A stretch of 64,000 nt of DNA from an uncultured bacterium (lineage in GTDB: Bacteria > Verrucomicrobiota > Lentisphaeria > Oligosphaerales > Oligosphaeraceae), in the NCBI GenBank assembly GCA_902776645.1, contig CACYQT010000010.1, forward strand, positions 1 through 64,000. Reading direction: 5' to 3'. Positions 1 to 64,000 of the stretch are shown here, piece by piece (position 1 is the stretch's first letter; each line of letters begins with the position of its first letter). The notes under the pieces are model-generated. The model was given only the letters and a program-made list of their open reading frames with translations, was not told the origin of the DNA and did no database searches. The translations under genes were made by a program, and so were the position numbers.

Positions 1-635
1 GTCATCGACTGTTCTTTGGGGAAAGGCTTCCGTGAATGTGAATCCTCCGGCAGCTGATGGATGCGTTTGAACGGGTTGGATCCGACCATCTTGTTTTCAT
101 CGATCAGGACGGTGTAGAGATGCTTCAGGAATGTCAGATGCTTCCCGTGGGTGTTGGCGGACTGGCAGCGGTCCAGATAGGCTTCGGCGTCCGACTGCTT
201 GACGTCGGCCAGACGACGGATATTCTGCGATGCCATGAACTGGCCGAATGCGTCGCAGATATGCCAATACAGATAAGCGGTCGTCCGGATGTCCGGGCGG
301 GCCTCTGTGCAGTTCCTGCAGGAATTGAGGCGACCGTCGCAGGACAGATAGAGCGGCCAGATGTTGGACGCGACCGCCTTGTCATTGGCCAGTTCCGTCT
401 GCGCGGCCTGCGCGGCGGCCTCCGCGTCTTCGATGTCATGCTTGACGCGGCGCATCTGCTCCGCCTTGTCCTTCTCCAGATAGACGGCCATGAGCCGTCT
501 GGCGGCGTCCTTCGCCTTGTCCGGCGACGTGATGGGTTTGCCGTCCAGATCCAGCAGCCTGATCCGGTATTCCTTGAAATTAATCTGGAAGCGTATATAG
601 TAAATCTTGCTTTTGCCGCGAGTATAGAGCTTCAT
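1..635 (-). CDS. tyrosine recombinase / phage-type integrase, N-terminal part (cut by window edge)
   Basis: An open frame runs leftward from an ATG at 635 to the window edge with no stop (about 211 codons). The start is preceded by a GGAGG ribosome site. The first 60 residues look like the small arm-binding domain of phage integrases, beginning MKLYTRGKSKIYYIRF. A charged linker follows, then a SAM-like core-binding domain around residues 120-205 (KQSDAEAYLDRCQSANTHG, then a segment ending NPFKRIHQ). The catalytic domain with the Arg-His-Arg-Tyr residues would lie left of the window, so activity cannot be judged. The gene begins about 120 bases from a tRNA-Leu fragment, the usual place for an integrase beside its attachment site. 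It should excise or integrate the element that extends left. The family call is firm; the type of element (prophage, ICE or genomic island) is unknown. Confidence 0.85.
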   Translation of the reverse strand, partial: MKLYTRGKSKIYYIRFQINFKEYRIRLLDLDGKPITSPDKAKDAARRLMAVYLEKDKAEQMRRVKHDIEDAEAAAQAAQTELANDKAVASNIWPLYLSCDGRLNSCRNCTEARPDIRTTAYLYWHICDAFGQFMASQNIRRLADVKQSDAEAYLDRCQSANTHGKHLTFLKHLYTVLIDENKMVGSNPFKRIHQLPEDSHSRKPFPKEQSM

Positions 636-709
636 ACATTATCCTCCGATGGGGAATAATGTACGGCGTTTTCGTTCGCTTGCTAGTTTTTGAGCCGAAA
701 AACCAGCAA

Positions 710-730
710 AACAGGAACAAAACAGGAACA
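710..730. repeat. possible integrase arm-type direct repeats
   Basis: The decamer AACAGGAACA occurs twice, at 710-719 and 721-730, between the integrase start and the tRNA fragment. Short direct repeats here could be arm-type integrase binding sites. This rests on position only. Confidence 0.3.
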
Positions 731-755
731 ACAAGGGGAAAATGAGTACAGAGAT

Positions 756-810
756 TTGGATTTAGGTTCCAATACCGAAAGGTGTACGGGTTCGAGTCCC
801 GTCTCTCGTA
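756..810 (+). other. 3' fragment of tRNA-Leu(UAG), probable attachment site (attL/attR)
   Basis: The fragment folds as a tRNA-Leu anticodon arm (stem TTGGA/TCCAA at 756-772, anticodon TAG at 763-765), a long variable arm (773-785, GAAA loop), a T arm (ACGGG-TTCGAGT-CCCGT, 786-802), a 3' acceptor strand (CTCTCGT) and a discriminator A at 810. The matching 5' acceptor (ACGAGAG) and a proper D arm are absent upstream, so this is not a complete tRNA gene. A tRNA 3' end next to an integrase is the classic result of site-specific integration: the intact tRNA would sit at the other end of the element, left of this window, and 811 onward would be host sequence. Confidence 0.75.
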
Positions 811-1015
811 CTTATGCTTGATTGCATAAATCGTATTTTTCCCAAAATCGCTGAATAATGATCGATTGTCAGTAGCCGTTTCCTGTCAATTGTTCTTGAA
901 AGCCCGTCGGATCGCCATTTGAATTTGCTCCTGTTTCCGCTTGCGTCGCCATTCGTCATGTAAAAGGCATGACGTTGAATCTTCCAGACTTAATCAAAAT
1001 TTATTCAAATTTACT
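811..1015. other. gap between att fragment and MurF-like gene; nothing recognised
   Basis: About 205 bases of mixed composition. I see no convincing gene, hairpin or repeat. If the att reading is right, this is the host sequence that originally followed the tRNA-Leu gene, or the edge of a second island. Confidence 0.4.
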
Positions 1016-2566
1016 ATGGCTGTCGAGAAAGAATTTTCATTGGAATCGATTGAACACTCGCTTAAGCGCAGAGGTTTTATTCGCGACCTTCTGACGTTGA
1101 AAAAACATATATTCCATCCAAAATTCTCCGTCTCCGTAGAAAAGCTGTGTTCCTATGCAGGTTTGGATTTGGATAAATGCTCCAATTTAACAGCCAAGAC
1201 AAGGCGCAGGAAAGTAATGGCCGTCTGCGCCGTGCAACCGACATTCCAGAAAGGATGCATCTGTATCCAATTATACGAAGACACCGAGGAGGATATGCGC
1301 TGGGCTGTTCGCAACGGTGCGTTGGCGATTGTCGTGAAAAAGGCCATCGATGGTTTGCCTTGCATTGTAAGTAATTCACCCGAAACGGTATATGCCAAAA
1401 TGTGCCGTTATTACCGCAAGCTTTCGGATGCCAAGGCGGTCGCCATCACCGGAAGCATCGGCAAGACGACCACCAAATTCATGATTGATTGTGTGCTTAA
1501 AAAACAGTTCAACACAATTTGCAATCCGACCAATGAAAATGTCATGTTCCAAGTGGGGCACTGCGCGCAGCATATTCCAATGGACGCCCAAATCCTAGTC
1601 CAGGAGATAAGCGAAGGCACGCCGGGCTACACGAGCCTGATGTCGGAGATGGTCGATCCCGACATTGTCGTCATCACAACGATTGACAAATCCCATATGG
1701 AGGCGTTCGGCTCCGGGGAGAAGATCATAGAGGAAGTTTGCTCGATTACGAAGGGGCTTTCACCGGATGCCCGGGTAGTCGTCAACAAGGATGAATTCAA
1801 ATGGTTTGATAAATTGCAAACTCAACATGTCGTCACGGTGTCATTAAATGATCCGTCAGCCGATTTGTCGGCCAATAATATTACCATCACCCATGATGGG
1901 CTGGCTTTTGATGTGCTTGTCAAAGAAAGTAATCAAAAGTATCCGGTCTTGCTGAAAAACATATACGCCATCCATAATGTGGTATCCGCCTTGTCCGCCT
2001 TTGCCGTGGGGTTGCATTTCAAAACAAGTCCCGAATTGATTGTAAGCGGTTTGCAAGAGTTTAAAATGAAGGGGGTAAGACAGAATGTATTACGGACCGC
2101 CGATGATATCACGATATATGCGGATTGCTTCAATGCCGTCGCGACCTCAGTAAAAGCGGCGATCAAAGCGTGTGATCAAATCCCCGTAAACGGAAAAAGA
2201 ATCGCTGTATTGGGCGACGTGGAGGAAGGCGGAAAGGATTCGGAGATGCAGCATGACATGATCGTGCAGTCCGTAAATGAATCACAATTCTCAATTCTTA
2301 TTGCCATCGGGGAGAAAATCCAAAAGGCAATCAATCGAATCCCTGTTGGCGAGCACTGCAAGGTTATTTGCTGCAATGATCATAAAGAGATTCTTGCAGC
2401 GCTTAAGAATCATTGCAGCGGCGGAGATCTGGTTCTTTTTAAAGCTTCGTATGCGTATAAACTGTTCTTATGTATAGCTAAAATGTGGCCATCGCTCGTT
2501 GCCGAAGTCCAGAATGCGGAAAAAGAGGAATATTCCACATGGTGGAATAGAATAAAAATGAGTTAA
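1016..2566 (+). CDS. MurF-like Mur ligase family protein
   Basis: This is a 516-residue ATP-dependent amide ligase with all three Mur ligase domains. The N-terminal substrate domain covers about residues 35-140. The central ATPase carries the P-loop GSIGKTTT (146-153, lysine 150). The C-terminal domain has MurF-type signatures: DCFNA, then IAVLGDVEEGG, then a KASYAYKL version of the usual VKGSRG. MurF adds D-Ala-D-Ala to the UDP-MurNAc tripeptide, but the base composition is far more AT-rich than the surrounding genes. The neighbour is a PP-loop-like protein rather than mur/ddl genes, so a role in an accessory surface polymer or peptide conjugate is more likely than housekeeping peptidoglycan synthesis. 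An upstream in-frame ATG at 941 exists. I prefer 1016 because the extra 25 residues do not resemble the family, but neither start has a clear ribosome site. Confidence 0.8.
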   Translation: MAVEKEFSLESIEHSLKRRGFIRDLLTLKKHIFHPKFSVSVEKLCSYAGLDLDKCSNLTAKTRRRKVMAVCAVQPTFQKGCICIQLYEDTEEDMRWAVRNGALAIVVKKAIDGLPCIVSNSPETVYAKMCRYYRKLSDAKAVAITGSIGKTTTKFMIDCVLKKQFNTICNPTNENVMFQVGHCAQHIPMDAQILVQEISEGTPGYTSLMSEMVDPDIVVITTIDKSHMEAFGSGEKIIEEVCSITKGLSPDARVVVNKDEFKWFDKLQTQHVVTVSLNDPSADLSANNITITHDGLAFDVLVKESNQKYPVLLKNIYAIHNVVSALSAFAVGLHFKTSPELIVSGLQEFKMKGVRQNVLRTADDITIYADCFNAVATSVKAAIKACDQIPVNGKRIAVLGDVEEGGKDSEMQHDMIVQSVNESQFSILIAIGEKIQKAINRIPVGEHCKVICCNDHKEILAALKNHCSGGDLVLFKASYAYKLFLCIAKMWPSLVAEVQNAEKEEYSTWWNRIKMS

Positions 2567-2861
2567 CTGGATGCCCATTACCCTGCGCGGCGGCAAGGCC
2601 GTGCATGATGCGTTCTTCAGAAAGGGATATGAAATCAACGCAAGTTGGATCAATCGGACATTGGTGGTCTTGGGCGCCATATGATACTGATTCGCTTTGA
2701 TTTCATTGTGAACAAATATAAAGATCCAATAATCTGGAGACAAGGGATGACCGACATGAGCCTTTCTCGCGATGTGGCTCGAAAGGTCGATGGTTGAAAG
2801 ATTCTAAGATATGGGCATTGAAAAACATATTGGAATGCTTGCTTAAGGAAGCGAAGAGGCA
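2567..2861. other. gap with small ORF/relics between MurF-like and PP-loop genes
   Basis: Five bases after the MurF-like stop, an ATG at 2571 opens a 37-codon frame ending at 2684 (begins MPITLRGGKAVHD). It is richer in GC than its flanks and has no ribosome site. It may be the tail of a lost gene left by a deletion or insertion. A 16-codon frame follows from about 2747. Neither is convincing as an expressed gene. Confidence 0.3.
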
Positions 2862-4112
2862 ATGATAAAAATCGGACATCCTCAGATTGAAACAAAGGAA
2901 GGAAAGACCTACCTAAAGGCATTTATAAATAATGATGCCGAAAATGTCAATGAATGGCTTTGGTTCGCCACGGATGAAGCATATGGCAAGTACTTTTGCC
3001 AGGAGACATCCGATGCCTTTGTTTTGCCAATGATATTGAGGGCAGTCAAGACTCATCAGGATGTTTATGTCGAATCGGCCATGTCTGAAAGATTGTTTCA
3101 TAACCTGAATGAATCAGTGTTTTATGCAATGTGCAAGACTAATGAAAAAAAGACAGGAGAAAAATATAAAAATATTGTAAAGATTCATTGCGACAATCTC
3201 ATTTCCAAAAGATATGAAAACAACAATTCAGTAGGAACCGGATGTTCACTAGGCGTTGACAGTTTTGCTGTTATCAAACGGTATTTTTTCAATAACGAGA
3301 GCCTGCCATCCTATAAAATTACGCATCTTACATTATTCAATGCAGGCGCGTTCGGTTCAAAAGAAAAAGAAGGAGCTCGGAAATCATTTTTCAATGAGAT
3401 AGAAAGAAGCAAAAAGTTCGCTGACAAATTGGGGCTGCCGTTTGTATGGGTGGATTCCAATATCAGATCTTTCTTTCCTGAATTCAGTTTTGATTGGAGC
3501 CATACCTATTTAAATATGAGCGTTGTTCTTTCAATGCAGAAGCTATGGCGGAAATATCTGTATGCCTCTGGATATTCGGTCGATCATTTGGAATTTGACA
3601 TTGATGACTGTGCCAAATATGAACCGTATTTGATTCCAATGCTATCTACAGAAAACACAGAACTTATTTCTGCGAACATGAATATGCGTCGTAGTGATAA
3701 GGTCGATTTCATTTCCGATGACAAGATGGTGCAGGAGAATTTATATGTATGCCTGAAAGAACAGATACGCAATAATCCCAATTCAAAATACGTATACAAA
3801 GGGAATTATTTGAATTGCGGACAGTGCAAGAAATGTCATCGGACAATGCTCCAATTGGACATTCTCGGGAAAGAAGACTTATATAGAAATATATTCGACT
3901 ATGTAAAATGGCCTAAGGAAAAAGAAGAATATATTGCCGAGGTTGTTGTTGGGAAAGACAAGGATCTGATGTACCATGATTTGTATGAATCAATGCTGGA
4001 ACATGGTTATCCTCTTCCGTTATTCAAACTAAAACTCCTTTACTATAAAATCCATATATCTTGGAAAATACGTTCTGTTTGGCGTAGAATGAAGAAAGCG
4101 TTGCATTTTTAA
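2862..4112 (+). CDS. PP-loop-like (adenine nucleotide alpha-hydrolase superfamily) protein, function unknown
   Basis: The protein has 416 residues. Its core carries GTGCSLGVDSF (126-136), a variant of the PP-loop pyrophosphatase motif SGGxDS with Leu in place of one Gly. A cysteine cluster CxxCxxC (C319, C322, C325, in NCGQCKKCHRTML) recalls the zinc site near the end of QueC/ExsB-type PP-loop enzymes. There is no signal peptide or membrane segment. The C-terminus is basic (KIRSVWRRMKKA). PP-loop enzymes adenylate a carboxylate, carbonyl or amide before attack by N or S; the variant motif may still bind ATP. The gene shares the AT-rich composition of the MurF-like gene and probably forms a cassette with it. 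The start is set by an AGAGG site. The specific reaction cannot be named. Confidence 0.6.
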   Translation: MIKIGHPQIETKEGKTYLKAFINNDAENVNEWLWFATDEAYGKYFCQETSDAFVLPMILRAVKTHQDVYVESAMSERLFHNLNESVFYAMCKTNEKKTGEKYKNIVKIHCDNLISKRYENNNSVGTGCSLGVDSFAVIKRYFFNNESLPSYKITHLTLFNAGAFGSKEKEGARKSFFNEIERSKKFADKLGLPFVWVDSNIRSFFPEFSFDWSHTYLNMSVVLSMQKLWRKYLYASGYSVDHLEFDIDDCAKYEPYLIPMLSTENTELISANMNMRRSDKVDFISDDKMVQENLYVCLKEQIRNNPNSKYVYKGNYLNCGQCKKCHRTMLQLDILGKEDLYRNIFDYVKWPKEKEEYIAEVVVGKDKDLMYHDLYESMLEHGYPLPLFKLKLLYYKIHISWKIRSVWRRMKKALHF

Positions 4113-4143
4113 TTTCACAACCAGATTTAAAGCAGAGGAAACC

Positions 4144-5670
4144 ATGTCCGGCAAATTCAACTCACGCGTCGTGGATCCATGCGCGCTCCAATTCAGGCTT
4201 CTCACCACGCGGCGATATATGCTGGACAATGAACTGACGCTGTCGGAATTTATTCCAGGAGCCGTGGCCCGTCCAAGCCTTCAGAATGCGTTGATGCCAT
4301 ATTGCACGATGCCGCCGACCATATCCTTTGAAAACGGAGCCGTTGTCTTTTCGGAAAACAACGGGCAGATGGCGGAAGGCGTCTTGTTCGTCGGCGCATT
4401 CCATCCAGGCATCCATTTTTCGGCGGATGTGCAATCGCTTTCAGACGGCTCCGCCGCATTGATGGATATCGCGCCTTACGACGGCTCCTTCCGTCTGCGC
4501 GTCCGCGCACAGCCCGGCCGTCCGGTGGAATTCGAAGAGACGTTGAACGGACAGCGGCTCGACGCGAAAGCAGACAATGCGCAACTAGTTCCGCAGACGC
4601 CATTTAGACTATCCGCCATCGTCGCCGGCCCAACCGTTCTTCTCGCCGTGCGCAAAAACGGCACAGTGCGTTTTATGGCCTCCGTGGCGCTTGCCGACGA
4701 GCCGGACATCCGTCGGAAACAATTCGCCGGCTATCTGAAATGCGCGGTCGGCGCGACTTTGCCGCCAAACGGCCAGGCAGTCTTCGGCGGAGCCTCCACC
4801 GCCCTCACGGCAGGCGTCGGGCAAGCGGATTTCCGTATTGTCACCGACGGGCCAGGCTGCCGTCCGTACATGGAAAACGGACGCATGTTCTGCACGTTTT
4901 CGGCCCGTGCAGGCCTGAAATACACGAAATCCGTGGCGAGTTTCGATCCATCGACGTTCGATTTCAAAATGGAGGGAATTCTCCTGACAAACTACGGAGA
5001 CGGCGACGATCTGTTGCGCAACGACGCCGTAAACCATCTTTTCCACGATGCGGACGGCACATGGAAAGGAGTCGGCTGCGGCTGGTCCACAACGGCGCAC
5101 AATCTTGATCCGTCCACCCGCCGCGGCAGCGGACTCATCGTCTGCGAGGCTGATGACAATCCGCTGCACGGCATCCACATCCTGCCTGCGCGGCAACTCG
5201 TCGTCGGAACGGGAAAAAGCGAAGATCCGTACTTCACATTCGATGAAGCCGTCGGAAAATGGCGGCTATCGACCTCCTCCTTCACGCCCGACGGGCTTCG
5301 CGCCTGCCTATGGGAAGCGGACGCATGGGATGGCCCCTATGGACGCATCGCAGGCCCCGTCCCATACAATTCCACCGGCTGCCAGATCATGGATTTCGGC
5401 GGTTCGCGCTATGTCATGACGGCCAATGTGCAACGGCAGCTGCCCATCTACGAATATCCGACGCTCCGCTATCGCGGCGAACTCAATCTCGATTTCAAGC
5501 CTTTCAACCATGAATGCCCCAACGGACGGATTTTCATGGCTTTTGCGGAAACGCCGCCTGGCTGCCCGTACCGCTACATTCTTCTGACGATGGACCGGGA
5601 GAATTTCGCCGGCATGCCGACGCCCAACTGGACCTACGGCGCCATGTATTTCTATGGCGCGAATCCATGA
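4144..5670 (+). CDS. putative five-bladed beta-propeller glycosidase-like protein
   Basis: A 508-residue protein with a good GAGGAAACC ribosome site. Two parts can be seen: an N-terminal half rich in short beta strands (about 50-240), resembling the extra beta-sandwich attached to GH32/GH43-like enzymes, and a C-terminal half (about 240-508) with repeated beta-propeller features such as GWSTTAHNLDPSTRRGSG, YFTFDEAVGKWRL and a strand with SRYVMT. There is no signal peptide, so it may act on imported oligosaccharides. I cannot assign the three acidic catalytic residues with certainty, so the GH32/43/117-like superfamily label is tentative. Composition returns to the GC-rich norm here, marking the right edge of the AT-rich cassette. 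Confidence 0.5.
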   Translation: MSGKFNSRVVDPCALQFRLLTTRRYMLDNELTLSEFIPGAVARPSLQNALMPYCTMPPTISFENGAVVFSENNGQMAEGVLFVGAFHPGIHFSADVQSLSDGSAALMDIAPYDGSFRLRVRAQPGRPVEFEETLNGQRLDAKADNAQLVPQTPFRLSAIVAGPTVLLAVRKNGTVRFMASVALADEPDIRRKQFAGYLKCAVGATLPPNGQAVFGGASTALTAGVGQADFRIVTDGPGCRPYMENGRMFCTFSARAGLKYTKSVASFDPSTFDFKMEGILLTNYGDGDDLLRNDAVNHLFHDADGTWKGVGCGWSTTAHNLDPSTRRGSGLIVCEADDNPLHGIHILPARQLVVGTGKSEDPYFTFDEAVGKWRLSTSSFTPDGLRACLWEADAWDGPYGRIAGPVPYNSTGCQIMDFGGSRYVMTANVQRQLPIYEYPTLRYRGELNLDFKPFNHECPNGRIFMAFAETPPGCPYRYILLTMDRENFAGMPTPNWTYGAMYFYGANP

Positions 5671-5694
5671 GCGATCAAAACACACACAAAAAAT

Positions 5695-5733
5695 CGAGAC
5701 TGTTGCCTGCCTTTGTTTTTAGCAACAGCCTCG
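5695..5733. terminator. hairpin after the propeller gene, probable terminator
   Basis: Arms CGAG-A-CTGTTGC (5695-5706) and GCAACAG-C-CTCG (5722-5733) form an 11-bp stem with one internal mismatch. It lies between convergent genes and so could stop both. No long T-tract follows. The CTGTTGC/GCAACAG core recurs in the terminator at 36807-36857. Confidence 0.5.
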
Positions 5734-5774
5734 TTCATTTCAGTTGAATATGAAATGTCAATAAACTCAGATAG

Positions 5775-6155
5775 TCATCGAAGATTTTCGAAGAAAGAGT
5801 CAGGATCTTCATCCATGGCTTGGGCAAGACGGACAGCAGAACGGCGTGACAACGGCTGCTTGCCCGTTTCATAGGCGCTGATGGTGGCGTGGCTCATGCC
5901 AGCCAAAGTCGCAAGACGTTTCTGCGTCAAACCATGCTTCAGACGCGTTCCGGCTAGAAGGCTTCCAGGCGTGACCGTCTTCCAGTAATCCGTCTCGAGA
6001 ATATCGACCGGATGATCATCATCCTCCGCCGTTGTATCGGAAGGTACGATGATGATGTCGTATTTACTTCTAATGACGTCCATCAACGCGGCGACATCAC
6101 GGTCGGCACCATTGAGGCACAGTTCAATACGGGGCTTTTTCACGACTGCCAACAT
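5775..6155 (-). CDS. XRE-family antitoxin (HigA-like)
   Basis: A 126-residue protein with a helix-turn-helix_3 domain at about residues 68-122 (LKHGLTQKRLATLAGMSHA, then ISAYETGKQPLS). The N-terminal 60 residues do not look like a standard antitoxin; they may be the toxin-neutralising part. The start at 6155 has a GAGGTG site inside the toxin's 3' end, and the two genes overlap by 32 bases, so they are probably translationally coupled. Toxin-first order is typical of higBA modules. The protein should bind and neutralise the toxin and repress the operon through the AT-rich repeats at 6400-6450. Confidence 0.8.
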   Translation of the reverse strand: MLAVVKKPRIELCLNGADRDVAALMDVIRSKYDIIIVPSDTTAEDDDHPVDILETDYWKTVTPGSLLAGTRLKHGLTQKRLATLAGMSHATISAYETGKQPLSRRSAVRLAQAMDEDPDSFFENLR

Positions 6156-6387
6156 AGTACACCTCTATTTCAATAGTTCCATTTTCGCACCGCCAGCAAG
6201 CCACATAGCGGTATCCGAGATGGCAATGGTATGTTTCATCGGACAATTTGGAGTAATTCATCCAAGAAGGCTGGACAGGGCCGTCTTTGATTAGATCGTT
6301 GACTAGTCGGTTAAACTGGTCTCGGACTACCTGCGGCAACTTCTGCAAGTTCCTGATGATTTTCCGTTTGACTGTGACGCGGTACAT
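6124..6387 (-). CDS. RelE/ParE-superfamily toxin (HigB-like)
   Basis: An 87-residue basic protein of typical RelE/ParE size. The N-terminal helices (RKIIRNLQKLPQVVRDQF) and the C-terminal beta-sheet (CHLGYRYVACW, then IEVYYVGSREKAPY) fit the ribosome-dependent mRNA interferase/ParE fold. RelE toxins cut mRNA in the ribosome and ParE toxins poison gyrase; the sequence alone does not decide. It is the first gene of a two-gene operon with the XRE antitoxin. The ribosome site is weak, which fits lower translation of the toxin than of the antitoxin. Confidence 0.8.
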   Translation of the reverse strand: MYRVTVKRKIIRNLQKLPQVVRDQFNRLVNDLIKDGPVQPSWMNYSKLSDETYHCHLGYRYVACWRCENGTIEIEVYYVGSREKAPY

Positions 6388-6399
6388 TGACGATAGCCT

Positions 6400-6455
6400 T
6401 TATTTATCAATAAATTTATTATAATTTATCAGAATTTATCAGAATGTCAATTTAT
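6400..6455 (-). promoter_or_regulatory. promoter/operator of the toxin-antitoxin operon
   Basis: A strongly AT-rich stretch with two direct copies of AATTTATCAG and related TTTATCAATAAATTTATTA inverted repeats sits directly upstream of the toxin start. This is the expected position for autoregulatory binding of an XRE antitoxin and for the operon promoter. Confidence 0.5.
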
Positions 6456-6471
6456 TGAGACAGGCATAAAC

Positions 6472-6506
6472 AAAAAATCCGTCGCACCTTTCGATGCGGC
6501 GGATTT
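6472..6506 (-). terminator. rho-independent terminator of serC
   Basis: On the minus strand a 12-bp stem (6475-6486 with 6495-6506, one G-T pair) is followed by six T. It begins about 25 bases after the serC stop codon. Confidence 0.85.
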
Positions 6507-6532
6507 GCCAATTGTTCGTATTGGATTCAGCG

Positions 6533-7621
6533 TTAGCCGTTGACCTTCGCGAAGTTGTTCATGAAGGCGACCAGAGCTTCGACGCCTTCCAGAGGCATGG
6601 CATTGTAGATGCTGGCGCGGAGACCGCCGACGGCGCGGTGGCCCTTGATGCCGATCAGGCCGGCTTCCTTCGCTTCTTTCACGAATTTCGCTTCGAGTTC
6701 CTCATCACCGCCTTTGATGCGGAACGTGACGTTCATCATGGAACGGGAGGCGGGATCGACCGTACCCGTGTAGAACGGGCAGGCGTCGATGGCGGCGTAC
6801 AGTTTCGCGGCCTTCTCTTCGTTCTTCTTCTGCATGGCGGCAAGACCGCCGTTGGCGATCAGCCAATCGGTGACGAGGCGGATCATGTAGATGCCGAAGG
6901 TGGACGGCGTGTTGAACAGGGAGCCTTTGTCGATATGCGTCGTGTAGCGCAGCATGGTCGGAACCGTCGCGGGGCAACGGGCCGCCAAATCTTTGCGGAT
7001 GATGACGACCACCGTTCCGGACGGACCGATGTTCTTCTGGGCGCCGGCGAAGACAAGACCGAACTTGTTGATGTCAAACGGACGGGCCATGAAATCGGAG
7101 GACATGTCCGCGACAAGCGGAACATTGCCGGTTTCAGGGAAGTACGGATATTCGGAACCGTAGATCGTGTTGTTGCTGCAGATGTGGACGTAGGCCAGAT
7201 TCTGGTCGATCTTCCAGTCTTTGATGCCTTCGATCTTGGAGAATTTGCAGGGTTCGCCGTTGTAGATGAGATCGATTTCATTGCCGAGGATCTTCATTTC
7301 CTTCATGGCCTTGTGGGACCATTCGCCAGTGTCGCAGACGCCGATCTTCTTGCCGGGGATGGCGAGATTCATCGGGACCATCGCGAACTGGAGGCTCGCG
7401 CCGCCCTGAAGGAACAGGACCGCGTAGTCGTCACTGATGTTCAGCAACGAACGGAAATTCGCTTCGGCGGCCTGGATGATTTCATCAAAGGCTTTCGCGC
7501 GATGGCTTTCCTCGATAATGCCATAACCGCAGCCACGATAGTCAACAAACTCTTCCTGAGCCTTCAACATCACTGATTTGGGCAGCACGGCCGGGCCGGC
7601 GTTGAAATTGTAGACAGCCAT
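6533..7621 (-). CDS. serC: phosphoserine aminotransferase
   Basis: A full-length (362-residue) class V PLP aminotransferase that converts 3-phosphohydroxypyruvate and glutamate to phosphoserine in serine (and pyridoxal phosphate) synthesis. It starts with the family signature YNFNAGPAVLP. It has the phosphate-binding GGAS turn (74-77), the PLP lysine K196 in FAGAQKNIGPSG, and the C-terminal GHRAVGGLRASIYNA that binds the substrate phosphate. The start has an AAGGAG site about 8 bases upstream. It is a single-gene unit with its own terminator. No serA or serB is nearby. Confidence 0.97.
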   Translation of the reverse strand: MAVYNFNAGPAVLPKSVMLKAQEEFVDYRGCGYGIIEESHRAKAFDEIIQAAEANFRSLLNISDDYAVLFLQGGASLQFAMVPMNLAIPGKKIGVCDTGEWSHKAMKEMKILGNEIDLIYNGEPCKFSKIEGIKDWKIDQNLAYVHICSNNTIYGSEYPYFPETGNVPLVADMSSDFMARPFDINKFGLVFAGAQKNIGPSGTVVVIIRKDLAARCPATVPTMLRYTTHIDKGSLFNTPSTFGIYMIRLVTDWLIANGGLAAMQKKNEEKAAKLYAAIDACPFYTGTVDPASRSMMNVTFRIKGGDEELEAKFVKEAKEAGLIGIKGHRAVGGLRASIYNAMPLEGVEALVAFMNNFAKVNG

Positions 7622-7857
7622 TTTTGTACTCCTTGGTTCTTTTTACGCGCAAATAGAGATTTTTTTCTCCATTTAATAATCAATAATGAAACAATTAATA
7701 TAATGGGTGAATCTCCATGTACAAGTAAACAGCTTAATGCTGAATATCAAAGAGGAAATTCGGGAGGTTCAGGATCCTCCCACTTCTGCGGTCCCGCAGG
7801 AGCGCAGTCCCCCCGACTAACCACTAGCCACTACCCACTAACCACTAAAAAAGGCAA
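7622..7857. other. serC leader, promoter region and repeat-bearing spacer
   Basis: A minus-strand TATATT-like -10 box (about 7692-7704) probably drives serC. Two hairpins follow: GGGAGG/CCTCCC (7762-7781) and CTGCG/CGCAG around GTCCCGCAGGAG (about 7786-7807), related to the 29-bp repeats at 26482. A CCACTAR heptamer array (7817-7847) ends 10 bases from the GH43 stop codon. I see no gene here. Confidence 0.5.
7817..7847. repeat. short tandem repeat array, CCACTAR heptamer
   Basis: About four degenerate copies of CCACTAR downstream of the GH43 gene. The same heptamer (as TTAGTGG) borders the other end of that gene at 8845 and recurs at 31745 and 45019. Confidence 0.7.
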
Positions 7858-8841
7858 TCATTTTGGCTTGCCGGTCTCGAAATACGGCCAGCCGTCCTCC
7901 CCCCAGAGGATTTCCTGCAGATGGAGGTTGCGCAGCCAGCCTTTGTTGAGCGACGCCTGATGGCAGTGGTAGAACATGTATGTTTTGCCGTCGCCGTCCG
8001 TGATGATTTCGCCGTTGTGGCCCGGCCCGTAGAATTCGTCTCCGGCGTCCGAACGGAGAATTTTCGTGGCGTTGCCTTCCTTCATCGGCTTGCCTTCCTT
8101 GTCCACGAATTCGCCTTCCAGCGTCTTGCTGCGGCCGACGACGAGCGAATACGTATGGTTGTTGTACCATCCGCAACTCGCGAAAAGATACCACCAGCCG
8201 TCGCGACGATAGAGATAGCATCCTTCATAAACCTTTGAACGCGAACGATTCTGGTCGGAATCCAATCCTGCGACATGGACGTATTGCGCATTGTCCACGA
8301 CGGACAGGCCGTCCGGCTTCAATTCCACGCGGTGCATCTTGCCAATGCTGCCGAAGAACAGCCACAGCTTGCCTGTGTCCGGATCCTTCACGACCTCCGG
8401 ATCAATGGTGTCTTTGATTTTCGTATCCTTGCTGCGCGTAATGACATGCATGTCTTCGAAGGGGCCAGTCGCGTTGTCGCTGCTGAAGACGGCGATGGCG
8501 GAATCATGCGCGGAGTTGTAGAGCGTCACGTAGAACATCCATTTGCCGTTGAGGCGGATCATGTCCGGAGCCCAGATGTTCTTGAATTCCTTATGGATGA
8601 CTGCGATCATCTCCTCAGAGAACGGCCGTTTTCCGGAACTCTCCCATTTGACGAGATTCTTGCTCTGAAGAATCAGGCCGCGGCCGCCGCCAGGTGTCGC
8701 GCAACAGTAATACATGCCGTCGTCCGCCTGCCAGATGGTCGGATCCGGCGCGTTGCCGCCGTACACGGGATTCTTGATCGGTTCCAATGCCGAAGATATT
8801 CCGACACCGCACAACAATATGCCAATGAGTAGTTTTTGCAT
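7858..8841 (-). CDS. GH43-family arabinanase-like glycoside hydrolase, secreted
   Basis: A 327-residue five-bladed beta-propeller enzyme with an N-terminal signal peptide (residues 1-18). The three expected acids are present: general base D33 in NAPDPTIW, the pKa modulator D147 in TIDPEV, and the general acid E206 in VYEGCY. Length and motifs fit the endo-1,5-alpha-L-arabinanase/exo-arabinosidase part of GH43. The preferred substrate (arabinan or arabinoxylan side chains) cannot be read from sequence. It is transcribed alone, with CCACTAR/TTAGTGG heptamer arrays on both sides, the upstream one touching the start codon. It probably acts in the periplasm or outside the cell with the other hydrolases here. 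Confidence 0.85.
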   Translation of the reverse strand: MQKLLIGILLCGVGISSALEPIKNPVYGGNAPDPTIWQADDGMYYCCATPGGGRGLILQSKNLVKWESSGKRPFSEEMIAVIHKEFKNIWAPDMIRLNGKWMFYVTLYNSAHDSAIAVFSSDNATGPFEDMHVITRSKDTKIKDTIDPEVVKDPDTGKLWLFFGSIGKMHRVELKPDGLSVVDNAQYVHVAGLDSDQNRSRSKVYEGCYLYRRDGWWYLFASCGWYNNHTYSLVVGRSKTLEGEFVDKEGKPMKEGNATKILRSDAGDEFYGPGHNGEIITDGDGKTYMFYHCHQASLNKGWLRNLHLQEILWGEDGWPYFETGKPK

Positions 8842-8844
8842 TTT

Positions 8845-8893
8845 TAGTGGTTAGTGGTTAGTGGTTAATCGGGAGGGCTGCGCTCCTGCGTGG
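8845..8893. repeat. TTAGTGG heptamer array plus GGGAGGGCTGCGCTCCTGCG element
   Basis: Three and a half copies of TTAGTGG (8845-8868) directly upstream of the GH43 start are followed by a short GC-rich imperfect palindrome (8870-8889). A close variant of the palindrome lies at 60825-60841. The array takes the place where a ribosome site for GH43 would be. Confidence 0.65.
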
Positions 8894-8945
8894 CCGATGG
8901 TTAATGATTCGTATGAATCCAGAACATCCATTAAAAACTTTTATG

Positions 8946-9770
8946 CTATCCAATCCATTCATGCATTTTCTTCACGAAATGCGGGAAGGCGATTTCCGGT
9001 TCGTCGATTTCCGGATGCCATTTCTTCTCCCATTCGAAGGAGAAATAGCCGTCGTAACCATCTGCGATGACTTGTTTTAGAATCGGGACAATTGGAATCT
9101 CGCCGTCGCCGACCTTCACCAACGTCCAGTCTTTCGCGCCATCCGCCTTCTTACGCATGTAGTCTTTGATGTGCATGTGCTTCAGCAACGGTTTGATCAT
9201 CGTGTAGAATTCCATGAAGTTGTCGCCGTATGTCTTGTCGCTGTGTTCGATATCCCACAGGATGCCTGCCCCGGGCGTTTGTTTGAAGGCCTCCACAATC
9301 GGGCCGAGCGTATCCGCCGTATTGAAATCGCCATGGACTTCCAGATTGACGTCGACACCATGCTGATGGCCGTATGCGGCGACTTCGCAGATGCCGTCTG
9401 CGACGCGCTTTACGGTCTCCGCTTTCTTCGTTGGATCCGGAATGTTGTTGCCGAAAACACGCATGGCGGGAATCTCCATCCGTTCAAGAATATCGATGGT
9501 TTTCTTCGCCTTTTCGATGACTTGCGCGACTTTCGCCGCATCATGGAAACTGAAGGATGAACCGAAGCCGATGATCTTCAGGCCGTACTGCTTAAGCAAG
9601 GCTTTCGTTTCCGCCTGCTTGTCTGGCGCAAACCACGTGATGTCATCCGCTTCCATCTTGCCGTCGATGCCGCGCACTTCAATGCCCTGCACGCCGTACG
9701 CATGGAAGTTTTCCAAGACTTGCTGGAACGTCCAATTCGGGCAGCCCAATGTCGAAATCGCAAGTTTCAT
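8946..9770 (-). CDS. sugar phosphate isomerase/epimerase family protein (xylose isomerase-like TIM barrel)
   Basis: A 274-residue TIM-barrel protein of the AP endonuclease 2 superfamily. The start at 9770 (MKLAISTLGCPNWTF) is set by an AGGAGC site, in preference to an in-frame ATG 27 bases upstream. The metal-binding residues characteristic of the family can be followed: E in VNLEVHGDF, D and H in LWDIEHSD, H in HMHIKD and E in FSFEWEK. There is no signal peptide, so it is cytosolic. It lies 23 bases downstream of the GH106-like gene on the same strand, so it probably isomerises a sugar that enzyme releases. The exact substrate is unknown. Confidence 0.85.
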   Translation of the reverse strand: MKLAISTLGCPNWTFQQVLENFHAYGVQGIEVRGIDGKMEADDITWFAPDKQAETKALLKQYGLKIIGFGSSFSFHDAAKVAQVIEKAKKTIDILERMEIPAMRVFGNNIPDPTKKAETVKRVADGICEVAAYGHQHGVDVNLEVHGDFNTADTLGPIVEAFKQTPGAGILWDIEHSDKTYGDNFMEFYTMIKPLLKHMHIKDYMRKKADGAKDWTLVKVGDGEIPIVPILKQVIADGYDGYFSFEWEKKWHPEIDEPEIAFPHFVKKMHEWIG

Positions 9771-9793
9771 GTTTGCTCCTTTGTTGTTATATT

Positions 9794-12235
9794 TCAATGA
9801 GTTGGTTCATCCAAAAGCCAATCCGCGGCAAAGATTCCGATGGTGCCATCGGCGGTCGGCGGCGTGTACAGGCCTGCTTTCATTTTGCTGAACCGTTCAC
9901 GGCCGAAAATGGCGGAAACAGGCGCGTCCAAGATGACCGACAGCTTCATATTTTTGCCGCGCTTTTCTTTCGGCACAGGCCAGATGAACGGCGCCCACGC
10001 CTTCGCGCCAAGGCTTTTTGAGCTAATGAACGATGGCAACACCTTGACACCGAGGATCGTGTCATCCAACTGGACATCCGCACACAAATCATTCGTATCC
10101 AAGCGAATAAACGCTGCATTCTCCGGAACGTGAACATTCTTTTCGAGAATGACCCGCCCCGCGTAGTTACGGAGTCCCTTCACCGTCAAATCACCTTTCG
10201 GCACGTATTCAGGCAGTGCGCAAATTGTCATTTTGCCGTTCGCGGGATCCGTCGCCTCCACGGCGAAAGCCCCCACCATGAAAACGCCTGGGAGATACGG
10301 ATATTCCTCCGCATCTCCCGTCAGCTGAAGGACATGTTCACCTACGGTCAACCTCATGAGCATCGTCTGAACATACAGTTCGTTCAATCCTTGCGGCAAT
10401 GCATCGGGAGCTCTTGAAACGACGATCATCTCCTCGCTGTCCAACGTAGCGGAGGCTTTTTCTCCATAACGGCACAACATGAAGAAGACTTCTCCGACAT
10501 CTTCCTTTACCGTCAGAAGGAGCGTCCGATCATCATTGAATTCCGGGCAGAGGATATTCGGGCGATCCAACGAAAGCTGCCAATTTTCGCCACTGATGCC
10601 GACGGATTTCGGAAACGCCGAAACAGTGGCTCCCGGCGTGACACCATCCGGCCCGACGACGACGCAACCGCCTGCCCACAAGGCGAATACTGTTTTGTAA
10701 CCATTGAAATCCAATGCCAAGACTCTCGGCTCGTTCTTCCGCCCGCGCAAATCAAGGATCACGACATTGCCGTCCGCATAACATCTTGTCAATACGTCAC
10801 AGACGCGTTTTCCCTCCACGTCGGTGACCGTCGCGCTTCGCGGAATGTTGCCTTCGGCCCACTCGATGAAGGCATCGATGGCTTCAAAACGCTTGCCGGA
10901 TTTCTCTTCCACGATGCCGTTCGTCTCAATCCGCAGCACAGCGGGAGCGTCTGCCGAAGCTTTGTCGTTGCGATGGATGAACTTCCACGACCACTGCGCG
11001 GCGACCAGTTTCTTCAGCATTTCATTCTGGTCCGGATCATATTCCGCATAGCGTATCTCTATTTCCGGCAGGACCTTCCGACTTGCGAACGATGCCGCCT
11101 TCGCCGCGTCTTCGCCAAGCTCCGCATAGTGGTCGAACCACGTCTGCGCAGGCGTCGTCGGATTGTACCATCCTTTCTTATAGATGTTTCCCTGCGACTG
11201 GAACTGCGCGACGGCCATCAGATAATGGTCGATGCCGAACATGGCGACAAGCCAGATCATCTGGCGGTATTTCATGGCCGGCATGTCGGAGGGCCCCAAC
11301 GCGAACAGCTCCGCCAGACCGCCGTTGCCGCGTTTTTCGACACCGTAACGCGCTGTTCCAAGTGTTTGCCATTCAATCTTCTCCAACGTCGTCGCAGTAC
11401 TGATTTCATCCATGCCGGGCATGGAGAAACCGGCAATCTGCACGAGCGGATCACCATTGAACCGCAGCGCATGGATGTTGTGCTCGGCCATCAGATGGCC
11501 CGTCAGCAGGATGCCGTGCTCGTCGCACCAGTTGCGGATTTTATCAAAGAACGTCTCGCGGAAGCGTTTCGCCACGACTTCATGGTAGGCGTTGATGAAA
11601 TCCAATTTTGCAGCGCCTTCCAGCTGACGCTTCATGTCATTCTTCAAATCACGCCCTGTCAAGGATTTGTAATCATCTTCCATCTCCGGATACCAGGCGA
11701 TCTGGATTTTCTGCGAAGCATTTGGCGTCAAGAGCGTGGTCGGATAGGCATACGACGGCTCGTCTGTGAAAATGCCTTTGATCAGCTTGCCGAATTGGTC
11801 GCCGAAACGGCGGTAGTACTCTTCATGCGTCGTCTGGATGAAGAAATCCACCGCATCTGGATTCAGCAGATTCGGATATTTGCTGTCAAGGCCAAACCCG
11901 AACTGCACGGATCCATCCGCAAGTTTTTCCGCTGTAAGAAATTGCGAACCGTATTCAGGCTTTTCCGCCATGACGCGACCACCGCACTGACCGCTCGGCC
12001 AGTTGAATTCGTCATACAGCCAGACCGCTTCAAAATCCAATTTTTCAGCGGTTTTCAGAATCCAACCGACGGTCGTGAACCATTCTTCAGACAAATACGG
12101 GACTTCGCATCCCGCCCGCGGATACACGAGAAACTGCGTGATGCCGACGCGGCGGAACTCGCCCATGAACCATTTGATGAAATCTTTCGTCGGCCGCCCC
12201 GTGACGGCGCTCATTGGAATCAACGGATTTTTCAT
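9794..12235 (-). CDS. GH106-like glycoside hydrolase (putative alpha-L-rhamnosidase)
   Basis: An 813-residue enzyme. The N-terminal TIM barrel carries VWLYDEFNWPSGQCGG (about 71-86), closely matching the tryptophan-rich WPSG region of GH106 alpha-L-rhamnosidases and relatives. Acidic clusters follow in IKGIFTDEPSYAY and in the TGHLMAEHN region, with beta-sandwich domains over the last 350 residues. It has no signal peptide, which is common for intracellular GH106-like enzymes that process imported oligosaccharides. It forms a probable two-gene operon with the isomerase at 8946. The family is fairly clear, but specificity is not, since many GH106-like proteins are unassigned. Confidence 0.65.
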   Translation of the reverse strand: MKNPLIPMSAVTGRPTKDFIKWFMGEFRRVGITQFLVYPRAGCEVPYLSEEWFTTVGWILKTAEKLDFEAVWLYDEFNWPSGQCGGRVMAEKPEYGSQFLTAEKLADGSVQFGFGLDSKYPNLLNPDAVDFFIQTTHEEYYRRFGDQFGKLIKGIFTDEPSYAYPTTLLTPNASQKIQIAWYPEMEDDYKSLTGRDLKNDMKRQLEGAAKLDFINAYHEVVAKRFRETFFDKIRNWCDEHGILLTGHLMAEHNIHALRFNGDPLVQIAGFSMPGMDEISTATTLEKIEWQTLGTARYGVEKRGNGGLAELFALGPSDMPAMKYRQMIWLVAMFGIDHYLMAVAQFQSQGNIYKKGWYNPTTPAQTWFDHYAELGEDAAKAASFASRKVLPEIEIRYAEYDPDQNEMLKKLVAAQWSWKFIHRNDKASADAPAVLRIETNGIVEEKSGKRFEAIDAFIEWAEGNIPRSATVTDVEGKRVCDVLTRCYADGNVVILDLRGRKNEPRVLALDFNGYKTVFALWAGGCVVVGPDGVTPGATVSAFPKSVGISGENWQLSLDRPNILCPEFNDDRTLLLTVKEDVGEVFFMLCRYGEKASATLDSEEMIVVSRAPDALPQGLNELYVQTMLMRLTVGEHVLQLTGDAEEYPYLPGVFMVGAFAVEATDPANGKMTICALPEYVPKGDLTVKGLRNYAGRVILEKNVHVPENAAFIRLDTNDLCADVQLDDTILGVKVLPSFISSKSLGAKAWAPFIWPVPKEKRGKNMKLSVILDAPVSAIFGRERFSKMKAGLYTPPTADGTIGIFAADWLLDEPTH

Positions 12236-12282
12236 GATTTTTCTTCTGGCTGTCCTGTGTCTTCTGGTTCAAATCCTTTTCC

Positions 12283-12297
12283 ATAATATATTATAAC
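12283..12297. promoter_or_regulatory. divergent AT-rich promoter core
   Basis: The 12-bp palindrome ATAATATATTAT (12283-12294), extended to TATAAC, lies between divergently transcribed genes (9794-12235 minus, 12352 plus). It can supply -10 boxes in both directions. Clear -35 boxes are not visible. Confidence 0.4.
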
Positions 12298-12351
12298 GTC
12301 TGCAAAAAACCACACGACAATTTTCATCCATCCATTCATCGGCAAGGCATC

Positions 12352-13296
12352 ATGTCATTTTTCATCGCAATACTCAGCGGCCTCCTCGGAGGCTTCGGCG
12401 GCGTCGGTTATAAAATCTCCGGCTCGGGCAAAGTCAACGCGTTGCAAAGCGCATCCGTTCTAGCGTTTTTCGGCGTGATTTTCTTCGGAATCCGCGCGGC
12501 GTATTTCGGCGAATGGCAGTCGCTGACATGGCAGATGGTCGTGTTGACCATCGTGACCGGCGTCGCGCAGTATCTCGGACAGATCATGCTGAAAGTCACG
12601 CTGGACATGGGGCCGCTGTCGCTGGTCTGGTGCGCCGCCGCGTTACAGTTCATGCCCGCCATCATTTTCTCCTATTTTGCGTACAATGAACCGTTTACGA
12701 TCTTCTATCTTCTTGCGTTGGCGGCGCTTTTCGGGGCGATTGTCTCCGCTTCCGGCGGCCAGGAGAAGACGGACGGCGGAAAATTGCGCAGCCCCGCATG
12801 GCTGTTCGGTCTCTCCCTGCTGGTCATGCTGACGCTGTTCAGCAGCTGCGCGATCGCCATGAAATTCGGCTGGTACTACCACGTGCCAGGCGCCGCGGAA
12901 AGCCTCATGCAGAACAACGGCAACGTCTTTTTCTGCCTCCTCTACGCAGCGATTTTCACGTTCTGCACGGCGGACGTCGTGATCCGTAAAACGTGGCATT
13001 TCAGCACGAAAGGCTGGATCGGCAGCCTCATGCTCGCCTTCGGCACCATCCTGCAGTTCACGTTGCAGAAATCCGTCCTCCATCTGCCGGCCGCCCTGCT
13101 CTTCGCCCTCTCCTGCTCCGCCTCCATCCTTTTCACAAGCATCATTTCCACGACGTTCTTCCACGAGAAACGCACCCGCAACTGGTATCTGACGCTTATC
13201 TTCGCCCTTCTGGCCATTTCCTTCATGGCCATCCCGTCGCCGAAGGAAGATTCCGCTCAAAACGACAGCAAGTCTTTAATTGAAAAGGAGATGTGA
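12352..13296 (+). CDS. DMT/EamA-like membrane transporter
   Basis: A 314-residue hydrophobic protein with about ten predicted membrane helices. It begins with a glycine-rich first helix (FIAILSGLLGGFGGVGYKI) as in the drug/metabolite transporter superfamily and has two five-helix halves. The C-terminus is polar and short. It is divergent from the GH106-like gene and one overlap-length away from the secreted phosphatase downstream (13301). Import or export of a sugar, amino acid or metabolite is plausible; the substrate is unknown. Confidence 0.7.
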   Translation: MSFFIAILSGLLGGFGGVGYKISGSGKVNALQSASVLAFFGVIFFGIRAAYFGEWQSLTWQMVVLTIVTGVAQYLGQIMLKVTLDMGPLSLVWCAAALQFMPAIIFSYFAYNEPFTIFYLLALAALFGAIVSASGGQEKTDGGKLRSPAWLFGLSLLVMLTLFSSCAIAMKFGWYYHVPGAAESLMQNNGNVFFCLLYAAIFTFCTADVVIRKTWHFSTKGWIGSLMLAFGTILQFTLQKSVLHLPAALLFALSCSASILFTSIISTTFFHEKRTRNWYLTLIFALLAISFMAIPSPKEDSAQNDSKSLIEKEM

Positions 13297-13300
13297 ATCC

Positions 13301-14059
13301 ATGAAAACGACACGGTTGCTTTTCTGCGCCGCTTTCTGCCTCCTGCCGGTCATCGCCAAAGCGCAACAGACGACGGTTTGGACCGTCGCCTGCGTCAACT
13401 GCGGCCAATTCCATTACGGCGACAAGAAGACCGCTCCGGAAGACTACCGCCGCCGCTGGCAGAAGCTGTTCGCGGACGTCGATGCGGATGTCTTTTTCAT
13501 GGAGGACAATCCGTCCGATTTCCCGTTCAATACGATCCGTTTTCCGAAATTCGACATCCGCGCGGATGCCAAAGCCACGCCAGTCTCCGCAACAATTGTC
13601 AAATTGACGAATGAAATCGACGGCCATAAATCACCGCGTTATCGTGCTTTCCGGCTCCTCTACAACATCAGCGGCAAGAAGGTCGCGTTCTACGGCATGC
13701 ATCTTGTCGCGGAAGGCCATATCAAAGTGAAAAAGGCTGAAGGCGAACAATGGTCGCTCTCGCAGAAGCTTCGTCAGATCCAGTTCAAAGAACTGATGGA
13801 TGACGCGAAGCAATTCGACGGCGCCGTCTTCACAGGCGATTTCAACGCCCAGATTCCGGAGGAATACAATGTGTTCAAGCAAAACGGCTTCACGCTCTCG
13901 AACTGCTCCGAAACATACGGCGCCACCGCCACGCTTCGCGACATTCCAGCGGACAACATCGTCGTCTCCCCATGGATCAAGATCTTGGAATTCAAGATCT
14001 TGAAGAATTACAAACTGGACACGGACCACTTCCCGCTGGTGGCCAAACTGCAATTTTGA
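13301..14059 (+). CDS. secreted endonuclease/exonuclease/phosphatase (EEP) family protein
   Basis: A 252-residue protein beginning at 13301, set by an AAGGAGA site. A signal peptide (MKTTRLLFCAAFCLLPVIAKA) is followed by an EEP fold: VACVNCG near the start of the domain, a metal-binding acid in VFFMEDNPSD, YGMHLVAEG, the catalytic GDFNA (about residue 180) and C-terminal TDHFPLVAKL. EEP proteins cut phosphodiesters in nucleic acids, inositol phosphates or sphingomyelin. An exported one most likely scavenges phosphate or nucleosides. It probably shares a transcript with the DMT transporter. Confidence 0.8.
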   Translation: MKTTRLLFCAAFCLLPVIAKAQQTTVWTVACVNCGQFHYGDKKTAPEDYRRRWQKLFADVDADVFFMEDNPSDFPFNTIRFPKFDIRADAKATPVSATIVKLTNEIDGHKSPRYRAFRLLYNISGKKVAFYGMHLVAEGHIKVKKAEGEQWSLSQKLRQIQFKELMDDAKQFDGAVFTGDFNAQIPEEYNVFKQNGFTLSNCSETYGATATLRDIPADNIVVSPWIKILEFKILKNYKLDTDHFPLVAKLQF

Positions 14060-14109
14060 GAGAAAAGGGACAAGAGCGACAAAAGGGACAGAAGAGACTG
14101 AATGCAATC

Positions 14110-14148
14110 GTCCCAGCCGTCCCAGTTGTCCCAGCCGTCCCAGTTAAC
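14110..14148. repeat. 9-bp tandem repeat GTCCCAGYY
   Basis: Four copies of GTCCCAGCC/GTCCCAGTT alternate between the convergent EEP and fucosidase genes and end at the fucosidase stop codon. A looser GGGACA repeat precedes them at 14067. Confidence 0.65.
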
Positions 14149-15459
14149 TCATTGTAATTCCGGCGCGTAACGCAGTGACAGGCTCTTGACGGAGGGTTCG
14201 CCGTCGCATGCCGTGATGATGAGTTTCACCACCGAAGCCGTGGTTTGCGGGAAGCGCGCGATGCGGCGGAATCCGGCCAGCTTGCCCTCCGCAACCACTT
14301 GTCCGTCAATGACAAACTTCCATCCTTTGATGCGCATGCCTTTCGTGATGTCTTCACGGAAGTCCACGGCGTTGAACGATTTCGCGCCGTTCAGCTTGTA
14401 GCTGTATTCCGTGCCTTCCGCCGTCTTCTTCGTCTCGATAGTCGCGCCTTCCGCGAAATCCACCGCGTTGTAGGCGCGGATGTAGTCACCGAACTCTTTC
14501 AGACGGATGACATCGCCTTCGTCCAGCAGCCCTTCGTTGTTGGGAGCCAAGCCCAAATCCAGAATGCCGCCGCGGCCGACGGATTCGAAATAGCGAGTCG
14601 TCAGTTCTTTCAGACTCTTGGCCTGCTGGTCCTTATGCCAGAACCACCCTTTGCGCAGCGGTGTGTCGCATTCCGGCGGACGGAAATAATTGCCGCGAAC
14701 AAATGGATAATCATCTGGAACAAAGCCAGTTTCGTTGCCAGGCCAGTTCATTGAACGGCTCGAATCAGGGCCGAAAACGACTGATTGCGGATTCTTGTCA
14801 AACAACGCCTTCAGCAGGCGGTCGAATTCATAATATTCATGGGCGGGCTTGGGCAGCGTCCGCTTGCCCGGATCGCCGCCGTACCATCCGTCGCCGCCAT
14901 TTGCGCCATCGAGCCAGATTTCGGTAATCGGGCCGTAGTTGTCCATCAAATCCGCCCATTGGCTGTGGAAATACTCCACGTATGCAGGACGCGCGTATTC
15001 CGCCTGATGGCGGTCCCACGGCGAAAGATACGCGGCGAATTCCAAGCCAGCCTCCAACGTGGCGTCGCGGACTTCCTTCACGATGTCGCCTTTGCCATTC
15101 TTCCACGGCGAATTGGCGACCGTGTAGTCTTTATTCAACTTGCTCGGCCACAGGCAGAAGCCGTCATGATGCTTGCAGACCAGAACGATCCGTTTGATGC
15201 CGCCGGCCTTCGCCGCCGCAACCCATTGCCGCGCATCGAATTTCACAGGATTGAAAACCGCCGGCGGCGTGTCGCCGAAGCCCCATTCCTTATCAACGAA
15301 CGTGTTCAGCCCGAAGTGGATGATGGAAATCACTTCCAAATCCAGCGTGTGCAGCTGCTGCGCGCTCGGAACCGTCACGTTGCCGACGCCCGCCACTTCC
15401 ACCGTGTCCGAAAACGCCATCGCCGCGCACATCATCGCCGCAAAAAGACTGTGTTTCAT
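14149..15459 (-). CDS. GH29 alpha-L-fucosidase, secreted
   Basis: About 436 residues. The start at 15459 (MKHSLFAAMMCAAMAFS) has AGGAG seven bases upstream; an ATG six bases earlier is too close to it. A signal peptide precedes the GH29 barrel. The family landmarks are IIHFGLNTFVDKEWG, VCKHHDGFCLWPS, and the nucleophile Asp in TEIWLDGANG (about residue 184). The general acid is variable in GH29 and I cannot place it. A small beta-sandwich with YSLNG-like strands closes the protein. It releases alpha-linked fucose from mucin, milk or plant glycans. It is divergent from the esterase-isomerase-hydrolase operon at 15553. Confidence 0.9.
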   Translation of the reverse strand: MKHSLFAAMMCAAMAFSDTVEVAGVGNVTVPSAQQLHTLDLEVISIIHFGLNTFVDKEWGFGDTPPAVFNPVKFDARQWVAAAKAGGIKRIVLVCKHHDGFCLWPSKLNKDYTVANSPWKNGKGDIVKEVRDATLEAGLEFAAYLSPWDRHQAEYARPAYVEYFHSQWADLMDNYGPITEIWLDGANGGDGWYGGDPGKRTLPKPAHEYYEFDRLLKALFDKNPQSVVFGPDSSRSMNWPGNETGFVPDDYPFVRGNYFRPPECDTPLRKGWFWHKDQQAKSLKELTTRYFESVGRGGILDLGLAPNNEGLLDEGDVIRLKEFGDYIRAYNAVDFAEGATIETKKTAEGTEYSYKLNGAKSFNAVDFREDITKGMRIKGWKFVIDGQVVAEGKLAGFRRIARFPQTTASVVKLIITACDGEPSVKSLSLRYAPELQ

Positions 15460-15479
15460 AGCCATGCTCCTGTCATCAT

Positions 15480-15510
15480 TTGATTTTTTGCTCTATTATA
15501 ATAATGTATG
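15480..15510. promoter_or_regulatory. AT-rich promoter region between divergent fucosidase and esterase genes
   Basis: TATTATAATAATG (15494-15506) offers TATAAT at 15497-15502 on the plus strand and ATTATA-type boxes on the minus strand. It is the only AT-rich site in the 93-base divergent gap, so it probably serves both operons. Confidence 0.4.
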
Positions 15511-15552
15511 GAATAATCTACATTCAACTCCACGATAAGGCAACTGTTCACG

Positions 15553-16278
15553 ATGAATATCCATTCCTTTGTCATGATGGGCCAGTCCAACATGGCCGGC
15601 CGCGGCGATTTCGGCGAAGTTCCGCCCATCAACCACCCACGCTGCAGGATGCTCCGCAACGGCCGCTGGCAGCCCATGGCCGAACCGATCAATCCAGACA
15701 GGCCGATCTTCGATATCCTCTTTCATTCAGGCGTCTGCCTAACAGCTTCATTCGCAGAATCCTACGCCAATACCTACACGGATGTGCAGTGTGGTCTCAT
15801 CCCCTGCGCGGACGGCGGCACATCCATAGACGACTGGGAGCCCGGCGGCCTTCTCTACGACAACGCCGTCTTCCAGACACAGCAGGCAAAACGCACGTCC
15901 GAAGTCCGCGGCATCCTCTGGCATCAGGGCGAACAGGATTGCGGCTCCGCTGAAAAACTCCGCCACTATCGCTCTAAATTCGAAATCTTTCTTGCGCAAT
16001 TCATTGAAGACACGGAACTTCCAAGCGACATTCCAATCGTTGTCGGCGAACTGGGCTATTTCGCGACGCCAATGGTCGATTTCGATGGCGAACGAATCAA
16101 CGCGACGGCCTACATGAACGCCCTCTTCCGCACCATTGCCGACGAAACACCGAACATCGCCCTCGCCTCCGCAGACGGCCTCGATCCCAAGCCAGACGGA
16201 ATCCATTTCAATTCCGCTTCGCTTCGCATTTTCGGCCGCCGCTATTTCGATGCCTATCAATCACTTGTGAAATATTAA
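15553..16278 (+). CDS. CE6/SASA-type carbohydrate O-acetylesterase
   Basis: A 241-residue SGNH-fold esterase. The nucleophile S12 lies in VMMGQSNMAGRG, the oxyanion region is PCADGGTSIDDW, block III is LWHQGEQDC, and the catalytic Asp-His pair is in PDGIHFNS near the C-terminus. The compact form without extra beta-sandwiches resembles plant/bacterial CE6 acetyl xylan esterases more than the long sialate esterases elsewhere in this window. There is no signal peptide. It is the first gene of a tight operon (gaps of 12 and 6 bases) with an isomerase and a large hydrolase. Confidence 0.85.
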   Translation: MNIHSFVMMGQSNMAGRGDFGEVPPINHPRCRMLRNGRWQPMAEPINPDRPIFDILFHSGVCLTASFAESYANTYTDVQCGLIPCADGGTSIDDWEPGGLLYDNAVFQTQQAKRTSEVRGILWHQGEQDCGSAEKLRHYRSKFEIFLAQFIEDTELPSDIPIVVGELGYFATPMVDFDGERINATAYMNALFRTIADETPNIALASADGLDPKPDGIHFNSASLRIFGRRYFDAYQSLVKY

Positions 16279-16290
16279 GGAGAAAAAAAC

Positions 16291-17166
16291 ATGTACACGA
16301 TTTCCCACTTTTTCGCGAATCGCATCTTCGATGAAGCAACCTTGAAATATTTCATGTACGAAATCGCCCGCCATGGGGCGGAGCATCTTGTCATCACCAA
16401 TCCATGGTGCGTCAAATATATTGAGGATCCGACCTTTCTCGACGTTCTGAAAAGATGCTGCGAAAGTTCGGGCATCACCTTCGCCGGATGCCATGCGCCA
16501 TTCGGAATTGGTTGGGATCTGGACACTTGGGATGCCGAACGCCGCCCCGCCATGTTGGAGGAGCAATCCCGTTGCATCGCCTTCGCCGCGGAGTTTGGCG
16601 TGAAGACGATGACGTTCCATCCTGGCGCCATGCCGCCAGATTACACGCTGCCGCAATTGCGCGATCTCATTCGGGCTTCCCTCGAATATCTGCTTCCCTA
16701 CGCGGAAAAATACGGCGTCATCATGTGCATCGAGAACGCCATGCGCCCCACGAACACGCCGGATGAACTGCTCCGTTATCTGAAAGAATTCGATACACCT
16801 TGGCTTGGATGCACTTACGATACAGGGCACGCCAATGTCATGAGCAGTTTCAACGGCACAAAGGATCCGGCAAAATATTCGGAGAAGTTCCTTGCGATCT
16901 GGCCGGACGGCGTCGTTTTCGAAGACCACGCATTGGACAAGCTCGCCCCTTACGTCGTCGTCTCCCATGTCCACAACAACAACGGATACAAGGATGAACA
17001 TCGTTTCATCGACGACGGAGCTCTGGATTGGAAACCGATCATCCGCAAGCTGAAATACGACTGCCCGCGCATCCAGAACATCGAAAACGAGACGAAAGTC
17101 TTCGAGCATCTGATCTCCATGACACGGATCGGGCAGGATTTCGCAAAACTCATCGCAGAAGCGTAA
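16291..17166 (+). CDS. sugar phosphate isomerase/epimerase family protein (xylose isomerase-like)
   Basis: A 291-residue cytosolic TIM barrel of the AP endonuclease 2 superfamily, with an excellent AAGGAG site. Conserved metal and substrate positions: E in MCIENAMRP, D and H in TYDTGHANV, H in VSHVHNNNGYKDEH, and a final E in IENETKVFEH. Family members isomerise or epimerise ketoses or inositols with a divalent metal. It is the middle gene of the operon, so it probably processes the sugar freed by the flanking esterase and hydrolase. It is only distantly similar to the isomerases at 8946 and 53072. Confidence 0.85.
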   Translation: MYTISHFFANRIFDEATLKYFMYEIARHGAEHLVITNPWCVKYIEDPTFLDVLKRCCESSGITFAGCHAPFGIGWDLDTWDAERRPAMLEEQSRCIAFAAEFGVKTMTFHPGAMPPDYTLPQLRDLIRASLEYLLPYAEKYGVIMCIENAMRPTNTPDELLRYLKEFDTPWLGCTYDTGHANVMSSFNGTKDPAKYSEKFLAIWPDGVVFEDHALDKLAPYVVVSHVHNNNGYKDEHRFIDDGALDWKPIIRKLKYDCPRIQNIENETKVFEHLISMTRIGQDFAKLIAEA

Positions 17167-17172
17167 ACCATA

Positions 17173-20100
17173 ATGAAACACATCCTTCTATTGATCGCCG
17201 TCGTATTCGCCGCCCATGCGTTTGAATTGGATTTCACGAAAAACGTCTACAAGACGGCATGGTGGTCCGCCAACAAGCAGCTGGACCGTTGTTCGCTGAC
17301 AGTCCAGAAAGACAAGCGAACAGGCGTGCAAGCCCTTTGCGCCCAATGGGATGGATCCGTGACGAACTACATGCATGCGATGCTTGTCGATGGAAAGGAC
17401 ATGCCAGTCTTCAAGCGGGCGAAATTCACGGCGGTCGTCTCCGTCAACATGCCGCTGGCGGTCAACGCCGTCCAGTTGCGGCTGCAGGACAAGAATTTGG
17501 AGACATTCTACTGGAAGAAGAATATCAAATTCGACAAACCGGGAACCTATGTGCTTGAATATGTGGTGGATACGGAAAGACTCGCGGCGACGTCCATCTC
17601 CAGTTTCACGAAGGACGCCAACAAGACCATTGATTTTCCGCTGTCGACGTTCGCCCTCAGCTTCAATTTCCCACAGGACGGCACGCCTGGCGAGGCGTTC
17701 ATCCATTCCATTGCCGTGACGGAACTTGCAAATAATGACAAGCCTGCCGAATCGTTTCCGCGGCTTCCTTTGGCGAAGCCGTGGGTCATGCCGTTGGAGC
17801 TTCCGCAGCGGATTCCGTATAACGATACGCTGGAAAAAGCCGCGAATCCATTGACCGGCGAGACGTCGCTGAAAATGACGCATGCTTCCGGCAAAGGAAA
17901 AGTGTTCGGCGTCGATTTCACACGATTTACATCGCCGCGCGGCATTCTCGGGCCGAAAATCGGCCATTACGACGCGGCGGATTGCGTTGTGAACATCACG
18001 ACGACGCAACCGCTTCCGCACATCAAAACCCTTAAGCTGGAATGGTTTGAGAGCCACGGCGGTTTGAAGCGATTGTCGTTTCCTGTCCAATTGGACAAGG
18101 CCGGTCATCACGCCATCAAATGCGAATTGCCGCCCGTCACGACGCCGGACATCCCCTACGGCCATGCTCCGAAGGAACAGCAGATCGGCCAGCTGTGGGT
18201 ATTGATGAATGTTCGTTTTGAAGCGGACACGGCGGATTTCGATGGCGATGTCTATTTCAATTCCATTGATTTGAACGTGGCGCGTTCTCCATTGGAAAAC
18301 ATTGTCTTCGAACTGGAAACGGGCAAAGTCGCCGCCGTCGTGGAAGACGCGTCGCAAGGCGTCAAGGCGACGTTGACGAACATTTCCTCCCAACCGGTCT
18401 CCTGCCGCGTCGTCGGAACGCTGAAGGATGCGGACGGCGAACCGCAGCCGTGGACGATGGACGAAAAAATCGATTTCCGGCCAGGCGAGACGAAATCCGT
18501 CGGGCCTGTGGCAGTTCCAGAAAAGTATGGCGTCTATTATGTTGATTTGACGCTTTCCGCGGACGGCTGTCCCGATCTTGTCCGCGAACGGACATTCGCG
18601 CACATGAAGCTGACGGGCGAAAAGAAGGATGAAAAATTCGTCCAAGGCTTCAAATTCGGCAGCGTGTGCCATGTCAATCCGATGGTTTGCGCGCCGCAGG
18701 AGATCGAGAAGGCGGCCGTCGCCATGTCGCAGATCGGCCTGCGCATCCTGCGCGTCGATTTCGGCTGGAGCGACAATCCGCTGCATATCCAATGGCTTGA
18801 CAATGTGGTGGATATATTCAGCAGCCACGGGATGAATTTCGATTTCATCCTCGGCTACATTATGGACAAGAACGGCATCCTGATGGACACGAGCATGAAG
18901 TGCTACGGCAATCTTTTCAAACGTTTCAAAGGGCGCGTCCAATACTGGGAGATGCTCAATGAGCCGGATTTGCCATGGGGCCGCAAGAATCCACCGCAAT
19001 CTTCTGATTATGCGAAACTTGCGAAAGCCACTGGCGAACTCTTGCGGCAGATCGATCCGAAGGCGCAGTTCATGTCCGCAGGTTTCTGCCAGCTGATGGG
19101 CAGAGGCCGCCCCGAACTGCCGGATTTCCATCAAGCCGCCATGAAAGAATGCTGGCAGGTGTTCGATGTCCATTGTTTCCATGGACATGGGCATTTCCAA
19201 AGCTATGCTGACCGCACCATCGACGGGAATCTTCTGCCCAAGCGGAAGGAGCTTGGCATCACGATTCCGTGGTACGCCAACGAAACGGCGCTCACATCGG
19301 CCGTCTGCACGGAAAAAGAACAGGCGGAGACGCTTTTCAAGAAACTCCTGTTCAGCTGGGGGCGCGGCGCCATCGGTTACACATGGTACAACCTGCGTGA
19401 AAAAGGCGAGTTGCGCCCCAACGGCGAATTCCAGTATGGCATGCTGACGCATGACTTCTATCCGAAGCCGGTCTATGCCGCATACAACGCATTGACAGGC
19501 ATTTACCATGACAAAGAGTATTTTGCGACGCTGGATTTGCCGAAAGGCCAGTGGGGCTTCGCCTTCAAGTCCGATTCAGAAATCGCCGTCTGCCTGTGGA
19601 ACCAGTCGCTGACGGACACGGTCGTGATGAAGTCGGACGCGACAGCGGCCGAAACCGTCGATATCTTCGGCAACCGCAAGCCGTTGGAGCTTTCCAACGG
19701 CATCGTCGCCGTGCCGAATCTGTCCGAGCCGGTCAATGTCATTTTGAAGAATGCGACAACGGTTCGTAAACTTCCGTCCCCAGCCGTGTTCAAGATGCCG
19801 GAAATTCTTCTGCCGGAGCAAGATGCCGATATCGTCATCTCCCTGAACAATCCGTTCGCCACGGAGCAGAAAGCCACGGCGAAACTGCGTTTTCCGGAAA
19901 ATGTGGAAGTCTCCCGACATGAATTTACAGGGATGGTTCCCGCAAACGGCCATCTGGATTTCACGGCGGAAATCCGCCTGAAGAATTCCGCCGTCGGCAT
20001 GGGCGGAACGGAATGGCTGTTCGCCGAAACATCCATCGGCAGTCTTCCGTCCATGTGCCAATTGCGGAAAATCCCTGTGCCGACGATGGTTGCGCCGTCG

Positions 20101-20691
20101 CTGGACGGCAAACCACTGATGGTCATGAACGACAACAAGACGTTGACAGATCTTCTGCACGGCGATCCCGCCCATGAGCATCACCTCTGGAAAGGTGCGA
20201 AGGATCTCTCCGCGAGTTTCTGGCTGGATGTGAAGGACGGCGCGTTGGTTGTCAAAGTCGTCGTGGAAGACGATGTCCATCTGCAATCAGCGGATGACGT
20301 CGCCGCAAATCACGTCTGGCAAGGCGATTCCGTGCAGATGTTCATCACGCCGATGGAATCCGAAAAGCATTTCCAGCTGGAATACGCCCGCCAATCGGAC
20401 GGTTCGCCCTATTCGTTTTTGCGTACATCTCCAGACGGCTTCAAGCCTGACGCGTCAAAGCTCCAATTGGAAACCATACGTAAAGGAACGCAGACGACCT
20501 ATCTCATCAACGTTCCGACGGATGCCTTGGGCGTTTCCAACGACTTCTTCTCCAAGCCTTTCCGTTTCAATATCATGGTCAATGACAACGACGACAACAT
20601 CCGTGAAAGTTGGATGGCCATGGCCCCCGGCATCGGCAACGGCGTCAACATCCAACAGCATCCTGTGATTCTTATAACCAAAAATAAATAG
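17173..20691 (+). CDS. large secreted clan-A glycoside hydrolase with C-terminal CBM9-like domain
   Basis: A 1172-residue protein with a signal peptide (1-16). The first roughly 480 residues are beta-rich domains of unknown type. A TIM barrel follows at about 480-790. The expected acid/base is E597 in EMLNEPDLPWG and the likely nucleophile is E704 in WYANETALT, the spacing of GH-A families such as GH39, GH5 or GH10. Immunoglobulin-like strands fill 800-970. The C-terminal 200 residues (from LDGKPLMVMND, about 976) match a CBM9/DOMON-like module: LSASFWLDVKDGALVV, then HVWQGDSVQMFI. It ends the three-gene operon. The family number and substrate are uncertain; a polysaccharide-anchored exo- or endo-glycosidase is likely. 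Confidence 0.75.
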   Translation: MKHILLLIAVVFAAHAFELDFTKNVYKTAWWSANKQLDRCSLTVQKDKRTGVQALCAQWDGSVTNYMHAMLVDGKDMPVFKRAKFTAVVSVNMPLAVNAVQLRLQDKNLETFYWKKNIKFDKPGTYVLEYVVDTERLAATSISSFTKDANKTIDFPLSTFALSFNFPQDGTPGEAFIHSIAVTELANNDKPAESFPRLPLAKPWVMPLELPQRIPYNDTLEKAANPLTGETSLKMTHASGKGKVFGVDFTRFTSPRGILGPKIGHYDAADCVVNITTTQPLPHIKTLKLEWFESHGGLKRLSFPVQLDKAGHHAIKCELPPVTTPDIPYGHAPKEQQIGQLWVLMNVRFEADTADFDGDVYFNSIDLNVARSPLENIVFELETGKVAAVVEDASQGVKATLTNISSQPVSCRVVGTLKDADGEPQPWTMDEKIDFRPGETKSVGPVAVPEKYGVYYVDLTLSADGCPDLVRERTFAHMKLTGEKKDEKFVQGFKFGSVCHVNPMVCAPQEIEKAAVAMSQIGLRILRVDFGWSDNPLHIQWLDNVVDIFSSHGMNFDFILGYIMDKNGILMDTSMKCYGNLFKRFKGRVQYWEMLNEPDLPWGRKNPPQSSDYAKLAKATGELLRQIDPKAQFMSAGFCQLMGRGRPELPDFHQAAMKECWQVFDVHCFHGHGHFQSYADRTIDGNLLPKRKELGITIPWYANETALTSAVCTEKEQAETLFKKLLFSWGRGAIGYTWYNLREKGELRPNGEFQYGMLTHDFYPKPVYAAYNALTGIYHDKEYFATLDLPKGQWGFAFKSDSEIAVCLWNQSLTDTVVMKSDATAAETVDIFGNRKPLELSNGIVAVPNLSEPVNVILKNATTVRKLPSPAVFKMPEILLPEQDADIVISLNNPFATEQKATAKLRFPENVEVSRHEFTGMVPANGHLDFTAEIRLKNSAVGMGGTEWLFAETSIGSLPSMCQLRKIPVPTMVAPSLDGKPLMVMNDNKTLTDLLHGDPAHEHHLWKGAKDLSASFWLDVKDGALVVKVVVEDDVHLQSADDVAANHVWQGDSVQMFITPMESEKHFQLEYARQSDGSPYSFLRTSPDGFKPDASKLQLETIRKGTQTTYLINVPTDALGVSNDFFSKPFRFNIMVNDNDDNIRESWMAMAPGIGNGVNIQQHPVILITKNK

Positions 20692-20711
20692 GCGGAATCG
20701 GGAAATGGCAC

Positions 20712-20740
20712 TTGACACACATCACAAACAATATTATATT
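20712..20740 (+). promoter_or_regulatory. sigma-70-type promoter for the two anchored unknown genes
   Basis: TTGACA (20712-20717), a 17-base spacer, then TATATT (20735-20740). This is close to the ideal consensus and the best promoter in the window. It lies 63 bases before the gene at 20804. Confidence 0.7.
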
Positions 20741-20803
20741 GATATTAGTTTTTTTATCATATGTCTAATGCCATAAAAATCATTTCAAAATAGCATTCAC
20801 AAA

Positions 20804-21535
20804 ATGTCTTCTATTCTAAAGAAAAGAATTATCGTTTTTCTTATTGCTGATTTGGTTTTGTCGGTTTGTTTTCTGCTGATTGCAAAGAGCGTGCATGCAA
20901 GCAGAGAAACGGTATCCGCTTTGCAATCCAACGAAGAATCACAGAAGCCTATACAATACAAACAAAGTATTATATCAATAGAAGAATCAGCGGCAGCCAG
21001 ACGAAAGCATGAAGCCGACAACCGTCTGGCAGCCGCCACAAAAGCAAGAATCAAAGAGGAAGTCTCAAAACAAACCGATACATACGAAAATATACATGGC
21101 ACGGAAAGCTGGATCACACTGGAAGAGCTAAAAACCGTCTCGCCAGAGGCTTATGAACAAGTGCAACGTAGGTTGAAACAGGAACGAAAGCAAAGCGAAG
21201 CGGCTTTAACCAAACGGAAACAATTCCTTGCCGAATTGAAGCCAGAAATCCTTTCACCTGAGGACTTTGCAGAATTAAAGGAGGCTTTGGAGTTTCTCAA
21301 CGAATGTGATCAGAATATCATGGATGGACGACCGATTCAAGACCGATCCGCCAACTACGACGGGAACCGAAAACAGCGGCTTACGGCGATAGCAAAAAAA
21401 GTCAGTTGCGTCATGGCGGAATGTCCGGAAGATATTGTCGAACGCAAAAGGCGTTCAGTGAATATCGCAAACTCCAATTGGTTCTCCTACAAGCCTATTG
21501 TCTCTAAAGAACTAAACAAGTTCAAGTTGCAATAA
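20804..21535 (+). CDS. unknown membrane-anchored coiled-coil protein
   Basis: A 243-residue protein that I do not recognise. Residues 8-28 form one membrane helix (IIVFLIADLVLSVCFLLIA). The rest is highly charged and helical, with coiled-coil-like stretches (about 60-90 and 105-165) rich in Glu, Lys and Gln. No cysteine or catalytic motif stands out. It is probably anchored in the inner membrane with its bulk outside the cytoplasm. Composition is more AT-rich than the flanking carbohydrate genes. The downstream gene has the same architecture 11 bases away, so the two form an operon. No ribosome site is visible at the start. Confidence 0.5.
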   Translation: MSSILKKRIIVFLIADLVLSVCFLLIAKSVHASRETVSALQSNEESQKPIQYKQSIISIEESAAARRKHEADNRLAAATKARIKEEVSKQTDTYENIHGTESWITLEELKTVSPEAYEQVQRRLKQERKQSEAALTKRKQFLAELKPEILSPEDFAELKEALEFLNECDQNIMDGRPIQDRSANYDGNRKQRLTAIAKKVSCVMAECPEDIVERKRRSVNIANSNWFSYKPIVSKELNKFKLQ

Positions 21536-21546
21536 AGGAGGCGAAA

Positions 21547-22350
21547 ATGGAACAAAAACACAGGTTTGCCATCGTCGCCGTCTTTCTAACGTTGCTTTGC
21601 CTAATTTGCCAAATCTATGCGGTTCACCTTCTGATGACACCGTCACAGGAAAATCCACCGTCAGAATCTGCTGAGCCCTCGGAGGAAAATACTGTTCAAT
21701 CGGTTGCGACAGAGCAGGATGAAGTCGGGAAAAAGGGTGTGGATGATACCGCGCATCGCAGTCGTAAACTGGAGAAATTGGATGCCTTGGAGGATTTCAT
21801 GGCCTTCTCCGCCAGTGAATTGCAAATGGGAGAAGCCATCCGGGAAAACAATTTGCCACATGACAGTTGGCTTATGATTGACACCACAAAAGCCAATTGG
21901 CGAGAAAAGAAAGACAAGTTGCTTGCAGACAGGCGGAAATGGCTGGCGGATGCCATGGATATGCTGGAGAAGTACATGGCGGAAGAGGATTTCTCCGTCC
22001 TTTCTCAGGAGGAATACGAAAAGCTTCAGGCTTATCGCGACAACCTGCTCCAATGGTCTGATATTGCCTATAGCGACGATGTGGATTTGGAGACGAAAAT
22101 CGCGGCTTTCAAACAATGGTATGCCTGCAACAACAACGCCAACAATCAGGAAATCGACCGCATTGTTGACAAGCAATTCAATGCCGCCCATGGCGACATG
22201 TACAAGAAATACGCAACTCTTTATGACCGTTCAGGAATTGATCAAATTTGGAAATTGACAAATCCCTGGTGGATCAACCGCACCATGGTCTCCGTCCGTG
22301 ACGCTGATGGAAAGCAGCACCATTACCGTGTGAAATTGTTCGGTGAGTGA
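21547..22350 (+). CDS. unknown membrane-anchored protein, partner of the upstream gene
   Basis: A 267-residue protein with a very strong AAAGGAGG ribosome site. There is one membrane helix at 7-29, a Pro/Ser/Glu-rich linker (residues 35-58, containing SESAEPSEEN), then a charged helical domain to about 200 and a small C-terminal beta-rich part (TMVSVRDADGKQHHYRVKL). No known domain recognised. It is co-transcribed with the upstream anchored protein and convergent with the PtuB-like nuclease gene 16 bases away. The ESAEPSE linker recurs in the protein at 59136. Confidence 0.5.
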   Translation: MEQKHRFAIVAVFLTLLCLICQIYAVHLLMTPSQENPPSESAEPSEENTVQSVATEQDEVGKKGVDDTAHRSRKLEKLDALEDFMAFSASELQMGEAIRENNLPHDSWLMIDTTKANWREKKDKLLADRRKWLADAMDMLEKYMAEEDFSVLSQEEYEKLQAYRDNLLQWSDIAYSDDVDLETKIAAFKQWYACNNNANNQEIDRIVDKQFNAAHGDMYKKYATLYDRSGIDQIWKLTNPWWINRTMVSVRDADGKQHHYRVKLFGE

Positions 22351-22366
22351 GACGATCGAATCACGA

Positions 22367-22981
22367 TTACATTTTCAAAAGGACACGGTAAACGGAGATG
22401 CAATCAATGTCATTTGGAAGCATCTCCAGATAATCCTTTATCTGCTTTTGATTTGGGGCGATGCTGTTTTGTAGAAAAAATGACACCGCTTCAACTGCTT
22501 TCAACCGAATGCTTTTCAATCGTGGACAATTCAGATTGAAAATGCGGATCGTTTCCTCTGCTCTCTTTCTTTGGGCATTCGTCAAATCTTTACGTGGAAG
22601 TATATTCCCTTGAGAATCATATTGAAAGAAATCTTCAGGATTCTCCCGTGAAGGATCAATGATATCCGCAAGCTTGAATTCTCCAGCCTGATTATCCTTA
22701 TAAATTCCGCAAGAATCATGTTTGCGACATGAAACGAACATGTTACTCCAATCAAATATCCTCTTGGAATTGTCACGTTGCCGTTCTAAATGTTCAATAA
22801 ATCCATCTTCCTTATCGTGCAAATAGATTTCACAGTAGGCGCAATAATGATCCTGCTGTTCGTATAATTGATCTCCTATAGCGATATGTTCAGATGAACC
22901 AATAAAAGCATCCCAATTTGCATATTTTTGCTTGATGATTCTGAAATCAACAGGAGCTTCTCCACGTTTGAATTGATGCAT
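22367..22981 (-). CDS. ptuB: PtuB-like HNH endonuclease (Septu defence family)
   Basis: A 204-residue HNH nuclease of the type found with PtuA or in retron Ec78-like systems. The N-terminus (MHQFKRGEAPVDF) is typical of the family. The zinc/HNH core runs from CAYCEIYL, through IEHLERQRDN (the H of the HNH motif), to FDWSNMFVSCRKHDSCG, which carries the Asn and the second cysteine pair. In Septu, PtuA and PtuB form a complex that degrades nucleic acid on phage infection. It lies 12 bases downstream of the ATPase gene on the same strand. The symbol is by family resemblance. No reverse transcriptase or msr-msd RNA is visible, so the retron variant is unlikely. Confidence 0.8.
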   Translation of the reverse strand: MHQFKRGEAPVDFRIIKQKYANWDAFIGSSEHIAIGDQLYEQQDHYCAYCEIYLHDKEDGFIEHLERQRDNSKRIFDWSNMFVSCRKHDSCGIYKDNQAGEFKLADIIDPSRENPEDFFQYDSQGNILPRKDLTNAQRKRAEETIRIFNLNCPRLKSIRLKAVEAVSFFLQNSIAPNQKQIKDYLEMLPNDIDCISVYRVLLKM

Positions 22982-22993
22982 GGCAATCTCCCG

Positions 22994-24355
22994 TCAATGC
23001 TTTTGTGCTTTGAATTTCCTGTGGATTTCTATTCTCGTCAAGGGAGGATAATCCGCGCCATAATGTGCAGCAAGCTCTTCGTATAACTTTTTTCCTTCTG
23101 GCGTATCCGCTTCATCATAAGCTTCCATTTGGGCGTATTCATTGAGCATCTTGACAAACTCATCATCCTGCGGTGCAGGATCCGTTCCAAAAATTTCCGC
23201 TAGAATATTTTGACTTTCAACGCCTTGCGTCTGGCTAGATAATTTCGCCACGGTTCTATTGGCAAGAATTCTAACACATTCCTGTGGAATGGAAGAAACG
23301 ACTTGCGGACTATGCGTCGTGACAATGAACTGGATACGCGGGAAAATCTTCTGTAACGTTGGCAATATCTGTTGTTGCCACGAGGGATGTAGGTGCAGTT
23401 CAATTTCATCGATCATGACGATACCGCTTGTTTTTTTCAAAACATCCAAGCCAAGATGTGGATTCAACACACAGCAACGATGAACGATATCCCCGACAAC
23501 GCCAATCACAATCCTATTTCCTGCGCTTAAAGAATGAATATCCACTTTTTCCTTCGTCTGAGGATTCATGACCCAAATAGTCTTTTCACTAAAATCACAG
23601 TCCAACAGATACCATCCCGTCATTTCCAAAGCATCTGCTAAAGCATTGGAAATCATTTGATTGAACATTTCAAACTTCTCAAATGCTTCTTTATTGAATG
23701 AAGGCAGATTTTTCTCTTTTTTACGTTGCTGGTCGTACCATGAACGATATAGATCCACGAACCACTCAAAAAACTGTCTAAAACCGCCTCCGCTGCTATT
23801 CGCTCCGGCATATCCCAAAGCTCTGTCTTGCGTCTGCTTTTCAAAGGCATCCTTGACTTTTTCTTTATCAAACCAAAGCCTTGAATCGCCATAATAGGCG
23901 AATAGCGGCAAAGTCGTATGATTCTCAAACCGAAGACTCAAGCAGAATTGGGCAAAATTCTCCAAGTCCTTTCCATCCTTCAAGGTCGTTGTGAGTTTTT
24001 TGCTTTTATCAAAAAAAGATTCACGTCTCACAATTAGCGATGTCTTGTCATCAAGAAGTGAAGCAGTATCCAAGAAATTCGCTTCCAGAGACGTATATCC
24101 TTTTTTATGCATTGCATTGAGATCATCAATATAGCGCAAGTCACGTTTCAGAAAGACGTTTCCTTTTGAATTCGGCATTTTGCGGAAAAAAATACCAAAG
24201 GCGATGTTGACAGCATCCAGAATGGCGGTCTTGCCTTCGCCATTTTTAGCGACAAGCACCGTCAAACCGCCATGTTCTGAATCTCCTGCATTGAATTTAA
24301 TCGTGAAATCGTCAAAACAGCGGAAGTTCTTCAGATGTAATGTTTGTATTTTCAT
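22994..24355 (-). CDS. ptuA: PtuA-like AAA/ABC-type ATPase (Septu defence family)
   Basis: A 453-residue SMC/OLD-like ATPase beginning with the typical MKIQTLHLKNFRCFDDFTI. Walker A is AKNGEGKT (36-43), the ABC signature is LSAGN (276-280), Walker B is IVMIDEIEL (312-320), and the switch His follows in TTHSPQ (346-351). It contains a coiled-coil-like middle segment. Its length and the HNH partner match PtuA of Septu systems. The ATPase is thought to gate the nuclease, with activation by falling nucleotide levels in characterised examples. Both genes are AT-rich compared with their neighbours, which suggests transfer. The ribosome site is poor. Confidence 0.8.
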   Translation of the reverse strand: MKIQTLHLKNFRCFDDFTIKFNAGDSEHGGLTVLVAKNGEGKTAILDAVNIAFGIFFRKMPNSKGNVFLKRDLRYIDDLNAMHKKGYTSLEANFLDTASLLDDKTSLIVRRESFFDKSKKLTTTLKDGKDLENFAQFCLSLRFENHTTLPLFAYYGDSRLWFDKEKVKDAFEKQTQDRALGYAGANSSGGGFRQFFEWFVDLYRSWYDQQRKKEKNLPSFNKEAFEKFEMFNQMISNALADALEMTGWYLLDCDFSEKTIWVMNPQTKEKVDIHSLSAGNRIVIGVVGDIVHRCCVLNPHLGLDVLKKTSGIVMIDEIELHLHPSWQQQILPTLQKIFPRIQFIVTTHSPQVVSSIPQECVRILANRTVAKLSSQTQGVESQNILAEIFGTDPAPQDDEFVKMLNEYAQMEAYDEADTPEGKKLYEELAAHYGADYPPLTRIEIHRKFKAQKH

Positions 24356-24416
24356 GGTATTTAGCCAACATATTTACTCGTTAAGCCATTGGGCCATAAG
24401 CCTATGTCTTCACGGG

Positions 24417-26426
24417 TCACACCGTCTGCCCCGTAAACACATAGTACAGCGTTCCGACAATCATCGGGATGAACTGCCCCATCAGCGTGCCCGCGATCAG
24501 GCCGATGAACAACGGCTTGCTCCGCTGGTAGACGCGGCCGCCGCCGTATTTCGTGAAGATCCACTTCAGGAAGAAGCCAAGCCCGAAGGAGAACGACATC
24601 AGCATGCCCTGATGGCCACCGTAGAAAATGAAAATGACGGGATGGAGCGGCCACCATGTCCATTTGAGGCGGCCGAACGCCACAAGCAGCGCCAAGCCAG
24701 TGGAAATCAAGAACGTCCAAATGCAGTTCCAATACGGCGACATGTTCTGCCAGTGGGACCATCCGTGCTGCGCCATGGCGAACTCCTCAAGTCCTTGCGC
24801 GCGAAGCTTGTTGACGATTTCCACGCAGTTCAGGAACGGATAGATGGATGACGCGCGCGGCCAGTGCGGGATCAACGCGCCGCGGTCGTACTGCCAGTAG
24901 ATCGTCGCGGGAATCGAGACGAGAATCGCCAGAATCATCACGATGACGCCCCAGCTGGCCGTCTTGTTCAGGCTGACTTTGTTGCCTTCGGACAGCTTCA
25001 TGGCGTGGTTCAAAAACGGCATGACGCACCATCCGGGCGCCGCCAGCAGGACGGTCGATACCAAAAACAGCGTCACGAGCACTTTCGGGCCGAGGGCCGT
25101 TTCGCCGAAAAGCCCCCACAAAACGACGCATGGATACACGTAAGTGCCGACTTCAAAGGCACCTGTCTCCGCCAACACGCGGCTGACGACTGTATAGACC
25201 ATGACGGAGATGATCGCGTAGAGGATGCCGATCGTCCAGTGGACGCCCGCGATGTGAAGCATCGTCACGAAGACGATCATGCCGATGATGAACATCCGCA
25301 TGCCGGCGACGGCGTAGCCCGGAATATCGTCGTCCGTCTTGCGGAACAGCGCACGTTTCAGCGTGTTTTTATAGTATTGGCGCCCCGTGTAGAGGATGAT
25401 GAGCAGGATGCCGAAATAGCCGCCCGCGAAAATGAACACCTCCGGCTGGAGGCCCATCATGCGCGCGGAGCGCAGCTCGATGCCGTAAGTCGCGAAGATG
25501 CCGCCGACTAGGCAGTACAGCCACGGTCCGATCCACATGGAGAACGACGCTTCCGACGGCAGAAAATAGGCCAGTCCGATGACCGTGTAGATGAACTGCG
25601 GCCAGAACATCATGCCGCCTTTGCCGCGCAGAATCGTCGGGCAGAGCTGCGCGAACGGCGAGATATCGACATTCATCTTCACGGGAATCAGCTGCTGCGG
25701 GAAGAAACGGCACAGGTAGTTGTTCAGGAGGACCGTCACGCCGAAGACGAATCCAATAATAAACAGCTTGTTTTTGAAGACAGCCGCCAGCCGTCCATTT
25801 TCGTCCGGCAGCAGCGACGACGCGAACTGGATGATCGGATACGGCAACTGCTCATGCTTGCTCCACTGCTTGTGGAAGACGATGGCCAGCCCGAAGATGC
25901 CGAGCAGGAAAGAGAACACGATCGGCCCCCAGAAGAGGAACGGCCGCCGCCACACTTTCCACGGGACTTCCGTGAATTTGATATGCTTGTCGCCTTCGCC
26001 CATGCCCGTGATGTAGCCGACGACCGCCGCTTCGCCTTCGTCTCCGGATGCGTCACAGAGCATCTGCTGAGGCGCGTAGTTCAGTACCTCCATGGCGGAC
26101 CACGACGGATTGATCTTGTTGTCGTAGTGCGGGAACATGACAGTTCCGGGGAACATCTGCCCGAGGCTCCAGCCAGGGATGCCGCAGGAGATCAGAAACA
26201 GCGCGAGAATCGCCGCCACTTCACGGCCTTTGAACGAGACGCGCGCACCAAACAGCCGCAGCAGCGGATTGATCAGCATGACGCACAAGACCAGCCCGCC
26301 GTACGCCACGGCGGGCAGAAGATGCGCGATCATCGTGCCGGGGCGCACGACGTAGTCGTTGAAGTAGCAGCTTGCGCACATGACGCAAGCTAGAAAGATT
26401 CCGATGATGATGCTGCGTATTGACAA
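24417..26426 (-). CDS. OPT-like multi-pass membrane protein (DUF6785/DUF6784 type), probable transporter
   Basis: A 669-residue protein with some 14-16 hydrophobic helices across its length. It starts with TTG at 26426, supported by AAGGAG eight bases upstream. Segments such as GMRMFIIGMIVFVTM and VVSRVLAETGAFEVG, and the C-terminal FIFYGGHQGMLMSFSFGL, recall the uncharacterised OPT-superfamily-like proteins common in Planctomycetes, Verrucomicrobia and Lentisphaerae. It is followed upstream (148 bases, same strand) by a sialate esterase gene, so uptake of a released oligosaccharide or glycopeptide is a reasonable guess. The substrate is unknown and the DUF label is from memory. Confidence 0.6.
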   Translation of the reverse strand: MSIRSIIIGIFLACVMCASCYFNDYVVRPGTMIAHLLPAVAYGGLVLCVMLINPLLRLFGARVSFKGREVAAILALFLISCGIPGWSLGQMFPGTVMFPHYDNKINPSWSAMEVLNYAPQQMLCDASGDEGEAAVVGYITGMGEGDKHIKFTEVPWKVWRRPFLFWGPIVFSFLLGIFGLAIVFHKQWSKHEQLPYPIIQFASSLLPDENGRLAAVFKNKLFIIGFVFGVTVLLNNYLCRFFPQQLIPVKMNVDISPFAQLCPTILRGKGGMMFWPQFIYTVIGLAYFLPSEASFSMWIGPWLYCLVGGIFATYGIELRSARMMGLQPEVFIFAGGYFGILLIILYTGRQYYKNTLKRALFRKTDDDIPGYAVAGMRMFIIGMIVFVTMLHIAGVHWTIGILYAIISVMVYTVVSRVLAETGAFEVGTYVYPCVVLWGLFGETALGPKVLVTLFLVSTVLLAAPGWCVMPFLNHAMKLSEGNKVSLNKTASWGVIVMILAILVSIPATIYWQYDRGALIPHWPRASSIYPFLNCVEIVNKLRAQGLEEFAMAQHGWSHWQNMSPYWNCIWTFLISTGLALLVAFGRLKWTWWPLHPVIFIFYGGHQGMLMSFSFGLGFFLKWIFTKYGGGRVYQRSKPLFIGLIAGTLMGQFIPMIVGTLYYVFTGQTV

Positions 26427-26481
26427 AACGTTTCTCCTTGCCGGAAGATGTTTTTGGTTTTATCGTTGATTGCCGCCGTTT

Positions 26482-26568
26482 CCCGAACGTTCCCGCAGGA
26501 GCGGGACTCTCCTGAACGTTCCCGCAGGAGCGGGACCCTCCCGAACGTTCCCGCAGGAGCGGGACCCT
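26482..26568. repeat. three tandem 29-bp palindromic units
   Basis: Three near-identical 29-bp units (26482-26510, 26511-26539, 26540-26568). Each contains TCCCGC-AGGA-GCGGGA, a stem of six GC-rich pairs with a four-base loop. The array starts 55 bases upstream of the transporter and stops five bases before the esterase stop codon. Single related copies occur near 7790. Confidence 0.85.
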
Positions 26569-26573
26569 CCCGA

Positions 26574-27992
26574 TTACTTTATCTCTTCTTCAAACGGCAT
26601 GACGGGATTGCCGGCCTTGTTCACAAGGTTCGGGTTCGCCAGCTTGTCCCATCCGAAGCGGATCTTCTTCGGATTGGCGATGTTAGGAGAGGAAACGATC
26701 AGCTTATCGCCTTCGACGACGCCGTTGGCGGCGGCGAACTGGCCGTCCTCCCCCGCGAGCTGCAGGAAGGAGATCGGCTCGCCGTCACGCGATTTCAGGC
26801 CGTTCGGATTGTCGAACGTCACGATGACGCGGCTGTCCGCGCGTTCGGCGGACTTGAACGTCGGCGCGAGACTCGTTTCGTCACCAATACCGTAACTCTT
26901 GTAGAGGACGAGTTTGGCGAGACGGGAGGCCAGCGGGATCTTGTTGCGCGGATGGATGTCCGACGGATTGCCGCAGTCCGTCGTGACGATGAAGCCCGCA
27001 TACGGATCGGATTCCGCGAAACGGCGTTGCGCCGCCAAGAAGCGCGGGATGCGCGTGCCTTCTTCGTTGCCGTACTGCCACGGCGGCAGGAGGACGATGT
27101 AGATCGGCATCGTCGGATTCGCGAAGCAACGACGCCACGAAACGGCGAGCGCCTTCAGCTTGGCGTCGTAGATGTCGCCTTCCGAATGGTTGTCTTCGCC
27201 CTGATACCAGAGCAGGCCTTTCACGGCGAACGGGCCAAGCGGATGGACCATCGCGTTGTACAGCACGGTGGAAAGGCGCTGTTTGTCTTTGCGGAGCTCT
27301 TCGTCTTTTTTCGCGTTGATGTCGGCGACCTCCGCCTTGACTTTTTCGGCTACGTTCTTCAACGCGAACACCTTATCAAAATCTTCCAGCCGCGTCATCG
27401 CCTCCACGCGGCAACCGCCCCACGCGATCTGGACGAGCCCCATCGGGACTTTCACCTGCTCTTGCAGTTCGCGTCCCGCCAGATAGCCGACGGCGGAGAA
27501 ATTCGGGACGGTCTGCGGATTGCAGAGCTTCCATGCGGTCTTCACGTTGTCCTTCGGCGTGCGGCTCCATGTGCAGGGGACTTGCAGCAGACGGATGGCG
27601 TTGTTTTCGGCGGATTCGATGATCGGCGCGATGTCGTCCGTGTTCTTCAGGGTGAACTGCATGTTGGACTGGCCCGCGCAGAGCCACACGTCACCGACCA
27701 GTACATCATGAATGGTGATCTCCGTATCACCATTTACGATCATGTCACGCCCTTCCGCGCTTGGGCCGAGCGGCGGCAGTTTGGCGAGCCATTTGCCGTC
27801 CGCCCCCGCCTTCACGGTCGTGGCATTATCCGCAAACGTCACCATAACATCCGTATTGGCAGGGGCTTTTCCCCAGACGCGGATTTCCGCCGCGCGTTGC
27901 AGGACCATGTGGTCGGTGAAAATGGACGGCATTTCCAAGCCGAACGCCATCGCGCAGACAACCGTCATCAAGATGCCGAAGTGTTTCTTCAT
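26574..27992 (-). CDS. sialate O-acetylesterase family protein, secreted
   Basis: A 472-residue SGNH esterase with a signal peptide (1-18). A jelly-roll-like N-terminal domain (MPSIFTDHMVLQRAAEIRVWG) is typical of the family. The nucleophile S109 lies in LCAGQSNMQF, block III is LLWYQGEDNHSE, and the catalytic Asp-His is in PSDIHPRNK near residue 345. A C-terminal beta-sandwich follows. It removes O-acetyl groups from sialic acids or from acetylated plant glycans so that glycosidases can act. It lies upstream of the OPT-like transporter on the same strand. It is shorter than the homologue at 37962, which has an extra inserted domain. Confidence 0.9.
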   Translation of the reverse strand: MKKHFGILMTVVCAMAFGLEMPSIFTDHMVLQRAAEIRVWGKAPANTDVMVTFADNATTVKAGADGKWLAKLPPLGPSAEGRDMIVNGDTEITIHDVLVGDVWLCAGQSNMQFTLKNTDDIAPIIESAENNAIRLLQVPCTWSRTPKDNVKTAWKLCNPQTVPNFSAVGYLAGRELQEQVKVPMGLVQIAWGGCRVEAMTRLEDFDKVFALKNVAEKVKAEVADINAKKDEELRKDKQRLSTVLYNAMVHPLGPFAVKGLLWYQGEDNHSEGDIYDAKLKALAVSWRRCFANPTMPIYIVLLPPWQYGNEEGTRIPRFLAAQRRFAESDPYAGFIVTTDCGNPSDIHPRNKIPLASRLAKLVLYKSYGIGDETSLAPTFKSAERADSRVIVTFDNPNGLKSRDGEPISFLQLAGEDGQFAAANGVVEGDKLIVSSPNIANPKKIRFGWDKLANPNLVNKAGNPVMPFEEEIK

Positions 27993-28025
27993 GGGATTTT
28001 TCCTTTATTTTTTTCTCAAGGGAGA

Positions 28026-28054
28026 TTCAAACTCACGCAAACTTATATTATATT
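28026..28054 (+). promoter_or_regulatory. possible promoter for the GDPD-DUF58 unit
   Basis: TTCAAA (28026-28031), 17 bases, TATATT (28049-28054), with an overlapping second TATATT at 28044. It lies in the divergent gap between the esterase and the GDPD gene. Confidence 0.4.
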
Positions 28055-28110
28055 ACCAAATTAAATGTTTTACTAATCCAAAACAGAAAAAACTTGGAGC
28101 AAAAATCACC

Positions 28111-28884
28111 ATGTACACCTGTTTGACCGCTTTATACGAAGATTGGGCCCATGTCATCGTGACCGCCCACCGCGGCGCTTCCGGCTGCTATCCGGAAAAC
28201 ACCGCCCTCGCCATGCGCAAGGCCGTCGCATGGGGCGCGGACATGATCGAATTCGATCTGCGGACGACGCTTGACGGTGTTCCTTTCATCTTGCACGATA
28301 ATTCGCTGGACAGGACGTCCAATCTGACCGGCCGTGGGGAGGATCTGACTCTCGCCCAGCTGAAGGAAGGCAACTTCTCCTACTACGCGTTCGGCCGCGA
28401 GAAGCTGAAAGCCCCTATCTACGAACATCTTGAGATACCGACGTTTGAAGAAATCCTCCAGGAGTTCCGCGGCAAGGCCGGCATGAACATCCAGGTCTAC
28501 GCCCAACCGGACGGCATCAAGGAGATCTGCCGCCTCTACTGCGACTACGACATGTTCGACCAAGGCTTCATGACCATCGACAAACTTGAGACCATCGAAC
28601 TCGTCAAGTCGTTCGATCCCAGAATCGAAGTCTGCTACACGCCCGGCTGGAAGGAACGCTGCGATCCGGACAATCTGAAGCTCAGCAAGGAGATCGGATG
28701 CCGTTTCGTCCAGCCGCCCATCGAGCATTCCGATGAAAGCACTTACGCTCTTTGCCGCCAGCTCGGCCTGCGCACCAACGTGTTCTATGCGGACACGGAA
28801 CCGAACATCCGCAAGATTCTCGCGCAAGGCGGCACGGGCATGCTCTCCAACCGCGCCGACATCGTTTTGGACATCGTCAGATAA
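28111..28884 (+). CDS. glycerophosphodiester phosphodiesterase family protein
   Basis: A 257-residue TIM-barrel phosphodiesterase. The GDPD signature is at the N-terminus: TAHRGASGCYPENT carries the catalytic His and Arg, then EFDLRTTLDGVPFILHD supplies metal acids and the second His. The start at 28111 follows GGAGC with a long spacer. It has no signal peptide, so it is probably cytosolic, hydrolysing glycerophosphodiesters to glycerol-3-phosphate and an alcohol. The final residues match the PP/LSNRAD ending of bacterial GDPDs. The DUF58 gene starts six bases after the stop, but a functional link is not obvious. Confidence 0.9.
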   Translation: MYTCLTALYEDWAHVIVTAHRGASGCYPENTALAMRKAVAWGADMIEFDLRTTLDGVPFILHDNSLDRTSNLTGRGEDLTLAQLKEGNFSYYAFGREKLKAPIYEHLEIPTFEEILQEFRGKAGMNIQVYAQPDGIKEICRLYCDYDMFDQGFMTIDKLETIELVKSFDPRIEVCYTPGWKERCDPDNLKLSKEIGCRFVQPPIEHSDESTYALCRQLGLRTNVFYADTEPNIRKILAQGGTGMLSNRADIVLDIVR

Positions 28885-28889
28885 CCACC

Positions 28890-29786
28890 GTGGAACCAAC
28901 GCTTTCAGAACTATTATCACCCGCTCTCCTGAGCCGCATCGGCGATTTCTCGCTCATGGCGCGAATCGCCGTCGAAGGCTTTCTCACAGGAGCGCACCGC
29001 AGCGTCTGCCGCGGCTATGGTGGAGAATTCCTCCAATACCGCGGCTATGTGCCCGGCGATGATCTCAAGTATGTGGATTGGAAGCTTTACGCGCGGCAGG
29101 ACAAAGTCTGCATGAAGGTCTTCCAGGAGGAGACGAACATGCGCGTCGCACTTGTTCTGGACGCATCGGCCTCCATGGCCTACAAAGGCGAAAACGCCGT
29201 CTGCTCCAAATTCGCCTACGCCGCCATTCTGGCCGCCTGCTTGGCGTATCTTGCTCGGCGGCAAGGAGATCAAGTCGGCCTGTTCATCTATGCGGACAAG
29301 ATGCTCAGCCAGACGTCCGCCGGACAGCATGCCGAATCGCTGGCCGCCATGCTGGCGGAGCTCTCCCGCGTCAAACCAAATGGCGTCGCCGACCATCCCA
29401 CCGCCTGGGCGCAGGCCTCCGACTACCTGAAAGGCCGCGGAATGATGGTGCTGATGTCTGATTTCCATGGATTTGAAGACCAACTGGCACGCCATCTACG
29501 CATGCTCCGATTCGGACATCGCGACACGATGCTGTTCCACGTTCTCGACCACGACGAAATTTCGCTGCCGTTCAACGAAGCCACGAATTTCGCGGACAGC
29601 GAGACGGACGAACGCATCGCCGCGACGCCGTCGCTCATCGCGGAGGAATACGGCCAGAGGATGGCCCGTTTCATCGAATCCGTCCGTTCGGACTGTCTGT
29701 CGACGCAGACGGACCATCTGCTGGCGGACACGTCCGCCAGTTTGGAAAACGCTCTGTCCGCCTTCCTAAACCACCGCAAAGCCTAA
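28890..29786 (+). CDS. DUF58 (MoxR-associated, VWA-like) protein
   Basis: A 298-residue protein starting with GTG at 28890, five bases after the GDPD stop. Signature DUF58 segments: SVCRGYGGEFLQYRGYVPGDD, then YVDWKLYARQDK. The VWA-like part has a MIDAS-type DASASM. DUF58 proteins pair with MoxR AAA+ ATPases and BatA/BatB proteins in periplasmic assembly or stress-tolerance operons; the exact role is not settled. A BatA-like gene follows 45 bases downstream. No MoxR gene is in the window. An upstream in-frame ATG inside the GDPD gene gives an N-terminus without family resemblance, so I reject it. Confidence 0.85.
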   Translation: MEPTLSELLSPALLSRIGDFSLMARIAVEGFLTGAHRSVCRGYGGEFLQYRGYVPGDDLKYVDWKLYARQDKVCMKVFQEETNMRVALVLDASASMAYKGENAVCSKFAYAAILAACLAYLARRQGDQVGLFIYADKMLSQTSAGQHAESLAAMLAELSRVKPNGVADHPTAWAQASDYLKGRGMMVLMSDFHGFEDQLARHLRMLRFGHRDTMLFHVLDHDEISLPFNEATNFADSETDERIAATPSLIAEEYGQRMARFIESVRSDCLSTQTDHLLADTSASLENALSAFLNHRKA

Positions 29787-29789
29787 AAT

Positions 29790-29819
29790 CTTATGTCCCT
29801 TATGTCCCTTATGTCCTTT
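29790..29819. repeat. 10-bp tandem repeat CTTATGTCCC
   Basis: Three copies of CTTATGTCCC lie between the DUF58 stop and the BatA-like start, occupying most of the 45-base gap. Confidence 0.7.
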
Positions 29820-29831
29820 ACCTTACTATAA

Positions 29832-31739
29832 ATGCTCACCTTCGCCCATCCATTCATGTTCTGGCTGCTGCTGTCGCTGGCGGGGCCGGTCATCCTCCAT
29901 CTGCTCAATCGGCAGCGGTTGCGGACGGTCGTCTTTCCGTCCGTCCGCTTTCTGCGCCATTCGCAGATCCCGCAGGATGGCCGCAGACGCCTTCGCGACA
30001 TCCTGCGACTGCTGCTCCGCCTCGCGTTTCTGACCGCCGTCATCATTCTTCTGGCAGGTCCGAAATGGACGCCGCCCGCGGAGGCCAAGAGCGAGACGGA
30101 CTCGAAAACCGCCGTCTTTCTTCTTGATGCATCCTCTTCCATGTCAACAGGTAACCGCCTTGAAAACGGCCGTCGGCTGTTCCACGAGGCGTTGGTTGAA
30201 ATGGACGGATGGAAGACGGGCGGAATCGTCTTCGCGTCGCGAATTCTGGCGGAAACGCCTCCGTCGTCAGACCGCCATCCGGTCGAAAAACTGGCGGACG
30301 GATGGGCGGCGACCGCCACAGGCGGCATCCCGGACGAAGCGTTGAAAAACGCCGTCGCCATGTTGGGGACGACCGGCAAACGCCGCCTCGTCATCGTCTC
30401 CGACTTCCAGCTTGGCGACTGGAACCACCGCATGCCGTTTGTCCCCCCTGATGTGGAAATCGTCTTTCTCGACGCTTCCGAACAGCCCCGTTCGGACAAC
30501 GCCGCCGTTTCGGACATCCAATGCAGGACATTGGGACGGAACCGCTTGCAGATCATCGTCAGCGTCCAGAATTTCTCCTTGAAACCGCAGAAACGGACAT
30601 TGTCGCTCTCCGTGCCCGGGCAGGAAATCCAGCCGCAGGACGTGGAGATCCGCCCGAAAGCCGTCGCCCGCTGCCCGTTCGTCATCGAAAACGCGACGCC
30701 GTCCGGACAGGGCCGCGCCATCCTGTCGGAAGACGCTTATTCGCAGGATGATTCGCGATTTTTCTGGACGGCCGGCAAGCCGCCCGTTTCCATCCTGCTC
30801 GTGCCGTCGGATACCGCCGAATCGGAGGAGGAGCTGTTCTTCACGCAGAAGGCCTTCGCCGCCGGAGCGGAGGAAGGCTTGAGCGAATACAAGCTGACGG
30901 AAGGCCATGTCGATTCGCTGATAGACACGAATCTCGCAGATTACCAAGTGGTTGTCCTGTTGTCGTCCGCCGAGCTGCTCGACGACGCGACCGCCGCCGC
31001 CCTGCATGGCTATGCGGAAAAAGGCGGCGTCATTTTCGCGACGGGCGGCGGCTCCGCGAGCGCCGCCCTGCGGACGTTCCAGAAGGCTGAAATGCCGTTG
31101 GCGCAGTCCAATGGCATCACCGGAGCGGCCAGCCGCAACGCCGTTCTCGGCGTCGGCCCCGTCGCCGCCGATTCGCCGCTCGGCGACGTCTTCGGCGACC
31201 GGACCGACCATGACCTCTATCTCTTCCCGATCCGCAAACATCACCGCCTGAAGCCGTTGCATGACACGACCGTCCTGCTGAACTCGCTGGAAGGGCAGCC
31301 GCTCCTCCTGTCGCGAGACGTCGGCCGCGGGCGGATCCATTTCTTCGCCTTCGGCTTCTCCCGCGAATGGAGCGACTTCCCGCTGACGAACTCCTTCCTC
31401 CCGCTCCTGCACGAACTGACCGTCGCCGCCGTCCCGCAGGATTTCGGCCAAATCCATCTGACATGCGGAGACAAGCATGTTCTCGCGGACGGCACGGAGG
31501 CGGACACGTCCAGACCAGCCCTTTTCATGGACGGCGCCGTCCGTTGCGACGTATCCGTCCCGTTGCGTGAATCAATGACGGAAACCATTAATCTGGAGGA
31601 TCTTCGCCAGATGCTGAAAACGGAAAAATCCGTAGAGGCCGCCACTCCCGCCGCTACCACTGCGGACCGCTCACGTGATCTCTCCCGCTGGTTCGCATGG
31701 CTCTCCGCCATCCTCCTGCTGCTGGAAATCCTCCTCTGA
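29832..31739 (+). CDS. BatA-like membrane protein with VWA domain
   Basis: A 635-residue protein. The N-terminal BatA domain has two membrane helices (about 5-20 and 60-78) around the typical basic loop FLRHSQIPQDGRRRLRDIL. A VWA-like domain follows with MIDAS DASSSM (about residue 99). The central part (about 250-560) resembles the glutamine-amidotransferase-like region of long BatA proteins (VVLLSSAELLDD, RGRIHFFAFGFS). A last membrane helix closes the C-terminus. Family proteins are linked to aerotolerance and cell-envelope assembly. It forms an operon with the DUF58 gene. The start has no ribosome site; a CTTATGTCCC repeat sits there instead. Confidence 0.8.
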   Translation: MLTFAHPFMFWLLLSLAGPVILHLLNRQRLRTVVFPSVRFLRHSQIPQDGRRRLRDILRLLLRLAFLTAVIILLAGPKWTPPAEAKSETDSKTAVFLLDASSSMSTGNRLENGRRLFHEALVEMDGWKTGGIVFASRILAETPPSSDRHPVEKLADGWAATATGGIPDEALKNAVAMLGTTGKRRLVIVSDFQLGDWNHRMPFVPPDVEIVFLDASEQPRSDNAAVSDIQCRTLGRNRLQIIVSVQNFSLKPQKRTLSLSVPGQEIQPQDVEIRPKAVARCPFVIENATPSGQGRAILSEDAYSQDDSRFFWTAGKPPVSILLVPSDTAESEEELFFTQKAFAAGAEEGLSEYKLTEGHVDSLIDTNLADYQVVVLLSSAELLDDATAAALHGYAEKGGVIFATGGGSASAALRTFQKAEMPLAQSNGITGAASRNAVLGVGPVAADSPLGDVFGDRTDHDLYLFPIRKHHRLKPLHDTTVLLNSLEGQPLLLSRDVGRGRIHFFAFGFSREWSDFPLTNSFLPLLHELTVAAVPQDFGQIHLTCGDKHVLADGTEADTSRPALFMDGAVRCDVSVPLRESMTETINLEDLRQMLKTEKSVEAATPAATTADRSRDLSRWFAWLSAILLLLEILL

Positions 31740-31744
31740 TTTTC

Positions 31745-31809
31745 ACTAGCCACTAGCCACTAGCCACTAACCACTGGCTTTTATCCCTTGAATCCCTTGA
31801 ATCCCTTCA
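31745..31809. repeat. two short tandem repeats: CACTAGC heptamers then ATCCCTTGA nonamers
   Basis: About five CCACTAR units (31745-31778) and three ATCCCTTGA units (31783-31809) fill the gap between the BatA-like gene and the xer gene, ending four bases before the xer ATG. ATCCCTTGA recurs at 49741-49769. Confidence 0.75.
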
Positions 31810-31813
31810 TTCA

Positions 31814-32815
31814 ATGTCAAAAGACACCATAGATCTCTCCCCAGAACGCGATCTGCTCGGCAAAGACGAACAGATGACTGGCTTCGTCGGCTTTCTGCGG
31901 ACGGAGAAAGGCTACAGCGAAAACACCGTGAAGAACTACTTCATGGATGTCGCGCATTTCCTGCATCTTACGCCTCACATCACGGCCGACGGCGCATGCA
32001 ATTGGAAAGCCGTCGCCGTCCGCCATGCGAAACATTTCGCCATGGAGCTGACGGCGCAGGGCCTCTCGCGGGCGACGGTCAACCGCAAGATGTCCAGCAT
32101 GCGGTCTTTCTTCCGTTTTCTCATGCGGGAAGGCACCGTGGAAGGCAATCCGTTCAGCCAAGTGAAAAGCGCGCGCGGCGGCCGCCGCCTGCCGGTCTTT
32201 CTCGATGTCAAACAGGTGGAACGACTTCTGAAAGCGCCCAAAGCATATTGGGACAAACAGCAGGCCAATTTGCAAGGCGAGACGGACGGTCGCCGCGAAT
32301 GCGAGTTTCTTGCCGCGCGGGACACGGCCATTCTGGAGATGATCTACAGCGCGGGCCTGCGAATCAGCGAGGCCGCCAATCTTAAATTTGAAGACATCGA
32401 CTTTATTTCCAAGAACTTCCGCGTTCTTGGAAAGGGCGGAAAGGAACGCATCTGCATCATGGGAAGCTACGCGGAGAAGGCGCTGCGGGAATATCTGGAG
32501 ATCCGCCAGTCGATCGGAATCGCCAATCGCCGCGACCATGGGCCGCTCTTCCGAAACCAACGCGGCGAACAGCTCACGACGCGCACCATCGAACGGTGGT
32601 TCAAATCCTATCTGCTGGAGGCCGGACTGCCCATCGACTGCACGCCCCACAAATTGCGCCATTCCTTTGCGACGCACATGCTTGCGAACGGCGCGGACCT
32701 CCGCATGGTGCAGGAGATGCTCGGCCACGCAAGCCTCAGCACGACGCAGATCTACACGCATGTCGACATCGCGCATCTCATGGACGTCTATCACAAGGCC
32801 CATCCGAAAGCATAG
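31814..32815 (+). CDS. xerC/xerD: tyrosine recombinase of the XerC/XerD family
   Basis: A 333-residue recombinase of usual Xer length. The N-terminal SAM-like core-binding domain (MTGFVGFLRTEKGYSENTV) lies at about 20-115. The catalytic domain has the first Arg in YSAGLRISEAANL, a beta-hairpin Lys in LGKGGKERICIMG, HKLRHSFATHML, LGHASLSTTQIY with the final His, and the nucleophile Tyr in that last segment. It should resolve chromosome dimers at dif; C or D cannot be decided here. An extra loop between residues 133 and 165 (KAYWDKQQANLQGETDGRR) is slightly longer than usual. No dif site was recognised. No ribosome site is visible because a tandem repeat abuts the ATG. Confidence 0.9.
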   Translation: MSKDTIDLSPERDLLGKDEQMTGFVGFLRTEKGYSENTVKNYFMDVAHFLHLTPHITADGACNWKAVAVRHAKHFAMELTAQGLSRATVNRKMSSMRSFFRFLMREGTVEGNPFSQVKSARGGRRLPVFLDVKQVERLLKAPKAYWDKQQANLQGETDGRRECEFLAARDTAILEMIYSAGLRISEAANLKFEDIDFISKNFRVLGKGGKERICIMGSYAEKALREYLEIRQSIGIANRRDHGPLFRNQRGEQLTTRTIERWFKSYLLEAGLPIDCTPHKLRHSFATHMLANGADLRMVQEMLGHASLSTTQIYTHVDIAHLMDVYHKAHPKA

Positions 32816-32944
32816 GCAGTCATAAAGATTCACGCCTGCCATGCTTGCAAATTGATGGAAGTATATTAAATTGTAGATTTGATTTGGCATCATAGCCACT
32901 CTTCCCGTGAATCCTTTCAATCCCTTAACCAATAATTAAAAGAC

Positions 32945-33571
32945 ATGGACATCTTCACTCCCGGCGGTCCCCTGCTGATTTTCCTGGCGGCAATGTTCAC
33001 CAGCAACATCCTGCTGTCCAAATTCTTAGGCATGTGTTCCTTCATCGCGATCTCCCGCAACATGAAGACGGCGTTCGGCATGGGGGTGGCCGTCACCTTC
33101 GTGACGTTCTGCACGGCCATGCTCAACTACGCCGTATACAAAGGCTTTTTGGTGAAAGGCTCCAAGTTCTTCGGCGACGCGGACTTGACGCATCTGAACT
33201 TCCTGATCTTCATCCTCGTCATCGCGGGCTTCGTGCAGCTGCTGGAGATCATCATGGAACGCTTCACGCCGGCCCTCTACTTCAGCCTCGGCATCTTCCT
33301 GCCGCTGATCACCGTCAACTGCGCCATCCTCGGCGTCAGCCTTTTCATGATCGATCCGACGCTTAATTTCAATTTCGTCAAGACCAGCGTCTACGCGCTT
33401 GGCTCCGGCATGGGCTACTGCCTCGCCATCTGCCTGATGGCCGGCATCCGTAACAAACTGAAAGAAGCGGACATACCGGAACCGTTGCAGGGCCTCGGCT
33501 CGACGGTCATCGTCACAGGCCTGATGGCCTTGGCGTTCATGGGATTCACGGGAATGGTGGAGCTTGGCTGA
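32945..33571 (+). CDS. nqrE: Na+-translocating NADH:quinone reductase subunit E
   Basis: A 208-residue protein with six membrane helices, an integral subunit of the sodium pump. It matches NqrE closely: FLGMCSFIAISRNMKTAFG, PALYFSLGIFLPLITVNCA, SGMGYCLAI and ADIPEPLQGLGSTVIVTGL. The two membrane cysteines that bind the intramembrane iron in NqrD/NqrE are in place (C near residue 31 and C in ITVNCA). The RnfA paralogue is excluded mainly because NqrF follows. It is the first gene of a four-gene operon E-F-B-C. The 129-base gap upstream holds only a TATATT box (32862) and a loose TCAATCCCTT repeat. Confidence 0.9.
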   Translation: MDIFTPGGPLLIFLAAMFTSNILLSKFLGMCSFIAISRNMKTAFGMGVAVTFVTFCTAMLNYAVYKGFLVKGSKFFGDADLTHLNFLIFILVIAGFVQLLEIIMERFTPALYFSLGIFLPLITVNCAILGVSLFMIDPTLNFNFVKTSVYALGSGMGYCLAICLMAGIRNKLKEADIPEPLQGLGSTVIVTGLMALAFMGFTGMVELG

Positions 33572-33572
33572 T

Positions 33573-34664
33573 ATGATCTACTTGGAAGCAATCATCACGC
33601 TGTCGGCCATCGGCGTCGGCCTGACAATCCTCCTCATCATCGCCAACAAGCTGTTCGGAAACTACGGCACTTGTAAAGTAAAGGTAAACGACCGCGAGCC
33701 GTTCGAAGTGGAAGGCGGCGGCAAGTTGCTCGAAGCCCTCTACGACCATAACATCTTCATCCCGTCCGCGTGCGGCGGCCAGGGCTCCTGCGGCTTCTGC
33801 AAGACCTGCGTCATCAAAGGCGGCGGCCCGCTTCTCCCCACGGAGGAGCCATACCTTACGGAAGAGGAGCAGAAGAACGGAACGCGTCTCGCCTGCCAGG
33901 TGAAGATCCGCAACGACATCGAAATACAGGTCAAGCCCGAATATCTGAGCATCAGGCAGTTCAAGGCGACCGTCGGCCAATGCAAGATGATGACGACGGA
34001 CATCCGCGAAATCCATCTGAAGCTCGCCCCCGGCGAAAAGATCGAATTCCGCCCCGGCCAGTATGTGCAGGTCATGGTTCCCAACAAGAAGGAGACGGTC
34101 TTCCGCGCGTATTCCATCGCATCCGTCCCCGCCAACGACAACGAAGTGGAACTGCTGGTCCGCTTGATTCCCAACGGCCTCGGCTCCACCTACTTGCATA
34201 GCGTCAAGGAAGGCGACGAAGTCACCTTCACGGGCCCCTACGGAGATTTCGTTCTCGACGAATCGGCGGACAGCGAGCTCGTCTGCGTGGGCGGCGGCGT
34301 CGGCATGGCGCCGATGCGCTCCCTCCTGCGCCATGTGGCCGCCACGAACCCGCAGAAGCCCTGCTGGCTGTTCTTCGGCGCCCGCACGACGGATCAGCTG
34401 CTCTACGAAGCGGAATTCAAGGCGATGGCGGAGAAGCTCCCCAACATGAAAATCTGCTACGCCCTCTCCGAACCGGAGAAGTGCCCAGACTGGAAAGGCG
34501 CCACGGGATTCATCCACGAAAGCGTCGCCCGCGAACTGGCCGAAAACGCCTCGCCCAGCCGCCAAGCCTTCCTCTGCGGCCCGCCCAAGATGCTCGAAGC
34601 CGCCCGCAAGACATTGCAACAGAAAGGCTTCAAGAATGAAAACATCTTCGCCGACGAGTTCTAA
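33573..34664 (+). CDS. nqrF: Na+-translocating NADH:quinone reductase subunit F
   Basis: A 363-residue flavoprotein that takes electrons from NADH. One N-terminal membrane helix (1-25) is followed by a plant-type 2Fe-2S domain with cysteines C67, C73, C76 (in CGGQGSCGFC) and C108. The FAD domain carries the RAYSIAS motif and the NADH domain GGGVGMAP plus FLCGPPKML. Somewhat shorter than the usual 405-410 residues, mainly in the FAD domain. The ATG at 33573 has GGTGGAG 10 bases upstream; a TTG nine bases earlier is too close to it. The gene starts one base after the nqrE stop. Confidence 0.95.
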   Translation: MIYLEAIITLSAIGVGLTILLIIANKLFGNYGTCKVKVNDREPFEVEGGGKLLEALYDHNIFIPSACGGQGSCGFCKTCVIKGGGPLLPTEEPYLTEEEQKNGTRLACQVKIRNDIEIQVKPEYLSIRQFKATVGQCKMMTTDIREIHLKLAPGEKIEFRPGQYVQVMVPNKKETVFRAYSIASVPANDNEVELLVRLIPNGLGSTYLHSVKEGDEVTFTGPYGDFVLDESADSELVCVGGGVGMAPMRSLLRHVAATNPQKPCWLFFGARTTDQLLYEAEFKAMAEKLPNMKICYALSEPEKCPDWKGATGFIHESVARELAENASPSRQAFLCGPPKMLEAARKTLQQKGFKNENIFADEF

Positions 34665-34686
34665 CATCCGATAATCAGGAATCAAT

Positions 34687-35550
34687 ATGCATCAACTTCA
34701 ACTATTCATCGGTAATTGGCAATCGGATGAAAAAGCCGCCGCGCAGGCCCGTTATCTGACCGCCCTGCTGCTCTGCTCGCTGCTGCTGGTCGGCTTCAGC
34801 GCAGGCGTCTTCGGCTGGAAACCGCTCGTTCTCGCGCTCATCGCAGGCGTTGCGGGATCGGTCGTCGAATTCGCGTTCTCTGCCGTCCGCAAGAAGCCCG
34901 TGACGGGCGGCGCGTTCGTCTACGGCCTTGCGCTCTCGCTGCTTGTGCCGCCCACGATGCCGTGGTGGGTCATCCTGCTGGCCGCCATCGCGGGCACGGT
35001 CTTCGCGAAGGAAGTCTTCGGCGGCGCGAAAAACGCCATCTTCAATCCCGCGCTGATCGGCGCGGCCATGATCCTCTTCAGCTACCCCGCCACGACGGCC
35101 GGAGCCTCCATGGGCAATCTGAACGCCATCGAAGGCGGCGTCGCGTGGGAAAACGGCATCTGGCTGCTGCTCGGCTGCCTCGCCATCCAGATCCTCTCCA
35201 ATCCTTCCTCCCTCTTCATCTACCTGCCGTTGGCGCTGATGCCGTGGCTTCTCGCGACGTATGTGATTCCGGACCAGAAGCTTCCGCTTGAAGGCAACCT
35301 CCAGCTGATCTTCTCCGAAGACTGCTTCCTGCTGGCGGGAATCCTGCTGGCGGTCGATCCGGGCAACGCTCCGCGCCGCTGGCCGGGCAAGATCATCTAC
35401 GGTTTCATCGTCGGCACGCTGTCCATTCTCATGCGCTGCTTCGCCAAATATCCGTTCGCCATGGTTTTCGCAATACTCATCGCCGACTGCATCGCCCCCT
35501 CGCTGGACATGCTCTTCGCCCCCAAGGCGAAGGAGGAGGCCGCCAAATGA
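34687..35550 (+). CDS. nqrB: Na+-translocating NADH:quinone reductase subunit B (short form)
   Basis: A 287-residue membrane protein; typical NqrB has about 410. Conserved NqrB/RnfD segments are present: VTGGAFVYGLALSLLVPPTMP, GGAKNAIFNPALIGAAM, and VDPGNAPRRWPGKIIYGF before the last helices. The usual SGAT flavinylation motif Dxx(S/T)GA(T/S) appears only as a weak TTAGAS (about residues 138-143) with no Asp, so covalent FMN here is doubtful. The missing length is mostly at the N-terminus and in loops. It is in operon with nqrF (22-base gap) and overlaps nqrC by four bases. Confidence 0.85.
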   Translation: MHQLQLFIGNWQSDEKAAAQARYLTALLLCSLLLVGFSAGVFGWKPLVLALIAGVAGSVVEFAFSAVRKKPVTGGAFVYGLALSLLVPPTMPWWVILLAAIAGTVFAKEVFGGAKNAIFNPALIGAAMILFSYPATTAGASMGNLNAIEGGVAWENGIWLLLGCLAIQILSNPSSLFIYLPLALMPWLLATYVIPDQKLPLEGNLQLIFSEDCFLLAGILLAVDPGNAPRRWPGKIIYGFIVGTLSILMRCFAKYPFAMVFAILIADCIAPSLDMLFAPKAKEEAAK

Positions 35551-36773
35551 AAAACTCACCGATCTATTCCATTCTGTACGTTTTCGTCCTCTGCGCCATC
35601 GCGGCCACGCTGCTGACGTTCCCGCCGCTCATGTGGGAAGGCCGAATGGCGGCCAATGAGAAATTCAACCGCATCCGCGCCATCATGGACGCGTCCGGCC
35701 TGCTCGTCTCCGGCGAATCGCAGAAAGTCGTGACGGAGAAGTTCGGCAAGATGGTCACCGAGAAGAAGGTCGGCGATCTGGAGATGCTGGAGGCCCGAGA
35801 TGAAGCGGGCGAACTCGTCGCCATCCTGTTCGAAATCGAAGGCCACGGCCATGAAGGCCCCTTCAAAGGCATTCTCGCCGTCACGCCGGACAAGCAGCGC
35901 ATCAAGGCGTTGCGCGTCTATGACCATCAGGAGACGCCCGGCCTCGGCGGCATGATGTCCGATCCGAAATGGGCCAGCCAGTTCAACAACCTGCCGATGA
36001 TCGTGGACGGCCAGCCCGGAATCGTCATCGATTCGACCGTTGACGCGCCGAACGCCGTCGACGCCATCACGGGTGCTTCCACGACGACGCACTCCCTCGA
36101 ACAGGCCATCAACGCCCAGATCCACTCCCTGCTGGCAGGCGGTATCAAACTCGTCCCACTGGATCTCGGCCTCACGCCTGACGCCGTCACGCGCGCCACG
36201 CCCGGTTATCCGAAAGGCTTCAAGCCGCCGCCGAACTACCGCGAAATCGAAAAACGGCCTGACTTCATGGTGCCCGCCGATCTCGTCAATCTCGCCCTCA
36301 ACAAGCCTGTTACGTCCAATCTCGGCGATGAAGAGCCCATGCGCGGAACCGTCTCGCAAGTCACCGACGGCAACAAGAAGAGCAACGAAGAAGACTACGT
36401 CGAAATGTTCCCCGGCGAGCCGCAATGGGTGCAGATCGATCTCGGCGAAATTCATGAAATCTACTGCGTCGTCGTTTGGCATTACTACAAGAACGCCGTC
36501 GTCTATCGCGACGTCATCGTCCAGATCGCCGACGACGCGGAAATGAAGGAAAACTGCCGCACGATTTTCAACAACGACTACGACAACAGCGCAGGCCTCG
36601 GCGAAGGAAAGGATCCAACCTATCAGGCCGGCTGGTGGGGCGAACTGGTTGACGCCCAGAAGGCGGACGGACAGCATGAAGGCACCAAGGCCCGCTACGT
36701 CCGCGTCTACACGAACGGCGGTGAAGCCGAAGAAGACACGCGCTTCGTGGAAATCGCCGTCTACGGAAGATAA
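35547..36773 (+). CDS. nqrC: NqrC-like FMN subunit fused to a C-terminal discoidin (F5/8 type C)-like domain
   Basis: A 408-residue protein. Residues 1-28 are the membrane anchor and 30-200 the periplasmic FMN-binding domain of NqrC/RnfG. The ApbE flavinylation consensus Dxx(S/T)GA(T/S) is present as D172-AITGA-S178, with Ser as acceptor. HQETPGLGGMM (127-137) is a typical NqrC segment. After a Pro-rich linker, residues 247-408 look like a galactose-binding/discoidin jelly roll: LALNKPVTSN, VTDGNK, WVQIDLGEIHEIYCVVVWHYY, KARYVRVYTNG. Ordinary NqrC ends at about 260. The extra domain would sit on the outer face of the membrane. The gene overlaps nqrB (ATGA) and is followed by a strong terminator. 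Confidence 0.85.
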   Translation: MKNSPIYSILYVFVLCAIAATLLTFPPLMWEGRMAANEKFNRIRAIMDASGLLVSGESQKVVTEKFGKMVTEKKVGDLEMLEARDEAGELVAILFEIEGHGHEGPFKGILAVTPDKQRIKALRVYDHQETPGLGGMMSDPKWASQFNNLPMIVDGQPGIVIDSTVDAPNAVDAITGASTTTHSLEQAINAQIHSLLAGGIKLVPLDLGLTPDAVTRATPGYPKGFKPPPNYREIEKRPDFMVPADLVNLALNKPVTSNLGDEEPMRGTVSQVTDGNKKSNEEDYVEMFPGEPQWVQIDLGEIHEIYCVVVWHYYKNAVVYRDVIVQIADDAEMKENCRTIFNNDYDNSAGLGEGKDPTYQAGWWGELVDAQKADGQHEGTKARYVRVYTNGGEAEEDTRFVEIAVYGR

Positions 36774-36806
36774 ATCGGACGCCGCGTTTCTGAGCAATTG
36801 TAATAA

Positions 36807-36857
36807 AAGGGCTGTTGCAAGACCTTAAAAGGCAAGCAACAGCCCTTGTTTTTTTTG
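36807..36857 (+). terminator. rho-independent terminator of the nqr operon
   Basis: A perfect 12-bp stem, AAGGGCTGTTGC (36807-36818) with GCAACAGCCCTT (36836-36847), followed by a run of T (36849-36857). Confidence 0.9.
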
Positions 36858-36929
36858 TCAGCCTTGAAACAGGATGCTCCTGTCGTATGTATTATCCGAT
36901 CAGATGATCGCGATGTGGCAATCATCCTG

Positions 36930-36960
36930 CTTTAAGCTTTCAGCTTTCAGCTTTCAGCTA
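36930..36960. repeat. TTTCAGC heptamer array
   Basis: About four copies of CTTTCAG/TTTAAGC end inside the last codons of the EamA gene. The same units recur at 60917-60952. Confidence 0.6.
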
Positions 36961-37868
36961 TCGCCTCCCGTCGCCTCGCGAGGAGAGGCGGAAGGCACTT
37001 GCGACAGCATGATCGCGATAAACATCAAGGCGCAGCCGCACAATTCGCGTGCTGTGAGCTTCTGGTGGAGCAGCAACCAGCCGCCGATGGCGGCGAACGT
37101 CGATTCAAGGCTCATGATCAAAGAAGCGATCGTCGGATTGAAATTCTTCTGGCCGACCATCTGCAATGTATAGGCGACGCCCGACGACATGATGCCCGCG
37201 TAGAGGATGGGAATGAGCGCCTCGTTGATCTGCGACAGCTTCGGCATCTCCTCCAGAAAAAACATGCCGATTAGGCTGAGGATTCCCGCGACAAAGAATT
37301 GAATGCAGGCTAAGCGGACGCAGTCGCATTTCGGCGCAAAATGGTCGATGAAAAGGATTTGGAACGTAAAAAGGAACGCGCAGGCGATGACGAACAAGTC
37401 TCCTTTGGCGATGCTGAAGCTTTCATTCATGCACAGCAGATAAAGCCCCGCCACGGCGATGACGATGCTGATCCAGACGAAAAACGAACAGCGTTTTTTC
37501 AGGAAGATGCCGAAGATCGGCACGAGAATGATGTAGCAGGCCGTGATGAAACCGGCCTTGCCGACGGTCGTGTATTTGATGCCGATCTGCTGCATGGCGC
37601 TGGCCGTCCCGAGCGCGACACCGCAGCATAATCCGCCGATCAGCAAGTCTTTTCGGCGGTATGATTTTTCGATCTCCTTGTCCTTCTGGGTTTTAAGTTT
37701 ATCAAGAAACAGGATGACGGGAATAAGGACCAGTCCGCCGAGAATGGAACGGAGCATGTTGAAGGCGAGCGGTTCGATGGAATCCATGGCGGCGCTCTGG
37801 GCGCAGAACGCAAAGCCCCAGATGATGGCCGTCAGGAAAAGCATGACGATGTTTTTCGTGTGTTTCAT
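36954..37868 (-). CDS. EamA/DMT-family transporter
   Basis: A 304-residue protein with ten membrane helices in two EamA repeats. The first starts with MLFLTAIIWGFAFCAQSAAM and the second ends with TFAAIGGWLLLHQKLTARE, both characteristic. Members export metabolites, amino acids or drugs. The last residues (PSASPREATGGDS) read into the repeat-like spacer, so the true end of the homologous part is about residue 290. It is divergent from the sialate esterase at 37962. Substrate unknown. Confidence 0.85.
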   Translation of the reverse strand: MKHTKNIVMLFLTAIIWGFAFCAQSAAMDSIEPLAFNMLRSILGGLVLIPVILFLDKLKTQKDKEIEKSYRRKDLLIGGLCCGVALGTASAMQQIGIKYTTVGKAGFITACYIILVPIFGIFLKKRCSFFVWISIVIAVAGLYLLCMNESFSIAKGDLFVIACAFLFTFQILFIDHFAPKCDCVRLACIQFFVAGILSLIGMFFLEEMPKLSQINEALIPILYAGIMSSGVAYTLQMVGQKNFNPTIASLIMSLESTFAAIGGWLLLHQKLTARELCGCALMFIAIMLSQVPSASPREATGGDS

Positions 37869-37878
37869 GGAAAAATAT

Positions 37879-37908
37879 TTGGTATGCGGACTGAATTGAT
37901 GCTATAAT
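37879..37908 (+). promoter_or_regulatory. promoter of the sialate esterase gene
   Basis: TTGGTA (37879-37884), an 18-base spacer, TATAAT (37903-37908), with an overlapping TATAAT-like copy just after. It lies 54 bases upstream of the ATG. Confidence 0.55.
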
Positions 37909-37961
37909 ATAATATTGAAAACAACTTTTTGGAATCCTGACAACAAGAAAGGCGTTAGACG

Positions 37962-39905
37962 ATGAAAGTATTGAACACGATTCTACTGGGGCTTGCGGCG
38001 ACGGTGGCGATTCCGTGCATGGGCGATGTGGCGGTGCCGCCGATTTTCGCGGACAACATGCTGCTGCAACGCGACCATGACGTTCCCATATACGGCACGG
38101 CGAGCCCGGGCGAACTTGTCACGGTGGAATTCGCCGGCCAGAAAATTGACGCGACGGCGGACGCCAATGGCGAGTGGACGGCGACGCTCAAGCCGATGAC
38201 CGCCTCCGCCGAGCCGCGAGAGATGGTCATCACCGGTCTGAACAAACTGGTATTGAAGAACATACTGGTCGGCGACGTCTGGCTGGCGTCCGGTCAGTCC
38301 AACATGGAACTGCGGCTTCCCGAAGCCGTGAACGCACGGGAGGAAATCGCCAAGGCGGATTATCCGACGATGCGCTTTTTCACCGTCGCGCACGCCCTGT
38401 CGTCGGTCCCGCAGACGGAAGGCGTCGGCCAATGGCTGCTCTGCACGCCGCACAACGCGCCGAAATTCTCGGCGGCGGCATATTTCTTCGCACGGGAGAT
38501 CATCGAACGCTACAAAGTACCGATCGCCATCATCAGCTGCGGCGTCGGTTCCGCAGGCTGCGAATGCTACGTTCCGGAAGAAGTCCTGCGGTCGGATCCG
38601 CGTTTGCCGCAGCCGCTGAAGGATTTGAAACCGGAGGAATTCACGGATTGGGCGACGTATGACAAAGTCCGCATGCAGGTCTATCACGACGGCATCTACA
38701 AAGATCCTGGCATCAAACCGGAATGCCTCGAATGGGCCAAACCAGACTATGACGATTCCGACTGGCCGTCCATGGCGGTCCCGTCGTCCATCAAGCAGAA
38801 AGGCGTGAACATCGACGGCTCCGTTTGGTTCCGCTCGACGGTCGAAGTTCCTGCGGATTGGGACTTTGCGCATCCGTCGATGCTGGCGTTGAGCTTCGTG
38901 CAGCACAACAGCGTCGCCTACGTCAACGGTATTGAAATCGGCCGCAAGCAGAACGACGGCCGCGAATGGGTTGGTCACAACTATCCGTTCTCCAGCAAGA
39001 TGCTGCATGCGGGAAAGAACACGATCGCCGTCCGCATCACAGTGGAGATCGGCCATGGCGGCTTCTATCCGCCCTACCCGCGGCCGCTGACGCTCCAGCA
39101 AGGCAATAAGAGCATACGGCTTGCGACATCATGGAAATACAAGGTTGAGGCAGGCCGCGAGCCCCAACAATTGTCCCGCAACCTGCCGAGCGGCTACCGC
39201 CTGCCGTTCGTGCTGTTCAACGCGATGGTCCATCCCTATGTGCGGACACCGATCAAAGGCTTCCTCTGGTATCAGGGCGAATCGAATTCGGGCAACGCGC
39301 CGCAGCATGACATCCTCTTCCCCGCGCTCATCACGTCGTGGCGGAAATACTGGAAGGACGATTCGCTGCCGTTCTATTTCGTGCAGCTGCCGAACTACAT
39401 GGCGCGCAGCAACGATCCGAACGTGGGCGGCGGCTGGGCGTTCTTCCGCGAATCGCAGGCGAAGGCGCTGTCGCTGCCGCATACGGGCATGGCGGTCACC
39501 ATCGACATCGGCGAAGAGGCGAACGTTCATCCGCACAACAAGCAGGACGTCGGCCGCCGTCTGGCCCGCTGGGCCGGCCATGACTGCTATGGCGACACAT
39601 CGTTGGAAGTCTGCGGGCCGCTCTTCAAATCCGCGACGGTTGAAGGCGACAAGATCCGCGTCAAATTCGATTATGTCTATGGCGGCCTGCAGTTCAAAGA
39701 CGGCAAGCAGGCAGGCTTCGCCATCGCGGGAGCGGATAAGAAGTTCGTGTGGTGCGATGCGTCGATCGACGGCGACAGCGTGGTCGTGTCATCGCCGCAA
39801 GTTCCTCAGCCGCAGTATGTCCGCTATGCGTGGGGGATGAATCCGCCTGTCAGTTTGGTCAATGCGGCGGGCCTGCCAGCCGCGCCGTTTAGAACGGACA
39901 AATAA
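37962..39905 (+). CDS. sialate O-acetylesterase family protein with inserted beta-galactosidase-like jelly roll
   Basis: A 647-residue secreted SGNH esterase with a signal peptide (about 1-21). The nucleophile S113 lies in LASGQSNMEL, block III is FLWYQGESNSGN, and the catalytic Asp-His is in ANVHPHNKQDVG. Between them (about 240-385) is a jelly-roll insertion like the sugar-binding domain of beta-galactosidases (VWFRSTVEVPADW, then FVQHNSVAYVNGIEIGR), the standard layout of long bacterial sialate esterases. It removes acetyl groups from sialic acids or plant polysaccharides. It is a single-gene unit with its own promoter. Confidence 0.93.
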   Translation: MKVLNTILLGLAATVAIPCMGDVAVPPIFADNMLLQRDHDVPIYGTASPGELVTVEFAGQKIDATADANGEWTATLKPMTASAEPREMVITGLNKLVLKNILVGDVWLASGQSNMELRLPEAVNAREEIAKADYPTMRFFTVAHALSSVPQTEGVGQWLLCTPHNAPKFSAAAYFFAREIIERYKVPIAIISCGVGSAGCECYVPEEVLRSDPRLPQPLKDLKPEEFTDWATYDKVRMQVYHDGIYKDPGIKPECLEWAKPDYDDSDWPSMAVPSSIKQKGVNIDGSVWFRSTVEVPADWDFAHPSMLALSFVQHNSVAYVNGIEIGRKQNDGREWVGHNYPFSSKMLHAGKNTIAVRITVEIGHGGFYPPYPRPLTLQQGNKSIRLATSWKYKVEAGREPQQLSRNLPSGYRLPFVLFNAMVHPYVRTPIKGFLWYQGESNSGNAPQHDILFPALITSWRKYWKDDSLPFYFVQLPNYMARSNDPNVGGGWAFFRESQAKALSLPHTGMAVTIDIGEEANVHPHNKQDVGRRLARWAGHDCYGDTSLEVCGPLFKSATVEGDKIRVKFDYVYGGLQFKDGKQAGFAIAGADKKFVWCDASIDGDSVVVSSPQVPQPQYVRYAWGMNPPVSLVNAAGLPAAPFRTDK

Positions 39906-39916
39906 CTCTTAAAAAA

Positions 39917-39962
39917 GCTTCTAGAACTTCTAGAAAATCTAGAGCTTCTAGAAAATCTAGAA
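39917..39962. repeat. CTAG-rich tandem repeat (CTTCTAGAA type)
   Basis: Five irregular CTAGA-containing units fill the gap between the esterase and the SDR gene. Confidence 0.6.
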
Positions 39963-39976
39963 AAAAAGGAATAATC

Positions 39977-40741
39977 ATGGGCTCATTAAAAGGCAAACGT
40001 GCATTGGTCACAGGCGGCGGACAAGGCCTCGGCGAGGCGATCACCCGCGAACTGATCCGTCAGGGCTGTGACGTCGCGATCCACTATTTCACCAGCAAAG
40101 ACGGCGCGGAAGCGCTCGTCAAAGAAGCCCAGGCGGCCGGCCAACGGGCCGCCGCCTTCCAGGCCGATCTCACGAAAGAAGACGACGCCGTCAAGATGGT
40201 CCATGACGCCGCCGCGTTTCTCGGCGGCCTGGACGTGCTCATCAACAATACGGGCGATCTCGTCAAACGCGTCTGGCTGCAGGACATCACCAGCGAATTT
40301 TGGGACAAAGTCATGTCCGTCAACCTGAAAAGCATGATGATCGTCACGCGGATGGCCGTCCCGTATCTTGCGAAAAACACAGGTGGAAGTAGCATCGTCA
40401 ATCTCGCGTCGCTGGCTGGCCGCAAAGGCGGCCACGCGGGATCGTTGGTGTATGGCACGAGCAAAGGCGCCGTCATCACATGGACGCGCGCCCTTTCCGG
40501 CGAACTCGCCGACCGCAAGATCCGCGTCAACTGCGTCGCGCCAGGCCTGATGCTCGGCACGCGTTTCCACAACACCCACACGACGGCGGAATCCGCCGCC
40601 CTCACCGTCTCGCAGATTCCGCTTGGCCGCGCGGGCAATGCCGAAGACGTCGCCCGCCCTGTCGCGTTTCTCGCCTCCGAATACGACGGCTTCATCACGG
40701 GAGCCACGCTGGACATCAACGGCGGCGTGTATTGCGCATAA
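39977..40741 (+). CDS. short-chain dehydrogenase/reductase (FabG-like SDR)
   Basis: A 254-residue classical SDR. The Rossmann motif is TGGGQGLG (about 13-20), the NNTG variant of NNAG follows in VLINNTGDLVKR, the catalytic Ser lies in NLASLAGRKG, and the YxxxK is YGTSKGA. The C-terminal INGGVY closes the fold. It reduces or oxidises a sugar, polyol or acyl intermediate with NAD(P)H. The FabG label reflects general similarity; there are no fatty-acid genes nearby and carbohydrate enzymes surround it. It has a clear AAAGGA site. Confidence 0.9.
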   Translation: MGSLKGKRALVTGGGQGLGEAITRELIRQGCDVAIHYFTSKDGAEALVKEAQAAGQRAAAFQADLTKEDDAVKMVHDAAAFLGGLDVLINNTGDLVKRVWLQDITSEFWDKVMSVNLKSMMIVTRMAVPYLAKNTGGSSIVNLASLAGRKGGHAGSLVYGTSKGAVITWTRALSGELADRKIRVNCVAPGLMLGTRFHNTHTTAESAALTVSQIPLGRAGNAEDVARPVAFLASEYDGFITGATLDINGGVYCA

Positions 40742-40900
40742 GAGCTAAAAGCTTAAAGCTTAAAGCTTAAAGCAAATACTGTAGGCTTCTAGTTTTCTAG
40801 GCTTCTAGCATTCTAGGCTTCTAGGCTTCTAGCCTCCTAGCCTCCTAGCCTTCTAGACTCCTAGCCTTCTAGCCTCCTAGCCTTCTAGCCTCCTATCATT
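40742..40900. repeat. compound tandem repeat: TTAAAGC units then 8-bp CTAG units
   Basis: Three to four TTAAAGC units (40748-40773) precede about fourteen 8-bp units of the form YTCYTAGS (40782-40896). The array ends 18 bases upstream of the GH13 start. Each unit contains CTAG, a tetramer many bacteria avoid. Confidence 0.75.
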
Positions 40901-40914
40901 CTGGATTCATCACC

Positions 40915-43900
40915 ATGCACAAAGCCATTCTCGCCATTCTGTTGCCGCTGTTTGCCGTTGCGCAAGCCCTTCCATTGCAAAAGACGGATGATGCTATCAT
41001 TTTCGGCGACAAAGACTTGCAAGTCGCCTTTTCGCCGCAGGACGGATCCATCCGGAAACTGGAACACAACGGCATCATGGTCGCCGTCGCGCAGCCCAAC
41101 GCCCTGTGGATGAACATCAAAGGAGAAGACGGCGCATGGTTGCCGGAAGATTCTCCATGGAAGTTGCAGGACGCCGTCCAGACGGCGGACGACACGTTGC
41201 GGCTGGATGTCGTGAACGGCAATTGGTCCGTCCATGTCTTCACGCAGCTTTTTCCGGAAAAAGGACAGCTAAGACGTTGGTTTGAAATCGCCTGGACAGG
41301 CGACAAGCCGTCGAAAATTCGCCATTTCCAGCAGCGGTGGTTCCGCATTCCCATGGCCGTAGGCATGTTCTACGAACTGCCAGCCAATCGCACAACGCGC
41401 GAAAGAATCGGATACGACGATCTGAAAGACCATGCCGTCCATCGTGCGGGAAAAGGCTCGCGGGCCTGTATTTTCCAACTGGCCGCCAAACGTTCGTTCC
41501 TCTTCCTAACCAACGAATTGGCAACAGGCTTTGACAACACGAACACGACGCTTGAAAACCGTGACGAGGCCGTTGACGCCTCTCTCTTCGCGGACATCCA
41601 AGGCCATACGCAACCGAATGTCTACCAGACACTTGGCGAATATTGGCTCTGGTTGCAGGACAACGACGCGGAGACCGCCTTGACGCGTATCCACGAATGG
41701 CATCACGACCGCGGCCTCGTCCCGCCGGCGGACCGTCCGGACTGGGTTCGCCGCGCCACGCTATACTCCTTCCATCCGAAAGGCTCCATCGGCAGCCTAT
41801 GGTCCGATTGGGGCGGCTTCGAACCGAGCATCAAGCAGTTGGATCGTATCGCCGAACTCGGCTGCAATGCCATCTGGCTGTTGCCATTGGAAGATCTAAG
41901 CCCCTACTGGCCACGGGATTACTATAAATTCCAAGACGGCCTCGGCACACCTGAACAATACAAACAGCTTGTCGATCGCGCACACGAACTCGGCATGCAT
42001 GTCTGGCAGGACATCGTCCCGCACGGCGGCTCCAACACCTACCAGCGGGCCAAAGATCATCCGGAATGGCTTGTCCAGCAGGAAGATGGCTCCACGCTCA
42101 ATTATTGGTGCTTCGATTTCAACTGGCCAAGCTGGATCGACTACATGAAAGACGTCGCGCGGCACTACGTCAAGACCTACGGCATCGACGGCTACCGCAT
42201 CGATGCCTGTGGCGGCAGCAAGATTCCGAACTGGAATCCCGATATCCCCTATTCCCGTGCCAGCCAGTCGCTTACACCAGGAGGCATTAATATGCAAAAG
42301 GCCATTCGAGACGGCTCGCGCGAATTCAATCCTGCCGCCGCGACGCTCGCCGAAACAGGCGCCAACGTCTTCGGCGCCATCAGCGACTGCCTCTATGATT
42401 TCACGTTCTGCTACGACATGATGCAGGGCCTTCGCAAACGCGATCCGCAAACGTTCGTAAAGGACCTGCGCCGCTGGCTCCACGAACAGCAATGCACGGA
42501 TCTGCCCGGCCAGATCCGTCTCCGCCACATTGAAAGCCATGATTCCCTCCGCGCGGAATACTGGTATGACCGCGGCATGCGCCGCGCCATGGCCATATCC
42601 GCCTGGATACCAGGCATTCCTATGGTCTATCAGGACATGGAGGATGGTCACGGCTACTCTATCCGCCAAATCCTGAAAATCCGCAACTCGCTCGTCGAAA
42701 TGGGCGACGGCGACGCGGATTATCTTTCTGTGAGTGCTCCCGGTGACATATTTGCTGTTTTACGCACCGCCAACCAGACAGATAATCCGCCTGCTCAATA
42801 CGCATGGGATAAAGGTGCGGGGCCGCGTGCATCCATCGCCGTCGTCGGCCTTTCACCCTATTACACTGGCATCGACGGCGCCATCAGCATTCCTCTTTCC
42901 AAACTTCCCGAACCGTTCCGCAAGACAACGCAAGTCTTTGATATCCTTAATGGAATAACTGTCAAAGCCGTCACAAAAGGGACCTATTTATGTCTTCCTG
43001 TCCCGGAATCCGGCATGGCCGTCTATCGTTTCGGCATGGCCGTCTATCGTTTCGGCGGATTGCCCGAGAAACTGACGCCTGTCCCGAAATCATTTATCGA
43101 ATTCCATGGGACTCAGCAACTTGCATTCAAAGCATTCGCCATTGGAGACAATGGTGAACGCACGCCACTGCCGGATTTCACGCAATTTGATTCCCGTACG
43201 ACAAATATTGGGAAAGGATTGCTTCTGCGTTTAGATATTCCAGAAGGGACACCATGCGATTGGGCTGCTTCCGCCGCCAACGGCGTCTGGTTCGACCGCT
43301 TCCGCACACGCCATCCAAATTGCAATGGCGTCGTCCGCAACATCTATTACATGGCGCAGGGCGGCAACGTCCTTTGGAATTCGCTTTTCTGGCCGTTCGG
43401 ACTCTCTCCGCACGATGCCAATATCACATTCGCCACGCAAGACGGCTCCGTCTCCCTTCTCTTCAATCCGCAGGCCCTTCCCGCCGCTGTTTTCATTTTG
43501 GATCGTGTTGGAGACGAACACGTTCCACATGTCTTCATCGCGGAAATGCTGGATGCCGTGCCTGAATTCGGCGCCTGTCCGTTTACGTTTGAATTGAAAT
43601 CATCTTCCTTCAGCCACAAAGCGCAACTTGACAAGTCATTGAAATCCATGCCCGGGCAATATATCTACACGGCAGGATTGAATCGATTCCGTATTGGTCG
43701 CAATGGCAACCTTCTCGAATGGAGAACAGTCAAAGGGCGCTGGAGTGAAACGATAACATATAATCTCATCTCGGAGACAAGCCTCTATACGGACGCAGGC
43801 TTTGGCGAAGACCGTCTCCGCTATTCCGCCAATGACGCCGCCGAGCCGTTCTCCCGCATCACACGTATGGAAGACGGCACCATCCGCCTGCAATTCCTCG

Positions 43901-45012
43901 GCACAATGCGTGGTTTCAACCGTTTTGAAACCATGGGTTCGCCTATCGACTATTATACAGAATACCGAATGAACAATACAGATTCCATTGGCTTCGTCTG
44001 CGGCATCCGCAACCGCCAGCCTGCCGCAGGGAATCGCAGCTTCACCGCCTGGATGGCGACAACCGCCTTCCAAGATCCATACACCGCCACGATGTCCGAC
44101 GACAACGGAATCCTTCAGAAAGGAACGTCGGACAAACAACGCTCCATGCAGACGAAAGGGAAATACAACCCATTTGACATCAAGGAAATACGCTTTGAGG
44201 GAAACAATCGGGTTGGCATGCCTCATATCAGTTGGGGAAAACCGATTAATGTCAACGAACAGTATAAATGCTATTTCCGTCTGCGGGACATCAAATGGCA
44301 GTCCCCCATGCAGCCCGCCAATGTCTTCCTGCACAACAAGAATTTCTTCATCGCCTGGCATGACGGTCCGCCGCCGGAAAATGACGCATACGGCCAATGG
44401 CGTTTTTTCTCCACCTGCCTCACGACACATGAAAACGGCGGCCCCTCCCCTGAAATTCCGTCGTTCGCCAAACAGACTCCCTCCAAACGGTCTTTGCTCA
44501 ATGATCTTGATTTTGAGGAATATGCGCAAAAACAATGGTTTAGAGACATGGTTCAGTTTTTCCCCCCGAACGCCGGATGGAACATCCCGAAAGGCGCGGC
44601 ATTGGATACCACGACCTTCCACAGCGGCAAAACCGCCCTGCGCATCGAAGGTTTCGACGGCGAATACCGCCTCGTCCGGCAGAACATCCCATTGGCGTTG
44701 CTATCGGTCGGTTCGAAATGGAAGCTTTCCTGCTGGGTGAAATCGGACAACATCCAGCCGGGCACGATCGGCTGGATGAACGGCACGCTCCGTTTGGAGC
44801 TTTTCAGAGAAGGAAAGCCTGTCGAATATCGGTCGCTTGCCTTCCCGCGGGAAGCGTTTGACTGGAAGCAATTCTCCGTTGAACTGACAGTTCCCGAAGG
44901 ACTTATGAATATTTCCATTGCCGCTGGTCTCAACGGCAATCGCGGCAAAATATGGCTTGACGACTTCTCTCTCGAACGGATAGACACCCCAAACAACAAC
45001 AAGGAGAAATGA
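40915..45012 (+). CDS. giant secreted GH13 alpha-amylase-family protein
   Basis: A 1365-residue protein with a signal peptide (1-19). Residues 20-270 form an N-terminal beta-rich domain. The GH13 barrel covers about 280-640: region I is WQDIVPHGG (364-372, Pro-His replacing the usual Asn-His), region II GYRIDACGG with nucleophile D430, region III TLAETG with acid/base E480, and region IV HIESHDS with D543. The second half (about 700-1365) has no domain I recognise until a C-terminal carbohydrate-binding-like sandwich (about 1190-1350, SGKTALRIEGFDGEYR). It probably cleaves or transfers alpha-glucans or a related polymer. A 21-bp exact duplication encodes GMAVYRF twice (43012-43053). Confidence 0.8.
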   Translation: MHKAILAILLPLFAVAQALPLQKTDDAIIFGDKDLQVAFSPQDGSIRKLEHNGIMVAVAQPNALWMNIKGEDGAWLPEDSPWKLQDAVQTADDTLRLDVVNGNWSVHVFTQLFPEKGQLRRWFEIAWTGDKPSKIRHFQQRWFRIPMAVGMFYELPANRTTRERIGYDDLKDHAVHRAGKGSRACIFQLAAKRSFLFLTNELATGFDNTNTTLENRDEAVDASLFADIQGHTQPNVYQTLGEYWLWLQDNDAETALTRIHEWHHDRGLVPPADRPDWVRRATLYSFHPKGSIGSLWSDWGGFEPSIKQLDRIAELGCNAIWLLPLEDLSPYWPRDYYKFQDGLGTPEQYKQLVDRAHELGMHVWQDIVPHGGSNTYQRAKDHPEWLVQQEDGSTLNYWCFDFNWPSWIDYMKDVARHYVKTYGIDGYRIDACGGSKIPNWNPDIPYSRASQSLTPGGINMQKAIRDGSREFNPAAATLAETGANVFGAISDCLYDFTFCYDMMQGLRKRDPQTFVKDLRRWLHEQQCTDLPGQIRLRHIESHDSLRAEYWYDRGMRRAMAISAWIPGIPMVYQDMEDGHGYSIRQILKIRNSLVEMGDGDADYLSVSAPGDIFAVLRTANQTDNPPAQYAWDKGAGPRASIAVVGLSPYYTGIDGAISIPLSKLPEPFRKTTQVFDILNGITVKAVTKGTYLCLPVPESGMAVYRFGMAVYRFGGLPEKLTPVPKSFIEFHGTQQLAFKAFAIGDNGERTPLPDFTQFDSRTTNIGKGLLLRLDIPEGTPCDWAASAANGVWFDRFRTRHPNCNGVVRNIYYMAQGGNVLWNSLFWPFGLSPHDANITFATQDGSVSLLFNPQALPAAVFILDRVGDEHVPHVFIAEMLDAVPEFGACPFTFELKSSSFSHKAQLDKSLKSMPGQYIYTAGLNRFRIGRNGNLLEWRTVKGRWSETITYNLISETSLYTDAGFGEDRLRYSANDAAEPFSRITRMEDGTIRLQFLGTMRGFNRFETMGSPIDYYTEYRMNNTDSIGFVCGIRNRQPAAGNRSFTAWMATTAFQDPYTATMSDDNGILQKGTSDKQRSMQTKGKYNPFDIKEIRFEGNNRVGMPHISWGKPINVNEQYKCYFRLRDIKWQSPMQPANVFLHNKNFFIAWHDGPPPENDAYGQWRFFSTCLTTHENGGPSPEIPSFAKQTPSKRSLLNDLDFEEYAQKQWFRDMVQFFPPNAGWNIPKGAALDTTTFHSGKTALRIEGFDGEYRLVRQNIPLALLSVGSKWKLSCWVKSDNIQPGTIGWMNGTLRLELFREGKPVEYRSLAFPREAFDWKQFSVELTVPEGLMNISIAAGLNGNRGKIWLDDFSLERIDTPNNNKEK
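43012..43053 (+). repeat. exact 21-bp tandem duplication inside the GH13 gene
   Basis: Two identical copies of GGCATGGCCGTCTATCGTTT plus C, in frame, give GMAVYRFGMAVYRF. It lies where the GH13 C-terminal domain would end, so it may be tolerated. Confidence 0.95.
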
Positions 45013-45018
45013 ATTATT

Positions 45019-45056
45019 TTAGTGGTTAGTGGTTAGTGATTAGTGGTTAGTAGTTC
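45019..45056. repeat. TTAGTGG heptamer array
   Basis: Five TTAGTGR units start seven bases after the GH13 stop codon. Same unit as at 8845. Confidence 0.75.
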
Positions 45057-45090
45057 AAAAAGTCTGTACATGGAAAAAACTCATACAGAT

Positions 45091-45118
45091 TTGCATGACA
45101 TGAAAACTGCACTATTTT
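45091..45118 (+). promoter_or_regulatory. possible promoter for the small coiled-coil gene
   Basis: TTGCAT (45091-45096), 16 bases, TATTTT (45113-45118), about 36 bases upstream of the ATG. Confidence 0.35.
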
Positions 45119-45153
45119 TAGTAAAAAAACATAGCTTAGTTCAAGAACACTAG

Positions 45154-45504
45154 ATGAAAAAGTTCACGGAAAAATACGAGGAAATGACTTGTTTGATGAA
45201 TGAAGTGGATTCGCTTTGCAATCAACTTCATGAAGCTTTCCAGACAATTTCTCCAGAGGACTATGCTGTATTCGGACCAAGGCTTCGTATTGTCATTGCA
45301 ACATTTAAGGCGCTTATGCAGGAAAGCCAAAATCAATCAAGCTTTACTTGCTATGAGGAGCGTATGAAAAGACAACTTTCTGATTTGGAAGAACTTGAGC
45401 ATGACATCAAAGTTTTCAGGGTAGATGCCCAAAAGAATGATTCCCTGAAAAAAGCAATGGAGAATGTTGCTAAACTCGATTTTTCAAAACTTGCCAGAGC
45501 ATGA
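45154..45504 (+). CDS. small unknown coiled-coil protein
   Basis: A 116-residue protein that I do not recognise. It is helical throughout, with heptad-like stretches at 1-35 and 68-100 (MKRQLSDLEELEHDIKVF). There is no membrane segment, signal peptide or cysteine pair. It is clearly AT-rich compared with the flanking GC-rich genes, which suggests late acquisition or relaxed constraint. The ribosome site is weak. Codon pattern and a plausible promoter make it likely to be real, but there is no functional clue in the neighbours. Confidence 0.5.
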   Translation: MKKFTEKYEEMTCLMNEVDSLCNQLHEAFQTISPEDYAVFGPRLRIVIATFKALMQESQNQSSFTCYEERMKRQLSDLEELEHDIKVFRVDAQKNDSLKKAMENVAKLDFSKLARA

Positions 45505-45566
45505 TATACAATTGATTCTTTTTCACGAAAACAAATACAACATTTTAACAACAAGGAGAAATGAAC

Positions 45567-46892
45567 ATGGCTGATGAAATCAAGACATTGAAAGTCGGTG
45601 TTGCGCAGAGTGACATCACGCCGCCCATCGGCACCTGCCTGGCGGGCTACTTCAACAAACGCGTCTCCACGGGAATCATCCATCCCCTTCGCGCCAAGGC
45701 GATTGTGGCGGGAAGCGGCGATGAACGCGTCGCCCTCATCACCTGCGATCTCATCACGATGACGGCCGAAGTCTGCCAGCGCGTCCGCAAGATCGTCCAT
45801 GACGCGACGGGCATTCTCGAATCCCACGTGATGATCTGCTCCACGCATACCCACACGGGGCCGGATCTCCGTCCGTCCAACGCCAACTGCCCGCGCAATG
45901 AAGAGTATTATGAAGGCGTTCCCGCCCGTATGGCGCAGGCCGCCATCGATGCCGCCAACAGCCAGAAAGACGCCGTCATGTGCATCGGCACGGAACAGGA
46001 GGAAGGCCTCGCCTTCGTCCGCCGCTTCCGCATGGAGAACTGCTCCGAACAGTTCGGCCCTGGCGGTGCGCTGAAGTGCGAAGGCCCGGCCAGCAACATC
46101 GATCCTATTTTCGGCGCCATCGTCTTCAAGGAAGAGCTCAACGCCAAGCCGTTCGCCGTCATCTGCAACTACACCGTCCATATCGACGTCACAGGCGGCA
46201 CGCTCATCTCCGCCGACTTCCCCGCCGTCATCCAGGAGACGCTGCAGAAGGTCTATGGCGACGATCTGATCGTCCTCTACGTGCAGGGTGCCTGCGGCAA
46301 CATCAACCACTGCCCGTACTTGCAGAACTGCCCGTATCCGGGCAAAGGCATCTGGAAGTCCGAACAGATGGGCCGCGCCTTCGCCGGAAAGGCCATGGCG
46401 ATCATCGAAAAGGCCTATCCCAGCAAGTCCGTGGATCTTGGAACCGTCAGCGAAATTCTTGACGTACCGAAATATCCGAAAAACGACTACGTCGTCCAGA
46501 TGCGTCTTGCGCAGGCCCGCGCGAAGCAGAACACCACCGCCCCGGGCGGCGCGGAAGCGGCTCTCTTGGAACGCTATGACGCGTATTCCGACGAAGGCAC
46601 CATCAAACGCGAAGTCCAGGCCATGCGTTTTGGCGACGCCGTCTTCTGCGGCGCCCCCGGCGAACTGTTCGTCGAATGGGGCTTTGAAATCAAAAAATGG
46701 TCCAAAGCCAAATATACCTTCATCGCAGAGCTTTGCGACGACGCCGTCGGCTACATTCCGACCTTCGAGGCGTTCCTCCGCGGCGGCTATGAATCCACGC
46801 CGATCGTCTCCGTCCGCTCCACGCCCGCTCTCGGCCAGATGATCGCGGACGCCAACTTCCGCAACATCCGCAAACTGTTCCCTGATGCGTAA
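45567..46892 (+). CDS. neutral/alkaline ceramidase-like hydrolase (PF04734 type)
   Basis: A 441-residue protein starting at 45567, chosen because AAGGAG lies eight bases upstream; an ATG six bases earlier is too close. It resembles the N-terminal catalytic domain of neutral ceramidases: VGVAQSDITPPIGTCLAGYF, the zinc-binding STHTHTGPD (H94, H96), and YVQGACGNINH. Typical secreted ceramidases have about 650-700 residues with a signal peptide and a C-terminal Ig-like domain. This one has neither, so a cytosolic amidase acting on another N-acyl or sugar compound is possible. A terminator follows directly. Confidence 0.8.
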   Translation: MADEIKTLKVGVAQSDITPPIGTCLAGYFNKRVSTGIIHPLRAKAIVAGSGDERVALITCDLITMTAEVCQRVRKIVHDATGILESHVMICSTHTHTGPDLRPSNANCPRNEEYYEGVPARMAQAAIDAANSQKDAVMCIGTEQEEGLAFVRRFRMENCSEQFGPGGALKCEGPASNIDPIFGAIVFKEELNAKPFAVICNYTVHIDVTGGTLISADFPAVIQETLQKVYGDDLIVLYVQGACGNINHCPYLQNCPYPGKGIWKSEQMGRAFAGKAMAIIEKAYPSKSVDLGTVSEILDVPKYPKNDYVVQMRLAQARAKQNTTAPGGAEAALLERYDAYSDEGTIKREVQAMRFGDAVFCGAPGELFVEWGFEIKKWSKAKYTFIAELCDDAVGYIPTFEAFLRGGYESTPIVSVRSTPALGQMIADANFRNIRKLFPDA

Positions 46893-46910
46893 TTAACGTT
46901 ATTCCACGAT

Positions 46911-46947
46911 GGCCATTTTCTATGAGAAACTAGAAAATGGCCTTTTT
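46911..46947 (+). terminator. rho-independent terminator of the ceramidase-like gene
   Basis: A perfect 12-bp stem GGCCATTTTCTA/TAGAAAATGGCC (46911-46922, 46931-46942) followed by TTTTT. Confidence 0.9.
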
Positions 46948-47093
46948 ATACTTTTTTTTTAAATCAAATCATTTTTTATTTGAATTATCCATTTTTCATT
47001 GTATTTTAGTATCAATCAATTACCATCGCGTCTTGCCGTTCAAACAGAAGGCAGTAGAAATTTGGGAACAGACAAATTCAGAGAGGTGGCGAT

Positions 47094-47801
47094 ATGGATT
47101 CCAATACGGATAATTCTGAAATCATGGCAACCGTTCTGCCCGTTCCAGATGAAGGATTAAAAGAGGAAATGCGGCGGTATTGGAAAGAACTCAAAAAATG
47201 GATGATCATTGGCATGATTGTCTGCGTCATTTCGTTGCTTTTGGCTGTCATTGGAACATTGTTGTTCGTTCGTAAATCGCAATCCTACCCGCAAATGCCA
47301 TCATTTTCACAAATACGATTTATTGAAGAAACGCCACAGTTTCCCCAGACTGTATTTTTCCCGAATACATCTCATTCTCAAATAACAATAAGAAGAAACG
47401 CCGCTGTTTTCTACTTCAAACTTGCAATCTTTGTGCTCCTATGCGGTTTGTATCCATTGGTCATGATCATAATCAATGACTATAAATTGATGGTCAGATA
47501 CTGGCGTTACATCGGTCCGAAGAAGGGATGCACCGCCGGTCAGATGGCGGGATTCCAGTTCATTCCCCTTTTTGGTTTTTATTGGCAGTTTGTCGCCATT
47601 TGGGAACTTGCCAAACAACTGAATGCTTTAGGTGCAAATTATGTCAGTCCTCAACTGGCCCTTGCATTCTGCATTGTCAACTGCTGTACCGTCGTTGCGA
47701 CTCCAATACTGAAACTTGGTACATATATCGCATCCATTGTGCTCTTTTTCATGCTTTTCGAGCAGTTCAACAAGGCGTTTACGGAACCTGCTGAAACCTA
47801 G
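47094..47801 (+). CDS. unknown multi-pass membrane protein
   Basis: A 235-residue protein. The cytosolic N-terminus (1-35) is acidic, then there are membrane helices at about 37-60 and 108-130, and two or three more in the last 90 residues. The segment GQMAGFQFIPLFGFYWQFVAIWELAKQLN resembles the membrane part of GYF_2/DUF4339-type proteins common in Planctomycetes and Lentisphaerae, but the GYF domain itself is missing. A GAGGTGGCG ribosome site precedes the start. No function can be assigned. The AT-rich gap 46948-47093 upstream shows nothing else clear. Confidence 0.6.
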   Translation: MDSNTDNSEIMATVLPVPDEGLKEEMRRYWKELKKWMIIGMIVCVISLLLAVIGTLLFVRKSQSYPQMPSFSQIRFIEETPQFPQTVFFPNTSHSQITIRRNAAVFYFKLAIFVLLCGLYPLVMIIINDYKLMVRYWRYIGPKKGCTAGQMAGFQFIPLFGFYWQFVAIWELAKQLNALGANYVSPQLALAFCIVNCCTVVATPILKLGTYIASIVLFFMLFEQFNKAFTEPAET

Positions 47802-47838
47802 GGGCGCGCTCCCGCGGGCAGGCAGCACGGAGCGAGCC

Positions 47839-49710
47839 TTATTCCAGGCAGACGCCTGTCCAGCCGTCGACCACTGTCGTGTTCTGCCGTTCCCCGCCCA
47901 GACGGTAGGACACGTTCGTTTTCCGGGCGGCGGTTATGATGACGCAATGCTTCCAGACACAAACCGTGACGGGGCCGTCCGCATCCAGCAGTTCGAACGG
48001 AATTGTCTGCCCAATGAACACGACATCGCGGAAAAATCGCCCAAGTTCTTCATTATCAGAAGACAGCAACTGTTCAATCGGCGAATCGAAGACGATGAAC
48101 CGACCACGCCCCATCGTCTTGACGAAGACGGAATCCCAACGGATTTCGCCTTGCCGGTCAAACAAAACGCTCTGCGCTTTCACTTCCGCTCCAGGCACTT
48201 CCATGACACGACACTCCGTCTGCGTCATCCAGTCGTAATGCCAGTCGGCGATTAGATAGGAATCGTAGCGTTTCGTCCCCCAGCGTTGCAGTTCGAAGGC
48301 TTTTGTCGTCCGTTCCTCCAACGGCTTCAGCCGTGCATCCGTGAACGCGGGCGGAATCCGCCCGCTGAACACGACATTGCCGCCATTTTCGATGAACGCC
48401 CTCAGCCACGCCTCCCGTTGCGGCGTCAACGTGATGTCGCGCGAAATGAATATCACCTTGAATTCGTCCAAAGCGTTCGGCTGCATCATGTTCGCGGCGA
48501 ACGACCATTCTTCTTCGCCGCTTGCCGCGCCAAGCAGAGCTTCCGGCAGTTCCATGACGGGAATGCCCCGCGCCGCCAGCATGTCCGTGATCCGTCCGGA
48601 CGATTCGTCTTTCGCTTTTTGATGCGACCGCAGCCGTTCGTCGTTCGGATAGAAGACACAGGCGAAACGTCGTGGCTCCGGTTCAAAATAAAACGGATCG
48701 ACCGGCCCGTTCTCAAACATCTTCTTGACATACCCTATGTATTTGTCAGAACGGAAGAAACGGCCTGCATAGGACACGATCGGACTGCCGCCGATGGCCA
48801 TCGTCCGCCATCCGTTCGCAAGCGTCGCTTTCTCGAACTGCTCGTCAGACCGCCGTGGATGATGCGCATGGGCGTTTGTGTAGTTCCAGATCATCTTGCC
48901 GAGAACATGGGCGAGGCTCGCCCCCGCGACGCCGCCGCGATTGTTTTCAATCAAAAAGCAATCGACTTCCGCCAGCATCGCCAGTTCCGTTTTCGTCCCG
49001 CAGAACGCCGCCGCCGTGCGGTTCATCATGAGCGGCAGGCCTTTTTTCGCCGCCTTCGCATGGATTTTCCGCAACAGCCCCAGGAGATTCTTCCGTTTCC
49101 ACAGCTGGTATTCGTCCCAGCGATCCTCTTCATCGTTGCGCGGCAACGGCTTGCCTGTATCACGAAGATAACGCGCCTTGCAGGCGGGGCACTGGCAGAT
49201 CATGTTCTCCACGCACCATCCTTGATACGGCCCGTCCAGATACACGGCGACGATGTCGTACGAGAGAATTTCATCGACGACCTGCAGGATTTTCTCCTCG
49301 TAATCGCCGAACGCGCAAAGGGATAGGAGCCGCTCGCCGCCGAAATGGCTGGCCTGCCCACGCGGCTCCAGTTCGTTGCCGTCGTCGTCGCGGAAGATCC
49401 ATTGCGGATACATCTCCCGCACCCAGCAGCCGGGCGCGCCATGCGCGACAGGAATGTACGCCACGACTTTGATGCCCGTGTCGATCATCTCCTGCAACAG
49501 ATCGTGGCCGTTCAAGTCCGGATGCCGCGGATAGATCTTGCTTGGATAAAAGGCGTATTTGCCGATGCTTCCGAAACGGACGGAATCCGCCCCGGCGGCG
49601 CGGCAGAGTTCCGCGCCGCGCTTCGCGTCAAACGCCAGTTCGGGCGCAAATGGCGGCCAGTACGCATCATACAGAAACGTGCGCAGCTGTTTTAATGAGT
49701 GAATATCCAT
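47839..49710 (-). CDS. putative TIM-barrel glycoside hydrolase with C-terminal trimerisation-like domain (GHL6-like)
   Basis: A 623-residue protein without signal peptide. The N-terminal (alpha/beta)8 part (1-330) has barrel-like strands: VRFGSIGKYAF, IKVVAYIPVAHGAPGCWV, and the IVAVYLDGPYQGWC strand, whose Asp is a likely catalytic residue, followed by a CxCxxC group (ICQCPACKARY). The second part (about 340-560) resembles the beta-galactosidase trimerisation/glutamine-amidotransferase fold (FKVIFISRDITLTPQREAWL). This layout is that of the hypothetical glycosyl hydrolase 6 family and relatives of GH42/GH29. The substrate is unknown. The gene is convergent with the membrane protein at 47094. 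Confidence 0.6.
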   Translation of the reverse strand: MDIHSLKQLRTFLYDAYWPPFAPELAFDAKRGAELCRAAGADSVRFGSIGKYAFYPSKIYPRHPDLNGHDLLQEMIDTGIKVVAYIPVAHGAPGCWVREMYPQWIFRDDDGNELEPRGQASHFGGERLLSLCAFGDYEEKILQVVDEILSYDIVAVYLDGPYQGWCVENMICQCPACKARYLRDTGKPLPRNDEEDRWDEYQLWKRKNLLGLLRKIHAKAAKKGLPLMMNRTAAAFCGTKTELAMLAEVDCFLIENNRGGVAGASLAHVLGKMIWNYTNAHAHHPRRSDEQFEKATLANGWRTMAIGGSPIVSYAGRFFRSDKYIGYVKKMFENGPVDPFYFEPEPRRFACVFYPNDERLRSHQKAKDESSGRITDMLAARGIPVMELPEALLGAASGEEEWSFAANMMQPNALDEFKVIFISRDITLTPQREAWLRAFIENGGNVVFSGRIPPAFTDARLKPLEERTTKAFELQRWGTKRYDSYLIADWHYDWMTQTECRVMEVPGAEVKAQSVLFDRQGEIRWDSVFVKTMGRGRFIVFDSPIEQLLSSDNEELGRFFRDVVFIGQTIPFELLDADGPVTVCVWKHCVIITAARKTNVSYRLGGERQNTTVVDGWTGVCLE

Positions 49711-49740
49711 GAAAGCTCTGATTTGGCCGAATCCAATTTC

Positions 49741-49769
49741 TTGTATCCCTTGAATCCCTTGAATCCCTG
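49741..49769. repeat. 10-bp tandem repeat CTTGAATCCC
   Basis: Three copies of TTG(A/T)ATCCCT between the two minus-strand genes; the same unit precedes xer at 31783. Confidence 0.7.
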
Positions 49770-49782
49770 TTTTTGGCTCATT

Positions 49783-50940
49783 TCATTTCATCACAATTTC
49801 GCCGTTGATGAGCACGAATTTCGCATGATACTGGATGTCATGCAGCGGATTGGAATCGAAGACGACGATATCCGCGTCCTTTCCGGGCTCCAGCGAGCCG
49901 ATCCGCTTGTCGACGCCGATGACGCGGGCGGGATTGATCGTGATGGCCTTCCAGGCGGCCTCTTCGTCCATGCCGGCCTTCACCGCAAGTCCCGCGCACA
50001 GAGGGAGATAGTTCAACGGCGTCACGGGAGCGTCCGTAATGATGCAGACCGTCAGGCCGGCATTGTTCAAGATGCCGGGCGTCGCGAACGTCTTGTCCTT
50101 CAATTCAAATTTCGACTTGCCTCCGAAGGACGGCCCGCACAGCACGGGATAATGCTCTTTCGCCAGGCGATCGACGATCAGATGGCCTTCCGTCACATGG
50201 TCCAGCGTCATCTTCACGTCGAATTCATGCGCGATGCGGATGGCCGTCAGCATGTCGTCCGCGCGATGCGCATGGACTTTCAGCGGAATCTCGCGCTTCA
50301 TGACGGGAACCATCGCCTCCAGTTCCGGATCGTAGGGGCGCTTTTTCGTCTTATCCTTTTCAGACTCAGCGATTTCATCCACGTAGCGTTTCGCCTTCAT
50401 CAGCAGGCCGCGCAGCAACGCAGCGACGGCCATGCGCGTCACAGGCGAACGGCCCTTCTGGCCATGCGCGCCTTTCGGATTCTCGCCGAACGCGCATTTC
50501 ATCGCGACAGGATCCTTGATGACCATGTCATCGATGTAATCGCCGTACAGCTTGAACGCGGCGAACGTTCCGCAGACCACGTTGGCGGAGCCCGGCCCGA
50601 TGGCGGCCGTCGTGACGCCTGCCGCCAACGCGTCGTCGAACTGCTCGTCCCGCGGATTGATGCCGTCGATGGCCCGCATGTCCGGCGTCAGCGGCTTGGA
50701 GCTTTCATTGACGTCGTTGCCCTCCCAGCGGATGGCGTATTCGTGCAGGCCGATATGCGTATGCGCGTCAATCAGGCCAGGCGTCACGATACATCCCGTC
50801 GCATCAATGACTTCCGTGTTTTCAGGAACCTCCAGGTCCTTTCCGACGGCCGCGATCTTGTTGCCGTCGATGAGAATCTGCCCGTCTTCGATGTCGCCAT
50901 ACGCCATCGTCTTGACCAAACCGCCGCGAATCAGTTTCAT
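49783..50940 (-). CDS. amidohydrolase family protein (imidazolonepropionase/dihydroorotase-like)
   Basis: A 385-residue metal-dependent hydrolase. The start at 50940 (MKLIRGGLVKTM) has an AAAAGGA site; an upstream ATG would add unrelated residues. Metal ligands are H60 and H62 in GLIDAHTHIG, a His in LKVHAHRADD, a His in LDHVTEGH and the final Asp in CIITDAPVTP. The closing SLEPGKDADIVVFDSNP is typical of the superfamily. It acts in the cytosol on a cyclic amide, N-acyl sugar or guanidine-type substrate. The carbohydrate neighbourhood hints at N-acetyl sugars, but the NagA-specific motifs are absent. The upstream gap 50941-51152 contains no gene. Confidence 0.85.
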   Translation of the reverse strand: MKLIRGGLVKTMAYGDIEDGQILIDGNKIAAVGKDLEVPENTEVIDATGCIVTPGLIDAHTHIGLHEYAIRWEGNDVNESSKPLTPDMRAIDGINPRDEQFDDALAAGVTTAAIGPGSANVVCGTFAAFKLYGDYIDDMVIKDPVAMKCAFGENPKGAHGQKGRSPVTRMAVAALLRGLLMKAKRYVDEIAESEKDKTKKRPYDPELEAMVPVMKREIPLKVHAHRADDMLTAIRIAHEFDVKMTLDHVTEGHLIVDRLAKEHYPVLCGPSFGGKSKFELKDKTFATPGILNNAGLTVCIITDAPVTPLNYLPLCAGLAVKAGMDEEAAWKAITINPARVIGVDKRIGSLEPGKDADIVVFDSNPLHDIQYHAKFVLINGEIVMK

Positions 50941-51152
50941 TGCTTTTTCCTTTTGTTTTGAAGTAACGAGGGCGTCCCGCCCTTGGCCTGTGTGTTTCGA
51001 TTTAAATATTCCCATAATTTACCCGCCTTCAACCGCCTTTGCAAATCTTCTTCTTTTCCCTCTTGATAAAATGGAATCCCATATTAAAATATTGTTGTTC
51101 GCTTTTACTATAAATAATAAACAACCTCCAGAACTCCAATCAACCAGTCACC

Positions 51153-52997
51153 ATGAAAACCAAACATCTTCTCTCCCTGCTGTTGTTCGCCGTCTGCGCG
51201 ACCGTTTTCGCACTGCCAGACCAAGAGGCGCCCATCTATCTCTTCTATCCGAACGGCCCGAAAGTGACCGCCCTCACGGAAGCGCCCCAGGCCAATCCCG
51301 TCGAAAAAGTGACCATCACGGCTCCAAAGGAAGGCGCCGGCATGCGGTTGCTCCACACGATCCAGAAAAAGTACGTCAACATGCCGCATGACGAACGAAT
51401 CGCCTATTTCGCGGACGCGAAAAAGCGCGAGGAGATGAAATCGCAAGGCTACCATCCGAAAACCGTCGAACTGAAATGGACAAGCGTTGCGGAAAACGTA
51501 ACATCCTATAACGTCGTCATTTCCGAAAAGAAGGATTTCGTTCCGGCCATCTCCGTCGCCGTCACGGAGCCGAAGCTCGAACTGAACAATCTGAAAATCG
51601 CCATGACCTACTACTGGAAGGTCACGGCCGTCACTGCAAACGGTTCGTTCGATTCACCCGTCGCGACGTTCTCCACGGAGAAATTCGCCCCCAGATTGCT
51701 GAGAATCAACGGCGTGCCGAACGTCCGCGATCTCGGCGGCCGCGTCGGCCTGGACGGACGCCGCGTCCGCCAGGGCATCGTCTATCGCACGGCCGGCCTC
51801 AACAACAACGCGCATCGTCTCTTCCTGAGCAAGCTGGAAGCCATCGGTGAACATCCGGAAATCTCCGGAGACGAAGAACTTCTGAAAGATCGCATCGAAA
51901 AGGCGAAGGCGGAACTCGCCCACGTCCAGCCCGTAGAATACGTCCGCTATTCCATCTCGCCCGAATGGACGACGTTCTGCCCCGAAGGGAAGATTAAAAC
52001 CGCTCAAGCCGCCGAATTCCTGAAACTGACGGATATTCCGGACACCTTCCTCGGCGCCAACAAAACCATCCGCACCGTCGATGACAACGGCGAACTGTCC
52101 ATCGAAAATCCCTCCGCAGGCAAACCCGCGCTGTTCATGCAGGTCTTCGAATCGCCGCGCGACGGCTACATGCAGATCGGCTGCGCCGCCGACTGGAACT
52201 GGTGCATGGCCGTCAACAACGTGAAAGTCATCGACTACATGCGGCAAGGCAACGGCCATTCGAAGGCCCGCGTCCGCAACAACACGATCGACATTCCTGT
52301 CAAGCAGGGCAAAAACATCATCGCCGTCGTCGCCTTCAGCGACGCGAAGAAGTGCGGCCTCGCCTGCGGCAAGCCGCGCAAGGCCCTCTCCCGCGCGGAA
52401 ATCCTCAAGCAGCAGATCGCCTTCGATTCCGACAATCTCAAAAACCTCTACAAATATGAAAAAGGCTTCGAGCCCGGCAAGAACCGCCTCGACGACGAAA
52501 TGAAAGAATACATGACGAAAACCCTTGGCATCAAGAGTGATATCGATCTCCGTTCTTCCACCGAATGCTTCGGCATGAAAGGCTCCCCCATGGGCGACGC
52601 CGCCACGTGGTTCCACATCTCCTCCTCCGCCTATGGCGGCATGGGCAGCACCTCCGGCAAGGCCGCCTTCAAGGAAGTCTTCAAAGTCTTCTTGGATGAA
52701 AAGAACTATCCTATTGATTTCCATTGCATTGCGGGCCAGGATCGCACGGGTGCCGTCGCCTTCATCATCAACGCCCTGCTCGGCGTTCCGCTGGAGGATC
52801 TCTATCTCGACTGGGAAGTCACGGGCTTCTGGAACCGCGATGTCAATTTCAACCATGAAAAACGCTTCAACCATCTTGTGAAAGTCTTCGACGCCCTGCC
52901 GGGCGCCAACATGACGGAAAAGGTTGAGAACTATGTTCTCGGCCTTGGTTTCACGAAGGACGATATTGCGAAGCTCCGCTCCATCATGCTGGAATAA
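51153..52997 (+). CDS. secreted tyrosine-phosphatase-like protein split by a jelly-roll-like insertion
   Basis: A 614-residue protein with a signal peptide (1-20). An FN3-like domain (about 45-175) precedes a PF13350-type tyrosine/lipid phosphatase: RINGVPNVRDLGG (184-196) and GIVYRTAGLNNN form its first part. It resumes at about 460 with SDIDLRSSTE and the signature HCIAGQDRTG with nucleophile C525 and R531. Between them, about 240 residues include a jelly-roll-like stretch (DGYMQIGCAADWNWC and VKQGKNIIAVVAFSD) like the insertions in sialate esterases. It would dephosphorylate a protein, lipid or polysaccharide outside the cytoplasm. The phosphatase call is firm; the inserted domain's function is inference. 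Confidence 0.8.
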   Translation: MKTKHLLSLLLFAVCATVFALPDQEAPIYLFYPNGPKVTALTEAPQANPVEKVTITAPKEGAGMRLLHTIQKKYVNMPHDERIAYFADAKKREEMKSQGYHPKTVELKWTSVAENVTSYNVVISEKKDFVPAISVAVTEPKLELNNLKIAMTYYWKVTAVTANGSFDSPVATFSTEKFAPRLLRINGVPNVRDLGGRVGLDGRRVRQGIVYRTAGLNNNAHRLFLSKLEAIGEHPEISGDEELLKDRIEKAKAELAHVQPVEYVRYSISPEWTTFCPEGKIKTAQAAEFLKLTDIPDTFLGANKTIRTVDDNGELSIENPSAGKPALFMQVFESPRDGYMQIGCAADWNWCMAVNNVKVIDYMRQGNGHSKARVRNNTIDIPVKQGKNIIAVVAFSDAKKCGLACGKPRKALSRAEILKQQIAFDSDNLKNLYKYEKGFEPGKNRLDDEMKEYMTKTLGIKSDIDLRSSTECFGMKGSPMGDAATWFHISSSAYGGMGSTSGKAAFKEVFKVFLDEKNYPIDFHCIAGQDRTGAVAFIINALLGVPLEDLYLDWEVTGFWNRDVNFNHEKRFNHLVKVFDALPGANMTEKVENYVLGLGFTKDDIAKLRSIMLE

Positions 52998-53009
52998 AAG
53001 TATTTCTAT

Positions 53010-53052
53010 ACTTCTAGAAACCTAGAATTCTAGAAGCCTAGAGGCCTAGAAA
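53010..53052. repeat. CTAG-rich tandem repeat (CTAGAANC)
   Basis: Five units with CTAGAA/CCTAGA lie between the phosphatase stop and the isomerase ribosome site. Confidence 0.65.
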
Positions 53053-53071
53053 AACTATAAGAGGAAAAATC

Positions 53072-53941
53072 ATGAACAGACGTGACATGCTCAAATGCAT
53101 GGGGCTTGGCGCCGCGGCGCTCGGCCTCAACCTGAAAGGACAGGAAGCCGCCGCAAAGCCCGCCCCGAAAAAGGCGCTTCTCGCCGCGCAGATGTACACC
53201 GTCCGCGAATTCACGAAGACGCCCGCCGGTCTGGCGGATTCCTGCGCGAAAGTGAAAAAGATGGGCTATGACGGCGTCCAGTTGTCGGCCCACGGTCCCA
53301 TCGCCGCGACGGAAATCAAGAAGATTCTGGAAGGCGAAGGCCTCCAATGCGCCGTCACCCACACGGGCATCGGCGAAATGGAACGCAATCCGAACAAAGT
53401 CATTGACGAACATAAGATGTGGAATTGCAAATATGTAGCCATTGGCGGCTTCTTCCCGGGGAAGGACGTCAAATGGGACCGCGCCCTGTGGGAGAATTTC
53501 GTGAAACGCTACAACGGCATCGCGGAGAAATTCGAAGACTCGGGCATCACCATCGGCTACCACAACCATTCCCATGAGTTCGTGCAGTGCGAAGACTTCC
53601 TGCCCATTGATTTTCTCATGAAAAACTTGTCGCCGTCCGTCTGGTTCGAGTTCGATCTGTTCTGGATCGCCCGCGCGGGGGCGGATCCCGTCAAATACAT
53701 CGAGGCGGTTCCAAACCGCTGCCCTGTGTTGCATTTCAAGGACATACGACTTGCGCAGAACCGCAGCACGCTGCAGATGTGCGAAGTCGGCGACGGCAAT
53801 CTCAACTGGCAGCGCATCCTGCCCGCCTGCCGCGCCTCCAACGTCGAATGGTACGCCGTCGAACGCGATTCCGGCGACCTGCCCGCCTTCGACAGCCTCA
53901 AGAAGAGCCTTGAAAACCTCCGCGGCAAGCTTGGCTGCTAA
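53072..53941 (+). CDS. exported sugar phosphate isomerase/epimerase-like protein with Tat signal
   Basis: A 289-residue TIM-barrel protein. The N-terminus NRRDMLKCMGLGAAALGL is a twin-arginine (Tat) leader, so it is folded with its cofactor in the cytoplasm and exported. Family residues: H and E in GYHNHSHEF, E and D in WFEFDLFWIARAG, H and D in VLHFKDIR and a final E in YAVERDSGD. The family needs a divalent metal, which fits Tat export. The likely substrate is a free sugar or inositol outside the cytoplasm rather than a sugar phosphate. An AAGAGGA site precedes the start. Confidence 0.88.
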   Translation: MNRRDMLKCMGLGAAALGLNLKGQEAAAKPAPKKALLAAQMYTVREFTKTPAGLADSCAKVKKMGYDGVQLSAHGPIAATEIKKILEGEGLQCAVTHTGIGEMERNPNKVIDEHKMWNCKYVAIGGFFPGKDVKWDRALWENFVKRYNGIAEKFEDSGITIGYHNHSHEFVQCEDFLPIDFLMKNLSPSVWFEFDLFWIARAGADPVKYIEAVPNRCPVLHFKDIRLAQNRSTLQMCEVGDGNLNWQRILPACRASNVEWYAVERDSGDLPAFDSLKKSLENLRGKLGC

Positions 53942-54014
53942 TACCGCTTCGCGGAGCTAAAAGCTTAAAGCAGAATACCTTATTAATCGTCTGAAAAGAC
54001 GAAATCTGAGGTAA

Positions 54015-54034
54015 CCCCGCCCTTCAGGACGGGG
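54015..54034. terminator. GC-rich hairpin CCCCGCCC-TTCA-GGACGGGG
   Basis: A stem of seven pairs with one mismatch and a TTCA loop, between the isomerase and the MurE-like gene. It may be a terminator without T-tract, or the kind of hairpin seen at IS200/IS605 ends. No transposase or TnpB is nearby. Confidence 0.4.
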
Positions 54035-54068
54035 GGATACACAACATAATCTCAAAGGAGAGAGGAAG

Positions 54069-55238
54069 ATGGACATCATCACCGTCACCGGAACAAAAGG
54101 AACCACCACCACCACGCACTTCATCTACGACGCCGTCAAGGCAGCCACCGGCAAGCCGACGGCGTTCGTCTCCACCATGGGCATCTTCGACGGGAAGGAG
54201 CCGACGGACAACGAAGGCTTCACGACGCCGCCCGCCCCCATCGTCCACGAATGCGTCAAACGTGCCGAAGCCAACGGCTGCGGCGCCTTCGCGTTGGAGC
54301 TTTCCAGCATAGGCGAAAAGGAAGGCCGCGCGGCTGGGCTACCGTTTAAATATGGTATTTTCACGAATTTCGCACCGGATCACATCGGTTCCGCCGAAGA
54401 GCACGCCACGCTGGAGGAATACTATTTCTACAAACGGCAGATCGTCAAACGCTACGAAAACGCCATCCTCAACAAGGATGTCGAATGCTTCGACGACATG
54501 GTCAAGGCGTCGCACGAAGGCAACGGCAAACGCGTCATCAGCTTCTCTACGAATCCAGCCAGCGGCGCAGACGTCTATGCGAAAGACATCCAGCGGACGG
54601 CCGACGGCATGGCGTTCACGGTCGTCACGCCAGCCTGGACGGTTTGCGCATCCGTCGGAATGCCAGGCGTCTACAACGTCAGCAACGCTTTGGCGGCCTT
54701 CGCCGTCGTCTATCTGATGGGGCTGGATCCAGCCGTCTCCGCCCAAGCCATCGCCGCCACGAAGATTCCGGGCCGCAGCGAAACCTATTCGAAAAAAGGC
54801 CGCACGGTCATCGTCGATTACGCCCACAACTCCATCAGCTTCAACGCCTTGCTGACTGAAATGCGCATCCGCCATCCAGACGGCAAGATTCGCATCCTCT
54901 ATGGCGTCGGCGGCAATCGCGGCGAACGCCGCCGCGGCATGGCCCATGAAAGCGCCCTGCTCGCCGATCTGACTTACGTGACGTCCGACAATCCGCGCGA
55001 CGAAGATCCCAACGAACTTTGCCGCACGCTGGCGGAGCTCATCCAGGCCGACAACGGAAAATGCGAAATCATCGTCGAACGGGAGGCCGCAGTCCGCAAA
55101 GCCTTGCAGGACATGGCCGAAGGCGATGTCCTGATTCTCGCGGGCAAAGGCCCTGAAACCTCCATCACCATCGGCAATGTGACCTATCCCTATCCGGGCG
55201 ACGCCAAGCTCGCTTCGGATTTCATCAACAGTCTGTAA
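54069..55238 (+). CDS. MurE-like Mur ligase homologue lacking the N-terminal domain and the Walker A lysine
   Basis: A 389-residue protein that begins directly at the central ATPase domain (MDIITVTGTKGTTTTTHF). The family P-loop is normally GT(N/K)GK(S/T)T; here residues 8-14 read GTKGTTT, so Thr replaces the invariant lysine. Further family features are present: EVTSSGL-like ELSSIGEKEG, NFAPDHIG, MPGVYNVSNALAAFAV, the C-terminal GRSETYSKKGRTVIVDYAHN, GVGGNRGERRRGMA and TSDNPRDEDP (the MurE meso-DAP/Lys loop region). The usual UDP-binding N-domain (about 90 residues) is missing. It is probably a repurposed ligase or a weakly active enzyme. A strong AAAGGAG ribosome site argues it is expressed. 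Confidence 0.8.
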   Translation: MDIITVTGTKGTTTTTHFIYDAVKAATGKPTAFVSTMGIFDGKEPTDNEGFTTPPAPIVHECVKRAEANGCGAFALELSSIGEKEGRAAGLPFKYGIFTNFAPDHIGSAEEHATLEEYYFYKRQIVKRYENAILNKDVECFDDMVKASHEGNGKRVISFSTNPASGADVYAKDIQRTADGMAFTVVTPAWTVCASVGMPGVYNVSNALAAFAVVYLMGLDPAVSAQAIAATKIPGRSETYSKKGRTVIVDYAHNSISFNALLTEMRIRHPDGKIRILYGVGGNRGERRRGMAHESALLADLTYVTSDNPRDEDPNELCRTLAELIQADNGKCEIIVEREAAVRKALQDMAEGDVLILAGKGPETSITIGNVTYPYPGDAKLASDFINSL

Positions 55239-55250
55239 TTCAACAAATTG

Positions 55251-55282
55251 CGCGGGAAATCAACAGCTGTTGATTTCCCGCG
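55251..55282. promoter_or_regulatory. 32-bp perfect palindrome
   Basis: CGCGGGAAATCAACAG and its exact reverse complement meet at 55266/55267 with no spacer. It is 13 bases after the MurE-like stop and 13 before the next ATG. With no T-tract it looks more like a dimeric operator or a cruciform/recombination site than an ordinary terminator, though a terminator is not excluded. Confidence 0.6.
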
Positions 55283-55295
55283 ACACGTAAAAAAC

Positions 55296-57011
55296 ATGTC
55301 CGTCACCTCCCGCATAGCCGATTACCACGGCGTCCCAACGCTTTTCGTCAACGACCAGCCGCAGGTCGGCATGGCCTATATCACGTATTTTGAAGAGAAC
55401 AACCGCTATCAGGACTTCGCGGACGCGGGCTACACGCTCTTCACGTTCGCGACGTTTTTCGGTGGCCAGACCATCAACGAGACATCGCAGATCAAGCCGT
55501 TCTCGCCGGGCATTTTCGATGTCAAAGGCGAAGCGGACTACAGCGTTTTCGACCGCTCCGTCGCGCAGATTCTCGCCGCCTGCCCGCAGGCCATGATCTT
55601 CCCGCGTGTGAACATGTCGCTGCCGAAATGGTGGGAGGACGAACATCCGGACGATTTGAACGACACAGGCTTCAAAGGCAATCGCCGCCGCGCATGCTTC
55701 TCCTCAAAACTATGGCGAAAACAATCGGAAGACTTTCTATTGCAACTAATTGACCATGTCGAAGCACAACCGTGGAAAGACCACTTCGTCGGCTACCAGA
55801 TCGCCTGCGGCAACACGGAGGAGTGGTTCTCCTTCGATCAGCGCGGCAGCATCGGAAAAGCTTCGCGGGACGAATTCGCCGCCCGTGGCGGCCGTTCAGA
55901 CGACGCCGTCGCCTACCGCCAGTTTCTCAGCCAAATCGTCGCGGAAGATATCGTCTATTTGGCGGGCGTCGTGAAAAAACGCACAAACCGCCAGCTCGCC
56001 GTCGGCAGTTTCTACGGCTACACGTTCGAAACGCCCCACTGGATGTCGTGCCACATGGCCGTGAAGACGATTCTGGCCAGCGACGACGTCGATTTCCTCT
56101 GTTCGCCATCCTCCTACATGAACACGCGCAGCCCCGGACAGGACTGGCCGTGCATGACCGTTCTCAACTCCCTGCTGCTGCACGGCAAGGCCTATTTCAC
56201 CGAATTGGACACGCGGACCTATCTCTCGAAATTTCCGGGCCAATGCCGCGCGAATTCCGTTGTTCCAGGCACTTACGAACAGCCCATCTGGCTTGGTCCG
56301 AAATCGCCGGACGTCTCCAGATGGCTGCTTCGCGCCAATATCGCACGGCAGTTGACACATGGCACGAATTCATGGTGGTTCGACATGTGGGGCGGCTGGT
56401 ATGCCACACCCACCATGATGCAGGAAATGAAGGACTTGCGCGCCATCGCCGTCGCCGCCATGAAGGACGACCACCGCGAAAGCATCGCGCAGGTCGCTGT
56501 CTTCATCGACGAAACAAACTATTCGCATTTCGACGGCTCGTCGCCGTTGTCGTCGCAAATCGCCTCCCTTAACCGCCGTCCGCTTGGCCTGGCCGGCGCT
56601 CCGTATGCGATTTACGACATCTCCGATTTTTCCGCCGTCCGCAATCGATATCGTGCCTTTGTCATGCTTGCTCCATTCATGACGGAGGCGATGACGGAAG
56701 CGATTTCAACGCTAAAATCCGCAAACACACCGTATCTCCTTGTGGATGAGAGTCATCCGTCTCTCGACACCGCCGCGTTGCGCACTCTTTACAAGACGGC
56801 GAACGTCTTCGTCTATTGCGATTCCGACGATGTCATCTACGCGAACGACCACTATCTCGCCATCCATGCCGCCACGGCTGGCGAAAAGCGCCTCCGCCTC
56901 CCCCGCAGACGCCGCGTCACGCCGTTGCTTCCGGCGGGCGAACCGCTGGAAACAGATTCGCTGACCGTTGAGCTTCAGCCATTCGAAACACGCCTCTTCC
57001 GACTGGATTAA
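55296..57011 (+). CDS. putative GH42-like (GH-A clan) glycoside hydrolase
   Basis: A 571-residue protein starting at 55296 (MSVTSRIADYHGVPTLFVN). Barrel features: PRVNMSLPKWWEDEHPDD, the acid/base candidate in YQIACGNTEEWF, the nucleophile candidate in AYFTELDTRTYLS, and the trimerisation-like C-terminal domain from AVFIDETNYSHF onward (IYDISDFSAVRNRYRAFVML). This is the beta-galactosidase GH42 layout without signal peptide. The specificity is unknown. It is close behind the 32-bp palindrome, which may regulate it. Confidence 0.65.
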   Translation: MSVTSRIADYHGVPTLFVNDQPQVGMAYITYFEENNRYQDFADAGYTLFTFATFFGGQTINETSQIKPFSPGIFDVKGEADYSVFDRSVAQILAACPQAMIFPRVNMSLPKWWEDEHPDDLNDTGFKGNRRRACFSSKLWRKQSEDFLLQLIDHVEAQPWKDHFVGYQIACGNTEEWFSFDQRGSIGKASRDEFAARGGRSDDAVAYRQFLSQIVAEDIVYLAGVVKKRTNRQLAVGSFYGYTFETPHWMSCHMAVKTILASDDVDFLCSPSSYMNTRSPGQDWPCMTVLNSLLLHGKAYFTELDTRTYLSKFPGQCRANSVVPGTYEQPIWLGPKSPDVSRWLLRANIARQLTHGTNSWWFDMWGGWYATPTMMQEMKDLRAIAVAAMKDDHRESIAQVAVFIDETNYSHFDGSSPLSSQIASLNRRPLGLAGAPYAIYDISDFSAVRNRYRAFVMLAPFMTEAMTEAISTLKSANTPYLLVDESHPSLDTAALRTLYKTANVFVYCDSDDVIYANDHYLAIHAATAGEKRLRLPRRRRVTPLLPAGEPLETDSLTVELQPFETRLFRLD

Positions 57012-57058
57012 CCTGCCTAACACATATAGCCATCAGCACCGCCACAGGCGGTAATATC

Positions 57059-58750
57059 ATGCCAATACCATTCAAACCATCATCAATGCCTACGCCTTCT
57101 ACAGAAAAAAAGCATCTCAGCAAAAATCTGTCCTCCACGCAGACGAAACGGCTTGTGTTCCGCAGAGACGATGTCATTGTGCGATACACATTGAGGTTCT
57201 TTTTCGGCCTGTTGGTATTCGCAATGATATCCAGTGTTCCCATCATCATTGCGCTTTTGCATTTTGATATTTTTGCCGTGCCATTACTCATTCTTGGCAG
57301 CATTTTTGAATTGATCGCACTTACCTGTATCATCTACTGCCTTTTCAATACACGCAAGCTGCCTGTTTTCGACACACTCAACGGAAGGTTCTATCCACAA
57401 GGCCGTCGCCACGCGGAATCAGCGGTCTCCACAAAAGACATCGACTATCTGCAGATCCTTGAAATAGAGATGTCTCCTGGCTTCTGCTACGAACTGAACG
57501 CCGTCATGAAGGATGGCAACCGCCTTCATATCACGGCCCATGGAGGACGCCAGAATTTCATGAAGGACGCCAAGCAGCTCGCACAAAATCTTGCGCTCTC
57601 CATTAAAGACGAACAAGGCGAACCATACGTGGACATTCCAGGCAAACACGAAGGCCCGCTTGTTCCAGGCGGCGTCAGTTTCCAATCCATGCGTCTCGTC
57701 TTCCGGCAGGATTCCATTACCGTCAAGGCTACGTGGAAACTCCATCTTGGGTACATTCTTTTCATGGCCATCGGGACAGGCATCTTCTGCATGGGCTTGT
57801 TCAGCTCCGACGGTCTTATCTGGCCAGCGCTCATCATGGGCGCTCTTTTCGCCAGTATCGCCCTGCTCGGCAGTCTCGCCATGATCCTGAAGAAAACCTT
57901 CCCGCTCTTCGACATGGTTGATGGCATGTTCTACTCAAAGGGCTTTACGCGAGACGGTTCTGGCATTTCCTTAAAACAATTGGACCATCTGGAAATCTTC
58001 AAGGAGCGCGTTTACAACAAAAACAGCAGCTATGACTCTTATGAATTGAACGTCGTCCTGAAGGACAGTTCACGTTACAACATTCTGGATCATGGAAATG
58101 CCAAACGCCTGTGGGAGGACGCCCATGGGCTTGCCGACAGGCTCTCCCTCTCGCTCGTCGATGCGCAGAGCGGCCTGCCCGTCACGGAGCCGCCAGACGA
58201 GAAACACAAAACTCATTCTGCATCAACACCTACCGCACCAGAGACCATTGGCGGCTTTATCTTCCTCACCATTTTTGGCCTGATATTCTTCGGCGCAGGA
58301 AGCATTGCCGCATGGATGCTCTGCATCAAACCGCTTTCCGGCGTGATCGCCAGCGGCGGCTGGACGCCTACGCCCGCACGAATCGTCTCAAGCCAGCTGG
58401 ACCGCAGCCGCAGTTCCAAAGGCGCTTCTTATAGAATCAATGTTCAATACCAATACGACGTCAACGGATCGCATTACACCAGCAACCGCTACGACTTCTT
58501 CCGTTCGGACATGAGCAGCAACGTCGGCGTCGGATCCATGCGGAAAACCGTCCACGAACTGCAACCAGGCGATGAGACAACCTGCCTTGTCAATCCCGCA
58601 AATCCAACGGAAGCCGTGATTTCCAGATCCATCCCGTGGTTCTTCGCCCTGTTCATGCTCTTCCCGCTGCCATTCCTCTTCATCGGCGGAATGACCATCT
58701 TCACCGCCATCAAATCGCTTGTCAAGCCACCGACGCAAAAGAATCACTAA
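57059..58750 (+). CDS. multi-domain membrane protein with C-terminal DUF3592
   Basis: A 563-residue protein with three hydrophobic helix pairs (about 48-95, 228-280, 395-420) and a last helix (about 528-550). Residues 30-200 and 210-380 look like two copies of the same PH-like module: KRLVFRRDDVIVRYTLRFFFG versus MRLVFRQDSITVKATWKLHLG. Both end in a GRFYPQG / GMFYSKG segment. The C-terminus is a DUF3592 module (GWTPTPARIVSSQLDRS, YRINVQYQYDVNGSHY, PGDETTCLVNPANPTEAVI). Function unknown. The stop codon TAA lies within the first unit of the AATCACT array. Confidence 0.7.
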   Translation: MPIPFKPSSMPTPSTEKKHLSKNLSSTQTKRLVFRRDDVIVRYTLRFFFGLLVFAMISSVPIIIALLHFDIFAVPLLILGSIFELIALTCIIYCLFNTRKLPVFDTLNGRFYPQGRRHAESAVSTKDIDYLQILEIEMSPGFCYELNAVMKDGNRLHITAHGGRQNFMKDAKQLAQNLALSIKDEQGEPYVDIPGKHEGPLVPGGVSFQSMRLVFRQDSITVKATWKLHLGYILFMAIGTGIFCMGLFSSDGLIWPALIMGALFASIALLGSLAMILKKTFPLFDMVDGMFYSKGFTRDGSGISLKQLDHLEIFKERVYNKNSSYDSYELNVVLKDSSRYNILDHGNAKRLWEDAHGLADRLSLSLVDAQSGLPVTEPPDEKHKTHSASTPTAPETIGGFIFLTIFGLIFFGAGSIAAWMLCIKPLSGVIASGGWTPTPARIVSSQLDRSRSSKGASYRINVQYQYDVNGSHYTSNRYDFFRSDMSSNVGVGSMRKTVHELQPGDETTCLVNPANPTEAVISRSIPWFFALFMLFPLPFLFIGGMTIFTAIKSLVKPPTQKNH

Positions 58751-58797
58751 TCACTAATCACTAATCACTAATCACTAATCACTAATCACTAATCACT
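58742..58797. repeat. AATCACT heptamer array, eight copies
   Basis: Eight perfect copies of AATCACT. The first unit encodes the last codons and part of the TAA stop of the DUF3592 gene. A CATTCAG unit follows and runs to the next ATG at 58813. Confidence 0.95.
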
Positions 58798-58812
58798 CAG
58801 CATTCAGCATTT

Positions 58813-59139
58813 ATGAAGCATCCCTTTCTCATCTTGCTAATCATCATCCAGGTGATTGTCATCATCTATATGAATCAGGCTCACAACGCCTGGATGAAAG
58901 CCCGCACGGAACGCAACCAAAAACTGATTGACGACATCTGCCAGTTAATCGATGACGGTCATGGCCGCGAAGTCGGAAAGATTCTGTCGGATTACAAATT
59001 CAAAAGCGTCGAATCAGGCAAGCCGTTGCACCAATATCTGCAAGATGCTTTGTCGGAACTTCATGAAAAGCCTGTGGAACAACCGAAATCTTCTGAGCCG
59101 GAGGAAGTTCCAAAAATGGAAGGAGGTGACCAACCATGA
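58813..59139 (+). CDS. small single-pass membrane protein, unknown
   Basis: A 108-residue protein with one N-terminal membrane helix (3-18) and a charged helical region, then a Glu/Pro-rich tail (KPVEQPKSSEPEEVPKME). Its stop overlaps the next start (ATGA), so the two are translationally coupled. No ribosome site is visible: a CATTCAGCATTT unit directly precedes the ATG. Architecture resembles the pair at 20804 and 21547. No known domain. Confidence 0.5.
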   Translation: MKHPFLILLIIIQVIVIIYMNQAHNAWMKARTERNQKLIDDICQLIDDGHGREVGKILSDYKFKSVESGKPLHQYLQDALSELHEKPVEQPKSSEPEEVPKMEGGDQP

Positions 59140-59576
59140 CGGGACTCGCTTTGGAAGGCATCTTCATGACATTCGTCATGTTCGTGTTGGCGGTCGCGCC
59201 GTTTGTCATCATCTGGCGTTGGCCCGCCACGCTTTTGACCAAAAGCCTGATGACGGTTGTCGCCTTGCTCTTTTTCACGATGATCTTGATGAGCGTAGGC
59301 CATACAGCCGCAAAAGGATACGCAAATTTCACCTTCAGCCCATGTCTGGATATGTTGGGCAAGACACTATCGGATGAAAAGGTCGATCCGGCGGATGTCT
59401 CCGCCGTCATCCATGAATGGCGCGAAAACGGCAACAACAACTACCAGAAATTGAGAGACACTCTGAAAAACATGCCGCCTTCTAAACCAGCAGAATCTGC
59501 TGAGCCTTCTGAGCAAACTGAGCCTTCTGAGCAGCAACCAGCGGCAGCTCCTTCAGAGCCGCCTGCCAGTGAATAG
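59136..59576 (+). CDS. small membrane protein with Pro/Glu-rich tail, unknown
   Basis: A 146-residue protein with two N-terminal membrane helices (about 8-28 and 33-52), a short charged region, and a low-complexity tail (SAEPSEQTEPSEQQPAAAPS). It has a strong AGGAGGTG ribosome site within the upstream gene and overlaps it by four bases. The ESAEPSE tail motif also occurs in the protein at 21547. Not recognised. An 8-bp repeat array follows the stop. Confidence 0.5.
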   Translation: MTGLALEGIFMTFVMFVLAVAPFVIIWRWPATLLTKSLMTVVALLFFTMILMSVGHTAAKGYANFTFSPCLDMLGKTLSDEKVDPADVSAVIHEWRENGNNNYQKLRDTLKNMPPSKPAESAEPSEQTEPSEQQPAAAPSEPPASE

Positions 59577-59592
59577 CTTAGGTGTTTAGCCG

Positions 59593-59688
59593 CCTAGAAG
59601 CCTAGAAGCCTAGAAGCCTAGAAGCCTAGAAGCCTAGAAGCCTAGAAGCCTAGAAGCCTAGAAGCCTAGAAGCCTAGAAGCCTAGAAG
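59593..59688. repeat. CCTAGAAG octamer array, twelve copies
   Basis: Twelve perfect 8-bp units. The end of the DNA methylase gene on the minus strand runs into it, with its stop codon at 59674-59676 inside the array. Confidence 0.95.
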
Positions 59689-60786
59689 CCCCCGTTCGCT
59701 CAGATTGCGGCAGCCGCGGAACGTGTTGTAGTCCGTCGACATCGTCGTCAAGTCGCCCAGTTTTGAAAGGTGCTCCACGAAATCGTCGTACTTCACGAAA
59801 CCGTCCGAATTATATGAAATCAGAATGTACTTCGCGCGGACATTGTCCACGAGCGTGAACAGCGTCTCCTGCGCCTTGTGTCGCTGGTTGTAGGCGGAGC
59901 GGTTCCAGTCCAGCGGAATTCCCGCCACACGCGAAATCTTCTCCGGCCGTTTGTAATCAATCATCAAGTTGAGCATGAAGTAGTTGGAACCGTACGGATG
60001 CTGGTTGTACGGCGGATCCAGATAGGCGAAATCCACGTCTTCGGGCATTTCGGTCGCGGCCGTCAACGCCTCTTTCCGATAGACTTCGAAATCGCATTCA
60101 TAATTCGAGAACACAGGCAGCAACAGTTCGATGTCGCCGCGGATGCGCGACAGCGCGTTCTGCGCGTCGCCGCCGAACTGCCCCGTGCCTTCCCTGTTCT
60201 TGTAGAACCCTTTGAACACGCCCGCCGTGTTCGCGTGGACGCTTGCGCCGTAGATCAACGGCGCCATGAGGAACGTCCGCGTGGGATCCTGCATCTGCGC
60301 AAGCTCCTGGCACGCCGTGTCCAGAAACATTGCGTTCCGCCGCGTGAAAAAGACGCGTTCGCCAGCCTGGATGTTGTCGTCGTCCAACGGCGAATACAGG
60401 TCGGTGATGACGCCGCCGTGCAGATTCGCCACGATGCGGTCCTCCATTTCCAGCAGCGTGTCGCGCAAAGCGTTCATGTCGACGTCGCAGCGGTTCGTCA
60501 GATAGCAGTTGTTGACGCATTCGCTGTACGCCTCCAAGTCGTTGGCGTACAAGCGACTGGCAAACCGTTTGAAGTATCGCGCGACGATTCCCGAACCGGA
60601 GAACACGTCGAACATCGACAGTTTCTCACGCCCGACCGCCTCCTGCACAAGCTGCACGGCGTCGCCGATGAACGTCAGCAAGGCGCGCTTGTTGCCGAGA
60701 TACGTCATGACCTGCTCCGTCATGAATGACGGAGATTCATCGTACGCCGCATCGGCAATGGATTGGTTGACAGGTTCGACAGACAT
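59674..60786 (-). CDS. D12-class N6-adenine DNA methyltransferase (orphan)
   Basis: A 370-residue adenine methylase. TYLGNKRALL (28-37) is the D12-class N-terminal motif, DVFSGSG (60-66) the SAM-binding motif, and DPPY (257-260, in YLDPPYNQHP) the catalytic motif. The specificity cannot be read. No restriction endonuclease is adjacent; the neighbours are small membrane proteins and an SGNH hydrolase. It may protect against a distant partner, or serve epigenetic regulation or self-marking. The last residues (GLLGF) and the stop are encoded by the CCTAGAAG array, so the original end has been replaced by repeat sequence. Confidence 0.85.
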   Translation of the reverse strand: MSVEPVNQSIADAAYDESPSFMTEQVMTYLGNKRALLTFIGDAVQLVQEAVGREKLSMFDVFSGSGIVARYFKRFASRLYANDLEAYSECVNNCYLTNRCDVDMNALRDTLLEMEDRIVANLHGGVITDLYSPLDDDNIQAGERVFFTRRNAMFLDTACQELAQMQDPTRTFLMAPLIYGASVHANTAGVFKGFYKNREGTGQFGGDAQNALSRIRGDIELLLPVFSNYECDFEVYRKEALTAATEMPEDVDFAYLDPPYNQHPYGSNYFMLNLMIDYKRPEKISRVAGIPLDWNRSAYNQRHKAQETLFTLVDNVRAKYILISYNSDGFVKYDDFVEHLSKLGDLTTMSTDYNTFRGCRNLSERGLLGF

Positions 60787-60824
60787 CTTTTAAGTCGCTT
60801 CTGCGAAGCAACGATTATGGCTTG

Positions 60825-60955
60825 GGAGGGTTGCGCTCCTTGCATTCAGCATTCAGCATTCAGCATTCAGCATTCAGCATTCAGCATTCAGCATTCAGCA
60901 TTCCACAATGGCTTGCCTTTTGCTTTCAGCTTTAAGCTTTCAGCTTTAAGCTGTC
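60825..60955. repeat. GGGAGGG element, CATTCAG heptamers and TTTCAGC units
   Basis: A GGGAGGGTTGCGCTCCTTGC element (60825-60844, compare 8870) is followed by eight perfect CATTCAG units (60843-60898) and then mixed CTTTCAG/CTTTAAG units (60917-60952). They fill the divergent gap between the methylase and the SGNH hydrolase. Confidence 0.85.
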
Positions 60956-60964
60956 TACATTGGC

Positions 60965-60992
60965 TTGCCACAACGGCAAACAGTATTAGATT
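60965..60992 (+). promoter_or_regulatory. possible promoter of the SGNH hydrolase gene
   Basis: TTGCCA (60965-60970), 16 bases, TAGATT (60987-60992), about 72 bases upstream of the ATG. Confidence 0.35.
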
Positions 60993-61064
60993 AACATATA
61001 CCGTTTTTTCCGTTTTTGTACTCAAACCATCGTAAAAGGTCGTCTCTTTTTCCGAAAAACCGCC

Positions 61065-61703
61065 ATGAAAACCACCGTCTCCCTCGCTCTCGTCTCCACG
61101 TTGCTTTTGTCCGCCGCCGAAGTCCAGCCCATCGCCAACAAACATGCGGTCGATCTCAAAGTCCTCTTCATCGGCAACAGCCACACCTACGTCAACTCCA
61201 TGCCGAAGCTGTTCGCGGAGGAGGCGCTGAAGGACAACGTCCGCTGCGACGTCGTGATGCTGACGCTTGGCGGATGGCATCTGTCGCAGCACGTGAAGGA
61301 GCCGCAGATTCGTTTCAACATCCAGAACGGCCGCTACGACTACGTCGTCCTGCAGGAATACACGCATCCGTTCGGGCCCGAACAATCGATGCACGAAGCG
61401 GTTGCGAAGCTCGGCGAATGGATCAGAGAGGCCGGTTCGACGCCTGTCATGTACATGACGTGGGCGAAAAAAGGCCATCCCGAACAGCAGGCGGAACTGA
61501 CGAACGCCTACACTTCCTGCGCGAAGGAGATCAACGCCCTGCTCGCCCCTGTCGGCGTCGAATGGTGGAAACGCCTCGCCGAAAATCCGTCTCTTGAGCT
61601 CTACCGTCCCGACGGCGAACATGCCTCCGCCGACGGCTCCCGCCTTGCCGCCACCATCATCTGGCAGACCATTAAGGCGGATTATTTGAAGAAGAGAAAA
61701 TAA
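61065..61703 (+). CDS. secreted SGNH-hydrolase (DUF4886-like)
   Basis: A 212-residue protein with a signal peptide (1-18). The catalytic Ser is in FIGNSHTYVN, LGGWHLSQH follows as block II, VLQEYTHPF as block III-like, and the Asp-His pair is in PDGEHASADGS. This compact SGNH form occurs widely as an unassigned esterase in carbohydrate-degrading bacteria; it probably removes an acyl group from a glycan. It is transcribed alone, divergent from the methylase, with a hairpin directly after the stop. Confidence 0.8.
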   Translation: MKTTVSLALVSTLLLSAAEVQPIANKHAVDLKVLFIGNSHTYVNSMPKLFAEEALKDNVRCDVVMLTLGGWHLSQHVKEPQIRFNIQNGRYDYVVLQEYTHPFGPEQSMHEAVAKLGEWIREAGSTPVMYMTWAKKGHPEQQAELTNAYTSCAKEINALLAPVGVEWWKRLAENPSLELYRPDGEHASADGSRLAATIIWQTIKADYLKKRK

Positions 61704-61713
61704 TACAAAAATG

Positions 61714-61741
61714 GCCTTCCAAGACAACCGTCTTGGAAGGC
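61714..61741. terminator. bidirectional terminator hairpin
   Basis: A perfect 12-bp stem GCCTTCCAAGAC/GTCTTGGAAGGC with a four-base loop. The minus strand is followed by TTTTT, so it best terminates the leftward rubrerythrin transcript. It also follows the SGNH gene on the plus strand. Confidence 0.75.
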
Positions 61742-61748
61742 ACATAAA

Positions 61749-61876
61749 ATCTAGTGGCCTAGAAATCTAGCAGCCTAGAAATCTAGCAGCCTAGAAATCT
61801 AGCAGCCTAGAAATCTAGCAGCCTAGAAATCTAGCAGCCTAGAAATCTAGAAGCCTAGAAATCTAGAATCCTAGAA
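61749..61876. repeat. 16-bp tandem array AATCTAGCAGCCTAGA, eight copies
   Basis: Eight 16-bp units, the inner ones identical, each with two CTAG tetramers. A CCACTAATCACTAA tail follows at 61880-61894 and touches the rubrerythrin stop codon. Confidence 0.95.
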
Positions 61877-61891
61877 ACTAACCACTAATCA

Positions 61892-62425
61892 CTAATAATT
61901 CTCCGCCTCGATTTCAAAGTACGCCTGCGGATGCTTGCAGACGGGGCAGACTTCCGGAGCCTTCTCGCCGATGTAGACATGGCCGCAGTTGCGGCATTCC
62001 CAACGGTTCTTGCCGACCTTCACCCAGACTTCGCCCTTTTCGATGTTCGCGGCCAGTTTGCGGTAGCGCTCTTCATGGCGCTTCTCGATGGCGGCGACCA
62101 TTTCAAAACGCGCGGCCAACGCAGTAAATCCTTCCTGACGGGCGACTTCCGCGAATTCTTTGTACATTTCCGTCCATTCTTCGTGTTCGCCAGCCGCGGC
62201 GGCCAGCAGATTTTCCAACGTGCTGCCGATGCCGTTCAGCTCTTTGAACCAGAGTTTGGCGTGTTCCTTTTCGTTGTTGGCGGTCATTTCGAAAATCGCC
62301 GCGATCTGTTCATAGCCTTCCTTGCGGGCGGCGCTTGCGAAATACGTGTATTTGTTGCGGGCCTGCGATTCGCCGGCGAACGCGGTCAACAGATTCTTTT
62401 CCGTCTTGCTTCCTTTGAGTTCCAT
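61892..62425 (-). CDS. rbr: rubrerythrin
   Basis: A 177-residue protein. The start at 62425 has AAAAGGAG upstream. A ferritin-like diiron domain covers residues 1-135, with iron ligands in [21 protein letters not shown] and [11 protein letters not shown], two ExxH motifs. A C-terminal rubredoxin domain binds one iron through CRNC and CPVC. It reduces hydrogen peroxide to water with electrons from NADH via rubredoxin, and marks an anaerobic or microaerophilic lifestyle. It is a single-gene unit. Confidence 0.97.
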
Positions 62426-62533
62426 CGTTGTTCTCCTTTTATAGGGGCTCTTGTTCATCGTCCATCGACTCCGCGACGGACGCTTTTCATACAATATAAC
62501 CGTCTCTTCCCACTAAACAAGCGTTTTACGCCA

Positions 62534-62552
62534 TATTCAGCATTCAGCATTA
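62534..62552. repeat. CATTCAG units at the metallophosphoesterase stop codon
   Basis: Two to three CATTCAG units whose last bases form the TAA stop of the phosphoesterase gene on the minus strand (62550-62552). Same unit as at 60843. Confidence 0.7.
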
Positions 62553-63389
62553 AAAAGATCGGTCGCACGCTCTGCCCTGCACGAACGTCTTGTTGAAGTC
62601 ATATGACGCACGGAAATCCAGCATGTCGGCGAACGTGATCGTCTTCATCGACAGTTTCCCGTCGTTGAATTCAAACAGCTTCGCTTCGAACGGCGTTTCG
62701 CTGAAGGCGGGCGCCGTAACCAATTGCGTTTCAGCAAGCTGCCGCCGTATCGTCATGTGGTTGTGGCCGCCCAGCCACGCCAACGGCTTCAGCGCCTCGC
62801 ATGTTTCGCGGACATATCGCAGGAACGGTTCGTGCGGCGCATGCAGATCATGGTCCAGCCCCGTCTGTTCCGTCGGCAGGCCGCATGGCTGCGAATGGCT
62901 GACGATGATCCGCGGCAGATCCTGCGGTCCGCCGAAAAGTCGCGCCTTCTGCTCCTCCGTAAACCACGACAGCTGCGGTTCTTTGATATTCCAGAAGGCA
63001 GGCCGCGGCCCCCAGTTCGAACATAATGCGTCGATCCGCAGACCGCCTTCGATAATCGTGAAATCGATGGCGCCGTCGGGAAACAGCTGCGGCGTCTCTT
63101 CCAACCACGCCGCGACGGAATCGTCCTCCGTCAGATCATGGTTGCCCAGCGTCAGATGGACAGGACACGGCAGGCGTTTCATCAACCGCCCCGCCAGACG
63201 CATGTTGTCGCGTTTCCCCCAATCCGCAAGATCCCCGCCATGAAGGACAAACGACACGCCTTCCGCGCGGATGAAATCCGCCAGCCGGTCGAGCAGTTCC
63301 TCCGCATGGCAGTTGTATCTCGCCTGCATGCGATAGCCCTGATCATCAGGCCCGCCATAATGCGTATCCGTTATAAAAATGAATTTCAT
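62550..63389 (-). CDS. calcineurin-like metallophosphoesterase
   Basis: A 279-residue cytosolic phosphoesterase starting at 63389 (MKFIFITDTHYGG) with an AAGGAA site; an upstream in-frame ATG would add repeat-derived residues only. The five family motifs are in order: DTHYG, VLHGGDLADWG, LGNHDLTE, VSHSQPCGLP and GGHNHMT. These build a two-metal centre for phosphomonoester or phosphodiester hydrolysis. Resemblance to cAMP or Ser/Thr phosphatases is too general for a substrate. The upstream promoter region is occupied by 50-bp repeats. Confidence 0.9.
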   Translation of the reverse strand: MKFIFITDTHYGGPDDQGYRMQARYNCHAEELLDRLADFIRAEGVSFVLHGGDLADWGKRDNMRLAGRLMKRLPCPVHLTLGNHDLTEDDSVAAWLEETPQLFPDGAIDFTIIEGGLRIDALCSNWGPRPAFWNIKEPQLSWFTEEQKARLFGGPQDLPRIIVSHSQPCGLPTEQTGLDHDLHAPHEPFLRYVRETCEALKPLAWLGGHNHMTIRRQLAETQLVTAPAFSETPFEAKLFEFNDGKLSMKTITFADMLDFRASYDFNKTFVQGRACDRSF

Positions 63390-63408
63390 GCTATATTTCC
63401 TTAAATAA

Positions 63409-63555
63409 GCCTCGCCCTCCGGGAGAGGTGTCGCTTTCAGCGACGGAGAGGGCATTGAGCCTCGCCCTCCGGGAGAGGTGTCGCTTTCAGCGACGGAGAG
63501 GGCCTTGAGCCTCGCCCTCCGAGAGAGGTGTCGCTTTCAGCGACGGAGAGGGCTT
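63409..63555. repeat. three tandem 50-bp units with nested hairpins
   Basis: Units at 63409-63458, 63459-63508 and 63509-63555, nearly identical. Each folds as an outer GCCCTC/GAGGGC stem enclosing GTCGCT-TTC-AGCGAC. They lie directly upstream of the metallophosphoesterase gene. Confidence 0.95.
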
Positions 63556-63840
63556 TCACTTTCAGCTCCGCGTCAGCGGATTCAAACCGCCGAGCAGACG
63601 GAGGCCGTTCCGATTCTTCCTTTAACAAAATCACATATTGTCAACAAAATCTTCAGAACTATGGCCGACGTCTGCGAGGCTTTTCTGTGTAATCTGTGTA
63701 TTCTGTGGTTTCTATGATATTGTATTTTCCGTGATTTTCGTGCCTTTCGTGGTTAAAAATATCTTGAACGTTTAATTTATGACGTTACTGTATTGTTTTC
63801 CAGTTTTCCCACACACAATCATCCATAAAAAGGAACCACC
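63556..63840. other. gap before the PHP-domain gene; microsatellites only
   Basis: No gene. TCTGTG(T/G) nonamer-like units at 63684-63711 and TTTTCGTG-like units at 63725-63753 are two further short repeat families. Confidence 0.6.
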
Positions 63841-64000
63841 ATGGCCGAATACGCATCGTTCGAACTCCACCTCCACAGCCAGTGGAGCTATGACGCCCTG
63901 ACGCCCGTCGAAGAATACTTCAAGTTCGCTCGTGAAAGGAAGTTGCGCGCCTTCGCCCTTACCGACCACCATACGATGGACGGCTATGGCGACATGCTCG
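63841..64000 (+). CDS. PHP-domain phosphoesterase, N-terminal part (cut by window edge)
   Basis: An open frame from ATG 63841 runs off the window (53 codons visible). An AAAAGGAA site lies upstream. The start shows the PHP metal motif: ELHLHSQWSYDALTP and FALTDHHTMDGYGDM, with His and Asp ligands for the trinuclear metal site. It could be a stand-alone PHP phosphoesterase (nucleoside or histidinol phosphate) or the N-terminus of a longer polymerase-type protein; the short distance between motifs favours the stand-alone type. Confidence 0.8.
   Translation, partial: MAEYASFELHLHSQWSYDALTPVEEYFKFARERKLRAFALTDHHTMDGYGDML

Follow-up and report, generated by a model that had tools for sequence, protein, structure and literature searches.

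Why the FMN subunit of a sodium pump should carry a discoidin-like domain, and what kind of complex it would serve, is the question raised by one gene of the window (the whole 64,000-nucleotide stretch of Lentisphaeria DNA that was analysed). A first-pass annotation had read this gene as NqrC of the sodium pump, continued by an F5/8 type C carbohydrate-binding module. The encoded protein is laid out, from N- to C-terminus, as a transmembrane helix, an FMN-binding domain, a linker and a discoidin/CBM32 fold (DISC domain):

35547-36773, + strand: nqrC-discoidin fusion gene, 408 amino acids, a single open frame without stop or frameshift
35547-36140, + strand: membrane-spanning helix (about residues 5-50) followed by the FMN-binding domain, from Pfam, PDB relatives and a structure model
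36069-36080, + strand: flavinylation motif T-G-A-S (residues 175-178) with Ser178 as acceptor, read in the sequence
36141-36278, + strand: linker LDLGLTPDAVTRATPGYPKGFKPPP...RPDFMVP; stand-alone DISC proteins have its homologue in their N-terminal part
36279-36770, + strand: discoidin/CBM32-fold (DISC) domain, residues 245-408, from Pfam, structure, Foldseek and conservation

Pfam domains and predicted fold agree on the proposed fusion of an NqrC-type FMN domain to a discoidin-like jelly roll, and the three motifs named for the latter, LALNKPV (249-255), WVQIDLG (294-300) and YVRVY (384-388), are all found in frame. The first half contains Pfam FMN_bind at residues 101-190 (E = 2.4e-11, above the curated cut-off); its nearest solved structures are NqrC (PDB code 4xhf) and RnfG (8rb9), and helix 5-50 and the FMN domain were modelled with pLDDT values of 70-96. 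The flavinylation motif is intact, with Ser as acceptor as the annotation had stated: its context reads D172-A-I-T-G-A-S178, with Ser178 at the place where Thr is usual, and [S/T]GA[S/T] is retained in every fused NqrC aligned. The complex thus has the motif-bearing FMN subunit of Na+-NQR type, and TGAS at 175-178, together with one ApbE in the genome (G000:C19), is what is expected of an ApbE substrate. Placement of the discoidin part outside the membrane is likewise supported.

A first AlphaFold run with the whole protein and 8 homologues returned a good FMN domain and a discoidin part of low confidence. With a 79-sequence alignment, residues 199-408 were predicted with a mean pLDDT of 93.5 and a pTM of 0.91, as an eight-stranded jelly roll of the galactose-binding superfamily. 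CBM32/F5-8C domains headed the Foldseek search against the PDB, among them the chitosan-binding module 4zxe (E = 5e-8, TM = 0.79 by target length), and Pfam F5_F8_type_C_2 (NedA-like) matched at 272-344 (E = 1.9e-7, above the curated cut-off). Sequence profiles tie the domain only weakly to solved structures (E = 0.03); in combination with the good predicted fold this indicates that the discoidin call is correct as a fold and that the domain, as modelled, is a divergent subfamily. Invariant in it are W311-H312, D322, N342-N343-D344-x-D346, G352-x-G354, R386 and E402. What stands of the carbohydrate-binding module is therefore the fold; the generic module does not, as the domain belongs to a secreted-protein family that is conserved and occurs in a genomic setting of its own, and carbohydrate binding is putative, the support reaching as far as the fold. 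Heme binding by DISC was ruled out, as CxxCH is missing, and a role as a new ApbE substrate was dropped, as DISC proteins lack [S/T]GA[S/T].

That an assembly error, a frameshift or the chance joining of two genes produced the fusion is practically out of the question: the frame is intact, and the same architecture recurs, at 50-93% identity, in 16 of the 198 genomes of class Lentisphaeria, in 9 genera. Four congeners share it at 74-93% identity, and it is present in the single-contig genome of the isolate Oligosphaera ethanolica DSM 24202 and in about a dozen more; a scan of genome contigs returned full-length fusions from Victivallales, O. ethanolica DSM 24202 and other Lentisphaeria MAGs. 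Whole operons read nqrD-E-F-B-C.disc (L043, L051, L052, L070, L072, L074). That the fusion is largely confined to Lentisphaeria is supported; it is, however, not strictly absent elsewhere, since two Planctomycetota MAGs carry it (L070, Phycisphaerae; L077, Planctomycetes, cut at the contig end). In a gene tree of the discoidin domain 16 of the 17 fused copies group, and a well-supported branch separates nearly all stand-alone copies, a topology in keeping with one main old fusion; splits of the fusion are possible at L078 and L079, and the long branch of L077 is perhaps a second origin. The stand-alone DISC proteins of these two loci (L078:143-1921, L079:6823-8612) are of the 'fused' type, with the linker DAVTRATPG, and each is adjoined by a Tat-secreted aldo/keto-reductase-like protein (GKIGDLEIGRMILGGN), a kind of protein also seen in the DISC cluster L133 (L133:13640-14695). 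One NqrC of 701 residues (L071:7986-10091, G010:C81) carries discoidin domains in tandem, two in number, of which the second has diverged strongly.

The identity of the complex depends on the remaining subunits. The operon of the window runs in the order nqrE (32945), nqrF (33564), short nqrB (34687) and nqrC-discoidin (35547), the start ATG of the last overlapping the stop of nqrB (ATGA; translational overlap):

32945-33571, + strand: nqrE-like gene, 208 amino acids, Pfam Rnf-Nqr (2.6e-52)
33564-34664, + strand: nqrF-like gene for the NADH-side subunit, 366 amino acids, Pfam Fer2, FAD_binding_6 and NAD_binding_1
34687-35550, + strand: short nqrB/rnfD-like gene, 287 amino acids, Pfam NQR2_RnfD_RnfE (2e-38)
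36807-36857, + strand: 12-bp perfect inverted repeat AAGGGCTGTTGC / GCAACAGCCCTT, then a T run, read from the sequence

The inverted repeat is the likely transcription end of the operon; its 17-nt loop is beyond the range of the hairpin scan, which gave no call for it. The promoter scan returned nothing above chance, no phage match was found, and no further protein conserved in the nqr operon was seen. On the 3' side, positions 37962-45012 encode a 647-aa sialate-acetylesterase-like protein, a short-chain dehydrogenase and a 1365-aa secreted protein whose first half is glycosidase-like, with no sign that these genes belong to the operon. The nqrD of this genome stands alone on another contig (L035:6645-7286, G000:C42), where it adjoins an AsmA-like gene; in G005, G019, G026 and others, nqrD heads the operon.

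The cofactor-binding residues of the arm leading from NADH to FMN are conserved. Cys 31 and 126 of the membrane subunit NqrE (LGMCSF, TVNCAI), the pair that binds the intramembrane 2Fe-2S cluster in NQR, align with those of RnfA and canonical NqrE, and alignments also show Cys 70, 76, 79 and 111 of NqrF and the Cys of NqrD to be retained. The genome thus encodes an NqrF with 2Fe-2S, FAD and NADH domains and an NqrD/NqrE pair with iron-sulfur Cys ligands (NqrE in the window, NqrD on G000:C42), as in Na+-NQR. The NCBIfam scores are slightly below the cut-off for nqrE (226.7 bits; cut-off 247.6) and nqrF (287 bits; cut-off 295), and far below the equivalog cut-offs for NqrC and NqrB.

NqrA and the NqrB flavinylation motif, on the other hand, are both missing. 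A PF05896 search found no NqrA in the genome of the window or in 30 relatives, including the one-contig genome G011; a match in the former is the RnfC of its rnf operon, and most of the relatives gave no match. The short NqrB aligns solely to residues 137-224 and 339-400 of solved NqrB, the middle being absent, and in 8 of 8 aligned NqrB of this type the periplasmic loop with the flavinylated Thr is missing, and with it [S/T]GA[S/T]. At that loop TGAT is kept in RnfD of the same genome's RNF and in one of the two canonical NqrB aligned from the class, the other (G073) having TTAT. The nqr operons contain no rnfB or rnfC homologue, and at another locus the genome carries a canonical rnfA-B-C-D-G-E with an unfused RnfG of 208 aa. 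Without NqrA and the FMN loop of NqrB, the return half is lost, and what is retained is the half that leads from NADH to the periplasm. The complex is therefore not an ordinary NQR: the sodium pump as known does not describe it, and a simple NQR with a carbohydrate-binding module was discarded as a full description.

Relatives of the DISC domain are encoded at 361 loci, in Planctomycetota, Verrucomicrobiota, Kiritimatiellota, Acidobacteriota, KSB1, Calditrichota and other phyla. Among the 80 loci kept, the non-fused proteins are almost all secreted, with a signal peptide and about 220-280 residues, and the same discoidin domain is preceded by a linker, LPKPxFxGTPKxIKTPNLE...RPxxMVP, that proved homologous to that of the fusion when 17 fused and 80 stand-alone domains were compared column by column. 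Within the fetched flanks of the 64 loci with stand-alone DISC only, where contig ends make all counts lower bounds, the neighbours are an Agl23/TIGR03663-like membrane protein (at least 40 loci), ApbE (at least 37), Gfo/Idh/MocA (at least 33), a 7-heme cytochrome (at least 23) and a cytochrome b of formate-dehydrogenase-gamma type (at least 13). The Gfo/Idh/MocA proteins show distant similarity to the glycoside 3-dehydrogenase BT_2158, and genes for PF06439 3-keto-disaccharide hydrolases lie within or close to DISC clusters. In eight clusters of about 7-11 kb (L086, L087, L091, L113, L119, L133, L140, L142) ApbE is an 'orphan' without a recognised substrate nearby: none of its neighbours there has an FMN-binding domain, and [S/T]GA[S/T] is absent from the neighbours of DISC-cluster ApbE with the sole exception of the 7-heme protein of L139. 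In two Hydrogenedentota proteins (L095:5279-6892, 537 aa; L103:6951-9203, 750 aa) an N-terminus resembling a sigma factor precedes one DISC domain or two.

Stand-alone DISC occurs in 22 of the 198 genomes of the class, all 16 fusion genomes among them. The Agl23-like protein (E < 1e-15) is found in 21 of the 198, all within these 22, and in 15 of the 16 with the fusion; the association of Agl23 with DISC has a Fisher p of 2e-27 by genome and 1e-15 by genus, uncorrected for kinship. The 7-heme gene is present in G027, G044 and G036 and in none of the 16 fusion genomes. Loci L070 and L072-L074 read nqrD-E-F-B-C.DISC, DISC, Agl23, with one transporter gene between in L070, so that the nqr block occupies the place before DISC and Agl23 held elsewhere by cytochromes. 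Loci of family f9 differ by exactly this block, ABC-TPR-DISC-Agl23 in G044 and ABC-TPR-[nqrDEFB-C.DISC]-DISC-Agl23 in its relatives, the flanking proteins being 50-78% identical; G044 carries 7-heme and ApbE genes on another contig. In the genus to which the window belongs, DISC, Agl23 and nqr lie apart from one another. The idea of an exchange rests on few cases, since the 7-heme gene occurs in only two of the six DISC genomes of the class without the fusion (G027, G044); of the remaining four, one is incomplete and three come from a family in which a DUF6797/cytochrome c protein adjoins Agl23. The DUF6797 protein is seen at L199:1-4314 (G038), where a large protein of 1438 aa encoded after Agl23 combines a malectin and a DUF6797 domain with cytochrome c domains (4 CxxCH); the start of a related gene is found at the same place in G042. 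Lack of quinone as the reason for the NQR form was set aside: MqnA/D is absent from 15 of the 16 fusion genomes and MenD reached the cut-off in none of them, but the 7-heme DISC genomes G027 and G044 are also without these menaquinone markers, so that the argument fails to separate the groups.

In NQR, electrons pass from NADH to FAD and the 2Fe-2S cluster (NqrF), the iron-sulfur centre (NqrD/E), FMN (NqrC), FMN and riboflavin (both NqrB) and quinone (NqrA/B); in NQR and RNF alike they travel from the cytosol to a periplasmic flavin and back again. From gene content and residues we consider it somewhat probable that the present complex is an NQR-derived 'half-circuit' that delivers electrons outward, docks through its discoidin domain on DISC/Agl23 and is the counterpart of the 7-heme/cytochrome b form. 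NqrF would take electrons from NADH in the cytosol and relay them through its 2Fe-2S cluster, and the intramembrane cluster of NqrD/E would pass them on to NqrC and its covalent FMN on the outer side of the membrane, where they would most likely remain, as NqrA is gone and the FMN site of NqrB is lost. The discoidin domain on NqrC would dock the complex on, or present it to, the DISC/Agl23 envelope system, the alternative genomic form of which appears to use a 7-heme cytochrome c and cytochrome b; an exporter driven by NADH would then replace a quinol-linked cytochrome module. We infer the direction from NADH to the periplasm, the docking, the equivalence of the two modules and a glycan or glycan-linked target. 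Export is favoured over import because NADH and quinol can both donate electrons and NAD+ is a much poorer acceptor than quinone. NqrB is kept despite the loss of its FMN, so it may retain some function of the second arm, and the canonical RNF in the same genome was counted against the half-circuit. More tentatively, DISC, the Agl23-like protein and ApbE could constitute an undescribed extracytosolic redox system of many phyla, fed by interchangeable transmembrane modules, either the quinone-linked 7-heme cytochrome/cytochrome b or the NqrA-less NQR half-circuit with its DISC-fused FMN subunit.

The same complex might work in reverse, with electrons from a periplasmic oxidation passing through DISC, NqrC-FMN, NqrD/E and NqrF to cytosolic NADH, perhaps driven by sodium influx. 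Secreted Gfo/Idh/MocA proteins would, for example, oxidise glycosides and 3-keto-disaccharide hydrolases cut the products, while in respiring organisms the 7-heme/cytochrome b module would pass the electrons to quinone. Complexes of NQR/RNF type are reversible, and the Gfo/Idh/MocA genes, distantly similar to BT_2158, at 33 or more of the 64 loci and the PF06439 genes would find a role here. We nevertheless regard reverse flow as unlikely: reduction of NAD+ by sugar oxidation is uphill compared with that of quinone, which would make the modules thermodynamically unlike, whereas NADH and quinol can both serve as reductants, and no gene for a Gfo/Idh/MocA-type dehydrogenase adjoins the nqr block in the window.

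Little credence, in our view, can be given to the discoidin domain as a passive carbohydrate-binding anchor that holds an ordinary Na+-NQR near peptidoglycan or the outer envelope. The CBM32-like fold returned by Foldseek suits such a role, and many F5/8C domains serve as adhesion modules; but with NqrA and the flavinylation site of NqrB both missing there is no ordinary NQR to be anchored, a generic anchor would not be expected to co-occur specifically with stand-alone DISC and Agl23, and the linker, besides the domain, derives from DISC. Were the complex complete, reducing quinone or linked to ferredoxin, with an unrecognised protein or RnfC/RnfB of the rnf operon in the part of NqrA, this would suit the retention of a NqrB homologue and the presence of the canonical rnfA-B-C-D-G-E. 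Such a reading is very improbable, given that RNF already has its own full set of subunits, that every NqrB of this type checked lacks the FMN loop and that no other operon protein is conserved.

The half-circuit reading would give a gut-type Lentisphaeria bacterium a pump relative without the quinone-side half. With the outward arm kept and the return arm dropped, it would isolate what the outward step alone does (sodium pumping, electron acceptor). A gene cluster of DISC, Agl23-like protein, ApbE, 7-heme cytochrome and cytochrome b that is widespread and apparently unstudied also comes into view, and two unrelated modules for electron delivery would be seen to replace each other in nature. 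As Oligosphaera ethanolica is a cultured isolate, the system is testable. A literature search, with subscription journals mostly outside its reach, returned no paper that joins NqrC or ApbE with discoidin and no NQR naturally without NqrA. The complex belongs to the NQR/RNF family, possibly with an undescribed envelope redox system behind it.

With Na+-NQR it shares homologues of NqrB, C, D, E and F and the conserved residues from NADH to the FMN of NqrC; it differs in the missing NqrA, the short NqrB without flavinylation loop, the discoidin domain on NqrC and the gene order, D-E-F-B-C instead of A-B-C-D-E-F. Operons of canonical order with unfused NqrC of 203-206 aa occur in other families of the class (L186:1080-5396, G073; L187:1939-6221, G075); that of L186 is complete to nqrE at the contig end and includes a 454-aa gene with NQRA domains and 4Fe-4S motifs that looks intermediate between NqrA and RnfC. 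RNF (RnfABCDGE), present in normal form in the same genome, has a homologous membrane core, whereas the complex described here has an NqrF-type NADH subunit, no RnfB or RnfC, and an RnfD-like subunit without FMN site. Also close are the Nqr/Rnf-like two-subunit complexes, mainly of Actinobacteria and CPR, in which an NqrC-like protein and an NqrB fused to a NAD domain are proposed to carry electrons in one direction, with NAD(P)H as the source and an extracytosolic FMN domain as the destination (Meheust et al. 2021, PMC8238504; Huang et al. 2024, PMC10979944). The division of NQR into an arm up to the FMN of NqrC and one after it follows the terms used by Meheust et al. (PMC8238504), and partial NQR/RNF-like systems of other make-up are reported there and in PMC10979944; neither paper mentions discoidin or Lentisphaerae. 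The two-subunit complexes are likewise partial NQRs with an NqrB-type subunit lacking the flavinylation site, but here the NqrF-D-E arm is kept, NqrB is short and encoded separately from NqrF rather than fused to a NAD-binding domain, NqrE and NqrD are present, and NqrC is fused to discoidin. DISC resembles CBM32/F5-8C domains in predicted fold, Pfam family (F5_F8_type_C_2) and Foldseek match (TM = 0.79 to 4zxe), and is set apart by its motif set WH[YF][YH]...YxDVxVQ...NNDxDNSxGxGxG, its N-terminal GTP/ATPG linker and a context of electron transfer rather than of a glycosidase. Multiheme cytochrome c with cytochrome b of formate-dehydrogenase-gamma type, finally, holds the same place beside DISC, Agl23 and ApbE in other phyla; its protein families are unrelated to nqr, and it is a presumed analogue by context.
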